NCBI GenBank assembly: GCA_013696305.1
Contig: JACCYV010000187.1
Span: forward strand, 1 to 43,353
Source of the DNA: Nitrospira sp.
GTDB taxonomy: Bacteria > Nitrospirota > Nitrospiria > Nitrospirales > Nitrospiraceae
Direction of reading: 5' to 3'
Length of the DNA stretch: 43,353 nucleotides
The position numbers and the translations under genes were made by a program. Shown here one piece after another: positions 1 through 43,353 of this stretch. Numbering within the stretch: position 1 is the stretch's first letter; each line of letters opens with the position of its first letter. Below the pieces are notes generated by a model. That model saw only the letters and a program-made list of their open reading frames with translations. It made no database searches and was not told where the DNA came from.

Positions 1-465
1 GTATTTCCCGTGCTGTTTTTGGGAACCAATCAAGACGTGGAATTAGGCGGAGTGCGGATTCCTGCAGGTACGGCCATTTTCTTACTCACTCGTCAGTGCG
101 GACTGCAGGAAGAGGCCTTTGCGTCGCCGCATCAATTCCTGCCGGAACGCTGGTTGGTGTCTCGCCCCGGAACTCAAGAGGGACACAATACGAAAGCCTT
201 TGTCCCGTTTGGTGCAGGTCCGCGCTTTTGTCCCGGACGAAACCTGGCGCTCCTGGAGATCAAAGCCATCATGGCGATGCTCTGTCGTAATTTCTCGATG
301 TCGAAGCCAATGCACGCCAAACCAGTCGAAGAACAGTTCGGCTTCTTGATGGCGCCCGCGAATCTGTCCGTCGACATGCACAAACGGGAGAATCATTTCC
401 CTTCGGCGGGAGACGAATGGCTTCAGGCTGGGACAAGACGCCCGGTCGAGGCGACCGCGTCTTGA
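1..465 (+). CDS. Cytochrome P450, C-terminal part (5' end outside window)
   Basis: The frame is open from base 1, so the true start lies upstream; the GTG at base 10 is only an internal codon. The visible part is the heme-binding third of a P450 monooxygenase. PAGT is followed by the PERW variant of the PERF motif, and then FGAGPRFCPGRNLA, which fits the family signature FxxGxRxCxG; its cysteine is the thiolate ligand of the heme iron. These enzymes insert one oxygen atom from O2 into an organic substrate using a redox partner. The substrate cannot be told from this fragment. The C-terminal tail after the heme motif is about 75 residues, a normal length. The gene converges with the LuxR gene. 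The family call is secure; subfamily and role are unknown. Confidence 0.93.
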   Translation, partial: VFPVLFLGTNQDVELGGVRIPAGTAIFLLTRQCGLQEEAFASPHQFLPERWLVSRPGTQEGHNTKAFVPFGAGPRFCPGRNLALLEIKAIMAMLCRNFSMSKPMHAKPVEEQFGFLMAPANLSVDMHKRENHFPSAGDEWLQAGTRRPVEATAS

Positions 466-638
466 TGGGCCGGTGGCCATGCCGACACGAAAACGTGGAA
501 CACCTAGGTGAGGATGAGGTCATGGGGATCGTGCGGATCCCCGAAAACGCCGAATGCATGCCGACTGACCCGGCGTAGATTCAGAGGGGCCATTTTACTA
601 GTCTGGGACAACCCGGGCAGGTGACGCGTGCGCTACGT

Positions 639-1493
639 TCATCTCACTACCTGAGAGGGCACGGGAGGTCGGGTCCGGGGCGGGGGGATTTCCGAGGAGG
701 GTGCTGACTGAGATTGAGGCCGGACAGTCGGCGGAACCAACAAACCCGCGGCTCCATTCTGCCATTGAGCGACAGCGGCCCAGCGATTCTCGACGCCGCC
801 GAGTTTTTGATAGACGTTTTTGAGGTGAAATTTAACCGTATTCAAGCTGACGTGCAGAATGATGGAGATTTCCCAGTTCGTTTTGCCTTCAGCCACCCAT
901 CGCATAATCTCCTCTTCCCGGGCGGTCAGCGCCGGAGTGTCCGTCGCAGGCTGATCCTCGTTGTGGCGGGTGGTCGCGCGCAGATAGGCCAAGTGAAAAT
1001 GGGGCGCGAGAATCTGCATCATGGTCCGCAATCGGTTCATCAATCGCTGGTCGAAATTGCTGAACGCATAATAGGTGCACAGTCCGAGCACGCCCCGCAC
1101 ACCCACGGTGAGACACGACTTGATACCTGCATCAAGCTTGAGACTAATCACTTCCCGAGGAACGGGCATATCAAGGCAGTCTTCGCTGGACACCGTACCG
1201 ATGTGAGTTTTTTGCAGAAGTTGGATCGCAGGATCCGTGACATATCCCTGGGTCGCGTAAAGATGGGTGTGCTCCTCGCCGTAGGTTGAGTGTCCGATCT
1301 CTAAAGTCTTTTTCTGGATATGAAATGACCCGTTGGCGGAGAATCGGTGGGGAATCAGTGAGTTGACGGCCGACGCCAAGTCCGGTAGTTGAGCGCGATC
1401 TTGAATTCGTCGCACGCGCTCCATGACTTCGCCCAGATGTTGGAATTCCTTCCGCGAGAGATACTGGAGGCTTTCAGGCCCGCGAAAGATCAT
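639..1493 (-). CDS. LuxR-family transcriptional regulator
   Basis: This 284-residue protein has a C-terminal LuxR/FixJ helix-turn-helix at about residues 190-245 (LTAREEEIMRWVAEGKTNWEIS, then TVKFHLKNVYQKLG), which binds DNA. The N-terminal 180 residues look like a ligand- or signal-sensing domain rather than a receiver, because no phospho-acceptor aspartate context is visible. The layout resembles LuxR solos of the EpsA type found near exopolysaccharide loci, but no such locus is in the window, so that is only a suggestion. The ~40-residue tail after the HTH is rich in Pro, Ser and Arg and probably disordered. The ATG at 1493 lies inside the 3' end of the small upstream ORF (20-base overlap), which suggests translational coupling. 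The regulator class is clear; signal and targets are unknown. Confidence 0.88.
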   Translation of the reverse strand: MIFRGPESLQYLSRKEFQHLGEVMERVRRIQDRAQLPDLASAVNSLIPHRFSANGSFHIQKKTLEIGHSTYGEEHTHLYATQGYVTDPAIQLLQKTHIGTVSSEDCLDMPVPREVISLKLDAGIKSCLTVGVRGVLGLCTYYAFSNFDQRLMNRLRTMMQILAPHFHLAYLRATTRHNEDQPATDTPALTAREEEIMRWVAEGKTNWEISIILHVSLNTVKFHLKNVYQKLGGVENRWAAVAQWQNGAAGLLVPPTVRPQSQSAPSSEIPPPRTRPPVPSQVVR

Positions 1494-1731
1494 GGTTCGA
1501 CCTCTCTCCCGTCAATCGTTGGGGTCCGGACGTATCACCGGGAATCGACACCGCCCCACCGGGCATAGGAATCGGATCCCGGGACTGGAAAGACGTATCG
1601 GGGAATGGGCGGGTCATCGCGCGCATGGGAGGGAGATTCGTGCATATCTCATCGAGCGGATGAGGCCGGGCCCCAGACAGAATCGTTCCGACCGGCTGAA
1701 GGTCTTTCGAAATAAATTCCGGCAGATTCAT
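1474..1731 (-). CDS. Small hypothetical ORF upstream of the LuxR gene
   Basis: This 85-codon ORF begins at an ATG preceded by a strong Shine-Dalgarno (AAGGA, six bases before the start). It ends 20 bases inside the LuxR gene. The peptide (MNLPEFISKDLQ...) is rich in Pro, Arg and Thr, has no membrane segment or recognised domain, and looks poorly conserved after its first 15 residues. It could be a real small protein or an upstream ORF whose translation feeds ribosomes to the regulator. The ribosome-binding site is the main support; chance is not excluded. Confidence 0.35.
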   Translation of the reverse strand: MNLPEFISKDLQPVGTILSGARPHPLDEICTNLPPMRAMTRPFPDTSFQSRDPIPMPGGAVSIPGDTSGPQRLTGERSNHDLSRA

Positions 1732-1960
1732 GCTGTTTCCTTCTGATGCAGGTGATGCTCTAAAACAAAGGAAACGCGGGGACGTCGTTCGTACTCCAGC
1801 GGATGCCCTACCGAACCCTGCTGATTGTACCGCTCGTTGTCCGACCGTATCCAGGGTAATTACAACCTACTATAGGGTGCGTAGGGGATGAACTGCAATC
1901 CGGAAAGGATGCCGACGGGACGAGCAAGGACAGCGGTCGAGACGGTGTCTCTATTGTCTG
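1732..1960. other. Non-coding stretch, no feature recognised
   Basis: This lies between the small ORF upstream of luxR and the decayed secreted-protein gene. The short ORFs here have no family likeness or good ribosome-binding site. Promoters for the leftward luxR unit would be expected here, but I could not pick a convincing -35/-10 pair. Confidence 0.4.
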
Positions 1961-2358
1961 CTATCGCTGGATCTTCAGGGTGGGACCAAGGGCGAGCCAC
2001 TTCGCAGGACCGATGGCGGCCATGTGCGGGAGGTGAGCCACATACCACAATACGATATCCTGTTCTTGAACGCCCTGATTGTCTTCGTCATAACCGAGTT
2101 GGCCGCGCGCTCCGAACACCCACGGGATATCCTCATCGGGGTTGGCCCGACGCGTACGACCGGCATGCTGGCCTTGGCGAGGACCTGTTCCCCGCCAAAG
2201 GTGACATTGCGAAGCGCGAGACCGGTGTTGTCTGTGACTTCGTAGTCGAAACTCCAACGTCCCCAGTCGATATGTTCAGACGTCTCCTCCGCCCAACCGG
2301 GGAGCGGCAGGGCCAGGGTGCAGAGCAGCAGCAGGGTCGTCACGGCAACGCGTGTCAT
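1961..2358 (-). pseudogene. Decayed secreted protein, copper-amine-oxidase-like ends
   Basis: The ATG at 2358 has a good Shine-Dalgarno (AAAGGA) and is followed by a clear signal peptide (hydrophobic TLLLLCTLALPLPGWA). The next stretch (WSFDYEVTDNTGLALRNVTF, then VLAKASMPVVRV) is protein-like. Near 2146-2148 the frame must shift by one base to continue as NPDEDIPWVFGARGQLGYD, then DIVLWYVAHLPH and a stop at 1961. One extra G in the local G run would repair it. The two ends resemble the N- and C-terminal parts of copper-amine-oxidase-like proteins, but the large catalytic middle is absent, so an internal deletion is likely as well. That family likeness is from memory and uncertain; the frameshift and signal peptide are seen directly. 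It is the last gene of the 5070-1961 leftward operon. Confidence 0.5.
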
Positions 2359-2378
2359 CCGCGATCCTTTCACTTCTC

Positions 2379-3165
2379 CTATCGAGGCGGTTCGTCCTCG
2401 GCGTCCAGCACGCGGTCTTCCGTCAGGTCCACTTGAGCCCAGTATTTGGGGTCCCCGTCCTTGCCCTGCGAAAAGGTAATCCAGATCACCCGGTGCCCAT
2501 ACCCCGGGTCGTTCTGAAAAAACCACGATCCAGCTGCATCAAGAGCCCGTGTCCTTGCAGGGCCTGCACCTTGCCGGCGAGACGCGCATCCGCACGGGCT
2601 CACTCGATCCCTCGTTGCAGCTCTTGAGCGCCTTCGGGAGGCAGATATCCTTCTTTTCGAGAGACCTGCACCACCGTCGTGTATTTCATGCGCACGTCGA
2701 TCGCGACATTGTGGCTGTAGCTGAAGGAGGTGAGTCTGGTGAATCGGGCCTGATTTCGACAGCAGCCGAAGGAGACTTTGCCTTCCGGCGACACGCGATC
2801 CGCGTCGATGAACCCCCAGCGGGTGCCCAAAAGGGCCAGACCCTGGGATCGACTTCTGACGTTTTTCCGCATATCGGCAATCTCAGACGCTGAGAGCACT
2901 GCAGCCTGATTCGGCGTCCGTGTGAAGGCCTCCTCGACTGCAGTTCCGGTCATCTTGGGTTTGATGTGACCGACGGATTCATCGGTCGTGAATTCGAGGG
3001 TATGTCTGGCCGGGATCTGCGCGGGAAGCGGGGTTTTCGGGTTTCCGGATCTTCAGGGCCGAACGGACCACGGGAGGCGGCATCGAGACTGCAGCCTGAA
3101 CCAACGACGAACAGCAGCAGGACTATATATGTCCGTATCGCGAGTCGGGCTTCCATAGGTATCAC
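2379..3165 (-). pseudogene. Frameshifted lipoprotein gene, function unknown
   Basis: The gene starts at a GTG overlapping the upstream stop (GTGA) or at the ATG at 3156. A lipoprotein signal peptide follows (YIVLLLFVVGSGC). The reading then breaks three times. Near 3030-3037 a missing base in an A/C run moves the sense frame to KTPLPAQIPARHTLEF, continuing into the 117-aa ORF. At 2600-2602 an in-frame TGA interrupts QELQRGIE, but the same frame stays protein-like after it (ARADARLAGKVQALQG). Near 2517-2522 a missing base in a T run moves the sense frame to FFQNDPGYGHRVIWIT, which ends at 2379. Reassembled, it would be a lipoprotein of roughly 260 residues. No domain was recognised. It is the fourth gene of the lipoprotein operon. 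Three lesions argue for decay, but sequencing error at homopolymers could explain two. Confidence 0.6.
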
Positions 3166-3683
3166 ACGATCGCCAATTTACCGGCCACCCCGATCGCCAT
3201 TCTGGACACCTGGGCAGCGGCCTTGATGACGGCGGCGCGTCTCTTCCGAGAGGCGGCATCCAGCACGGCCTTGGTCAAAAGATTTTTGTACGTGGCGATT
3301 TCGTCGGCCTCAAACGGGACGATCCTGGCCACCGTCTCATTGTTGAAGGTGTTGGCCAGTTGCACATACAGGTTGGAGATCTCCGCCGCATAGATTCCGC
3401 GACGCAAGGGGTCGTTTTTGTAGGTTTCAAACTTCTTCCGCAAGGCGGCCACGGCGTCAAGGAGTGCCGTTTGCCGCACTTTGGTCTCGTCCTGACGGCC
3501 GACGGCGAACTCCACACTTCCCAATTGATCGATCAGGACTTGCGCCTCATCCCTGGCATGCTCTACCTGATTCGACAGTTGCTCGATGTCAGTGGTGGCG
3601 CTTTCGGCCGTTTCCATCAATTGCTTGATGAGGCTGTCGTTGTCTTGGAGGAAGGTGACCACGCTTTCGATGCTGCGGTTCAT
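3162..3683 (-). CDS. Hypothetical helical protein in lipoprotein operon
   Basis: This is a 173-residue, mostly helical protein with charged heptad-like stretches (DNDSLIKQLMETAESATTDIEQLSNQVEHARDEAQ), suggesting a coiled coil over the first 60 residues. It has no signal peptide or strong membrane span; the C-terminus is mildly hydrophobic (VSRMAIGVAGKLAIV). GGAGG lies just upstream of the ATG. It sits 11 bases after the lipoprotein gene ending at 3695, and its TGA overlaps the next start, so it is operonic and probably acts with the two lipoproteins. I do not recognise the family. A scaffold or partner role at the membrane is inference only. Confidence 0.72.
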   Translation of the reverse strand: MNRSIESVVTFLQDNDSLIKQLMETAESATTDIEQLSNQVEHARDEAQVLIDQLGSVEFAVGRQDETKVRQTALLDAVAALRKKFETYKNDPLRRGIYAAEISNLYVQLANTFNNETVARIVPFEADEIATYKNLLTKAVLDAASRKRRAAVIKAAAQVSRMAIGVAGKLAIV

Positions 3684-3694
3684 AGAGGCCTCCG

Positions 3695-4405
3695 TTACTG
3701 CCCGTCGTCCTTCTTCAGCCGGTCGAGGAGTTCCACCAGGTCGGCGGTGAAGTTCTGGGCACGTGCCAACCCACCGACCCGCAGGATGCGCGCGCCGACG
3801 ACTTCGTCCAGCGCGTCATTGACGGTGCGTGAGTGATTCAGGACTCCCATGATCTGTTCTGACCGGCCGGGGGCCTGATCGAGGATCGAGGCGACGAATT
3901 CCGGATCGACGGAAGCCAGGGCCGATTGTTTGGCGAAGCGCTGGATCTGTGCATGGAGCGTGGCCGTCTGCTTCCACGAGTCGTTGAGGGCATTGGCCGT
4001 ATCCCGGAGACCGCAGAAATCCTCTTCGAATTGATCCCAGACGGCCTTCTCCAGTCCCTGCGCATCGGCCATATAGATGAGACTCATGAGGTAGGCCGCC
4101 GCATAGGCGGCGGCGTCCTTCTTGTTCGTCACGTTCCGGAATGAGGCCAGGGCGAAGCGGTGTGTGGCTTCAAGGGTCTGCAGTGACTTGAAGCTCTCAT
4201 GTAGAGAGCTACGAGCCTGTTCGAGGAACTTGATCCGGGCGTCGGTCTCTTTTTGAAACAGATCGATGTTGGTCTGTGCAACATCGATTTTCGTGCCCTC
4301 CAGCTGAATGAGATCCCGTACCGAGCGGCTGTGAATCGAATGGCACCCGGTGGTCACCAAGATCAACAGGACCATGGACAGTACCGGTAGGCGTCGTCGA
4401 ATCAT
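3695..4405 (-). CDS. Putative lipoprotein, helical, function unknown
   Basis: I chose the ATG at 4405 over the ORF-track start at 4441: it has AAGGAG six bases upstream and places a standard lipoprotein signal at the N-terminus (LPVLSMVLLILVTTGC). The 4441 start would overlap the preceding stop as ATGA but adds 12 polar residues before the signal. The mature protein has about 215 residues and is largely helical (DVAQTNIDLFQKETDARIKF and similar). An Ala/Tyr-rich segment (DAAAYAAAYLMSLIYMADAQ) sits near the middle. There is no known domain. Its order between another lipoprotein and a coiled-coil protein suggests a small envelope complex. Substrate and pathway are unknown. Confidence 0.75.
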   Translation of the reverse strand: MIRRRLPVLSMVLLILVTTGCHSIHSRSVRDLIQLEGTKIDVAQTNIDLFQKETDARIKFLEQARSSLHESFKSLQTLEATHRFALASFRNVTNKKDAAAYAAAYLMSLIYMADAQGLEKAVWDQFEEDFCGLRDTANALNDSWKQTATLHAQIQRFAKQSALASVDPEFVASILDQAPGRSEQIMGVLNHSRTVNDALDEVVGARILRVGGLARAQNFTADLVELLDRLKKDDGQ

Positions 4406-4437
4406 GGAGAACTCCTTCTCACTGACGGATTGCCCGG

Positions 4438-5070
4438 TCATCGGCGCACCTGGCGTAGCGCATCAGCCAGTGCGAGGGTATCGGTCCGATCGAGGGTGAC
4501 ATCGATATCCAAATACTGTTTGATCATCGCGTTGATCCGGCGGAGGGCTCCAATGTTGATCCGGTACTGATCGAACGCCGTGAGGTCAACAGCCGAAGCA
4601 GCCTGTGAATCTGCAGAGACTCGCTGCTCGATGCGGGCGATCAGCTCCGGAAGTTGCTGGATGAGGTTGATCATGTCGCCGGAGCCGGCCAGGAAGACAG
4701 GTTGTCCATTGGTGCCTTTGCGTTCCGGAAGTGATTTCAGGCGGATCCCGTTGACCAGGGCAATGATCTCGGCTCCCAGCAACTTGGCATCGTCTTCAGT
4801 TATCTCGGTATCCGGGACGTCTACGAGTGTGGGGTTGGTGGTCGCCCATTGCAGCGCCAGATTCAGCTTGAGCCGGGTTTGAACGAAGCGATACCACTGA
4901 TGCTGCCGGGTGGTGACGAGGCCGACCAGTTCACGATACTGTTGAATGAGCTGTTCGTTTTCGGCATAGGCCTGGTCCTTTGCCACGAGCGCCTGTTTGA
5001 TTTCCGGGGGCGTGGTGCAGGCGGCGAGCGACGCGAGGATCAGCCAGCTTACGATGCGCAACATCCTCAT
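4438..5070 (-). CDS. Putative lipoprotein, first gene of unknown operon
   Basis: The start is set at the ATG at 5070, which has GGGAGG seven bases upstream; the ORF-track start at 5124 lacks this. The N-terminus (MRMLRIVSWLILASLAAC) is a textbook lipobox with Cys at residue 18, so the protein is probably anchored in the outer or inner membrane. The remaining ~190 residues are mostly helical, with glutamine-rich and charged stretches. No recognised domain. It ends in an ATGA context with the next possible start, so the genes from 5070 down to at least 3162 look co-transcribed. I see no secretion ATPase, porin or enzyme beside them, so the function stays open. Confidence 0.75.
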   Translation of the reverse strand: MRMLRIVSWLILASLAACTTPPEIKQALVAKDQAYAENEQLIQQYRELVGLVTTRQHQWYRFVQTRLKLNLALQWATTNPTLVDVPDTEITEDDAKLLGAEIIALVNGIRLKSLPERKGTNGQPVFLAGSGDMINLIQQLPELIARIEQRVSADSQAASAVDLTAFDQYRINIGALRRINAMIKQYLDIDVTLDRTDTLALADALRQVRR

Positions 5071-5316
5071 CGGGATGCCTCCCAGTGATAGTCTCGGATT
5101 AAATTTATTCCTAGCCATAGGCAAGCTACGTAACTTGTCAGCACGCCTTCCATGGCGGGCAGATTAGTCCTGCAATCTCACATGCCGCAAGCGAAAACAT
5201 TGATTTGTTGCAAATTGATACCGCACCGGCGTTGGGCTTGACCGTACCCATTCCGATACAGGTGTATTGAAGATCATACAGAGCAACCCAGTACAATTTT
5301 TGAGTGGCGAGCTCAG

Positions 5317-7122
5317 TTATGACGGGGTCAGGGATTTTCGCAAGGCGGCGAGGGTGGACAAATCGAGGCCTGCCGACCGGAGTTGTTCATCGGTGGCCTC
5401 CGCAATCAGCTCGAGGCTGCCGAAGTGTTTGAGGAGTCGTTTCTTGCGAATCTCGCCGATGCCGGAGATTTGATCCAGTTCCGAGGAGAGCAAGGCCTTG
5501 CCTCTCAGCTTCCGGTGATAGGTCACCGCAAATCGATGGGCTTCGTCCCGAATCCGTTGGACGAGGTGGGTGGCGGGTGAGGTCGGCCGCAGGACGATCG
5601 GATTCTTTCGACCCGGCAGGAAAATGCGTTCCTCTTTGTCGCCACGGGCTTTTGCCAGGCCGATGATCGGAATCTGATCCTGTCCGACCTGTTTGAGGCC
5701 TTCGAGCGCGGCGCTGAGCTGACCCAATCCGCCGTCGATGAGAATCAGATCCGGGCGGGCGAGTTCCTCGGTGTTGCCGTAACGCCGCATGACGGCTTCC
5801 TGCATGCTGGCAAAGTCATTGGCGCCCTCGACGGTCTTGATCCGGAATTTACGGTAATCGGATTTCTTGGCCTGCCCGTCTTCCCAGACGACCAGCGAGG
5901 CGACCGATTGATTGCCCATGATGTTCGAGATGTCGAATCCTTCAATGCGATGCGGGGCCTTCTCGAGACGAAGCAGGCGTTTTAGCTCCGCTGTGGCCTG
6001 ACGATCCAATGCCTCATTGCGGAGATGGTCGGCAATCGCGGCGCCGGCATTTTCGTCGGCGAGCAGCACTAATTGATGCTTAGTGCCGCGCTCAGGCGCG
6101 ATGATACGCACGGTCTCGCCTCGTTTTTCGGTCAGCCATTGTTCGATTAGCGGGGCGTCGTCGAGTGCGGTCGGCACCAGGAGTTCTTTAGGTGGTTGTC
6201 CTTCTTTATTATAGAACTGCTCAATCGCGGAGCGGACCAACTCTTCGTCACCGGCATCGCCGGACTGGGGCCAGAAGAAATCTTTACGGCCGATCAGCAA
6301 GCCTCCGCGCACAAACAACAGTTGGAGGTCTGCCGCCGTGCCCTGCCGCGCCAAGCCGACCACATCTTGATCGGACGCGCTGATTTGAGTAATACGTTGT
6401 TTCTCAAGGGTTCGTTCGACACTGAACAGCCGGTCCCTCAACCGGGCGGCCTCTTCGAACTGCTCCCGTTCCGCCGCTCCCTCCATCTCCTGTCGAAGGC
6501 TGTCCAGCAATTCCCGGTCTCGTCCTTCGAGAAACTGGCGGACTTGCTTCACGATCCCATGGTAGTCGTCCCGGGATTGGTTGCCGATGCAGGGCGCCAT
6601 GCATCGCTTGATCTCAAACTCGATGCAGGCGCGTTCGGCCCTGCCGTTGATATCGATTTCGCACGTGGCCAGTGGGAACACCTTTCGGATGACCTTCAGC
6701 GTGTCCCGCAACGCCCCTGCCGGCGTGTAGGGGCCATAGTAGAGCGCGCCGTCTTTTTGCACGCGCCGGACGATCGAAAGCCGCGGAAACTCTTCTTTGA
6801 TCGGCAGGCGCAGATAGGGGTACTGCTTGTCGTCCCGGAGCACCACGTTGAAGCGCGGGCGGTGACGCTTGATCAGGTTGCTTTCGAGGATCAGCGCTTC
6901 AAGGACGGATCGCGTGACGATGGTTTCGAAATCGGCAATCTCGTTGACGAGCAGGTTGGTTTTCGGTGTCTGGTCGTTGCCCCTTTGGAAATACGAGCGA
7001 ACCCGGTCAGCTAGAACAGCGGCCTTGCCGATGTACAGAATCTCCTTCTTCTCATTCTTAAAGAGATAGCAGCCGGGCTGTTCCGGCAAATGGGCCAGTT
7101 TGGATTGCAGTGCGTCGGTCAT
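5317..7122 (-). CDS. uvrC: Excinuclease ABC subunit C
   Basis: UvrC makes the two incisions on either side of a DNA lesion after UvrA and UvrB have located it. From the ATG at 7122 the protein has 601 residues, the usual length; the ORF track's TTG at 7131 adds only three. The N-terminal GIY-YIG nuclease begins at once (PGCYLFKNEKKEILYIGKA). A zinc-type cysteine pattern follows (ACIEFEIKRCMAPC), then a UvrB-binding UVR motif (EQFEEAARLRDRL). The RNase H-like second nuclease includes EGFDISNIMG and LILIDGGLGQL, and tandem helix-hairpin-helix motifs close the protein (LDQISGIGEIRKKRLLKHFG). The Shine-Dalgarno is weak. The gene stands alone upstream of the dapF region in the same direction. Confidence 0.97.
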   Translation of the reverse strand: MTDALQSKLAHLPEQPGCYLFKNEKKEILYIGKAAVLADRVRSYFQRGNDQTPKTNLLVNEIADFETIVTRSVLEALILESNLIKRHRPRFNVVLRDDKQYPYLRLPIKEEFPRLSIVRRVQKDGALYYGPYTPAGALRDTLKVIRKVFPLATCEIDINGRAERACIEFEIKRCMAPCIGNQSRDDYHGIVKQVRQFLEGRDRELLDSLRQEMEGAAEREQFEEAARLRDRLFSVERTLEKQRITQISASDQDVVGLARQGTAADLQLLFVRGGLLIGRKDFFWPQSGDAGDEELVRSAIEQFYNKEGQPPKELLVPTALDDAPLIEQWLTEKRGETVRIIAPERGTKHQLVLLADENAGAAIADHLRNEALDRQATAELKRLLRLEKAPHRIEGFDISNIMGNQSVASLVVWEDGQAKKSDYRKFRIKTVEGANDFASMQEAVMRRYGNTEELARPDLILIDGGLGQLSAALEGLKQVGQDQIPIIGLAKARGDKEERIFLPGRKNPIVLRPTSPATHLVQRIRDEAHRFAVTYHRKLRGKALLSSELDQISGIGEIRKKRLLKHFGSLELIAEATDEQLRSAGLDLSTLAALRKSLTPS

Positions 7123-7276
7123 TCTTTGCAAGCAAGTGTTTCGGTCGACGTCGGTAGATTATTGTACTTCCACAACGGGGGGGACTATCCAGCACGAACT
7201 ATAAAGGCTGCGGAAACCTATTCTGGCAAACTAGACCTTGATAGTCAGCAGGTGCAGCGAGACAGGAAAACACCCG

Positions 7277-7446
7277 GCAGGATGGTCAAAATGTCCGTCC
7301 AGCGAGGCCGCAGCGAATGAAGAGCCGAGGCGTCTCGTTCTTACCCGCACGCCCCACGCCTGCCTAGACAGGCTCTTTCCCCATAGCGGTACGTTGAGGT
7401 CTGAACGATGCGAGAACGAAGCTGGCGGGCATTTTCAGCATCCTGC
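7277..7446. repeat. Interspersed palindromic repeat, copy A
   Basis: On the minus strand this begins GCAGGATGCTGAAAAT and ends ATTTTGACCATCCTGC, so its ends are inverted repeats. Inside lie CAGCTTCGTTCTCGC, CCTCAACGTACC and CTGCGGCCTCGCTGGA. The same blocks occur in the same order in copy B at 8868-8990 on the other strand. Copy A is longer because about 50 extra bases sit near its centre. It starts exactly at the dapF stop codon (shared base 7446). The design is that of a non-autonomous palindromic element. I recall similar sequence scattered through Nitrospira genomes, but could not check it. Confidence 0.75.
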
Positions 7447-8315
7447 TACCGTAGCGTTCGCACAAAGGACGGGCTGAGGGCCCCTCGGGCAACTTCTGCG
7501 ACGGGGCCCTTCATGGTCAAGCTGAAATCATGGGCAACTTCTATGTTGAGCGTGCCTCCTGGCATCTTCACCGTGACCGGGCTTTTGACCAGACCCAGCC
7601 GGACGGCGGCGCTGGCGGCAGCGCAAGATGAGGAGCCGGAGGCTTGAGTTTCTCCTGCGCCTCGCTCCCAGATGAGAATGAAGAGTTCTTTCGGTCCCGT
7701 CGGAACGGCAAACTGAACATTGGTGCGATTGGGAAACAGGACATGGTTCTCCAGGGCAGGCCCGAGCGTCAGCAGGTCCTCCCGATTCCAGACATCTCCG
7801 GTCTTCTTGAAAAGCACGCAATGAGGATTGCCGACGCTGACACCCGTGAATGGGAGCGTTCGCCCTGCCGCCTCGATGGGAACTTGGATCAGTTCGTCCA
7901 TGGGAAGCGTGCAGGGAAGGGTGGCCGGTTGAAAGGAAGCCTGCCCCATTTCGACCGTGGCCGCTATAGCATCGCCATGGCGGTCCAGATGAAGCGAGAT
8001 GACAACCCGGCCACCCTTGGTCTCGACGGTAAACTGCTTCTTTTTAGTTTTGCCGGTCGCATGGAGATAGCGAGCGAAGATGCGCAAGCCATTGCCGGAC
8101 TTCTCGGCCTCGCTCCCATCGGGATTGAAAATACGCAGCCCGAAGTCGGCTTTTTTGGAAGGAACCAGGGCGAGGATACCATCACTGCCCAGGCCCCAGT
8201 AGCGATCGCAGATGCCTCGAATCTTCCCGGCGGTGAGCTTGAACGTCAACTCCAACGGGTCCATGACCAGATAGTCGTTGCCGAGTCCGTGCCCGCGAAA
8301 AAACCCGTTCTTCAT
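7446..8315 (-). CDS. dapF: Diaminopimelate epimerase homologue lacking both catalytic Cys
   Basis: The ATG at 8315 has AAGGAG seven bases upstream and starts the family's usual N-terminus (KNGFFRGHGLGNDYLVMD); the 44 residues upstream in the ORF track are spurious. The 289-residue length fits DapF, which interconverts LL- and meso-diaminopimelate for lysine and peptidoglycan. The fold motifs are present: NPDGSEAEKSGNGLRIFARY, GVSVGNPHCV and ERGAGETQASGSSSCAA. In DapF the two active-site bases are cysteines in CGNG and in ACGTG/ACGSG. Here both are serine (SGNG encoded by tcc; ASGSS encoded by tcc). The gene is otherwise intact. It may be a natural serine-type subfamily, a different isomerase, or inactive. 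It is followed downstream by repeat copy A. Confidence 0.88.
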   Translation of the reverse strand: MKNGFFRGHGLGNDYLVMDPLELTFKLTAGKIRGICDRYWGLGSDGILALVPSKKADFGLRIFNPDGSEAEKSGNGLRIFARYLHATGKTKKKQFTVETKGGRVVISLHLDRHGDAIAATVEMGQASFQPATLPCTLPMDELIQVPIEAAGRTLPFTGVSVGNPHCVLFKKTGDVWNREDLLTLGPALENHVLFPNRTNVQFAVPTGPKELFILIWERGAGETQASGSSSCAAASAAVRLGLVKSPVTVKMPGGTLNIEVAHDFSLTMKGPVAEVARGALSPSFVRTLR

Positions 8316-8450
8316 GCCTGGTCTCCTTGAGGATAGATCTTTGATTCGCGGTCGTTCGTGGGAAAGCAGAAAAGGTACTGCGTCGCTTCCCATTTCGTCA
8401 ATGGGTGGAGAGACGAAACAGGCGGATGCATGAGCGAGGAAAGACACGTA

Positions 8451-8849
8451 TCACACGAGCGCTGTCCCGGGCGGGCGTTCGATGAGTTCCACTTCGTAGC
8501 CGTCCGGCGCATCGATAAAGATGAAGCGGCTGCCGGAAGTGGAGCGCGTGGGGCCGTCGGTAATCTTGACCTGTTTGGATCCCAATGCCCGAATCGTGTC
8601 ATCCAGATTCTCGACTTCGAAGGCGAGGTGGACCAGATCTGCTTGGACGGTCACGGGTCCACTCGCAGGAAAGCTGCAAAGCTCGATCAGTTCTTCGCTA
8701 TTGGGAACTTTCAGAAAGGCGAGATGCGATCCGCGAGGTGACACTTTGCGTTCCAGCACCTCCAATCCCAACACGTCCTGGTAGAACCGGATGGTGTGAT
8801 CCATATCGCTGACCCGCATGCGGGTGTGGAGGAGCTTTTTCACGCGCAC
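8451..8849 (-). CDS. VOC-family protein, glyoxalase I-like
   Basis: I set the start at the GTG at 8849 (AAAGGAG eight bases upstream), giving 132 residues; the ORF-track ATG is upstream of that ribosome-binding site. The protein is a single vicinal-oxygen-chelate module pair. The four positions that bind metal in glyoxalase I are filled: His in LLHTRMRV, Glu in ELIEL, His in LVHLAFEV and Glu in GYEVELIE. DMDHTIRFYQDVLGLEVLER is typical of lactoylglutathione lyases, which convert the methylglyoxal-glutathione adduct to lactoylglutathione. With no glyoxalase II or glutathione genes nearby, another VOC activity is possible. It precedes dapF in the same direction, 135 bases apart. Confidence 0.88.
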   Translation of the reverse strand: MRVKKLLHTRMRVSDMDHTIRFYQDVLGLEVLERKVSPRGSHLAFLKVPNSEELIELCSFPASGPVTVQADLVHLAFEVENLDDTIRALGSKQVKITDGPTRSTSGSRFIFIDAPDGYEVELIERPPGTALV

Positions 8850-8867
8850 GGTCCTGTCTCCTTTGTC

Positions 8868-8990
8868 GGCTGCTGAAAACATCCCCCAGCTGCGTTCTCA
8901 GTCGCTCGACCCCCTCAACATACCCTGCCCGCATACGCCTCGGGGTCCTCGTTCCTTGCGGCCTTGCCGGAGAATGTTTTGAGCAGCCTG
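8868..8990. repeat. Interspersed palindromic repeat, copy B
   Basis: On the plus strand it reads CTGCTGAAAACATCCCCC, CAGCTGCGTTCTC, CCTCAACATACCC, TACGCCTCGG, TTGCGGCCTTGCCGGA and finally TGTTTTGAGCAGCCTG. Each block has a counterpart in copy A on the opposite strand. Its ends pair as an imperfect palindrome. It lies directly 5' of the VOC gene's Shine-Dalgarno, so it would be in that gene's leader or promoter region. At about 120 bases it probably represents the basic unit. Confidence 0.72.
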
Positions 8991-9057
8991 TGAAATGATC
9001 CCTGTAAAGAACCGAAAGAGGAATTCAATAATGATCTGACCATTGCGGCGTCTCGCT

Positions 9058-9549
9058 TCACGTCGATCTCGCCGGTCCGGTCGTTTTACGAATCAGGATC
9101 TCGGAATATTCCGGAATGAGAAAATTCGGCATGGGGCCGATTTCCTTGTAGCCTTGCTTGCGGTAGAAGGCGCGCGCGTTGTCATTGAAATCCGACACAC
9201 AGGCAAACAGATTTTTGGCCCGCGCGAACGTGAGCGATTCGACATGGGATAGTAACCGGCTGCCGTGCCCCTGGCCCATGGCGGAAGGGGCGATGCCGAG
9301 TAATTCCAGGTAGTCGCCGAAGAGGAACTTCCGCCGCAGGATGGCGATTCCCAACACGGTTTCGTCGACTTCCACCACGAATGAGTCGCGCCCCGGAGGA
9401 ATCGGCACAAAGATTCGATCCCAATCGCCGGCGGAGAAGCCGAGCCGTTTCCAGGGAGCGGAGTCAGTGAGGATTCGGATGACCGGGTCACGATCCTCCG
9501 GCTGCATCTCACGGATTATGGTTTGAGAGGGACGGTGGTTTGGTTGCAT
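9058..9549 (-). CDS. GNAT-family N-acetyltransferase
   Basis: From the ATG at 9549 the protein has 163 residues, a normal single GNAT domain; the longer ORF-track version runs antisense-like through the deacetylase gene. GNAT enzymes move an acetyl group from acetyl-CoA to an amine. The acetyl-CoA-binding motif A is seen in LLGIAPSAMGQGHGSRLLSHV (Q-x-G-x-G), and the motif B region in NDNARAFYRKQGYKEIGPMP. The first 34 bases overlap the 3' end of the upstream deacetylase gene, so translation is probably coupled. No strong Shine-Dalgarno is visible. The acceptor substrate cannot be told from sequence. Confidence 0.9.
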   Translation of the reverse strand: MQPNHRPSQTIIREMQPEDRDPVIRILTDSAPWKRLGFSAGDWDRIFVPIPPGRDSFVVEVDETVLGIAILRRKFLFGDYLELLGIAPSAMGQGHGSRLLSHVESLTFARAKNLFACVSDFNDNARAFYRKQGYKEIGPMPNFLIPEYSEILIRKTTGPARST

Positions 9550-10238
9550 CGTAAGAGATCCGATACGGTCATTGGGGCCAGACCTTTGGCCGGCAAGAGA
9601 GTCGCGGCCAGGGTTTCGGTCACTTCGCGCGTATATTTGCCCTTTCCGTTGGCATGCAAGACAATCACACTGCCCGGCTTCAGTCGTTTCTGCATGCGAG
9701 TGAGAATCACCTCGGCGCTGAGCGTCGGGTCCGGGTCTCCGGATTCGATGTTCCACAAAATAAACCGGAGACCCAGGTCCTTCACGGCCTCAATCGTCTG
9801 GTCATTATAGTCTCCAAACGGGGGTCGAAAGAGGGTCGTCGAGCGCCCGTATTGTGTCCTGAGGCGCCGAACCGGCCCCATGATTTCCTGCTGCTGTTTT
9901 TCCTTCTCATACATCGGCAGATGGGCATGCACCTCGCCATGAGTTCCGATTTCGAAGAAGGGGACGTTCAGCAGTTCCTTCACCTCGGCCGCGTGTCTGG
10001 TTATCCATCGGCCGGACAGGAAAAATGTGGCGGGAATCTCATGGTCTTTGAGGAACGCGACCAGCTCGCGATCAAACCCCGACGCCGTGCGTACCGGGCA
10101 GAGATCATACGTCAGCGCAACCGCTTGGCAGGACGACGGCCCGGCCTTGATCACCTGTGCCTCCGCCGGGAGATCATGAACGACCAGTGTTATTCCGCAG
10201 AGCACCGATACGCTGATGCGCAACCTGTCCCATCGCAT
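9516..10238 (-). CDS. Secreted polysaccharide deacetylase (NodB fold)
   Basis: This 240-residue protein starts with a signal peptide (RISVSVLCGITLVVHDLPAEAQ), so it acts in the periplasm or outside. The NodB motifs that remove acetyl groups from N-acetylglucosamine polymers are present: GTHGEVHAHL for the metal histidines, FRPPFGDYND for motif 3, LWNIESGDPDP for motif 4 and VIVLHANGKG for motif 5. Motif 1 is LTYDLCP instead of TFDDG: the base aspartate is kept, but the second aspartate, usually a metal ligand, is leucine. I recall LTFDLC-type members of the family, so it may still be active. It is divergent from the site-2 protease gene and overlaps the GNAT gene. No Shine-Dalgarno is evident. 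Confidence 0.9.
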   Translation of the reverse strand: MRWDRLRISVSVLCGITLVVHDLPAEAQVIKAGPSSCQAVALTYDLCPVRTASGFDRELVAFLKDHEIPATFFLSGRWITRHAAEVKELLNVPFFEIGTHGEVHAHLPMYEKEKQQQEIMGPVRRLRTQYGRSTTLFRPPFGDYNDQTIEAVKDLGLRFILWNIESGDPDPTLSAEVILTRMQKRLKPGSVIVLHANGKGKYTREVTETLAATLLPAKGLAPMTVSDLLRCNQTTVPLKP

Positions 10239-10311
10239 GGAGGGGAGTATACCTGACGGCGCGAAGCGGCGATAGTTGACGGTCCATCCGGGTGGCTGCT
10301 ACGGTGAAATC

Positions 10312-11484
10312 ATGCAGGGACCTGACTGGCAAATCGGTCGCATGTTCGGTATCCCCATCCACGTGCACGCCTCGTGGCTCTTCGTCTTTTTTTTCGTGAC
10401 CTGGTCGCTTGCCACAGGGTATCTGCCGGACATGCTGCCCGGTCTCTCACAGCCGCGATACTGGGGAATGGGCGGCGTGGCGGCGCTCCTGTTGTTCGCC
10501 TCGGTCCTTCTGCATGAGCTCGGTCATTCCTTGGTCGCCCGTCGGTATCGTATTCCGATCGGCCAGATTACCCTCTTCATCTTCGGCGGTGTGGCACAGA
10601 TGCGGAAGGAACCACCGCATCCGCGCGCGGAGTTCTTCATTGCCATTGCCGGCCCGATCGTCAGTTTTCTTCTTGCGGCGGGCTGTATGGGCCTGGTCGC
10701 GCTGTTGGAGTGGTTACCGGCAGGGACGTCCGTGCAAGGGTTGACAGTGCTAGGTGCACTGCTCGGAACGGTCAACGCCCAATTGGGGCTGTTCAATTTG
10801 CTGCCGGGGTTTCCGCTGGACGGCGGCCGAGCCTTACGGGCGGGTCTCTGGGCATGGAGCAAGGATTATTACCGCGCCACGAGTCAGGCGGCATTGGTCG
10901 GCTTGTTGTTCGGGATCGGATTCGGCCTCTTCGGGGCCTTCTTGCTGGTGGGTGCACTTTCCGGCACGTTGTCAGGTGCCCTGGCGAGTAGCGGGGGATG
11001 GATCGTGCTATTAGGGGCGTTTCTCTTTGCCGCTGCGCGTGGGAGTCGAAAGCAGGCCGTCGTTCGTGCCTCGTTGGCATCGGTGCCTGTCCGGGAGCTC
11101 ATGGTCAAGAACGTCGTGGCCTTGTCTCCTGACATCACCCTGGAGCAGGCCGTGAATCAGTACTTTCTGCCTTACGGTTACGGGGGATTTCCCGTGGTGC
11201 AGGACGGACGCCTGGTAGGGGTCGTGGCGGTGCGCGATGTCCAGACGGTCAACACTTCCCTCTGGGCGCAACGCCGCGTGGCCGACATCATGCAAACATC
11301 CAGCGATGAAATGAGCCTGTCGCCGGATGTGTCGGCGATACAAGCATTGGAGCGGATGATGTCGCTTGAAGCGGAACGTATGATCGTGGTTCAGGATGGG
11401 GAGGTGGTGGGTATGCTGACGCGGGCCTCCATCGGGCACTTCATCGAGCAGGGACATCCCTCCGGACGGGAACATGCTTCGTAA
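10312..11484 (+). CDS. Site-2 protease family membrane metalloprotease with CBS pair
   Basis: The ATG at 10312 (MQGPDWQIGRMFGIPIHVH) matches the family's usual N-terminus; the track start 12 codons upstream does not. Several membrane spans carry the zinc site HELGH (about residue 70) and the third ligand in NLLPGFPLDGGRALR, both typical of S2P/SpoIVFB-type intramembrane proteases. After the membrane part (to about residue 250) comes a tandem CBS domain pair (VRELMVKNVVALSPDITLEQ..., then VADIMQTSSDEMSLSP...), which in this family senses nucleotides or ions and gates the protease. The protein has 390 residues. Targets are unknown; no sigma or anti-sigma gene is adjacent. Confidence 0.93.
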   Translation: MQGPDWQIGRMFGIPIHVHASWLFVFFFVTWSLATGYLPDMLPGLSQPRYWGMGGVAALLLFASVLLHELGHSLVARRYRIPIGQITLFIFGGVAQMRKEPPHPRAEFFIAIAGPIVSFLLAAGCMGLVALLEWLPAGTSVQGLTVLGALLGTVNAQLGLFNLLPGFPLDGGRALRAGLWAWSKDYYRATSQAALVGLLFGIGFGLFGAFLLVGALSGTLSGALASSGGWIVLLGAFLFAAARGSRKQAVVRASLASVPVRELMVKNVVALSPDITLEQAVNQYFLPYGYGGFPVVQDGRLVGVVAVRDVQTVNTSLWAQRRVADIMQTSSDEMSLSPDVSAIQALERMMSLEAERMIVVQDGEVVGMLTRASIGHFIEQGHPSGREHAS

Positions 11485-11782
11485 CCTCAATCCGCATCCA
11501 CCCTCCTCATGCATGACGGGGGGTGAAGCCGTTCGGCATGACGAAGCGGCAGCGCAACGGTTGCCTTCTTGCCACCATGCTCGCATTCGAGACCTGCCCC
11601 AATACTACCAAGTGTGTCCCCCTGAGTTTCCCCCGCCACAAAGCCGGCATATGTCTCGTATCTTTCTGGGAGGGACACGTAACGTGCGTCCTCTGCAGCC
11701 TCGCAGTCATACACGACAGAGTATTGAGGGCAAATTATGCCTTTATCCGGGGCGAAGCTTCCGATGCCATTTTTGATGCAGG
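11485..11782. other. Intergenic stretch without a recognised gene
   Basis: This is the region between the convergent site-2 protease and YihY/BrkB genes. The minus strand is open for a stretch that looks faintly protein-like (ERYETYAGFVAGETQGDTLG), but that frame starts inside yihY in antisense, lacks a ribosome-binding site and matches nothing I know. It could be the relic of a gene or mobile element. Confidence 0.35.
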
Positions 11783-12634
11783 CTAGGGAAGAAGATCTGC
11801 CGCAAACGGCGAATGGGAGGGATGCCGGGACTGACATTCGTGCGTCACGACCGCACCCAGGAGAACGAGCGCCGACGAGTAATATACCCAGAGCAACAAC
11901 AACACCACTTCGAGCAATGACCCATACATCTGTGTGTAGACAGCTGCATCTTCCAGATAGGTCACGAACAAGGCCTTTGCTGACACCCACAACAGGCTGA
12001 ACACAGCACCGCCGATGGTGGCATCCTTCCAGGTGGGTCGCTGGTGTGGGAGGTACCGGTAGAGACAAGTGACGGCCGCGAAGGCGAGGATGAATGGAAG
12101 GGAATAGGTCAGCAAAAAGTCATGCGCGGCGATCGCGACGAGATCCAGCCCCCACAGGCGCGGCGCATAGGCAGTCAGCAATTCGATGGCCTGTGTGGCG
12201 ACGAACGAAATGAGAGTCAGAAAACCCAGCATCCAGATTAAGGTGACTGCCACGAGAGTCGAAATCAGCGGATGCCGCTTGGCTGCCGTGCCGAATACAG
12301 TATTCATGGCATAGTCCAACTCGTAGAACACCAGGGCGCTGAACCAGCCGAAAGCCAGGAACACCACCCATCGCACTTGCTCCTGCTCAGCCACCCGTTG
12401 AATATCCCTGGCCAGACGTTCGCCCATGCTGGGAAGGAAGCCTTTCAGAAATCCCAACAGGAATTGGTAGCCGATGACATCCTGACTGACGATGAAGCTG
12501 ATGCCGTACAGCAGAAGAAACACCATGGGAAAGAGGGAGAGCAGGGAATAGAACGCCAGCGAGGCAGCCAGGCTGGGACAGCCTCGCCGCCGGAAGGTGT
12601 CGAATACATTGGAGAGGAAAGACAATCCGGTCAT
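11783..12634 (-). CDS. YihY/BrkB-family inner-membrane protein
   Basis: This 283-residue polytopic membrane protein begins with the family hallmark (CPSLAASLAFYSLLSLFPMVF), followed by about six hydrophobic spans. Conserved stretches include FGWFSALVFYELDYAMNTVFG and YRYLPHQRPTWKDATIGGAVF. The family was once called ribonuclease BN, but that activity belongs to another protein; the true function is unsettled, with proposed roles in envelope transport or serum resistance. The C-terminus (VYYSSALVLLGAVVTHE) is the usual last span. It is a single gene downstream of the nuo operon in the same direction. Confidence 0.92.
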   Translation of the reverse strand: MTGLSFLSNVFDTFRRRGCPSLAASLAFYSLLSLFPMVFLLLYGISFIVSQDVIGYQFLLGFLKGFLPSMGERLARDIQRVAEQEQVRWVVFLAFGWFSALVFYELDYAMNTVFGTAAKRHPLISTLVAVTLIWMLGFLTLISFVATQAIELLTAYAPRLWGLDLVAIAAHDFLLTYSLPFILAFAAVTCLYRYLPHQRPTWKDATIGGAVFSLLWVSAKALFVTYLEDAAVYTQMYGSLLEVVLLLLWVYYSSALVLLGAVVTHECQSRHPSHSPFAADLLP

Positions 12635-12745
12635 GCAAGCCCGTGTTGATCAGCGCCGATGCGGTGCGACGACCTCTCTCGAACGGTGCCGCTCGCCGCG
12701 CGAGAAATGTCGGGACACCACAGTAGCATGAAAGAGGGATGGATA

Positions 12746-12772
12746 CTGTCGCGACAGATAGCGATCCGCTAT
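12746..12772 (-). terminator. Two back-to-back hairpins at the nuoN stop
   Basis: Read with nuoN, ATAGCGGATCGCTAT (six-base stem, three-base loop) spans the TAG stop and is followed at once by the perfect palindrome CTGTCGCGACAG. No T-run follows, so it is not a classical intrinsic terminator. It may mark the 3' end of the complex I transcript or protect it from decay. Confidence 0.35.
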
Positions 12773-14244
12773 TTCAGCAACGGCGCGGCATGGGTGGCCA
12801 GCGACCAGAGGCTGTCGGGGAACAGACCCAGCAGCACGACGCCGGCGAGGGCGCAGGCGAGGACGAATGAAAGAGCCGGAGACGTTTCGAGCCGTGATTG
12901 GGATTGGGTCGAACCGTCAGGCTCGCGCATGTACATGACCATCACAATCCGCAAGTAATAGAAGGCGGAGATGGCGGCGAAGATGACGGCCACGACGGCC
13001 AGCCATGCCATGCCGCCGTTTACGGCAGCCATGAAGATATAGAATTTGCCGATGAATCCGGCCGTCGGAGGAATGCCGGCCAGCGACACGAGAAACACCA
13101 GCATGAAAAAGGCCGCCAAAGGTTCACGTTTTGCCAGCCCGGCGTACTCTTCGATGGTCTCGCTCTCCTGTCCTTCCTTGCGCAGCATGCCCACCAGCGC
13201 AAACGCGCCGAGCGTCATGAACGAATAAACGGCGATGTAGAGCAATACGCTCGCGAGACCGGTCGAAGCCGTGGCGCCGCCCTGCCGTCCGGCCACGACG
13301 ACTCCAATGAGGGCATAACCGGCATGGGCGATGCTGGAGTAGGCCAGCATGCGTTTGATGTTGGTTTGGACAATCGCGACGAGATTGCCCAACGCGAGCG
13401 TCGCCAGGCAGATGACGGTAAACAAGATCGACCAGTCGGCGCTCACTCCTCCCAGGCCTTCTACGAACACCCGGAGAAATGCGCCGAAGCTGGCGGCTTT
13501 CGACGCGACGGCCATGAAGGCGGTGACGGAGGTCGGCGCTCCCTGATAGACGTCAGGGGTCCACATGTGAAACGGCACGACGGCCAACTTGAATCCAAAC
13601 CCGACTGCCAGCAAGACCAGCGCCAGGGACAGGAGCGGGTGTCCCGTTCCCTGGGTGGCGATCGCGTCTGCAATCACCGACAGCCGCGTACTGCCGGCCA
13701 GTCCGAACAACAGTGAAATGCCATACAATAAAATCCCGGAGGAAAACGCACCCAGGACGAAATACTTGGCCGAAGCCTCCAGCGAGCGAGCGTCAGTCCG
13801 CTTCAGTCCGGCCATCACGTAGAGGGAGAGGGACATGAGTTCGGTGCCGAGGTAGATGGTGAGGAGATCGGCGCCGGAGACCATGACCATCATCCCGGCC
13901 AGCGACAGCAGGATGAACCCGTAATACTCCCCGATATTCAGTCGCTCGGCTTTGAGATAGGCCAGCGACAGCAGGACCGTGAGCCCGGTCACGATGTACA
14001 GCAATAGTTTCCAGAATGAAGCATAGGCATCGATGACGACCAGGTCGCTGAAGACGAATATGCGGCCCGTCATCTGCGAGGAGGTCAGGCCTAAGCAAAC
14101 GGCCAGAGCCGCCAACGTCAGCCAGGCGAGGAGGTCCTTCTTCGACGCCGCAAGAATAGGATCCAGGACCAGGATGAGGCAGGCCGTGCCGATGACGACG
14201 AGTTCCGGAAGGATCGCGAGCAGGTCTTGTACAGGAATGGTCAT
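12769..14244 (-). CDS. nuoN: NADH-quinone oxidoreductase subunit N
   Basis: This 491-residue antiporter-like subunit is one of the proton-pumping channels in the membrane arm of complex I. It has about 14 hydrophobic spans. The conserved glutamate of the first half-channel is in LGTELMSLSLYVM, and the lysine/histidine-bearing helices in the repeat (KLAVVPFHMWTPDVYQGAPT; NIKRMLAYSSIAHAGY) are present. Its ATG overlaps the nuoM stop as ATGA, so translation is coupled. It is the last gene of the operon. Confidence 0.97.
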   Translation of the reverse strand: MTIPVQDLLAILPELVVIGTACLILVLDPILAASKKDLLAWLTLAALAVCLGLTSSQMTGRIFVFSDLVVIDAYASFWKLLLYIVTGLTVLLSLAYLKAERLNIGEYYGFILLSLAGMMVMVSGADLLTIYLGTELMSLSLYVMAGLKRTDARSLEASAKYFVLGAFSSGILLYGISLLFGLAGSTRLSVIADAIATQGTGHPLLSLALVLLAVGFGFKLAVVPFHMWTPDVYQGAPTSVTAFMAVASKAASFGAFLRVFVEGLGGVSADWSILFTVICLATLALGNLVAIVQTNIKRMLAYSSIAHAGYALIGVVVAGRQGGATASTGLASVLLYIAVYSFMTLGAFALVGMLRKEGQESETIEEYAGLAKREPLAAFFMLVFLVSLAGIPPTAGFIGKFYIFMAAVNGGMAWLAVVAVIFAAISAFYYLRIVMVMYMREPDGSTQSQSRLETSPALSFVLACALAGVVLLGLFPDSLWSLATHAAPLLK

Positions 14245-15818
14245 CGTGTGGGTGCCTGTTGAGTCGATGGATGAGAGAGCGATGCGGCGACGGCAGCCGT
14301 GGGCACCGGTTCCGCACGAGCGAGCGGACGGGTCTCGCCGGCAAGAACCGGTGTCTTTGGTCCTTCAAGCAGGTGCGTCACGCTGGCATGCATGCGGATC
14401 AGCAGGGGGTTCGGAAAAATGCCGATTACGAAGACCAGCACGACCAGCGGGAGAAGGGTCGCCGTTTCTCTGGCATTGAGGTCCAAGAGATGCGCGCGAT
14501 GTGCGGGCGACGGGCTGCCGAAGACCACACGTTGCATGAGCCAGAGGATATAGGCGGCGGCGAGGATGACTCCCAACGCGGCCAAGGCCGTGGCGATCTT
14601 GCTCCAAAGGAACGTACCGGCCAGCACCAGGAATTCGCCGACGAAACTGTTGGTACCGGGCAGTCCTAAAGACGAAAGAGCGAAAATCATCAGAAAGAGG
14701 GCATAGCGGGGCATAGGGGCGGCCAGGCCGGTGTTGTCCTGAATGTTGCGGCTGTGGGTCCGCTCGTACAGGATCCCCACGCAGAGGAACAGTCCGCCGG
14801 TGGTGATGCCGTGATTCACCATCTGCATCACCGCCCCTTCGATCCCTTGAACATTCAACACGAAGATTCCCAGGGTGACGAAACCCATGTGGCTCACGCT
14901 GGAGTAGGCGATGAGTTTCTTGATGTCCGTTTGGGCCAGCGCCATGTACGCGCCATAAATAATGGCCAAGACCGACAACGCGATCATCGGTTTCGTGAAC
15001 GTGACCGTGGCGTCCGGCAGCATGGGCAGGGTGAAACGGAGGAATCCGTAGGCGCCCATTTTCAACAAGACGCTCGCGAGTATCACGCTGCCTGCCGTCG
15101 GGGCTTCCACATGCGCATCGGGCAGCCATGTGTGAAACGGAAACATGGGAACTTTCACCGCGAAGGCGGCGAAGAAGGCGAGGAACAGCCACATTTGGAG
15201 CGATGCGCCGTAGGTGCCGCGACTCAGTGCCAGGATATCGAAGGTCTGTCCGCCGTGGAAGTACAGGGCGAGGATTGCGACCAGCAGCAAGAGGCTGCCG
15301 GCCAGGGTGTAGAGAAAAAATTTGATCGCCGCATACAGACGGTTGGGGCCGCCCCAGACGCCGATGAGCAGATACATCGGGATCAGCATGGCTTCCCAAA
15401 AGACATAGAACAGTACGAAGTCCAGGGCGACGAAGACGCCCAGCATCGCGGTTTCCATGATCAGCAGCACGGCCATGAAGGTCTGGACCCTGGCGGTAAC
15501 CGAGGTCCAGGAAACCAGGATGCAAAACGGCATCAGCAGCGTTGTCAGTAGCAAGAGCGGAAAACTGATGCCATCGAGGCCAAGGCTATAGTGCACCGGC
15601 GGTGAGGTAATCCAGGCGACCCGTTCCACGAATTGCATCTCCGGGGTCGATGAGTCGAACAGCCACCACAGCGGCAGAGAACAGAGGAAATCCGCCACGG
15701 TGAAGCCGAGCGCCAGCCAGCGGGCCGACTCAACTTTGACCAGGAGGCACAGTATGGCTCCGATCAGCGGGAGAAAGACGATGAGACTGAGCCAGGGAAA
15801 TGTCGTGGTGTGGTTCAC
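14241..15818 (-). CDS. nuoM: NADH-quinone oxidoreductase subunit M
   Basis: This is a proton-pumping antiporter-like subunit of the complex I membrane arm. I set the start at the GTG at 15818 (VNHTTTFPWLSLIVFLPLIG, with GGAG nine bases upstream), giving 525 residues; the track's extra 71 N-terminal residues are read through the intergenic repeat. Conserved features are the channel glutamate in VLFYVFWEAMLIPMYLLIG, the central motif KVPMFPFHTWLPDAHVEAPT, and TDIKKLIAYSSVSHMG. It overlaps nuoN by four bases. The C-terminus has a Pro/Ala/Thr-rich tail of about 30 residues (TRPLARAEPVPTAAVAAS) beyond the last span. Confidence 0.97.
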   Translation of the reverse strand: MNHTTTFPWLSLIVFLPLIGAILCLLVKVESARWLALGFTVADFLCSLPLWWLFDSSTPEMQFVERVAWITSPPVHYSLGLDGISFPLLLLTTLLMPFCILVSWTSVTARVQTFMAVLLIMETAMLGVFVALDFVLFYVFWEAMLIPMYLLIGVWGGPNRLYAAIKFFLYTLAGSLLLLVAILALYFHGGQTFDILALSRGTYGASLQMWLFLAFFAAFAVKVPMFPFHTWLPDAHVEAPTAGSVILASVLLKMGAYGFLRFTLPMLPDATVTFTKPMIALSVLAIIYGAYMALAQTDIKKLIAYSSVSHMGFVTLGIFVLNVQGIEGAVMQMVNHGITTGGLFLCVGILYERTHSRNIQDNTGLAAPMPRYALFLMIFALSSLGLPGTNSFVGEFLVLAGTFLWSKIATALAALGVILAAAYILWLMQRVVFGSPSPAHRAHLLDLNARETATLLPLVVLVFVIGIFPNPLLIRMHASVTHLLEGPKTPVLAGETRPLARAEPVPTAAVAASLSHPSTQQAPTR

Positions 15819-15838
15819 GAGCCCATGCTCCGAAGGAA

Positions 15839-15920
15839 AAAGGTACAAGGCACACGTAACAAACGGTTGATTCCCCTCTGCGTCGGCACTGTTCCCTTTT
15901 TCATGTGTCCTGTTGTTTGC
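15839..15920. repeat. Inverted heptamer-repeat element, nuoL/nuoM spacer
   Basis: The left arm (AAGGTACAAGGCACACGTAA) reads as 7-base units GGTACAA, GGCACAC, GTAACAA. The right arm, reverse-complemented, gives GGACACA, TGAAAAA, GGGAACA, with the same GGNACAA-like consensus. The arms face each other across about 20 bases and can form an imperfect hairpin. The element fills the spacer from just after the nuoL stop to just before the nuoM Shine-Dalgarno. Confidence 0.5.
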
Positions 15921-15922
15921 GC

Positions 15923-17821
15923 CTAGAAGAGCAGATAGACCGTCAGAATGACCGCGGCACCCAAGGTCATGCCCAGCGCGTAATGCTGCGTTTGCCCGCT
16001 CTGTGTCAGACGGATGATCCAGCCACCCCACGCGACCGCGCGTGCAATACCGTTGACGGCCCCATCGATGACCGAGACATCCACATGTTTCCAGAGACCG
16101 TTCGCGGCCGACAGGGTCGGACGGACAAACGAGCGGTCGTACGCTTCATCGACATACCACTTGTGAAGCGACCACTCATAGGCCGTGCGCCACTGCTGTG
16201 CGAGCCGATCCGGCAAGCCGGGATTCAGGACATAAAGATAATAGGCCGTGCCGATTCCAGCGAGTCCCATCAACGTCGCCAGCGCCATGATGCCATAGGC
16301 GGCGGGACTATGATGGTGGGACGCCCCTACCTCGCTGTGAAAGACCGGTTCCAGAAACGCCGGGATTCCCAGGTAGCCGGTGACGATGCTGAGGACGGCC
16401 AGGATCATGAGCGGGGCGGTCATGGTGGTCGAGGGTTCGTGGACATGACCGGCATGATGAGGATCGACACGAGACGGTCCCCAGAAGGTGACGAAGACCA
16501 GGCGGAAACTATAGAAGGCCGTCAATCCTGCCGTGAGCAGCCCGCAGATCGTCAGCGCCTGTCCCAAGGGACCAGCGGACCAGGAGGAGATCAGCAGGTC
16601 GTCCTTGCTGAAGAAACCGGCGGTCAACGGGAATCCCGCCAGTGCGAGCGATCCGACGACGAACGTCCAATAGGTGACCGGGAGTCGGTCTTTCAATCCG
16701 CCCATGTGACGCATGTCTTGTTCATGATGCAAGGCAATGATGATCGAGCCGCAGCCCAGGAACAGCAACGCCTTGAATGCGCCGTGTGTCAGCAGATGGT
16801 ACATGCCTGCGCTGTAGGCGCCCAGGCCACATGCCATCACCATATAACCCAGTTGGCTCATCGTCGAATAGGCCACCACGCGTTTAATGTCCGTCTGCGT
16901 CAGGGCGATGGTCGCGCCGAGGACCATGGTGAGCGCGCCGACGAGGGCGACAACCGTCATCGCCATGGGCGATAGGTTATAAAGCGGCGAGAGGCGCGCG
17001 ACCATGAAGACGCCGGCGGTTACCATGGTGGCGGCATGGATCAAGGCCGAGATCGGCGTCGGTCCTTCCATGGCGTCGGGGAGCCACACGTGCAACGGGA
17101 CCTGCGCGGATTTTCCCACCGCTCCGGTAAACAGCAGGAGGCAGATCATGGTCATCACCGAGACGTCCCATGTTCCGCCGAATGGCCCGAGGACATCCAT
17201 CGTGCTGTGGGCGAGGTCCTGGGCCTGCGCGAACACTGTCGCGTAATCGAGTGAACCGAAGGAGGACCATACGAGGAAGAGGCCGAGGATGAAGCCGAAG
17301 TCGCCGACGCGATTGACCAGAAAGGCTTTCGTGGCGGCGGCGCAGGCGCTCGGCCGCTCATACCAGTGCCCGATCAGCAAATAGGAACAGAGCCCCACGG
17401 CTTCCCAGAAGACGAACAATTGCAGCAGATTGTCCGCCATCACCAACATCAACATGGAGAAGGTAAACAGGGCGATATAGGCAAAGAAGCGGGCGTACCC
17501 CGGTTCTCCATGCATGTAGCCGATGGTGTAGATATGCACCAGGGTGCTGACCGTGGTGACCAGCACCAGCATGACGGCAGTCAGCCGATCGATGGAAATC
17601 CCGATGTGAATATCCAGGTTTCCCGAGGTCAGCCACGTATAGAGGGGCACGTTCACGAGATGGCCGGTGGCGACGTCATACAGCGCCAGCAGCGAGAGCA
17701 CGAATGAACCCACCATGGCCGGGACAGCGATCAGGTGCGCCCGGTCTTTGATCCACCGTTCGCCGATGCCCACGATCAGGAAGGCAAACAAGGGGAGGAA
17801 TGGAATCAGCGTGTAAAGCAT
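15923..17821 (-). CDS. nuoL: NADH-quinone oxidoreductase subunit L
   Basis: This 632-residue protein is the distal antiporter-like proton channel of complex I and, as usual, the longest of the three. Conserved segments are SIDRLTAVMLVLVTTVSTLVHIY, the glutamate-bearing LLQLFVFWEAVGLCSYLLIG, the pump lysine/histidine helix KSAQVPLHVWLPDAMEGPTP, and TDIKRVVAYSTMSQLGYM. The C-terminal region includes the long amphipathic lateral helix and a final span (LGMTLGAAVILTVYLLF). An 80-base spacer separates it from nuoK. Confidence 0.97.
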   Translation of the reverse strand: MLYTLIPFLPLFAFLIVGIGERWIKDRAHLIAVPAMVGSFVLSLLALYDVATGHLVNVPLYTWLTSGNLDIHIGISIDRLTAVMLVLVTTVSTLVHIYTIGYMHGEPGYARFFAYIALFTFSMLMLVMADNLLQLFVFWEAVGLCSYLLIGHWYERPSACAAATKAFLVNRVGDFGFILGLFLVWSSFGSLDYATVFAQAQDLAHSTMDVLGPFGGTWDVSVMTMICLLLFTGAVGKSAQVPLHVWLPDAMEGPTPISALIHAATMVTAGVFMVARLSPLYNLSPMAMTVVALVGALTMVLGATIALTQTDIKRVVAYSTMSQLGYMVMACGLGAYSAGMYHLLTHGAFKALLFLGCGSIIIALHHEQDMRHMGGLKDRLPVTYWTFVVGSLALAGFPLTAGFFSKDDLLISSWSAGPLGQALTICGLLTAGLTAFYSFRLVFVTFWGPSRVDPHHAGHVHEPSTTMTAPLMILAVLSIVTGYLGIPAFLEPVFHSEVGASHHHSPAAYGIMALATLMGLAGIGTAYYLYVLNPGLPDRLAQQWRTAYEWSLHKWYVDEAYDRSFVRPTLSAANGLWKHVDVSVIDGAVNGIARAVAWGGWIIRLTQSGQTQHYALGMTLGAAVILTVYLLF

Positions 17822-17901
17822 ACGTTCTAGGACTGTATAGCCGTCGCCGTCCGGAGCGAACGTGCGGTCCTTGTCTGTGCCATTCGCCTTCTGTGCATCA
17901 C

Positions 17902-18225
17902 TTATCGTTTCAACAGGTTCAGTTCGTCGACGTAAATCGTCGACTGTGCCCGGTGGAGGGCGATAATGATCGCCAGGCCCACGGCGACTTCAGCCGCTGC
18001 GACGGTCAAGGCGAAAAAGACGAATACCTGACCGGCTACCTGGTGAAAGTATTCCGAGAACGCCACGAAGTTGATATTCGTGGCATTCAACATCAGTTCG
18101 ACCGACAGCAAAATCACGATCAGGTTGCGTCGAATCAACACCCCGACCACGCCGGTGAGAAACACGAACGCGCTCAAGATCAGATAATAGGATAAGGGAA
18201 CAGCCATAGTGTTACCGATGGTCAT
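17902..18225 (-). CDS. nuoK: NADH-quinone oxidoreductase subunit K
   Basis: NuoK is a small membrane subunit with three spans that joins the quinone-binding module to the pumps. Glutamates inside helices are conserved ([38 protein letters not shown]). The start at 18225 overlaps the nuoJ stop as ATGA and has GAAGGTG upstream. A second ATG at 18207 would give the more typical N-terminus ([10 protein letters not shown]) with a poorer ribosome-binding site. The length is 107 or 101 residues. Confidence 0.96.
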
Positions 18226-18734
18226 TGGGCACCTTCACCGATGTCTTTCTTTGCCAGAATGATCGCTCCGATCATGGCCACCAGGAGAAGCAGTGATGCG
18301 ACCTCGAACGGAAACAAATACGTGGAGTACAAGACCTCGCCGATCAGTTCGGTATTGCCGGGTGCAATGACCGTATCGACAGGAACTGCCGATGCCGGGG
18401 CTGCCGTCCGGGACTGGATGAGGAGGAGAATCACCTCCGTGGACAGCATCACCCCGAGCAGTCCCGCCACCGGGAGCTGATCGTGATAGCGTTCTTCGGT
18501 CTTCACATTGAGGAGCATGACCACGAAGAGGTACAGCACCAGGATGGCACCGGCGTACACGACGATCTGGACCGCAGCCAGAAATTCCGCATGCAGGGTG
18601 ACGTACAGCCCTGCCACGTGAAAGAACATAATCAACAGAGCAAGCGCGCTATAGACGGGATTCCGCAGCGCCACCACCAAAAGGGAGGTGACTGCGATCA
18701 CGCCGGCGAAATAGAAAAAAAAGATATGGTCCAT
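18222..18734 (-). CDS. nuoJ: NADH-quinone oxidoreductase subunit J
   Basis: This 170-residue membrane subunit of complex I has five hydrophobic spans. The family's conserved helix, whose pi-bulge takes part in coupling, is visible ([23 protein letters not shown]). It overlaps nuoK by four bases. A spacer of 128 bases, with no gene seen, separates it from nuoI; that spacer holds a small perfect hairpin, GCTGTCCGGTGACAGC. Confidence 0.96.
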
Positions 18735-18862
18735 GTGCGTGTCGTGTATGTCGATCGGCTCAAACCATTGTGCTCTCTGCTGTCTTGCCCGCTGTCCGGT
18801 GACAGCCTGCTCCGTCTCGTTGGTCTCTGTGCGGGGGCATCACGGAGGGCGAGTCGGGCGCT

Positions 18863-19438
18863 TCAGTTCTCCTTTTGCGGGAGATTCTTGAACGCGACAT
18901 TGAAAAACGCGACGTTTGGATGCTGTAACTCGAGGCGTTTTTCGCGGACGGGGTAAGAACGGTCACCGATGGCGAGTAGCTGTTGCTTGTTGAGATGGAG
19001 CTGGCGTTTGTCGTAGACGGCCCATTCAAATTCGCGCGTCATGCCCAGGGCATCCACGGGGCAGGCGTCCACGCAGAGGCCGCAGAAGAGACAACGCGTC
19101 ATATCCATATAATATTCTTTGGCGTATCGTTTCGTGGGTTCCCCGGGGACTTCCGCGCTGACGACCCGAATCACGCGAGAGGGGCAGGCGGCTTCGCAGA
19201 GATCGCAGCCCACACACTTCTCAGTCCCATCGTCATACCGCAGCAAGGCGAGCATGCCGCGATAGTTATCCGGCAGGATGCGTTTCTCGTGCGGGTATTG
19301 CAGGGTAATCGGTTTGTAATGAAGCAAGTGAGTGAGCGTCGCTTTCATGCCGACGAGCAGGTCGTAGAAGGTCAACGTCTTCAGCCAGTCGCGGAGAGAC
19401 GGTTTTCGTGTGGACTCAATCGAGACGATGGCGCTCAT
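18863..19438 (-). CDS. nuoI: NADH-quinone oxidoreductase subunit I
   Basis: NuoI carries clusters N6a and N6b, which pass electrons to N2 in the hydrophilic arm. Two ferredoxin-type motifs are complete: CVGCDLCEAACPSRV and CLFCGLCVDACPVDAL. The protein has 191 residues; the N-terminal amphipathic helix that docks on the membrane is present (LKTLTFYDLLVGMKATLTHLL). AAGGGAG precedes the ATG and overlaps the nuoH stop, so the two are coupled. Confidence 0.97.
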   Translation of the reverse strand: MSAIVSIESTRKPSLRDWLKTLTFYDLLVGMKATLTHLLHYKPITLQYPHEKRILPDNYRGMLALLRYDDGTEKCVGCDLCEAACPSRVIRVVSAEVPGEPTKRYAKEYYMDMTRCLFCGLCVDACPVDALGMTREFEWAVYDKRQLHLNKQQLLAIGDRSYPVREKRLELQHPNVAFFNVAFKNLPQKEN

Positions 19439-19447
19439 GGCACTCCC

Positions 19448-20515
19448 TTACCGAGGGAAGAAATAGGCGGCAATGGCCGTCAGGACGATGTTCCCCAAGG
19501 CGATGGGCAGCATCACTTTCCAGCCGAACCGCATCAGTTGGTCGTACCGCAGGCGCGGCAGCGTGGCCCGCAGCCAAAAGAACAGGAACAGGAAACAGTA
19601 CACCTTGACGGCAAACCACACGACATTTTCCATCCACGCGATGTGCTCCAAACCAATGTACGCCAGGATGGTGCCGGGATAAGGGGCGTTCCACCCGCCC
19701 AGGAACAGCGCCGCGGCGACGCACGACACCAAAATCATGTTGGCGTATTCCGCGATGAAGAAAAAAGCGAAGCGCATGCCGCTGTATTCGGTGAAGAAGC
19801 CGGCTACCAGCTCGCTTTCCGCTTCCGGCAAATCGAACGGGACACGGTTGGTTTCGGCCACCGCCGAAATGACATAGACCACGAAGGCGAAGATTTGCGG
19901 GAACGGCATGGACAGGATGAACCAATGCCAAAAGCCGCCGGCCTGTGCCTCCGTGATCTTGACGAGGCTGAGCGAACCGGACAGCAGAATGACGCCCACG
20001 ATGGCGAGACCGACGTTCAACTCATAGCTGATCACCTGCGCGGCGGAACGAAGTCCGCCGAGGAGGGAATATTTGCTGTTCGAAGCCCAGCCGCCCAGGA
20101 TGATTCCATAGGCGCCGATAGAGGCGAAAGCCAGAATATAGAGGATGCCGATGTTGATATCGCTGATCACGAACGGCTTGATCTGCATGCCGAACATCTC
20201 GATGGTCATGCTGGGACCGAAAGGGATCACCGCAAAGCCGATCATCGCTGGGACGAGGGCCAGGATCGGCGCAAGTGTGAAGAGGAATTTATTGGCGCCG
20301 GACGGAATGATGTCTTCTTTAAAGAAGAGTTTCAGCCCGTCGGCGATCGGTTGGAGGATACCGTAGGGGCCGACTTCCATCGGGCCCATCCGGTCCTGCA
20401 TCCAGCCGAGGACTTTGCGCTCGGCAAGGGTGAGGACCATCACGGTGAGCATCACGATCCCCATCACCGCGGCGATTTGAGCTAACGACACCGCCAGTCG
20501 CAATCCGATTTCCAT
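19448..20515 (-). CDS. nuoH: NADH-quinone oxidoreductase subunit H
   Basis: NuoH forms much of the quinone-binding chamber and the entry to the proton path. I set the start at the ATG at 20515 (MEIGLRLAVSLAQI), which has GAGGAG upstream; this gives 355 residues. The 53 extra residues in the ORF track overlap nuoG and are not real. Conserved elements are LAERKVLGWMQDRMGP, SAVAETNRVPFDLPEAESEL and the charged loop GFFTEYSGMRFAFFFIAEYANM. Confidence 0.97.
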   Translation of the reverse strand: MEIGLRLAVSLAQIAAVMGIVMLTVMVLTLAERKVLGWMQDRMGPMEVGPYGILQPIADGLKLFFKEDIIPSGANKFLFTLAPILALVPAMIGFAVIPFGPSMTIEMFGMQIKPFVISDINIGILYILAFASIGAYGIILGGWASNSKYSLLGGLRSAAQVISYELNVGLAIVGVILLSGSLSLVKITEAQAGGFWHWFILSMPFPQIFAFVVYVISAVAETNRVPFDLPEAESELVAGFFTEYSGMRFAFFFIAEYANMILVSCVAAALFLGGWNAPYPGTILAYIGLEHIAWMENVVWFAVKVYCFLFLFFWLRATLPRLRYDQLMRFGWKVMLPIALGNIVLTAIAAYFFPR

Positions 20516-20537
20516 ACGACAATACTCCTCGTTCCGT

Positions 20538-23207
20538 CTACGAGACCTTCGCGAGAGACACGCGCGCGAGCTTAAAATAGGGGATTTGCGTCCGGGGATC
20601 AATCGCCCAGTCGGCGAGGTGTTTGGCTTCGCCGTCGAAATGTTCCGGATACCACAGCAGGCCGGGCGGCACACGCTCGCGTATCTTCATGGAAGTGGTC
20701 AAGGATCCCCGCGCGTTCGAAATCCGGACCTGCTCTCCGTCCGTCAGGCCCAGTCGGACGGCGTCCTCCGGATTCACCGAGAGGAACCCTTCCTGCTGCA
20801 ATTGCAGAAGCCCCTTGGAGCGTGTCGACAGTTTTCCTGAGTGAAACAACGTCTGGACGAACATCAACGTGAATTGATTGTCGCCGGTCGGCAACGGGGA
20901 CGTGAGGGCATAACGTGCCGTCACATCCCCCGTAAAACCCTCCGTGAGATAGTGCGTTAATACACGGTGGTCGACTTGTGGTGGAGTCGGAGCCGGCCCC
21001 AGCAGACCATAACCCGGGATCACGCTCCGGATCTCTTTCAAAATTTCCCGCGCGTCTCCGTATTCGAGAGGAGACCCCATCAGCACCGAGATCGCTGAGA
21101 ACATTTCCCAGTCGGGGCGGCTGTCACCGACCGGATCGATCGCTTGGCGAACGGCTTGCACGTACCCTTCGGAATTTGTGAAGGTGCCGTTTTTTTCCAT
21201 ATAGGAAGAAGCGGGGAGCACCACGTGGGCCATCGCCGCGGTCTCGGTGAGGAACAATTCCTGACAGACCAACAGATCCAGCTTCGACAGAGCTTCCTTG
21301 GCTTGCGCCGCGACGGGCAGGGTGCCGACCGGGTTTTCTCCGACGACAAACAACGCTTTAAGGGTGCCTTTGCCGGCTGCGGCGAGCATGTCGGTCAGCG
21401 GCGCGCCGGGGGTGTGAGGTAATTCTTCGCGCCACACGGCCGCAATGCGTTCGCGGGCGGCCTGGTCGTCGAGGGGCGCCGGTCCGGGGATGAATTCGGC
21501 CACGGCGCCCATTTCAATCGCCCCTTGATCGTTGTTTTCTTCAGCGAGTGGACCAAGGCCGCAGCCCGGCTTGTCGAGTTTGCCGAGCAGGATCAACAGG
21601 TCCAGGAGATTCGTGATCGTGCCCTGACCGCCCGGCTGACGCAGCACGCCGTTTCCGACCAGGATGACCACACGCTTCGCCTCAGCCAACGTCTGCGCGG
21701 TCTCCGCCCATTGGGATCGCGTCTGACCGGTCGCCGCTTCCAAGGATTCCCAGGAAGAGGCCTCCAGCGTGGCGGTAAGGCGTTGCACGAAAGCCGGTGC
21801 CTGCCCGGCCAGGGTGGCATCGACCAGGTGGTGCTCGATGACCGCCTTGATCAACCCGATGACGGTATTCCCGAATTGCGTGGGATACGTCGGGAAATGC
21901 TGAGCGGCCAGATTGACGATATTACTGAGGGTATCGACGGCCGGTTGCAACGTTTCCATCGTGATGAGCGTGGCCTGTTGTTTCTTGACGGCTTCCTTGA
22001 CTTTGAGTCCGGTGATCGGGCTGGTTTCAGTGATGTTGGTGCCGACTAAGAGCAGGGCGTCGGCCGCGACGATGTCCTCAAAGGCGATGGTCCAGCGGTG
22101 GGTGCCTTGAACCCTGCGCAGTGCCTGCACGCCGCTCACGTGGCCGTATCGCGCGCTGCTGTCGATCTGGTTGGTCCCGATCACCTGGCGCATGAATTTT
22201 TGGAATACGTAGAGATCTTCGTTGGTGCAGCGGGACGTAATGAGTCCCCCGAACGCATCTGAGCCGTGGGCCAGCTTCACCCGCAGAGCCTGTTCGGCCA
22301 CATATTCCAATGCGTCTTCCCAGGTGGCCTCCATGAGTATTCCGTTCCGGCGGATCAACGGGTGCACGAGGCGGTCGGAATGGCTGGTGGCATGAAAGCC
22401 AAAAAATCCACGAGCGCAGAGGTCGCCGTTGTTTCTGCCGGCGCCATGCGTCGAGTTGACCTCGATCAGTTCGCTGCCCTTGGTTTGGACGGTGATCCGG
22501 CAGCCATCGCCGCAGAAGGTGCAAATGGTCTCGGCCCGTTTGAGCATCCAGGGGCGGTACTCATACATCGACAGGCGGCTCGTGATGGCGCCGACCGGGC
22601 AGATCTGAATGCAGCCGCCGCAAAATTCGCAGTCGAGCTGATGTAGACCGAAGTGCTTGATTTCGGTCATGGTACCGCGTCCGACCGGAGCCAGCGCTTT
22701 GACGTCCATGATTTCGTCGCAATAGCGGACGCAGCGCAAACATTGCACGCAGCGATTCATCTGCGTTTCAATGAGCGGGCTGAAGTATTCTTTCTGGAAG
22801 ATGCGTTTGGTTTCCGTAAAGCGGCTGGTCGTCGGCGTATATTGATGCGAGAAGTCCTGGAGGTCGCACTTGCCGCCCTGGTCGCAGACCGGGCAATCGA
22901 GCGGATGGTTGGCCAAGATGAATTCCAGAACCGATTTGTGGGCATCGTCTACCACGCTGGTCGCGGTCCGCACCGCCATCCCTTCGGCGACCGGGGTGCT
23001 GCAGGCGGTCTGAAGCTTCGGCATCTTCTCGACTTCGACCAGGCACATCCGGCAGTTAGCGTCCGGTTTCAGCTTGGGGTGATAGCAGAAATGCGGAATC
23101 ATCACGCCGACGCGCCTCGCCGCCTCGATCACGAGCGTGCCCTTGGGGACCGCGACCGTGGTGCCGTCAATCGTGAGGCGGACGGTGTCTGTTGTTGAAT
23201 CAGGCAT
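20538..23207 (-). CDS. nuoG: NADH-quinone oxidoreductase subunit G
   Basis: NuoG is the large iron-sulfur subunit of the electron-input arm. In order: a 2Fe-2S ferredoxin domain (N1b; CYHPKLKPDANCRMC...), the His/Cys N3 site (HPLDCPVCDQGGKCDLQD), two 4Fe-4S motifs (CVQCLRCVRYC; CEFCGGCIQICP), the extra N7 motif at the start of the molybdopterin-type domain (CTFCGDGCRITV... C), then the long oxidoreductase fold that has lost its cofactor. At about 890 residues it is full length. I favour the ATG at 23207 (MPDSTTDTVRLTIDG); TTG 23231 and ATG 23225 are possible. N7 is lost in some lineages, so its presence is informative. Confidence 0.96.
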   Translation of the reverse strand: MPDSTTDTVRLTIDGTTVAVPKGTLVIEAARRVGVMIPHFCYHPKLKPDANCRMCLVEVEKMPKLQTACSTPVAEGMAVRTATSVVDDAHKSVLEFILANHPLDCPVCDQGGKCDLQDFSHQYTPTTSRFTETKRIFQKEYFSPLIETQMNRCVQCLRCVRYCDEIMDVKALAPVGRGTMTEIKHFGLHQLDCEFCGGCIQICPVGAITSRLSMYEYRPWMLKRAETICTFCGDGCRITVQTKGSELIEVNSTHGAGRNNGDLCARGFFGFHATSHSDRLVHPLIRRNGILMEATWEDALEYVAEQALRVKLAHGSDAFGGLITSRCTNEDLYVFQKFMRQVIGTNQIDSSARYGHVSGVQALRRVQGTHRWTIAFEDIVAADALLLVGTNITETSPITGLKVKEAVKKQQATLITMETLQPAVDTLSNIVNLAAQHFPTYPTQFGNTVIGLIKAVIEHHLVDATLAGQAPAFVQRLTATLEASSWESLEAATGQTRSQWAETAQTLAEAKRVVILVGNGVLRQPGGQGTITNLLDLLILLGKLDKPGCGLGPLAEENNDQGAIEMGAVAEFIPGPAPLDDQAARERIAAVWREELPHTPGAPLTDMLAAAGKGTLKALFVVGENPVGTLPVAAQAKEALSKLDLLVCQELFLTETAAMAHVVLPASSYMEKNGTFTNSEGYVQAVRQAIDPVGDSRPDWEMFSAISVLMGSPLEYGDAREILKEIRSVIPGYGLLGPAPTPPQVDHRVLTHYLTEGFTGDVTARYALTSPLPTGDNQFTLMFVQTLFHSGKLSTRSKGLLQLQQEGFLSVNPEDAVRLGLTDGEQVRISNARGSLTTSMKIRERVPPGLLWYPEHFDGEAKHLADWAIDPRTQIPYFKLARVSLAKVS

Positions 23208-23294
23208 CGAGTGAGCAGCTCTCATGTTCAATTGAGTTTTGAACAGTGCGCATGGAACAGGTGTTGAAAGGATACGTAGGCTTCACGAAATACC

Positions 23295-24599
23295 TCAATG
23301 TCGCCCGACCGCTTCCGGCCGTATCAAATTGGCCGTCTCGGCGGCATGGATCAAGGTCACATACTCGTGCCGCCAATGTTTGAGCGTGCTCATGATGGGG
23401 GCCACCTCGGCGTCTCCGAATGCGCACACCGTGCGTCCGGCGATGTTTTTACACAGGTCAGTCAATGTTTCAAGGTCGGACATCTGCCCGCGCTTGTTGA
23501 CGATCCGGCGCATGACCTGTACGAGCCAGGAACTACCCTCCCGGCAGGGACTGCACTTGCCGCAGGACTCGTGATAGAAAAATTCCATCAGGCGCAACGC
23601 GGCCCAGACCATGTCGGTGCCCTCTTCCATGACCGTCACCCCGCCCGATCCCAGCATCGATCCAGCCTGCGCCACCGATTCAAAGTCCAGTTTGACATCC
23701 AGGTGATCGGGAGTCAGAAAGGGCGCGGACGCGCCGCCGGGAATGAAAGCCTTGAGCTTCTTGTCCGACCGCATGCCGCCGGCCTGATCGTAGATGAGCT
23801 CGCGAAAGGTGATGCCCATCGGGACATCATAATTGCCGGGCCGTGCCACATGGCCGCTCACGCAAAAGACACGTGTGCCCGTGCTCTTGGGTGGTGACCC
23901 GATCGACGCGAACCATTCGGCCCCACGAGTCATGATATGCGGCAGATTGGCCAGGGTCTCGACATTGTTCACCACCGTCGGTTTGTTATAGAGCCCGTGT
24001 GTCGCCGGAAACGGCGGCTTGACGCGCGGCAGGCCGCGTTTACCTTCGAGCGATTCCAAGAGGGCCGTTTCCTCGCCGCAGATATAGGCGCCAGCGCCGC
24101 GGTGGACCCAGACGTCGATGGTCACGTTGCTGCCGAGAATATTCTTGCCGACATAGCCGGTGGCACGGGCTTCTGCGATGGCCTGTTCGAGGATCTTGGC
24201 CCCGAGGACAAATTCGCCGCGAATATAGATGTAGGAACTGGCGGCGCCGATGGCATAACAGGCGATCACAATCCCTTCGATCAACTGGTGCGGATCACGC
24301 TCGATCAGCTGGCGATCTTTGAAGGTGCCCGGTTCACTTTCGTCGGCATTGCAGCAGAGGTAGCGCGGCCCCTGGTAGTCCTTGGGGAGAAACCCCCATT
24401 TGACTCCGGTCGGAAATCCGGCGCCGCCGCGTCCGCGCAAGCCCGATTTCATGACGACGGCGGTCACGTCTGAGGGACTGACCTTGCCCACGACCTTCCG
24501 TAGCGCCTGGTACCCGCCCGTGCGCTCATAGTCTGCCAGTGAACCCCCGTAGCCGGGTTGCTGCATATTTTTGAGAAGGATCGGTTCGTACGTCGGCAT
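23295..24599 (-). CDS. nuoF: NADH-quinone oxidoreductase subunit F
   Basis: NuoF binds NADH and FMN and holds cluster N3, so it is where electrons enter complex I. The 434-residue protein shows the glycine-rich FMN/NADH site (GLRGRGGAGFPTGVKWGF), CNADESEPGTFKDR, YICGEETALLESLEGKRG, and the 4Fe-4S motif (ESCGKCSPCREG with a later Cys in FGDAEV context). The ATG at 24599 has GGAG five bases upstream, and the heptamer-repeat hairpin ends right before that ribosome-binding site. Confidence 0.97.
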   Translation of the reverse strand: MPTYEPILLKNMQQPGYGGSLADYERTGGYQALRKVVGKVSPSDVTAVVMKSGLRGRGGAGFPTGVKWGFLPKDYQGPRYLCCNADESEPGTFKDRQLIERDPHQLIEGIVIACYAIGAASSYIYIRGEFVLGAKILEQAIAEARATGYVGKNILGSNVTIDVWVHRGAGAYICGEETALLESLEGKRGLPRVKPPFPATHGLYNKPTVVNNVETLANLPHIMTRGAEWFASIGSPPKSTGTRVFCVSGHVARPGNYDVPMGITFRELIYDQAGGMRSDKKLKAFIPGGASAPFLTPDHLDVKLDFESVAQAGSMLGSGGVTVMEEGTDMVWAALRLMEFFYHESCGKCSPCREGSSWLVQVMRRIVNKRGQMSDLETLTDLCKNIAGRTVCAFGDAEVAPIMSTLKHWRHEYVTLIHAAETANLIRPEAVGRH

Positions 24600-24608
24600 C
24601 TTAACTCC

Positions 24609-24690
24609 AGAGCTTATGGCTTATAGCGTAATGCTGATGGCACGGATAGGCTTCCCCAGTTCCAACCATACGCCATAGGCTATTAGCTCT
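24609..24690. repeat. Inverted heptamer-repeat element, nuoE/nuoF spacer
   Basis: The left arm AGAGCTTATGGCTTATAGCG and the reverse complement of the right arm, AGAGCTAATAGCCTATGGCG, differ at four positions. Both arms read as 7-base units: GCTTATG, GCTTATA, GCGTAAT against GCTAATA, GCCTATG, GCGTATG. A centre of about 33 bases separates them. In the nuo mRNA the hairpin would begin in the last codon and stop of nuoE and end just 5' of the nuoF Shine-Dalgarno. Confidence 0.7.
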
Positions 24691-25213
24691 TTGCCCCACT
24701 CGGTTCCGGCCACATGAACGGGCCGGTCTTCAGCGATGACGCGCCGGTCTGTCGCAAATCCGCCAAGATGCGATCGAGTTTGTCTTCGGTCAACCGCTCG
24801 TAATAGTCGTCGTTGATCTGCATCATCGGTGCAGTCCCGCAGGCGGCCAGACATTCCACGGCGCTCAACGTGAACAGTTTGTCCGCCGTCGTCGCACCTG
24901 GTCTGATGCCCAGTTTCGTGTCGATCCATGCAATGAGGGTATCTGAACCGACGAGCGCGCACATGAGCGATTTGCAGACCTGAATGTGGAACTTGCCGAC
25001 CGGCTTCAGGTTCAGCATGGTATAAAACGTGGCTGTCTCATACACCTGCGGCGGGGTCAGCTTCAAGATCCCGGCGATTTCCTGCATGGCCGGTTCGGTG
25101 ACGTAGCCTTGTGCGCGCTGCGCGAGGTACAGCAAAGGCAGCAAGGCCGATCGCTTCACCGGATAGCGGCTCAGAATATCGTCGATTTCTGCCTGGTGCG
25201 TTTCTTTCAGCAT
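24683..25213 (-). CDS. nuoE: NADH-quinone oxidoreductase subunit E
   Basis: NuoE is the thioredoxin-fold subunit with the 2Fe-2S cluster N1a, next to FMN in NuoF. From the ATG at 25213 (AAGGGA upstream) it has 176 residues. Cluster ligands are seen in QVCKSLMCALVG (Cys-x4-Cys) and in VECLAACGTAPMM (Cys-x3-Cys). The helical N-terminus (ALLPLLYLAQRAQGYVTEPAMQEIA) is typical. The last codon and stop lie within the palindromic repeat that follows, so the extreme C-terminus may be repeat-derived. Confidence 0.96.
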   Translation of the reverse strand: MLKETHQAEIDDILSRYPVKRSALLPLLYLAQRAQGYVTEPAMQEIAGILKLTPPQVYETATFYTMLNLKPVGKFHIQVCKSLMCALVGSDTLIAWIDTKLGIRPGATTADKLFTLSAVECLAACGTAPMMQINDDYYERLTEDKLDRILADLRQTGASSLKTGPFMWPEPSGAKS

Positions 25214-25286
25214 TGTTCCCTTACCTGCGCCCACCTACCAACCACGATGAAGAGTGAGCCGGTATGTCCCAACGGGCGCGCGCCCC

Positions 25287-27038
25287 TCATCTATCACATT
25301 CCCCCATGACGATGTCGTAGGTCCCGAAGATCGTGATGATGTCCGAAATCAAATACCCGCGGGCCATATGGTCGAACGCGCCCATGTGAATGAACGACGG
25401 GGCGCGAATTTTCAGCCGGTACGGCCGCGCGCTGCCGTCACTGACGATGAAGAAACCGAGCTCGCCTTTGGGAGCTTCCGTGCCGCAGTAGGTTTCGCCC
25501 TTCGGCGGCTTGAACCCCTGCGTGAAAATAATAAAGTGGTGAATCAGGCTCTCCATGTCCCGCATGACCTTGGCTTTGGGCGGAGGAACCACGTGCGGTA
25601 CATCCGCGATGATCGGTCCCTCCGGCAACTGGTCGAGGCATTGCGCGATGATACGCGCGCTTTGCCGCATCTCCTCCATACGCACCCAGTATCGATCGTA
25701 GGTGTCGCCCTGTTTGCCGACGGGCACCTCCCATTCGACTTTGTCGTAGACCCCATAGGGTTCATACTTGCGCACGTCGTAGTCGACGCCTGATCCTCGC
25801 AGGGTCGGGCCGGTCAGCCCGAAATTGATCGCGTCTTCCGCTGAAATCACCGCCACGTTTCTCGTGCGTCCGATCCAAATCCGGTTGGACATCAGCAGTT
25901 GGTTGTACTCGCTGACCTTGTCGGGAAACGTCTGCAGAAAGGCTTTGAGCCGAGCCACTAAATCCGGAGTGAAGTCACTGTCCACCCCGCCGATCCGAAA
26001 GTAGTTCAAGGTCAGGCGCGCGCCGCACAAGGTTTCGAACATATCCAACAACACTTCGCGCTCGCGAAAGGTCCAGAAGAAAACGGTCATGGCCCCGATG
26101 TCGAGAGCCTGCGTGCCCAGCCAAAATAGATGGCCGATGATCCGTTGCATCTCCGCGACCATGGTGCGGACATATTCCGCCCGTTCCGGCACGGTGATGT
26201 CCAGAAGTTTTTCTACCGTGCGCACGTAGGCGTAGTTGTTCGTCATGGCGCACACATAGTCGAGCCGGTCGGTGTGCGGAATGATCTGCATATAATTGAG
26301 GCCTTCCGCCAGCTTCTCGACCCCGCGGTGCAGATAACCCAAGTCCGGGGTGGCCTTGACGATCCGTTCTCCGTCCAATTCCAATACCACCCGAAGCACG
26401 CCGTGTGTACTGGGGTGCTGAGGGCCCATATTCAGCAGCAATTCTTCGCGCCGGTGCGTGCCTTGCGTGGGTTCGGTGGACAGGAAGGCCCGTTTCTCTT
26501 TGTCGCTAAACTCCCCTTCCGTTTGCTCCACTGGGGTTTCGTCCAGACGCGGGATGAACGGAAAGGAGCTGCGCCAGCCTCGCCCTTCGGTGGGGAAATC
26601 TTTCCGAAGGGGATGCCCTTCTTCGTAATCTTCCGGCAAGAGGATGCGCCGGAGATCGGGGTGCCCTACGAAGATGATGCCCATGAGATCATAGACCTCG
26701 CGCTCCATGAATTCCGCGCCCTTCCAGATGCCGGTCACGGATGCAATGTTCGGGACATCCTCGGTCACCCGCGCTTTCAACCGGATCCGCCGGCGGTGGG
26801 GCAGCGAGAGCAGTTGATAGACGACCTCAAAACGTTCCACATCGTCGGGATAGTCCACTGAGCAAATGTCAGTGATGTGATCGAACAGCGCCTCCGGCGT
26901 GTCATGGAGCCAGCGCGCAATGTCGACGATCCTGGCGGCAACCACGCGGGCCGTGACCTCGTTTCGCGCAGTGTCCACTTCCACGCCGCGAATGGCGTCA
27001 GGAAAAGTCGTCATCAATCGTTCGAGCAGCGGTTGCAT
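25287..27038 (-). CDS. nuoCD: NADH-quinone oxidoreductase fused subunits C and D
   Basis: The first ~165 residues are NuoC (30 kDa subunit; HITDICSVDYPD, EREVYDLMGIIFVGHPDLRR, DFPTEGRGWR). After a charged linker, residues ~195-583 are NuoD (49 kDa subunit; LLNMGPQHPSTHGVLR, DLGYLHRGVEKL). NuoD forms the quinone head-group site beside cluster N2: the histidine and tyrosine positions lie in GPQHPSTHG and TDRLDYV. Arg258 in TDRLDYV corresponds to the arginine near N2 that NDUFAF7 dimethylates in mitochondrial NDUFS2. The fusion is a known variant (for example in E. coli). It ends with the conserved GTYDIVMGECDR. Confidence 0.97.
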   Translation of the reverse strand: MQPLLERLMTTFPDAIRGVEVDTARNEVTARVVAARIVDIARWLHDTPEALFDHITDICSVDYPDDVERFEVVYQLLSLPHRRRIRLKARVTEDVPNIASVTGIWKGAEFMEREVYDLMGIIFVGHPDLRRILLPEDYEEGHPLRKDFPTEGRGWRSSFPFIPRLDETPVEQTEGEFSDKEKRAFLSTEPTQGTHRREELLLNMGPQHPSTHGVLRVVLELDGERIVKATPDLGYLHRGVEKLAEGLNYMQIIPHTDRLDYVCAMTNNYAYVRTVEKLLDITVPERAEYVRTMVAEMQRIIGHLFWLGTQALDIGAMTVFFWTFREREVLLDMFETLCGARLTLNYFRIGGVDSDFTPDLVARLKAFLQTFPDKVSEYNQLLMSNRIWIGRTRNVAVISAEDAINFGLTGPTLRGSGVDYDVRKYEPYGVYDKVEWEVPVGKQGDTYDRYWVRMEEMRQSARIIAQCLDQLPEGPIIADVPHVVPPPKAKVMRDMESLIHHFIIFTQGFKPPKGETYCGTEAPKGELGFFIVSDGSARPYRLKIRAPSFIHMGAFDHMARGYLISDIITIFGTYDIVMGECDR

Positions 27039-27063
27039 CTAATTCAAAGATTCTTTGCCGGCC

Positions 27064-27543
27064 TCACTTCACGAAGACTCGTTCGCGTTGAATTTTTTCC
27101 TGCAGTTTTAGCAGGCCATCCAGCAATGCTTCCGGGCGCGGCGGGCAGCCGGCGATATAGACGTCCACCGGGACGATCTGGTCCACGCCCTGGACCACGG
27201 CATAACTGTTGTAGTGATTGCCGGAGGTGGCGCAGGATCCCATGGAGATGACATAACGCGGTTCCGGCATTTGGTCGTAGATCCGGCGGATGACCGGCGC
27301 CATCTTCCGACAGACGGTTCCGGCCACGATCATCAAGTCCGATTGGCGGGGCGACGCGCGGAATACGCCGGCGCCAAACCGATCGATGTCATAGCGCGAG
27401 GACACGCTGGCGATCATTTCGATGGCGCAACAGGCCAGGCCGAACGTCATCGGCCACAAGGAGGATTTGCGCGCCCAACAGACGACGGCATCGAGATTCG
27501 TCGTCATAATGTTCGCATCGAGCTGGCGCTCTAAAAAGCTCAT
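27064..27543 (-). CDS. nuoB: NADH-quinone oxidoreductase subunit B
   Basis: NuoB holds cluster N2, the last iron-sulfur centre before quinone. All four cysteine ligands are visible: the tandem pair in [10 protein letters not shown], one in SMGSCATSG and one in [11 protein letters not shown]. The 159-residue length and the N-terminal [13 protein letters not shown] are standard. GAGG precedes the ATG by five bases. A 213-base spacer separates it from nuoA, unusually wide for this operon. Confidence 0.97.
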
Positions 27544-27756
27544 ATTCCTCTCACTGTCCTCTTCTCTTTAGCGAGAAGGAGGATGAGTGGCCTGGTCGCC
27601 TCCGCCTACGCGCGTCGAACGAGGGCCTTCTGAGGCCGCGCGTTCCGCGAGGTGCGCGACGTGAAGAATAATGAGCGTCACGTTTGCGCACGCCGGCGAG
27701 GCGGTGAGCCGGCCCTGTCCTTTGTGTGTCGGGGGTGGCTTCTCGCCCGTCCACGC
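27544..27756. other. Palindrome-rich spacer between nuoA and nuoB
   Basis: No gene is seen. Two clean hairpins are present: CTTCTC-TTTAGC-GAGAAG at 27561-27578 and GGCCT-TCTG-AGGCC at 27624-27637, plus a larger GC-rich imperfect palindrome around GCGCGTTCCGCGAGGTGCGC. It may be another interspersed element within the operon, but no second copy lies in the window. Confidence 0.4.
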
Positions 27757-28128
27757 TCAATCCCATTCGAGCGCCCCCTTTTTCCAGGCATACCAGAACC
27801 CGACGATCAGGATGGCAATAAACACGCCCATCTCGACCAACCCTACCAACCCCAGCTTCTTAAATGCCACGGCCCATGGAAACATGAACACGATTTCGAT
27901 GTCGAAAATCACGAACAGCATCGCAATGATGTAATACCGAATCGGAAACTGCACGCGAGCATCCGAGAACAAGGGACTGCCGCTCTCGTAGGGCGCGAGC
28001 TTGGCGCGATAGGGTCGGTTCGGTCTGGCGATTCGCCCGACCAGCAACTGGACCGCGCTGAACGCAAACGCGATCACGATAAAAATCAAAATCGGAATGT
28101 AATTCAACGGCGCGGCTTCGCTACCCAT
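27757..28128 (-). CDS. nuoA: NADH-quinone oxidoreductase subunit A
   Basis: NuoA is a small three-span membrane subunit near the quinone tunnel; its first loop closes over the site. The 123-residue protein has the conserved loop (YRAKLAPYESGSPLFSDARVQFPIRYY) and the acidic second helix (VIFDIEIVFMFPWAV). It is the first gene of the operon and starts 78 bases after the methyltransferase gene, in the same direction. Confidence 0.97.
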   Translation of the reverse strand: MGSEAAPLNYIPILIFIVIAFAFSAVQLLVGRIARPNRPYRAKLAPYESGSPLFSDARVQFPIRYYIIAMLFVIFDIEIVFMFPWAVAFKKLGLVGLVEMGVFIAILIVGFWYAWKKGALEWD

Positions 28129-28206
28129 GGCATATCCGCGACGCGTGAATGGTACAGCGTAAAGGGCTGATGCTCGTAGTATCCATCATTCCTTGCCGGT
28201 TCTCGG

Positions 28207-29409
28207 CTAGGCGGCCGATTGAGCCGCCAAAATCGATCCGAAGAATGGCTGAAACTTCAACCCGTCCAGTTCCGGCTTGGCCATATCCTTATGCTGCACG
28301 AGAACTTTGAAGGTCCGTCCCATGCCGTCAGGTCGCAGCAGGTGAATTGCGGCAAAAAACTCCGGAGACTCAGGCTGGAGCGACTCCAGTAATTGCTCCG
28401 CGCCCAGGCCGATCAAGAAACTCATTTGATTGGTAAATCCGGTCACATCCAGTCCCGCCCGCTGGCCGGCCTTGGCCAGGGCAGAGAAGTCTACATGGGC
28501 GGTCATATCCTGCTCACCCACCCGGTCGTAGGCGTCTTCTGTCGTGGTTTGACGGTAGTAACACAGGAATGTGCCGTTCTTGCGATCCGGTCCGTAGAGA
28601 TCGTCGGAGGTGTGGCCATAGTCGATCGTCACGACGGCGCCGCGAGCCATCACCTGCGCGACCTGCTCCATCCAACGAATGGCATCGAGGTTGATTTCGG
28701 TTCGATAGCCATCCGGCAGGTTGATGGCGCCCTCTCGCAAATAGTCCGCCAGGTCGTTGGAGAGAGGGCGGTAGACCTCGATGAACCGTTCTTCACGCGA
28801 ATCGACATAGATTTCTTGTGGCCGGCCGTCGACCACCGCGATGCGATGAACGGGAAACGCATCCACCAGCTCATTGGAAAGAAAAAGGCCGGTGACGCTG
28901 TCTTGTGGCAGATCCTCCAAGCGATCAAGCCAGGCCACTCGGCCGGTTTGTCCGATCCATGGGGCCAGATAGTCGTGTTGCACGGTGCGCATCGACGCGC
29001 TGCATTCGATCAAAATGTAGCGGAGACGGTCACCGAGATTCGCGGGGGCATGTTGACCGGCGGCGAGGAAATCCCGCGCCAGCAATCCCTTGCCTGCCCC
29101 CATCTCCACTACCGTGAAGGGATTCGGGTGTCCGAGGAGTGCATCGAGTTGCTGTGCTTGCTTGGCCAGGGCTTGTCCGAGGATCGGATGCACATCGGAG
29201 CTCGTATAGAAGTCGCCCGACCACCCGATGCGTTCCATGGCGGGGTCGTCGACCGGGCGAACGTAGTAGCCGAATCTCGGATGATACAGCGCCAGGTCCA
29301 TGAAGCGGGCAAACGGAATCGGACCTGCGGCTGCAATCTCAGCCCTGATCTCCGCCAGAAGTTGTGGATGCCCAGTGTTCAAAGTGACACCACGCTTATC
29401 GGCAATCAA
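28207..29409 (-). CDS. MidA/NDUFAF7-family SAM-dependent methyltransferase
   Basis: This ~400-residue class I methyltransferase is of the COG1565 type. Signatures include GPIPFARFMDLALYHPRFGYY, the SAM motif VEMGAGKGLLARDFL, and FLSNELVDAFPVHR followed later by VVTIDYGHT. The mitochondrial homologue NDUFAF7 (MidA in Dictyostelium) is a complex I assembly factor that symmetrically dimethylates one arginine of NDUFS2. Here the gene lies directly upstream of nuoA, and the matching arginine is kept in NuoCD, so the same role is a good inference. The start is uncertain: TTG at 29409 or TTG at 29382; neither has a strong Shine-Dalgarno. secA precedes it, 186 bases away. Confidence 0.92.
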   Translation of the reverse strand: MIADKRGVTLNTGHPQLLAEIRAEIAAAGPIPFARFMDLALYHPRFGYYVRPVDDPAMERIGWSGDFYTSSDVHPILGQALAKQAQQLDALLGHPNPFTVVEMGAGKGLLARDFLAAGQHAPANLGDRLRYILIECSASMRTVQHDYLAPWIGQTGRVAWLDRLEDLPQDSVTGLFLSNELVDAFPVHRIAVVDGRPQEIYVDSREERFIEVYRPLSNDLADYLREGAINLPDGYRTEINLDAIRWMEQVAQVMARGAVVTIDYGHTSDDLYGPDRKNGTFLCYYRQTTTEDAYDRVGEQDMTAHVDFSALAKAGQRAGLDVTGFTNQMSFLIGLGAEQLLESLQPESPEFFAAIHLLRPDGMGRTFKVLVQHKDMAKPELDGLKFQPFFGSILAAQSAA

Positions 29410-29595
29410 CGACCGTTCACGCGCCGACGCGGAAACAGGTCTCTTGCCGGATTCTCTAGGGAAAAGAGGGGGTTAGATTAGCCGCGCCTCAGCGGCAAGT
29501 CAAGGTGAAAAGACCTATGACAGCAGGAGAAGAGGGAAGATCTGCCGGTGCTCGCGACCATTTCACTGTGAATGGAATGATCCGCGGGCGCCTTC

Positions 29596-32301
29596 CTAGG
29601 TGCCATGGCATTTCTTATATTTCTTCCCGCTTCCGCAGGGGCAGGGGTCGTTGCGACCAACCTTGTCGGCTGGGCGTTGCGCACTTTGCGACGGCGCTGG
29701 TTCGTCGCTGCGGTTGAGCACCATGCGAGGCGGCGGGACCGGTTCCGGCACGGGTGGCGGTTGTTCGCCCCGGACGGCTTGCACACGGAACAGGCGTTCC
29801 AGCACATCCGACTTGATGCGGTCCATCATGGAGGAAAACATGTCGAACCCCTCGCGCTTATACTCGATCAGCGGGTCTTTTTGCCCATAGCCTCGCAGGC
29901 CGATCCCGTCGCGCAGGTGGTCCATGCCCAGCAGGTGATCTTTCCAATGATGGTCGATCACTTGCAGGAGCAGCATTTTTTCCAGATAGCGCATCAACTC
30001 GGAGCCGAGTTCCTGTTCTTTGTGCTCGTAGGCGTGACGAACCTGCTGGTGGACGTCTTCGACGAGGGCATCCCGGCCCACGTCCTTGAAGTGTTCGGCC
30101 ACGCTCCCGCGGCCCTGCGTGATATCCAGGGCGAATTGTCCTTCCAGCGATTCCCCGAGACCGTTGTAGTCCCATTCCTCCTGATACTGCTCGGCCGGAC
30201 AGGTCGTGTCGACGAACGCCTGGACAACGTCCCGCATCATCTCGTGGATATCTTCCTGGATATGCTCACCGGCCAGCACCGAGTGGCGGTGCTGGTAGAT
30301 CACTTCGCGCTGCTTATTCATCACGTCGTCATATTCGAGGAGCTGTTTGCGGATTTCGAAGTTGTGCGCCTCGACTTTTTTCTGCGCGTTGGCGATGGCG
30401 CGCGTGACCATGCCATGTTCGATCGGCACGCCTTCTTCCATGCCCAGCTTGAGCATCAACTGGGAGACGCGCTCGGAGGCGAAAATGCGCATCAGATCGT
30501 CTTCGAGCGACAGATAGAATCGCGAGGACCCGGGATCGCCTTGACGGCCCGCGCGGCCGCGAAGCTGATTGTCGATGCGACGGCTTTCGTGCCGTTCGGT
30601 TCCCAGGATATGCAGCCCGCCCGCCGCGATCACTTCTTGCTTGTCCTTTTCGCAATCGGCCTTGATCTCTTCAAAGATCTCTAGTTTGCGGGACTCTTCC
30701 AGGCTCTCATCCTGGTACAGAATTCGTTTGAACAGAAAGTCGGGGTTACCGCCCAGGAGAATGTCCGTGCCGCGGCCCGCCATGTTGGTGGCGATGGTGA
30801 CCGCGCCTTTGCGCCCGGCTTGGGCGATGATCTCGGCTTCTTTTTCGTGGAATTTGGCATTGAGCACGTTGTGCTTGATGCCGTTCCGGCTCAGGTACCC
30901 CGCCAGCCGCTCGGACTTCTCGATGGAAATCGTGCCGACCAGAACCGGCTGGCCGCGTTCGTGGCAGTCTTTGATCTCTTCGACGATGGCGGTGAACTTT
31001 TCTTTTTCGGTGCGGAAGACGACGTCTGCATAATCCTTGCGGATCATGGACCGGTTGGTCGGAACGACGTTGACGTCCAGGTTGTAGATTTTCGCGAATT
31101 CACCCGCTTCCGTGTCGGCGGTGCCGGTCATGCCCGCGAGCTTCTTGTACATGCGGAAATAGTTCTGAAACGTCACCGAGGCCAGGGTCTGATTCTCGTT
31201 GGCGATTTTCACGCCTTCTTTGGCTTCCACGGCCTGGTGCAATCCATCGCTCCAGCGGCGGCCCGGCATCAAACGGCCGGTAAATTCATCCACAATGAGG
31301 ACCTCGCCGTCCTTCACCACGTAATCCACATCGCGCTTGTAGAGGGCATAGGCCTGTAACGCCTTTACGACGTGATGCACGAGATCCATGTGCTGCAGGT
31401 CGTAAAGATTATCCACGCCCAGCAGCTTTTCGACGCGGACGTTGCCCTCTTCCGTGAGCGACGCGGTCTTGGTTTTTTCCTCGATCGTAAAATCCTGCTC
31501 AGGTTTGAGCTGCGGGATGATGGCGTTAATGCGGTAGTACAGGTCCGTCGTCTGATCCGTGGGACCGGAGATGATCAACGGCGTCCGCGCTTCGTCGATC
31601 AAGATGCTGTCGACTTCGTCCACAATGGCGAAGTGCAAGGGCCGCTGCACGCACTGGCTCAAGTCGCTGACGATCAGGTTGTCGCGAAGATAATCGAAGC
31701 CGTACTCGTTGTTGGTGCCATAGGTAATCTCGGCGCGGTAGGCTTCATGCCGGCTGCAGGGCCGGAGGTGTTGCAGCCGCTTGTCCGTTGCCTCGTACGT
31801 CGGGTCATAGAGAAAGGAGGCATCGTGCTGAATGATGCCGACGGAAAGGCCGAGCGCATGGTAGAGCTGAGCCATCCATTGCGCATCGCGTTTGGCCAGA
31901 TAATCATTGACGGTGACGAGGTGAGCGCCTTTTCCATCCAGCGCATTGAGATAGAGCGGAAGCGTGGCGACCAGGGTCTTGCCCTCACCGGTCTTCATTT
32001 CAGCGATCCGGCCCTTATTCAAAATCATGCCGCCGATCAATTGCACGTCGAAGTGCCGCATGTTCAGGCGACGGCGGGACATTTCGCGGCAGACGGCGAA
32101 CGCTTCGGGCAGAATGTCGTCCAGTGTTTCTCCGGCCTCCAGACGCTTTTTGAATGCTTGCGTCTTATCGGCTAGGGCGTGATCGGAGAGCGGCGTCAAG
32201 TTCGATTCGAATCCGTTGATCCGCTCGACGATCGGGCGCAACGCCTTGATCTCGCGGTCGTTCTTGCTTCCGAATACGATGTTGAGTACTTGTGTCAGCA
32301 T
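29596..32301 (-). CDS. secA: Preprotein translocase ATPase SecA
   Basis: SecA drives unfolded proteins through SecYEG with ATP. The 901-residue protein has the full order: Walker A in [33 protein letters not shown] (DEAD-type Walker B), the preprotein cross-linking domain, the second nucleotide-binding fold ([35 protein letters not shown]), the helical scaffold, and a C-terminal zinc-binding SEC-C tail ([14 protein letters not shown]) that binds SecB and lipids. GAAGGTG precedes the ATG. It is divergent from the TPR gene. Confidence 0.98.
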
Positions 32302-32449
32302 GCAGGCGCACCTTCATTCTCACGAGCGAGGCTCGCAACAGGAGCTTCGGCTCGGCGGCGGAGTATACAGGAATCCATAGGGGAATCCTACCGAAACAGC
32401 GGCGGTGGTCTCAACTCCTTCGTAGTCAGATGCGGCGATGTCCCTGTCA

Positions 32450-32478
32450 TTGCTTTTGAATGCCCTGCTGTCTATAGT
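32450..32478 (+). promoter_or_regulatory. Candidate sigma-70 promoter for the TPR gene
   Basis: TTGCTT, exactly 17 bases, then TATAGT. The -10 matches the consensus at five of six positions; the -35 is weak. It would give a leader of about 57 bases before the ATG at 32542 and lies in the divergent secA/TPR spacer. Confidence 0.35.
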
Positions 32479-32541
32479 GATCCCCGTCATTTCGCCGATG
32501 CGCTCGGCGAGTTTCACCCACGAACTCTATTGCGGATTTCG

Positions 32542-33621
32542 ATGCGGCGTGCAGCCAGTTTCTCGCGTCATCTTCTCACCGGTCTTTCGTTCTTCTGTCT
32601 GGTCTGTGTCTGTTCCACTTCTGAGTCGCCGGCGGCTCCGGCCCCCTCGTCTGAATCGGCCCGGCGCAGCTATGAACGGGGAGTGACGCTCTTTCGCGAG
32701 GGTAATGCCGATGGCGCGATCGAGGCACTAAAAAAGGCCATTGCGCAGAATCCCCGGCTCGCCGAGGCCTATCATGTGCTGGGGTTGGTGTATTTCCAGA
32801 GTAAACGAAATCCCGAAGGGGCGATCCAGGCGTACAAACAGTCGCTGAAGCTTATCGCGCCGTCGGCGGAGATTCTGAACGATCTCGCCGATGTGTATCT
32901 CGCGCAGGGACGCGGCAGCGAAGCGGAAAGGGTGTTGCGACAGATCCTGGACATTGCGCCGGGCAACGAAGAGGCCCACCTGGATTTGGCGCGGATCTAT
33001 GAGGAACGGCGTGATCGCTCCAATGCCGTGAAAATGTACCAATCTCTCCTGCGTGTGCGGCCTGATCATGCCGAGGCCTTGTACCATCTGGCCAATCTCT
33101 ACGACAGCCAAGGTGACCTGAGAATGGCCCGCGAGCAACTGTCCCGTCTCACGCAGGCGAACCCGCGGCATGCCGATGCCTGGTATCTCCTCGGGCGTCT
33201 GGCCGAGCGCGGGAATGACTTGCACGCAGCGACCGCCGCCTTCAATCAGGCCATCGCGGTGAGGCCGGACCTGGTCGATGCCCATTACAATCTCGGTTTC
33301 GTGTTCCGGAGTCAGGGGCTGCTCATCGAGGCCGAGCGCGAGTTTCTGGAGGTGATTCGATATCGCCCCGAATATGCGGAAGCCCATTTGAATCTAGGCA
33401 TGGTGTACACCAACCTGAATCGATTGGATGAAGCGGAGAAGGAGCATGAGCGTGCCGTGGCCCTCAAACCCAATTCTGGAGAGGCCCATTACAATCTCGG
33501 GGTCTTTTACGAACTCCACCGGAAGGACATGGCCAGGGCCCTGGCACAATATCGGCGGTATCGTGATCTGGGCGGGCGGGATGAACGCGTGGAACGCATC
33601 ATCGGCATGGGAGGGCCCTAA
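32542..33621 (+). CDS. Exported TPR-repeat protein
   Basis: I set the start at the ATG at 32542, which opens a signal sequence (RHLLTGLSFFCLVCVCS). The cleavage site could be a lipobox (LVCVC) or an ordinary site. The ORF track's 121 extra N-terminal codons run through the intergenic region. After about residue 45 the 359-residue protein is a continuous solenoid of roughly nine 34-residue tetratricopeptide repeats (ARRSYERGVTLFREGNADGA, AEAYHVLGLVYF, AHYNLGFVFRSQG and so on). TPR arrays dock other proteins, so this is probably a periplasmic or membrane-anchored assembly factor. The partner is unknown; the divergent position next to secA is not enough to assign one. Confidence 0.88.
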   Translation: MRRAASFSRHLLTGLSFFCLVCVCSTSESPAAPAPSSESARRSYERGVTLFREGNADGAIEALKKAIAQNPRLAEAYHVLGLVYFQSKRNPEGAIQAYKQSLKLIAPSAEILNDLADVYLAQGRGSEAERVLRQILDIAPGNEEAHLDLARIYEERRDRSNAVKMYQSLLRVRPDHAEALYHLANLYDSQGDLRMAREQLSRLTQANPRHADAWYLLGRLAERGNDLHAATAAFNQAIAVRPDLVDAHYNLGFVFRSQGLLIEAEREFLEVIRYRPEYAEAHLNLGMVYTNLNRLDEAEKEHERAVALKPNSGEAHYNLGVFYELHRKDMARALAQYRRYRDLGGRDERVERIIGMGGP

Positions 33622-33622
33622 T

Positions 33623-33641
33623 CCAGACAGGAAATGTCTGG
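33623..33641 (+). terminator. Hairpin just after the TPR gene
   Basis: CCAGACA-GGAAA-TGTCTGG is a perfect seven-base stem directly after the stop codon. No T-run follows, so it is at best a weak or factor-assisted terminator. Confidence 0.35.
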
Positions 33642-33804
33642 CTGACTGCGTCCTGTATGGCTCAGTGCCTAGGGGCCTCCCTAGTGGAATCGCCTTCTCA
33701 ACCTCCATATCATTTTCCCCCTAGGAAAAACCCTGGTCCGCAAAAAATGGAAAAAAGTCCGCGTTGAGTGCAGGGCGAGCGGAAGACCTGTCGGAGGTGA
33801 CTTT

Positions 33805-36801
33805 ATGAAGAACGGCCCGATCGACCAGAGCTTGGATTTTCTGAGCGGCGGCGGCGAGATGGGCCGGCTGATCCGCTTGATGGATTGGTCGCAGACGCCG
33901 CTGGGTTCGATTCTATCCTGGCCGCAGAGCCTCCGTACGACAATCAGCATCTGTCTCGCATCGGATTTGCCGATTTGCATTATCTGGGGACCGGAGCTTG
34001 TTCAGTTGTACAACGACGGGTATCGCGTTATTTGCGGCGACAAACATCCGGCCTCAATGGGGCAAAACTTTAAAGAATGCTGGCGCGAAGCCTGGCCGGT
34101 GATCGGCGACGCGCACGATTCCGCCCTCGCGGGCGACACTGCGTTTTTGGAGAACCAGCACATCTTCCTTGAGCGCCATGGGTACACGGAGGAATGTTTT
34201 TTCACATTTTCGTTCAGCCCGATTCGCGATGAGACCGGCTGCCTGATGGGGCTGTTTCATCCGGTGATCGAGATGACACCGAAGTTACTGGGTGAACGCC
34301 GAACACGAACGTTGCGCGACCTCGCCAGCCATGCGAGTGACGGGAAATCCATTCAGGACGCCTTTGCGCTCACTACACACACACTCGCGACCCATCCTCT
34401 CGACCTGCCTTTTCTGCTGATCTATCGGCTCGATGAGGGAGAGAACCACGCTTGTCTCGTCGCAGCGACGGGCCTTCCCGTCGACTCAAGGGCAGTTCCC
34501 GATCGCCTCGACTTGGAAGCGTCCGATCAGGTGTCCTGGCCGATCGCAGAGGTGTTTTGCGCCGGTGCGGCGACGCCGGTGGACGACGTCATGCAACGTT
34601 TCGGACATATTTCCGCCGGTCCCTTTTCCGAACCGATCGAATCAGCCGTATTGCTTCCGATCATGCCGCCTGGAATGGCTCGGCCGTTGGCCGTCGTCGT
34701 GGCGGGAATGAGCGCTCGCCTCAAATCGAACGAAATGTATCGCAGCTTCTACGACTTGTTGGCAAGCGCCATTACGACCGCCGTCGCGAATGCACGCGCC
34801 TATGAAGAAGAACGGAAACGCGCCGAGGCCCTGGCCGAGTTGGACCGCGCCAAGACCACTTTCTTTTCGAACGTCAGCCACGAATTCCGCACGCCGCTCA
34901 CGCTCATGCTCGGCCCGGTTGAGGAATTGCTGTCACGGAGCCACACGGATCTGGCGCCCGCTGCCAAGGGCCAGCTGGAAGTGGTCAATCGCAATGGCCT
35001 GCGGCTCTTGCGACTGGTCAACAGCCTGTTGGACTTCTCGCGTATCGAGGCCGGGCGCGCGCAGGCGCATTACGAGGCGACGGATCTGTCTGCCTTCACC
35101 GCCGAGCTTGCCAGTTGCTTCCGCTCGGCCACCGAGCGCGCGGGGTTGAAGCTGGTAGTCGATTGCCCGCCGCTGTCCGAGCCGGTCTACGTCGATCGCG
35201 ACATGTGGGAAAAGATCGTGTTGAACCTCCTCTCCAACGCCTTCAAGTTCACCTTCGAAGGCGAGATACAAGTCAGCGTCAGGGAAGTGGCGAGTGAGAA
35301 CAAGACAGAGAACACCGACGAGAACTCCCAACTCGCCACTAATTCATCGGCCTCTCACCACTCGCCACTGACCACGCGCCACGTCATTTTAACCGTGCGC
35401 GACTCAGGCGTCGGCATCCCCGCAGAGGAGATGCCTCGGCTGTTCGAACGGTTCCATCGGGTGCAGAACAGCCGAAGTCGCACGCATGAAGGAAGCGGCA
35501 TCGGTCTCGCGCTGGTGCATGAATTGGTCCGTCTGCACGGCGGCAGCGTCACCGCCGTCAGCCGGGTGGCAGAGGGCAGCACGTTTGTAGTGTCGTTGCT
35601 GTTCGGCGTGTCGCACCTGCCGGCAGACAAAGTCGGTGTGAACCTTCGTTTGGGCTTTGACGTCCTGGGGGCCGGACCGTTCGTGGAAGAAGCGCTCAGA
35701 TGGCTGCCGGATGAAGTGGCGCGTGACGAGTGGAGCGAAGGAGGGGAGTGGGGAGCAAGAGAGTGGCGCGTGGCGAGCGGCAAGCTGCCCGGACGTTCCG
35801 CTTCCGATCCCTCTTCGCTCACCACTCGTTCGCGCATTTTAGTCGTCGATGACAACGCCGACATGCGGCAGTACGTGACTCGCTTGCTGACCGAGCGCTA
35901 TGCCGTCGAGGCGGCGCCGGACGGGGAAGCCGCCTTGGCGGCGGCGAGAGCTCGGCGGCCGGATCTCGTCCTGACCGATGTGATGATGCCGAAACTCGAC
36001 GGCTTTGGCCTGTTGCGGGAACTCCGAAGCGATCCTGGAACAAGGACCATTCCGGTCATTGTGCTCTCCGCTCGGGCAGGGGAAGAATCTCACATCCAAG
36101 GATTGGAGCAGGGCGCCGACGATTATTTGATCAAACCATTCAGCGCCAAGGAATTGCTCGCCCGAGTGGCGGCGCATCTCGATATGGCGCGGGTACGCCG
36201 AGAGGCGGAACAGGTGGTGCGCCGATCGGAGGAACGCTATCGCCATCTCTATGAGTCCATCGACGAGGGCTTTTGTATCATCGACGTGATATTCGATGAG
36301 CATCGCAAACCGGTCGATTACGTCTTTGTGGAAACCAACCCGTCATTCGAGAAGCAAACCGGCATCGCTGAAGCCAGAGGCAAACGGATGCGGGACATCG
36401 CGCCTCAGCATGAAGAACACTGGTTCGAATTGTACGGCCAGGTGGCCCTGTCGGGGCAATCGAAGCGTTTTGAATATCCCGCCGTCCAGCTGCATCGCTG
36501 GTATGAAGGATACGCTTATCGGATCGGCGGCGCGGAGGACCGAACAGTCGCCGTCATCTTCAACGACATTACCGAGCGTAAGCAGGTAGAAGACACGTTG
36601 CGACGAAGCCACGAGGAACTGCGCGCGCATGCGGACGAGTTGGCGCGCTTCAACCGTATCGCGGTGGATCGCGAGCTGCGCATGATCGAATTGAAACAGG
36701 AAGTGAATGACGCTCGGCGGGTGGCCGGCCTGCCCCCGGCTTATGAATTGAACTGCATCAAGGAGACCCAGATTGCCGGCAGCGAAGAAACGCCCGTCTA
36801 G
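33805..36801 (+). CDS. Hybrid sensor histidine kinase (PAS-GAF-HK-REC-PAS)
   Basis: GGAGG precedes the ATG. In this 998-residue soluble kinase, residues ~20-155 form a PAS-like sensor, ~165-330 a GAF domain, and HisKA has phospho-acceptor His359 in FFSNVSHEFRTPL. The ATPase domain has its N box at ~467-483 and DSGVGIP and GSGIGLAL further on. A receiver domain (~677-795) has acceptor Asp725 (LVLTDVMMPKLDG), and a second PAS (~808-925) follows it. PAS after the receiver is an unusual order. Two segments look foreign: residues ~494-526 inside the ATPase domain and ~636-677 before the receiver. Both carry heptamer-repeat DNA and end in PLTTRH/SLTTRS. Signal and target are unknown; a kaiB relic and another kinase follow. 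Confidence 0.93.
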   Translation: MKNGPIDQSLDFLSGGGEMGRLIRLMDWSQTPLGSILSWPQSLRTTISICLASDLPICIIWGPELVQLYNDGYRVICGDKHPASMGQNFKECWREAWPVIGDAHDSALAGDTAFLENQHIFLERHGYTEECFFTFSFSPIRDETGCLMGLFHPVIEMTPKLLGERRTRTLRDLASHASDGKSIQDAFALTTHTLATHPLDLPFLLIYRLDEGENHACLVAATGLPVDSRAVPDRLDLEASDQVSWPIAEVFCAGAATPVDDVMQRFGHISAGPFSEPIESAVLLPIMPPGMARPLAVVVAGMSARLKSNEMYRSFYDLLASAITTAVANARAYEEERKRAEALAELDRAKTTFFSNVSHEFRTPLTLMLGPVEELLSRSHTDLAPAAKGQLEVVNRNGLRLLRLVNSLLDFSRIEAGRAQAHYEATDLSAFTAELASCFRSATERAGLKLVVDCPPLSEPVYVDRDMWEKIVLNLLSNAFKFTFEGEIQVSVREVASENKTENTDENSQLATNSSASHHSPLTTRHVILTVRDSGVGIPAEEMPRLFERFHRVQNSRSRTHEGSGIGLALVHELVRLHGGSVTAVSRVAEGSTFVVSLLFGVSHLPADKVGVNLRLGFDVLGAGPFVEEALRWLPDEVARDEWSEGGEWGAREWRVASGKLPGRSASDPSSLTTRSRILVVDDNADMRQYVTRLLTERYAVEAAPDGEAALAAARARRPDLVLTDVMMPKLDGFGLLRELRSDPGTRTIPVIVLSARAGEESHIQGLEQGADDYLIKPFSAKELLARVAAHLDMARVRREAEQVVRRSEERYRHLYESIDEGFCIIDVIFDEHRKPVDYVFVETNPSFEKQTGIAEARGKRMRDIAPQHEEHWFELYGQVALSGQSKRFEYPAVQLHRWYEGYAYRIGGAEDRTVAVIFNDITERKQVEDTLRRSHEELRAHADELARFNRIAVDRELRMIELKQEVNDARRVAGLPPAYELNCIKETQIAGSEETPV
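35284..35383 (+). repeat. In-frame inverted heptamer-repeat element 1 (in kinase)
   Basis: The left arm has GTGGCGAGTGAG; the right arm is a run of 7-base units TCTCACC, ACTCGCC, ACTGACC, ACGCGCC, with one more ACTCGCC in the middle. The arms are reverse complements with one slipped unit. It encodes a low-complexity peptide (ASENKTENTDENSQLATNSS, ending SPLTTRH) inserted in the variable loop of the ATPase domain between GEIQVSV and VILTVRDSG. It adds a multiple of three bases and leaves the frame open. Confidence 0.65.
35710..35838 (+). repeat. In-frame inverted heptamer-repeat element 2 (in kinase)
   Basis: Left-arm units are AAGTGGC, GCGTGAC, GAGTGGA and, further on, GAGTGGC, GCGTGGC, GAGCGGC; the right arm is GCTCACC, ACTCGTT. 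The encoded peptide is Glu/Gly/Arg/Ser-rich and ends SSLTTRS directly before the receiver strand RILVVDDN. It occupies the linker between the ATPase and receiver domains. Confidence 0.6.
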
Positions 36802-36843
36802 AAGGTTGACCGGGTCGCAGCACGGACGGCCGGGGATTGGAGA

Positions 36844-37025
36844 ATGCCGAACCGTTATGAATCGAGGTGATCGATCTGATTCAAAATCCGAAGTTCGCCG
36901 CCGGTGATCAGATCATCGCTATTCCCACGCTGGGGCGAAAACTGCCGAAGCCGATCAAGAAAATCATCAGCGACTTGTCGAACGAAGAACGGGTGGGGCT
37001 GGAATTTCGACCGCAGGCAGGATGA
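36844..37025 (+). pseudogene. kaiB: kaiB relic, C-terminal half only
   Basis: The plus-strand frame ending at the TGA at 37023-37025 reads EVIDLIQNP, then [20 protein letters not shown], then [17 protein letters not shown]. This is the C-terminal half of KaiB, the fold-switching clock protein that binds KaiC. The ORF is too short for the track (52 codons from the GTG at 36867). Upstream, RYE and IEVIDL would join if one A were restored near 36860. The N-terminal beta-alpha-beta half is absent: the frame runs back into the kinase stop codon. No kaiC or kaiA is in the window. It lies between two KaiB-associated-type kinases, so a kai cluster has probably been eroded. Confidence 0.8.
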
Positions 37026-37034
37026 GGGACATCG

Positions 37035-40000
37035 ATGGAGCGTGAGTCGACGCCTAACAGCCTGAACGAGAAGCCGACGATCCAGCGCTTGCGCGAGGAA
37101 GCGGAGGGGTTGCGCCTGCGGCTCGATGAGGCAGAACAGACGTTGGCAGCGATCCGACGGGGCGACGTGAACGCGCTCATCATCGACGGCTCGCAGGGCG
37201 AGCAGATCTATTCGCTTTCGGGCGCCGATCGCCACTATCGCGCCATCGTCGAGACCATGAACGAGGCGGCTCTCACCGTGACCCTCGAGGGCGCCATTTT
37301 ATTTTGCAACCGGCGCTTCTGCGAGTTGATACGGACTCCGCAGGAAACCATCGTGGGCCAAGCGCTGAACGCCTTCCTGCCGGCGGGGCAACATTCCCGA
37401 GCCGCAGAACTGCTCGCCAGCGCGGAGGTGGGTCCTCTCCTGCGTCTGACCCTTCTCTCGACCGATGGGACTCAAGTCCCGGTACAAATGAGAGCCAGCC
37501 TGATCGAATCGATCGACTGCCCCATCGTGTGTCTGGTGGCCTCCGATCTGTCCGAATTGGAAGCCTCAGTCCAGTCGGTGCATATGCTTCGCGAGCAACA
37601 GGAGGCGCTCAAACAGGCGCAGGCTGAACTGGCGCAACGCAACCGCGAATTGCAGCAGGCGATTGCCGACCAGCAGGCCTCCCGCCGAGCCGCGCTCAAT
37701 GTAATGGAGGATGCCGTTGCCGCGAGGGGACAGGCGGAGCGCGCAGTGGAGGCGCTGCGGGCAAGCGAAGAAAAACTTCGACTGGCGGCGGAAGGCGCCA
37801 ATCTGGGACTGTGGTTCTGGGACGTGCGGAATGGTGAATTGATCTGGTCCGACCGATGCAAGGTGTTGTTCGGTCTCCCGCCGGAGGCCGTGCTGACCTA
37901 TGCCCGGTTCCTCGAACTCCTGCACCCCGACGACCGCGTAGGCACGCATGATGCCGTCATGCGTGCAAACCACAATTCAAGCCCCTATGACATCGAGTAT
38001 CGCGCCGTTTGGCCCGATGGAACCCTCCATTGGCTCGCCGCCAAAGGGCAAAGCTATTTCGATGAACGGGACATCGTGGTGCGGATGCACGGCATGGTAC
38101 TGGACATCGACCACCGCAAGCGGGCTGAAGAGGCGCTGAAGGACAGCGAAGAACGCTTCCGCCTGCTGGCAGACAACATATCTCAGTTCGCTTGGATCGC
38201 GGAGGCCGACGGGTGGATCTATTGGTATAACCGGCGGTGGTACGAGTACAGCGATACCACGCTCGACCAGATGCAAGGCTGGGGATGGACTGCGGTGCAT
38301 CATCCCGATCACTTGGACCATGTCATGGAGTCCTGGAAGCAGGCGCATGCCACGGGGGAACCGTGGGAAGACACCTTTCCTCTACGAGGCAGGGATGGTC
38401 AGTATCGATGGTTCCTCTCGCGGGCCTTGCCGATTCGAGATTCCTCGGGGAACGTTCAGCGGTGGTTCGGGACGAATACCGACATCACGGAGCAACGGGA
38501 GGCGGAGCGTCGGCTGCAAGAGAAGGAGGAGCTTCTCAGAACGGCCATGGCGGCCGGCGCCATGGGCGCCTGGGAATTCGACCTGAAGACCCAGCAGATC
38601 AGGTGGGATGCCAAGCAAAGTGAGCTGTTTGGATGGCCGCCGCACCAGTCGCCTGCAGACGCAGAGGGTTTCTATAGGCTGGTGCATCCCGATGACGTGG
38701 CAAGAGTGAAGGAGGCGACCGTCTTCGCCATCGAGACGGGACGATTGTCGGAAGAATTCAGGATTGTGCTTCCTGATGGCCGCATTCGCTGGATCGTCGG
38801 CCATGGCGCGACGGTGTCGGATCGCGAAGGTCGGCTCGTGCGGATGGTGGGGGTGAATTACGACATCACCGAGCGGAAGGAGGCGCAGGCGCGCATCGAA
38901 CGCTTTGCCGAGGAATTGGAGGGACAGGTCGCCGAGCGAACGCGGGAACTGGTGGCGTCTCAGGAACGGCTGCGGGCCCTAGCGACCGAACTGAATCTGG
39001 CCGAACAGCGGGAACGTCGTCGGTTAGCCGCGGAGCTGCATGACCACTTGCAGCAGACGCTGGTGCTGGGCAAGTTGAAACTCGGGCAGGGTAAGCGCCT
39101 GGCGCGCGAGCTGCCGGCCTGCGCCGAGGTGATGACCCAATTGGACGATGTCTTTACAGAGGCGCTGCAGTACACCCGGTCGTTGGTGGCGGATCTGAGT
39201 CCGGCCGTGCTTCGGGATCACGGGCTGTCGGCCGGTCTCAAATGGCTCGGCGACTTCATGCACAAGCACGATCTGACCGTCACCGTGCAGGTACCGAAAA
39301 AAGACGTCGTCCTGCCCGAAGACCAGGTGGTGCTGCTCTTTCAGTCGGTGCGCGAATTGCTCATCAACTCGTCGAAATATGCGGGCACCGGCGAAGCGAC
39401 CGTCACCCTCGAGTGGCGCGACGGCCGCCTGGTCATCGTCGTGCGGGATGACGGCGCCGGCTTCGATCCGGCAGCGGTTCCCGATCGTGGCGGGGTCGCG
39501 TCGTTATCGTCCAAATTCGGCCTTTTCAGCATTCGTGAACGGATGAAGGCGCTGGGCGGCTGGTTCGAGCTGCAGGCGGCCCCTGGACAGGGCACCACGG
39601 CCACCCTGGTCTTGCCGGTTGCGCTACCGGCTGTCGCTCTGGCCGTGGAGAGTGGCGAGCAAGACAGTGGCGTGTTGAGCGTCGCGCGCAGCGCGCCAGT
39701 CACCCGCTCCTCCTCCAAAAACCCACCACTCACCACTCAGCACTCGCCCCTCCAAGAGAACGCGAAGGTGCGGGTGCTGTTGGTAGACGACCATGCCGTG
39801 GTCCGCCAGGGCCTGCGCGCCATTTTGGACGGCTATGCCGATATCGATGTCGTTGGAGAGGCGGCGGATGGCGAGGAAGCGGTGGCCTCCGTGGAGCGAC
39901 TGCTGCCCGCCGTCGTCATCATGGACATCAACATGCCGAAGCTGAACGGGGTGGAAGCGACCGCGCAAATCAGGGCGCGCCATCCGGCCATCAGTGTTAT

Positions 40001-40121
40001 CGGCCTGTCGGTCAATGCCGCCGGCGAGAACGCCGAGGCGATGACCAAGGCCGGCGCCGTGACCCTCTTGACGAAGGAAGCCGCCGTCGATGAGCTGTAC
40101 AAGACCATTCGAGCCCTGTAA
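37035..40121 (+). CDS. Multi-PAS hybrid histidine kinase, NarL-type HK plus receiver
   Basis: This 1028-residue kinase begins with a coiled coil (RLREEAEGLRLRLDEAEQTL) and RRGDVNALII, a start seen in PAS kinases linked to kaiB/kaiC loci. PAS domains follow at ~65-175, 245-360, 370-487 and 495-613. The kinase core is HisKA_3 (acceptor His669 in ERRRLAAELHDHLQQTL) with a NarX-type ATPase (NSSKYAG; VRDDGAGFD). After a heptamer-repeat linker (~871-908) comes a receiver with Asp964 (VVIMDINMPKLNG) that resembles NarL-class receivers but has no DNA-binding domain behind it. Kinase and its likely receiver type are thus fused. GAGGGA precedes the ATG at 37035. Confidence 0.93.
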   Translation: MERESTPNSLNEKPTIQRLREEAEGLRLRLDEAEQTLAAIRRGDVNALIIDGSQGEQIYSLSGADRHYRAIVETMNEAALTVTLEGAILFCNRRFCELIRTPQETIVGQALNAFLPAGQHSRAAELLASAEVGPLLRLTLLSTDGTQVPVQMRASLIESIDCPIVCLVASDLSELEASVQSVHMLREQQEALKQAQAELAQRNRELQQAIADQQASRRAALNVMEDAVAARGQAERAVEALRASEEKLRLAAEGANLGLWFWDVRNGELIWSDRCKVLFGLPPEAVLTYARFLELLHPDDRVGTHDAVMRANHNSSPYDIEYRAVWPDGTLHWLAAKGQSYFDERDIVVRMHGMVLDIDHRKRAEEALKDSEERFRLLADNISQFAWIAEADGWIYWYNRRWYEYSDTTLDQMQGWGWTAVHHPDHLDHVMESWKQAHATGEPWEDTFPLRGRDGQYRWFLSRALPIRDSSGNVQRWFGTNTDITEQREAERRLQEKEELLRTAMAAGAMGAWEFDLKTQQIRWDAKQSELFGWPPHQSPADAEGFYRLVHPDDVARVKEATVFAIETGRLSEEFRIVLPDGRIRWIVGHGATVSDREGRLVRMVGVNYDITERKEAQARIERFAEELEGQVAERTRELVASQERLRALATELNLAEQRERRRLAAELHDHLQQTLVLGKLKLGQGKRLARELPACAEVMTQLDDVFTEALQYTRSLVADLSPAVLRDHGLSAGLKWLGDFMHKHDLTVTVQVPKKDVVLPEDQVVLLFQSVRELLINSSKYAGTGEATVTLEWRDGRLVIVVRDDGAGFDPAAVPDRGGVASLSSKFGLFSIRERMKALGGWFELQAAPGQGTTATLVLPVALPAVALAVESGEQDSGVLSVARSAPVTRSSSKNPPLTTQHSPLQENAKVRVLLVDDHAVVRQGLRAILDGYADIDVVGEAADGEEAVASVERLLPAVVIMDINMPKLNGVEATAQIRARHPAISVIGLSVNAAGENAEAMTKAGAVTLLTKEAAVDELYKTIRAL
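39645..39758 (+). repeat. In-frame inverted heptamer-repeat element 3 (in second kinase)
   Basis: The left arm has GAGAGTGGCGAGCAAG; the right arm is ACCCACC, ACTCACC, ACTCAGC, ACTCGCC. Peptide scar: NPPLTTQHSPL, the same PLTT signature as elements 1 and 2. It lies in the linker between the ATPase domain (TLVLPVALP) and the receiver (VRVLLVDDH) and keeps the frame. Confidence 0.65.
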
Positions 40122-40215
40122 TTGCGCGCCGGTGGTCCGCCGGCTGCGCCTCAGCTCGACGGGCGAGTCTGATCCCGGGTAACCCGCTGCATGGCATCCG
40201 TTTGATACTGGAGGC

Positions 40216-41105
40216 ATGATCCTTTTTCGCTGGGCAAGAAGTAATCCGAACATCTTAAAAGAGTATGGGGTGGCGTTGAGTGCGACTCTGCTCGCGCTAC
40301 TGAGCCGTTTTGCTCTCGACCCTCTTCTCGGTGACCACCTGCCCTACGTGACGTTTTTTGTGGCGGTCGCGATCACGACCTGGTACGGCGGCTGGGGCGC
40401 ATCATTGACGGCCATCGCACTGGGCGGGTTGCTGTCGAGCTGGTTCTTTATGCCGCCGCGTTATTCGCTGGCCGTGATCGGGATGCAGCAGCAGGTCGGA
40501 TACGTCACATATTTTTTGGTCTCTTTGGCATTTGCCGGCTTCGGACAGGCCCAGCGACGCGCGCGGCACAAAGCCGAAGCAGCCATGGAAGTGCTCCGGT
40601 ATGAAGTCAACGAACGAAAGCAGGGAGCGCGGGCACTCCGTGCCTCGGATGAACGGCTGCAAATGGCCATATTGGCGGCGATGCCGGCGCTTGGGACCTG
40701 AATCTTGTCACTGGGCGCAACATTTGGTCGGAGAGCCATTTTACCTTGCTCGGCTACAAGCCGAATACGACCGGCGAGGCGACGCAGGAGATGTGGCGGA
40801 AGGCGGTCCTCCCCGAAGACCTGCCAAAAATAACGATGGAGCGGAGCGCGCCGAGCGCGAGCACGACGTGTATCGTTCCGAGCATCGCGTCCGTCGCGTC
40901 GATAACGGTCAAATCACATGGGTACGGACAGCGGGACGTTTTTTGTACGACGATGACGGCCGGCCAGGCGGTTCGTGAGTGTCTTCTTCGACATCACCGA
41001 ACGAAAGAAAGTCGAAGAGGCCTTGCGAAAGAGCGAGGATGGGCTTCGCTCTTTCGCTCAGGAATTGGAGATGCGCGTGGCGGAGCGGACGCAGGAACTC
41101 GTAAA
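40216..41105 (+). pseudogene. Broken DUF4118-PAS sensor kinase gene
   Basis: The ATG at 40216 follows GGAGG. The first 130 residues are an intact DUF4118 membrane domain (KdpD-like four-span module; PYVTFFVAVAITTWYGGWGAS, SSWFFMPPRYS). The PAS domain that follows is split over three frames: near 40680 to DAGAWDLNLVTGRNIWSESH, near the A run at 40826-40830 to NDGAERAEREHDVYRSEH, and near 40970 to RFVSVFFDITERKKVEEAL. Each break is repaired by adding one base. The coding likeness stops around QELVNS (about 41105), before any kinase core, and an IS3 orfA relic follows. So the gene has lost its catalytic half. Confidence 0.82.
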
Positions 41106-41203
41106 TTCGCATCTATGTCTAATTCCCTTCTCGTTGTTCGGGTTCTCCCCTGATTTCGCGGATACCTTGATTAAGGCCATAATGGGCCAGGAAGGGTGTC
41201 CTG

Positions 41204-41420
41204 AACCAACGGCGGAAGTTTTCAGCCGAGTACAAGCGAGAAGCGGTGACGATGCTCGAGTTTCCCTGCGTGAGCGTCACCCAGATCGCCGCGGAACTGG
41301 GGATGGGACGAATGTCCTGGGCGCCGGCGTCGGGAGTTGCGTCGGCAGCCGGCGCAGGTGAGCAAGGAGTGCGATTTTTTGCGAGAAGCGGCGGCGTTCT
41401 TCGCGAAAGCGCTTGTTGAC
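41204..41420 (+). mobile_element. IS3-family orfA remnant
   Basis: The translation gives NQRRKFSAEYKREAVTMLE, then VSVTQIAAELGMGR, the helix-turn-helix start of an IS3-family OrfA. After a frame change near 41311 it continues as RRELRRQPAQ, then VSKECDFLREAAAFFAKA, the usual leucine-zipper end of OrfA. Two single-base repairs (an A and a G) restore one frame. No orfB integrase core follows and no terminal repeats were found, so this is a fragment. It sits where the preceding kinase gene is cut off. Confidence 0.78.
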
Positions 41421-41472
41421 GCTTCCCTGCTCACTTTGTTAATCTGCCCATCAGGTAGCTCGGTTGTTGTCT

Positions 41473-41778
41473 ATGCAAAGCCCATTTTTGAGAACCATCG
41501 CCTGGGTCGTTGTCTGCGCCGCCATTGTCCTATTGGCAGTGACGACCGGCAGCGCCGCTGCGCATGAATTTCAACATACGGCGCATCACGACGCGGGCAT
41601 GCATGCGTCCGGCATTTGCGCCTGGATGTGTGCCACCGCCGGCCTGCATGTGGTAGCTTCCGTTTACTCGACGCAAGTATTTGAAATAGTCAGCCTCCCT
41701 CCGTTTGACCCCGACCATGGCTTTTTGATTCAACTGCTCGCCCCCAGTCACTCTCGCGCACCACCAGCTTCCGCCTAA
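41473..41778 (+). CDS. Small secreted His-rich hypothetical protein
   Basis: From the ATG at 41473 this is a 101-residue protein with a signal peptide (TIAWVVVCAAIVLLAVTTGSAAA) followed at once by HEFQHTAHHDAGMHASGICAWMC. The cluster of six histidines and a Cys-x3-Cys pair suggests metal binding outside the cytoplasm. The rest is hydrophobic and proline-rich. It is somewhat reminiscent of DUF2946-type small proteins found near TonB/copper genes, but I cannot assign it. No Shine-Dalgarno is obvious. Its likely partners are the two genes downstream, including tonB. Confidence 0.6.
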   Translation: MQSPFLRTIAWVVVCAAIVLLAVTTGSAAAHEFQHTAHHDAGMHASGICAWMCATAGLHVVASVYSTQVFEIVSLPPFDPDHGFLIQLLAPSHSRAPPASA

Positions 41779-41984
41779 TCCCGGTTCATGTGGTCCCGAT
41801 CATGCTCGCTGTTCCTCTGTCGAGGTGTGTGTGGGGTATCAGTTCAGCGCGTGGTATGCGCAGGGATTGGACGCTCCAGTTTCACATCGTCAACGAATGA
41901 GGACGCAGAGTTTCATCTGTCTCGAGTAGCGAGGTACGGTAAGGCTACAGAGCATGCAGACCTTTAGGATCAAGCGGAGGCATC
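41779..41984. other. Spacer before the secreted protein gene, nothing recognised
   Basis: 206 bases without an ORF of note. The last bases (GCGGAGGC) are the ribosome-binding site of the next gene. No hairpin with a T-run was seen. Confidence 0.4.
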
Positions 41985-42440
41985 ATGAAGGTGGAGGCAG
42001 CCCGTACGGTGGGAGTCTATGTCCATGGGCTACTTTTGTGGACATTGGTGTGCTGGATTCCGGTCGCGTCAGCCGCCGACACGAAGGCTGAGAAGACATT
42101 TCAGATGGTGGTGACCGATAGCCAGGGCGTCGAAACCGACCTCAAGAACGGCATCTTCTATTGGGAAGAAAAAATGAGCGAGACCTCGTTCGTCCCGCAT
42201 GAACTCCGACACCTGCCGGCAAAACGCGGCACCGCGACGGTCAACATCAAGTTCGATCAGATCAAACAGATCGACATCAAGCCCGGTCCCGATAAAGCCG
42301 CGCCCGCCATGAGCGTGATCCTGACCAATGGAAAGACCGGGGATTTTGTGGCGGCCGTAAACGGGAGTTTCAAGGGCGAATCCGATTTCGGTCAGGTCGA
42401 GATACCGATCGGTTCGATTTCCAGGGTGACGTTGAAGTAG
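41985..42440 (+). CDS. Secreted hypothetical protein upstream of tonB
   Basis: This 151-residue protein has GGAGG just before the ATG and a signal peptide (VYVHGLLLWTLVCWIPVASAA). The mature part is beta-rich (TFQMVVTDSQGVETDLKNGIFYW, VNIKFDQIKQIDIKPG, GDFVAAVNGSFKGESDFGQV). It ends EIPIGSISRVTL, resembling small periplasmic proteins of unknown function with a surface for a partner. No cysteines or enzyme motifs occur in the mature region. It ends 34 bases before tonB and is probably in the same operon, so an accessory part in TonB-dependent uptake is a reasonable guess, no more. Confidence 0.75.
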   Translation: MKVEAARTVGVYVHGLLLWTLVCWIPVASAADTKAEKTFQMVVTDSQGVETDLKNGIFYWEEKMSETSFVPHELRHLPAKRGTATVNIKFDQIKQIDIKPGPDKAAPAMSVILTNGKTGDFVAAVNGSFKGESDFGQVEIPIGSISRVTLK

Positions 42441-42474
42441 AGACAGGGCGATTCGTTCTTGAAAGGAACATCCC

Positions 42475-43353
42475 GTGGGCAATGTGCTGGTGACGCACTC
42501 GTGGCCATCCGAACAGGCTGTGAAGGGTTGGGGGACATCCCTTGCGTTGCATGCCTGTATTCTGCTGGCCGCGTTTGTTTTGATGCCTAAAATGACCCTG
42601 TTGGTAGAGCAAGAGCCGTTCAAATGGGAGGTGGCTTTGGTGGAGGCTCCGTATGAGACCGCGCCTCAGGAAGAGCCGGCCCCGGCACCGCCGGTCCAGC
42701 CTCCCGCACCCGTAAAACCGCAGCGTCAGCCGGTGCGTGCGGTGCAGCCCCCTCCTCAGCCTGTGCAGCGTCCGGTGGAAACACGAGTCTCGTCGCAGCC
42801 GGTTCAACGCGAGGTTCAGCCGGTTGTCGAAACGGTTCGGCCCCAGCAACAGATACAGCCGCCTCAGGAAGTCGTCCAGGTACAGGCTAAGCCCGTGGAG
42901 CCGCAGGAGATTCAGAAAATTCAGCCGCCAGTGCAGACGGCGGCTTCAGCCGAGGTGAAACGGGAAACAGCCCACGCGGTTGAGCAGACGGTGATCGAGC
43001 CGATGCCTGTTGCAGCTCAGACGTACCAGGCGCAGCCGGTCGTCAGCGCGCCGCCTCCGGTCGAGACGCGTTCCGATCCGGTGGTGACGGCGAGCGCACC
43101 GATCGCCCAGCCTACAGCGGTTGTTGAGCCGGTTTCGTCGAGCTCTGCGCCTGCGCCGGTTATGGAGCCGGTCAGCAAGCCGGTGGCGGCTTTCCCGGCC
43201 CCGGCTGAACCGGCGGTGGAGCCTCACGCGCCGGTTGCGGCGGCACAACCGGACCCGGCCACGATGCAGGAACATCAGGTCGTGGCCAGCGCGGTGAAGC
43301 CGAAGCCGGCGACCAAGGCTGATTATGGCTGGCTGGCGGAATCGTTGCATCGA
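42475..43353 (+). CDS. tonB: Energy transducer TonB, 3' end outside window
   Basis: This gene is missing from the ORF track because it has no stop inside the window. The GTG at 42475 has AGGA seven bases upstream. The 293 visible codons begin with a cytoplasmic stub and one transmembrane helix (TSLALHACILLAAFVLM). A long periplasmic Pro/Val/Gln/Glu-rich spacer follows (APVKPQRQPVRAVQPPPQPV and similar), about 200 residues. It closes with DYGWLAESLHR, the usual start of the globular TonB C-terminal domain that contacts the TonB box of outer-membrane receptors. TonB passes the energy of the proton gradient, via ExbB/ExbD, to receptors that import siderophores or vitamins. Confidence 0.9.
   Translation, partial: MGNVLVTHSWPSEQAVKGWGTSLALHACILLAAFVLMPKMTLLVEQEPFKWEVALVEAPYETAPQEEPAPAPPVQPPAPVKPQRQPVRAVQPPPQPVQRPVETRVSSQPVQREVQPVVETVRPQQQIQPPQEVVQVQAKPVEPQEIQKIQPPVQTAASAEVKRETAHAVEQTVIEPMPVAAQTYQAQPVVSAPPPVETRSDPVVTASAPIAQPTAVVEPVSSSSAPAPVMEPVSKPVAAFPAPAEPAVEPHAPVAAAQPDPATMQEHQVVASAVKPKPATKADYGWLAESLHR

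Follow-up and report, generated by a model that had tools for sequence, protein, structure and literature searches.

A DapF homologue with serine at both catalytic cysteine positions is a probable diaminopimelate epimerase of Nitrospira and its relatives

The DNA analysed here, a 43,353-nucleotide stretch of Nitrospira sp. (contig JACCYV010000187.1; hereafter the window), encodes a homologue of the diaminopimelate (DAP) epimerase DapF in which serine occupies both catalytic cysteine positions. This Ser/Ser protein is probably the organism's working LL-DAP/meso-DAP epimerase, with serine as acid and base, and would have displaced the operon-encoded DapF; we put the probability of this reading at about 0.78. 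The genomic evidence for a role in DAP epimerisation is strong, and we infer that the protein epimerises DAP. The accepted explanation of cofactor-independent amino acid epimerases is a tuned pair of cysteines, one thiol and one thiolate, and a single Cys-to-Ser change has been used to slow such enzymes for crystallography; the protein suggests that a reaction for which two cysteines were believed necessary also exists in a natural serine form. It is also likely, if a little less so, that the Ser/Ser proteins of about a dozen phyla are monophyletic DAP epimerases that carry out a 1,1-proton transfer free of thiols and cofactors, and that in an essential pathway they have displaced the cysteine form.

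The Ser/Ser gene (7446..8315, minus strand; 289 aa, ATG at 8315, stop codon at 7448-7446) is flanked by two genes that are its syntenic neighbours in Nitrospira, a VOC/glyoxalase-like gene upstream (8451..8882, minus strand) and uvrC downstream (5317..7131, minus strand). The catalytic-site motifs of the protein are EAEKSGNGLRIF and GAGETQASGSSSCAA. Alignment to E. coli DapF places Ser73 (TCC, 8099-8097, minus strand) onto Cys73 and Ser226 (TCC, 7640-7638, minus strand) onto Cys217, which confirms the double substitution reported in an earlier note on this DNA. The protein matches the DapF profile TIGR00652 over residues 5–280 with 224.7 bits (cut-off 114.65) and PF01678 with 180.3 bits (cut-off 34.7); TIGR00652, a current annotation model, thus calls it DapF over cut-off despite the difference at both catalytic residues. 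The profiles of histidine racemase CntK (NF033599; 12.7 bits, cut-off 300), the PhzF family (TIGR00654; 17.1 bits, cut-off 76.2) and the bifunctional DapF/glutamate racemase (NF038284; 55 bits, cut-off 350) are not reached by the window protein. A role as bifunctional glutamate racemase, suggested by the missing PF01177 match in Nitrospira, was considered and rejected, the bifunctional model being far below its cut-off and a D-amino acid aminotransferase scoring over cut-off in ten of ten genomes.

The active site is conserved where it would bind substrate and altered around the catalytic positions. The residues that contact the proximal and distal ends of DAP in Anabaena DapF (PMC12039745) correspond to N13, N64, N75, N163, N199, E217 and R218, which are invariant in all 129 Ser/Ser homologues collected, as is Lys72 (AAG, 8100..8102, minus strand; Met, Gln or Phe in Cys/Cys DapFs), with the proviso that the scan pattern fixes residues 70–77 in the loci it found, so that for these the constancy of Lys72 and Ser73 is in part a product of the search; this does not apply to the Nitrospirota sequences, which were collected by similarity. 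Other residues specific to the clade are Tyr15 (Phe in Cys/Cys proteins), Ser44, Gly46 (mostly Gln), Pro65, Ile79 (Cys), Gly101, Ser229 (Gly) and Val272; Ser226, Ser229, Tyr15, Gly46 and Ile79 are in no search pattern. Both catalytic sites are remodelled together in the alignment of Ser/Ser with Cys/Cys proteins, with the DAP contacts unchanged. The earlier statement that all surrounding motifs are kept needs correction, as linked changes around the two catalytic sites run through the whole clade. An AlphaFold model of the protein (pLDDT 95.1, pTM 0.90) has one helix beginning at residue 74 and another at 227, which is also the case in DapF, and its top PDB matches are DapFs.

The Ser/Ser proteins form an old monophyletic clade of the Nitrospirales and, by record title, about a dozen other phyla. 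When named genomes were scanned with a set of patterns, AEKSGNGL among them, 80 loci were obtained, all of them Ser/Ser and one on the complete N. moscoviensis chromosome (NZ_CP011801.1); the phylum spread rests on record titles, which can be wrong for MAGs, and takes in Nitrospirota, Methylomirabilota/Rokubacteria, Dadabacteria, Chloroflexi, Aquificota, Bacteroidota, Bacillota, Gemmatimonadota, Cyanobacteria, Verrucomicrobiota, Armatimonadota, Dictyoglomus and FCPU426. Within Nitrospirota, the form extends to another family of the same order (f3, 65–71% identity) and to families f21 and f18, the families read outside the class being otherwise Cys/Cys. It is rare in Bacteroidota, where two of 198 genomes have a match of at least 60% identity and the next 28 sequences read are Cys/Cys. 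Maximum-likelihood analysis places all 62 Ser/Ser rows of the tree on one side of a branch with support of 100/99, and the branch separating them from the Cys/Cys DapFs is long (0.82). The Gemmatimonadota loci (about 70% identity) are placed among the Nitrospirales, and a Ser/Cys group from sister genera originates elsewhere in the tree.

In most genomes the Ser/Ser gene stands alone. A PF01678 search of the 3.25 Mb, 94% complete genome that contains the window has the window gene as its sole match, with no second canonical dapF; the earlier note had made the importance of the gene depend on this, and had named a canonical copy elsewhere together with decay of this one as grounds for refutation, neither of which is found. 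The Ser/Ser protein is likewise the only PF01678 protein of N. moscoviensis, and 36 of 42 Ser/Ser genomes from many phyla have no other; the remaining six also carry a Cys/Cys DapF. Within the same GTDB family, 140 of 147 genomes have a homologue, nearly always as a single copy; about 110 of them have copies 76–92% identical to the window protein, and a second group is at about 31–37%. The motifs are Ser/Ser in all 39 near sequences read and Ser/Cys in the 12 examined from the other group. A few draft genomes give no match; every single-contig genome of the Ser/Ser lineages gives one. The same serines are encoded by the closed chromosome of N. moscoviensis and in a dozen single-contig genomes. 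Judged from these comparisons, the Ser/Ser DapF is not a local mutation or a product of decay.

Selection on the gene is strong, with dN/dS of about 0.05–0.07 between the window gene and its relatives. All six serine codons are used at site 73 (TCN in 76 sequences, AGY in 53), so serine itself is held there; at site 226, 128 of 129 sequences have TCN. The proposal that the matching double change marks a selected variant is borne out by this purifying selection and by the replacement of the operon dapF of sister lineages.

That replacement is seen in the arrangement of the lysine genes. In 12 sister-genus genomes and at loci of families f2 and f18, dapF lies inside a lysA-dapF-dapA-dapB cluster with 918–1343 bp between lysA and dapA, and this operon copy is either Ser/Cys or Cys/Cys. 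All 19 Ser/Ser Nitrospirales genomes examined, including that of the window, lack dapF between lysA and dapA, where the gap is 27–83 bp, and have the Ser/Ser gene at another locus, which in Nitrospira is between the VOC gene and uvrC. Family f18 has both an operon Cys/Cys dapF and a separate Ser/Ser gene, as expected of an intermediate, the latter adjoining a ribulose-phosphate 3-epimerase-like gene. Such a reciprocal pattern, one gene lost where the other is present, is the strongest evidence for functional replacement of the operon dapF by the Ser/Ser gene. Outside Nitrospirota, dapL and/or lysA is within about 5 kb of the Ser/Ser gene at 16 of 54 loci; two different types of DapL are found there, and one of these proteins is confirmed by a score of 638 bits. 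The neighbouring VOC gene was considered as the real epimerase and rejected: it scores 32 bits against a requirement of 115 in the methylmalonyl-CoA epimerase model and is glyoxalase-like, and its adjacency to the Ser/Ser gene is not seen outside Nitrospira.

The remaining parts of the pathway are present. The window's genome has dapA, dapB and lysA over their cut-offs, together with murE and a homologue of the TIGR03540-type DapL that passes the cut-off in relative G077. LysA is found in 41 of 41 relatives and is orthodox (540 bits, cut-off 297.9), and all MurE sequences read have a DNPR motif, which we take to be specific for meso-DAP. A meso-DAP dehydrogenase (Ddh) over cut-off is present in none of 61 relatives and in one of the 42 Ser/Ser genomes elsewhere. 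The aspartate/glutamate racemase family PF01177 has no match in nine of ten Nitrospira-type genomes (the window's genome, G012, G030, G038, G061, G064, G072, G077 and N. moscoviensis), and D-glutamate is probably made by transamination in these genomes.

In the proposed mechanism the fold of DapF and its entire DAP-binding pocket are kept, and the thiol/thiolate pair would give way to a serine on each face of the substrate alpha-carbon. Ser73 and Ser226 both lie at a helix N-terminus and would act as general acid and base on opposite faces; the helix N-termini and their dipoles, possibly with Lys72, Tyr15 and Ser229, could stabilise the alkoxide and lower the pKa of the serine hydroxyl. Alternatively, Lys72 itself may be the direct base. 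Counting against serine chemistry is the much lower acidity of a serine hydroxyl compared with a thiol, and against the epimerase reading in general the long branch to the Cys/Cys DapFs. HisR with the engineered changes C67S/C209S (PMC11602996) and the Cys-to-Ser crystallisation mutants of DapF (PMC12039745) are crippled or hindered, and the remodelled surroundings would therefore have to matter. A precedent for serine as one partner is the natural Ser/Cys 4-hydroxyproline epimerase of the proline racemase superfamily (PMC4113996). A literature search, which missed most subscription papers, gave no published description of a natural Ser/Ser DapF and no usable chemotaxonomic data on meso-DAP in Ser/Ser carriers.

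The earlier note had offered a serine-type epimerase, a different substrate or a binding protein, and the evidence favours the first. An unlikely alternative is a protein that binds DAP, or a compound resembling it, and catalyses another reaction or none, with meso-DAP made by an epimerase that has escaped recognition. The loss of both catalytic thiols, fixed throughout the clade, would agree with this, and so would the two settings in which a cysteine enzyme is kept, namely the six genomes with an additional Cys/Cys DapF, in some of which the Ser/Ser protein could have another job, and the f18 operon with its Cys/Cys copy, where the Ser/Ser gene is beside the ribulose-phosphate 3-epimerase-like gene. 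Against it, the clean exchange with the operon dapF would demand a coincidental second enzyme in every lineage, the contacts to the distal L-centre are wholly kept, and with PF01177 absent from nearly all the Nitrospira-type genomes there is no obvious cofactor-independent substitute. Somewhat less probable again is the formation of meso-DAP without any epimerase, in which the D-centre would be introduced into L-2-amino-6-oxopimelate by a diverged Ddh-like dehydrogenase or a D-amino acid aminotransferase, leaving the Ser/Ser protein an auxiliary role. In favour of this, a Ddh match of any kind at E≤0.001 occurs in 25 of the 61 relatives; a subset of Nitrospira genomes (L053-L056 and others, the window's not among them) has a Ddh-related protein of about 300 aa that scores about 100–129 bits against a cut-off of 180.6, and the aminotransferase is in all ten genomes. 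A Ddh bypass was nevertheless rejected, there being zero Ddh matches in the window's genome and in the 99–100% complete G061, G072 and G077; moreover, retention of DapL, which makes LL-DAP, would be pointless, and the aminotransferase is accounted for by the absence of a glutamate racemase match.

Two further explanations have little left to them. That the peptidoglycan and lysine enzymes accept LL-DAP, leaving an unneeded epimerase gene as a relic, is very improbable, as its sole favourable point is the absent cysteines, and it is opposed by the strong purifying selection, the lack of broken copies among the sequences examined, the orthodox LysA and the DNPR motif of MurE. The window's genome is a draft of 379 contigs, which would leave room for an error of sequencing, assembly or binning, but this is refuted by the closed N. 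moscoviensis chromosome and the dozen single-contig genomes that share the residues.

Among the closest known systems is canonical DapF (TIGR00652; E. coli, H. influenzae, Anabaena), with which the protein has in common the fold (TM 0.84–0.90 to E. coli and P. aeruginosa DapF, 36–38% identity), the DAP-contacting residues and the pathway neighbours; it differs in having Lys72, Tyr15, Gly46, Ile79 and Ser229 with its serines instead of the Cys/Cys thiol-thiolate pair. The H. influenzae mutants C73S and C217S (PDB 2q9h and 2q9j), both among the fold matches, have a single serine at the same positions, but these are laboratory changes in a Cys/Cys background, whereas the Ser/Ser clade is natural and fixed at both sites. 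The 4-hydroxyproline epimerase (PMC4113996) is of related fold and has a natural serine as one of its two acid/base residues, but retains one cysteine and acts on another substrate; proline racemase-type structures are 11–16% identical to the window protein. HisR and CntK are DapF-fold relatives with changed substrate (PMC11602996) and are Cys/Cys, unlike the window protein. The Ser/Cys DapF of the sister genera (L033-L044) has serine at position 73 and is the only homologue found in its genome, but differs in its cysteine at the second site, valine at the N163 position, location in the lysA-dapF-dapA-dapB operon and identity of about 29–34%; it apparently reflects an independent Cys-to-Ser change at site 73. 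As a sole-copy enzyme in a pathway essential for lysine and the cell wall, the Ser/Ser form would make the need for thiols directly testable, and it opens the matter of how a serine hydroxyl could be tuned for the same chemistry. For inhibitor design, alkylators of the DapF cysteines (e.g. aziDAP) should not trap it in the same way.

Some variation is seen among members of the clade. In most of those from outside Nitrospirales, the Glu of GAGET at residue 222 of the window protein (the E. coli E213 position) gives way to Tyr, Phe or Trp. At locus L050 (G054:C22) the VOC-dapF pair is tandemly duplicated, with two intact Ser/Ser dapF copies adjacent, and a genome of family f21 (G194) also has two Ser/Ser dapF copies (L127 and L128), at least one of which is preceded by a lipoprotein-like gene.
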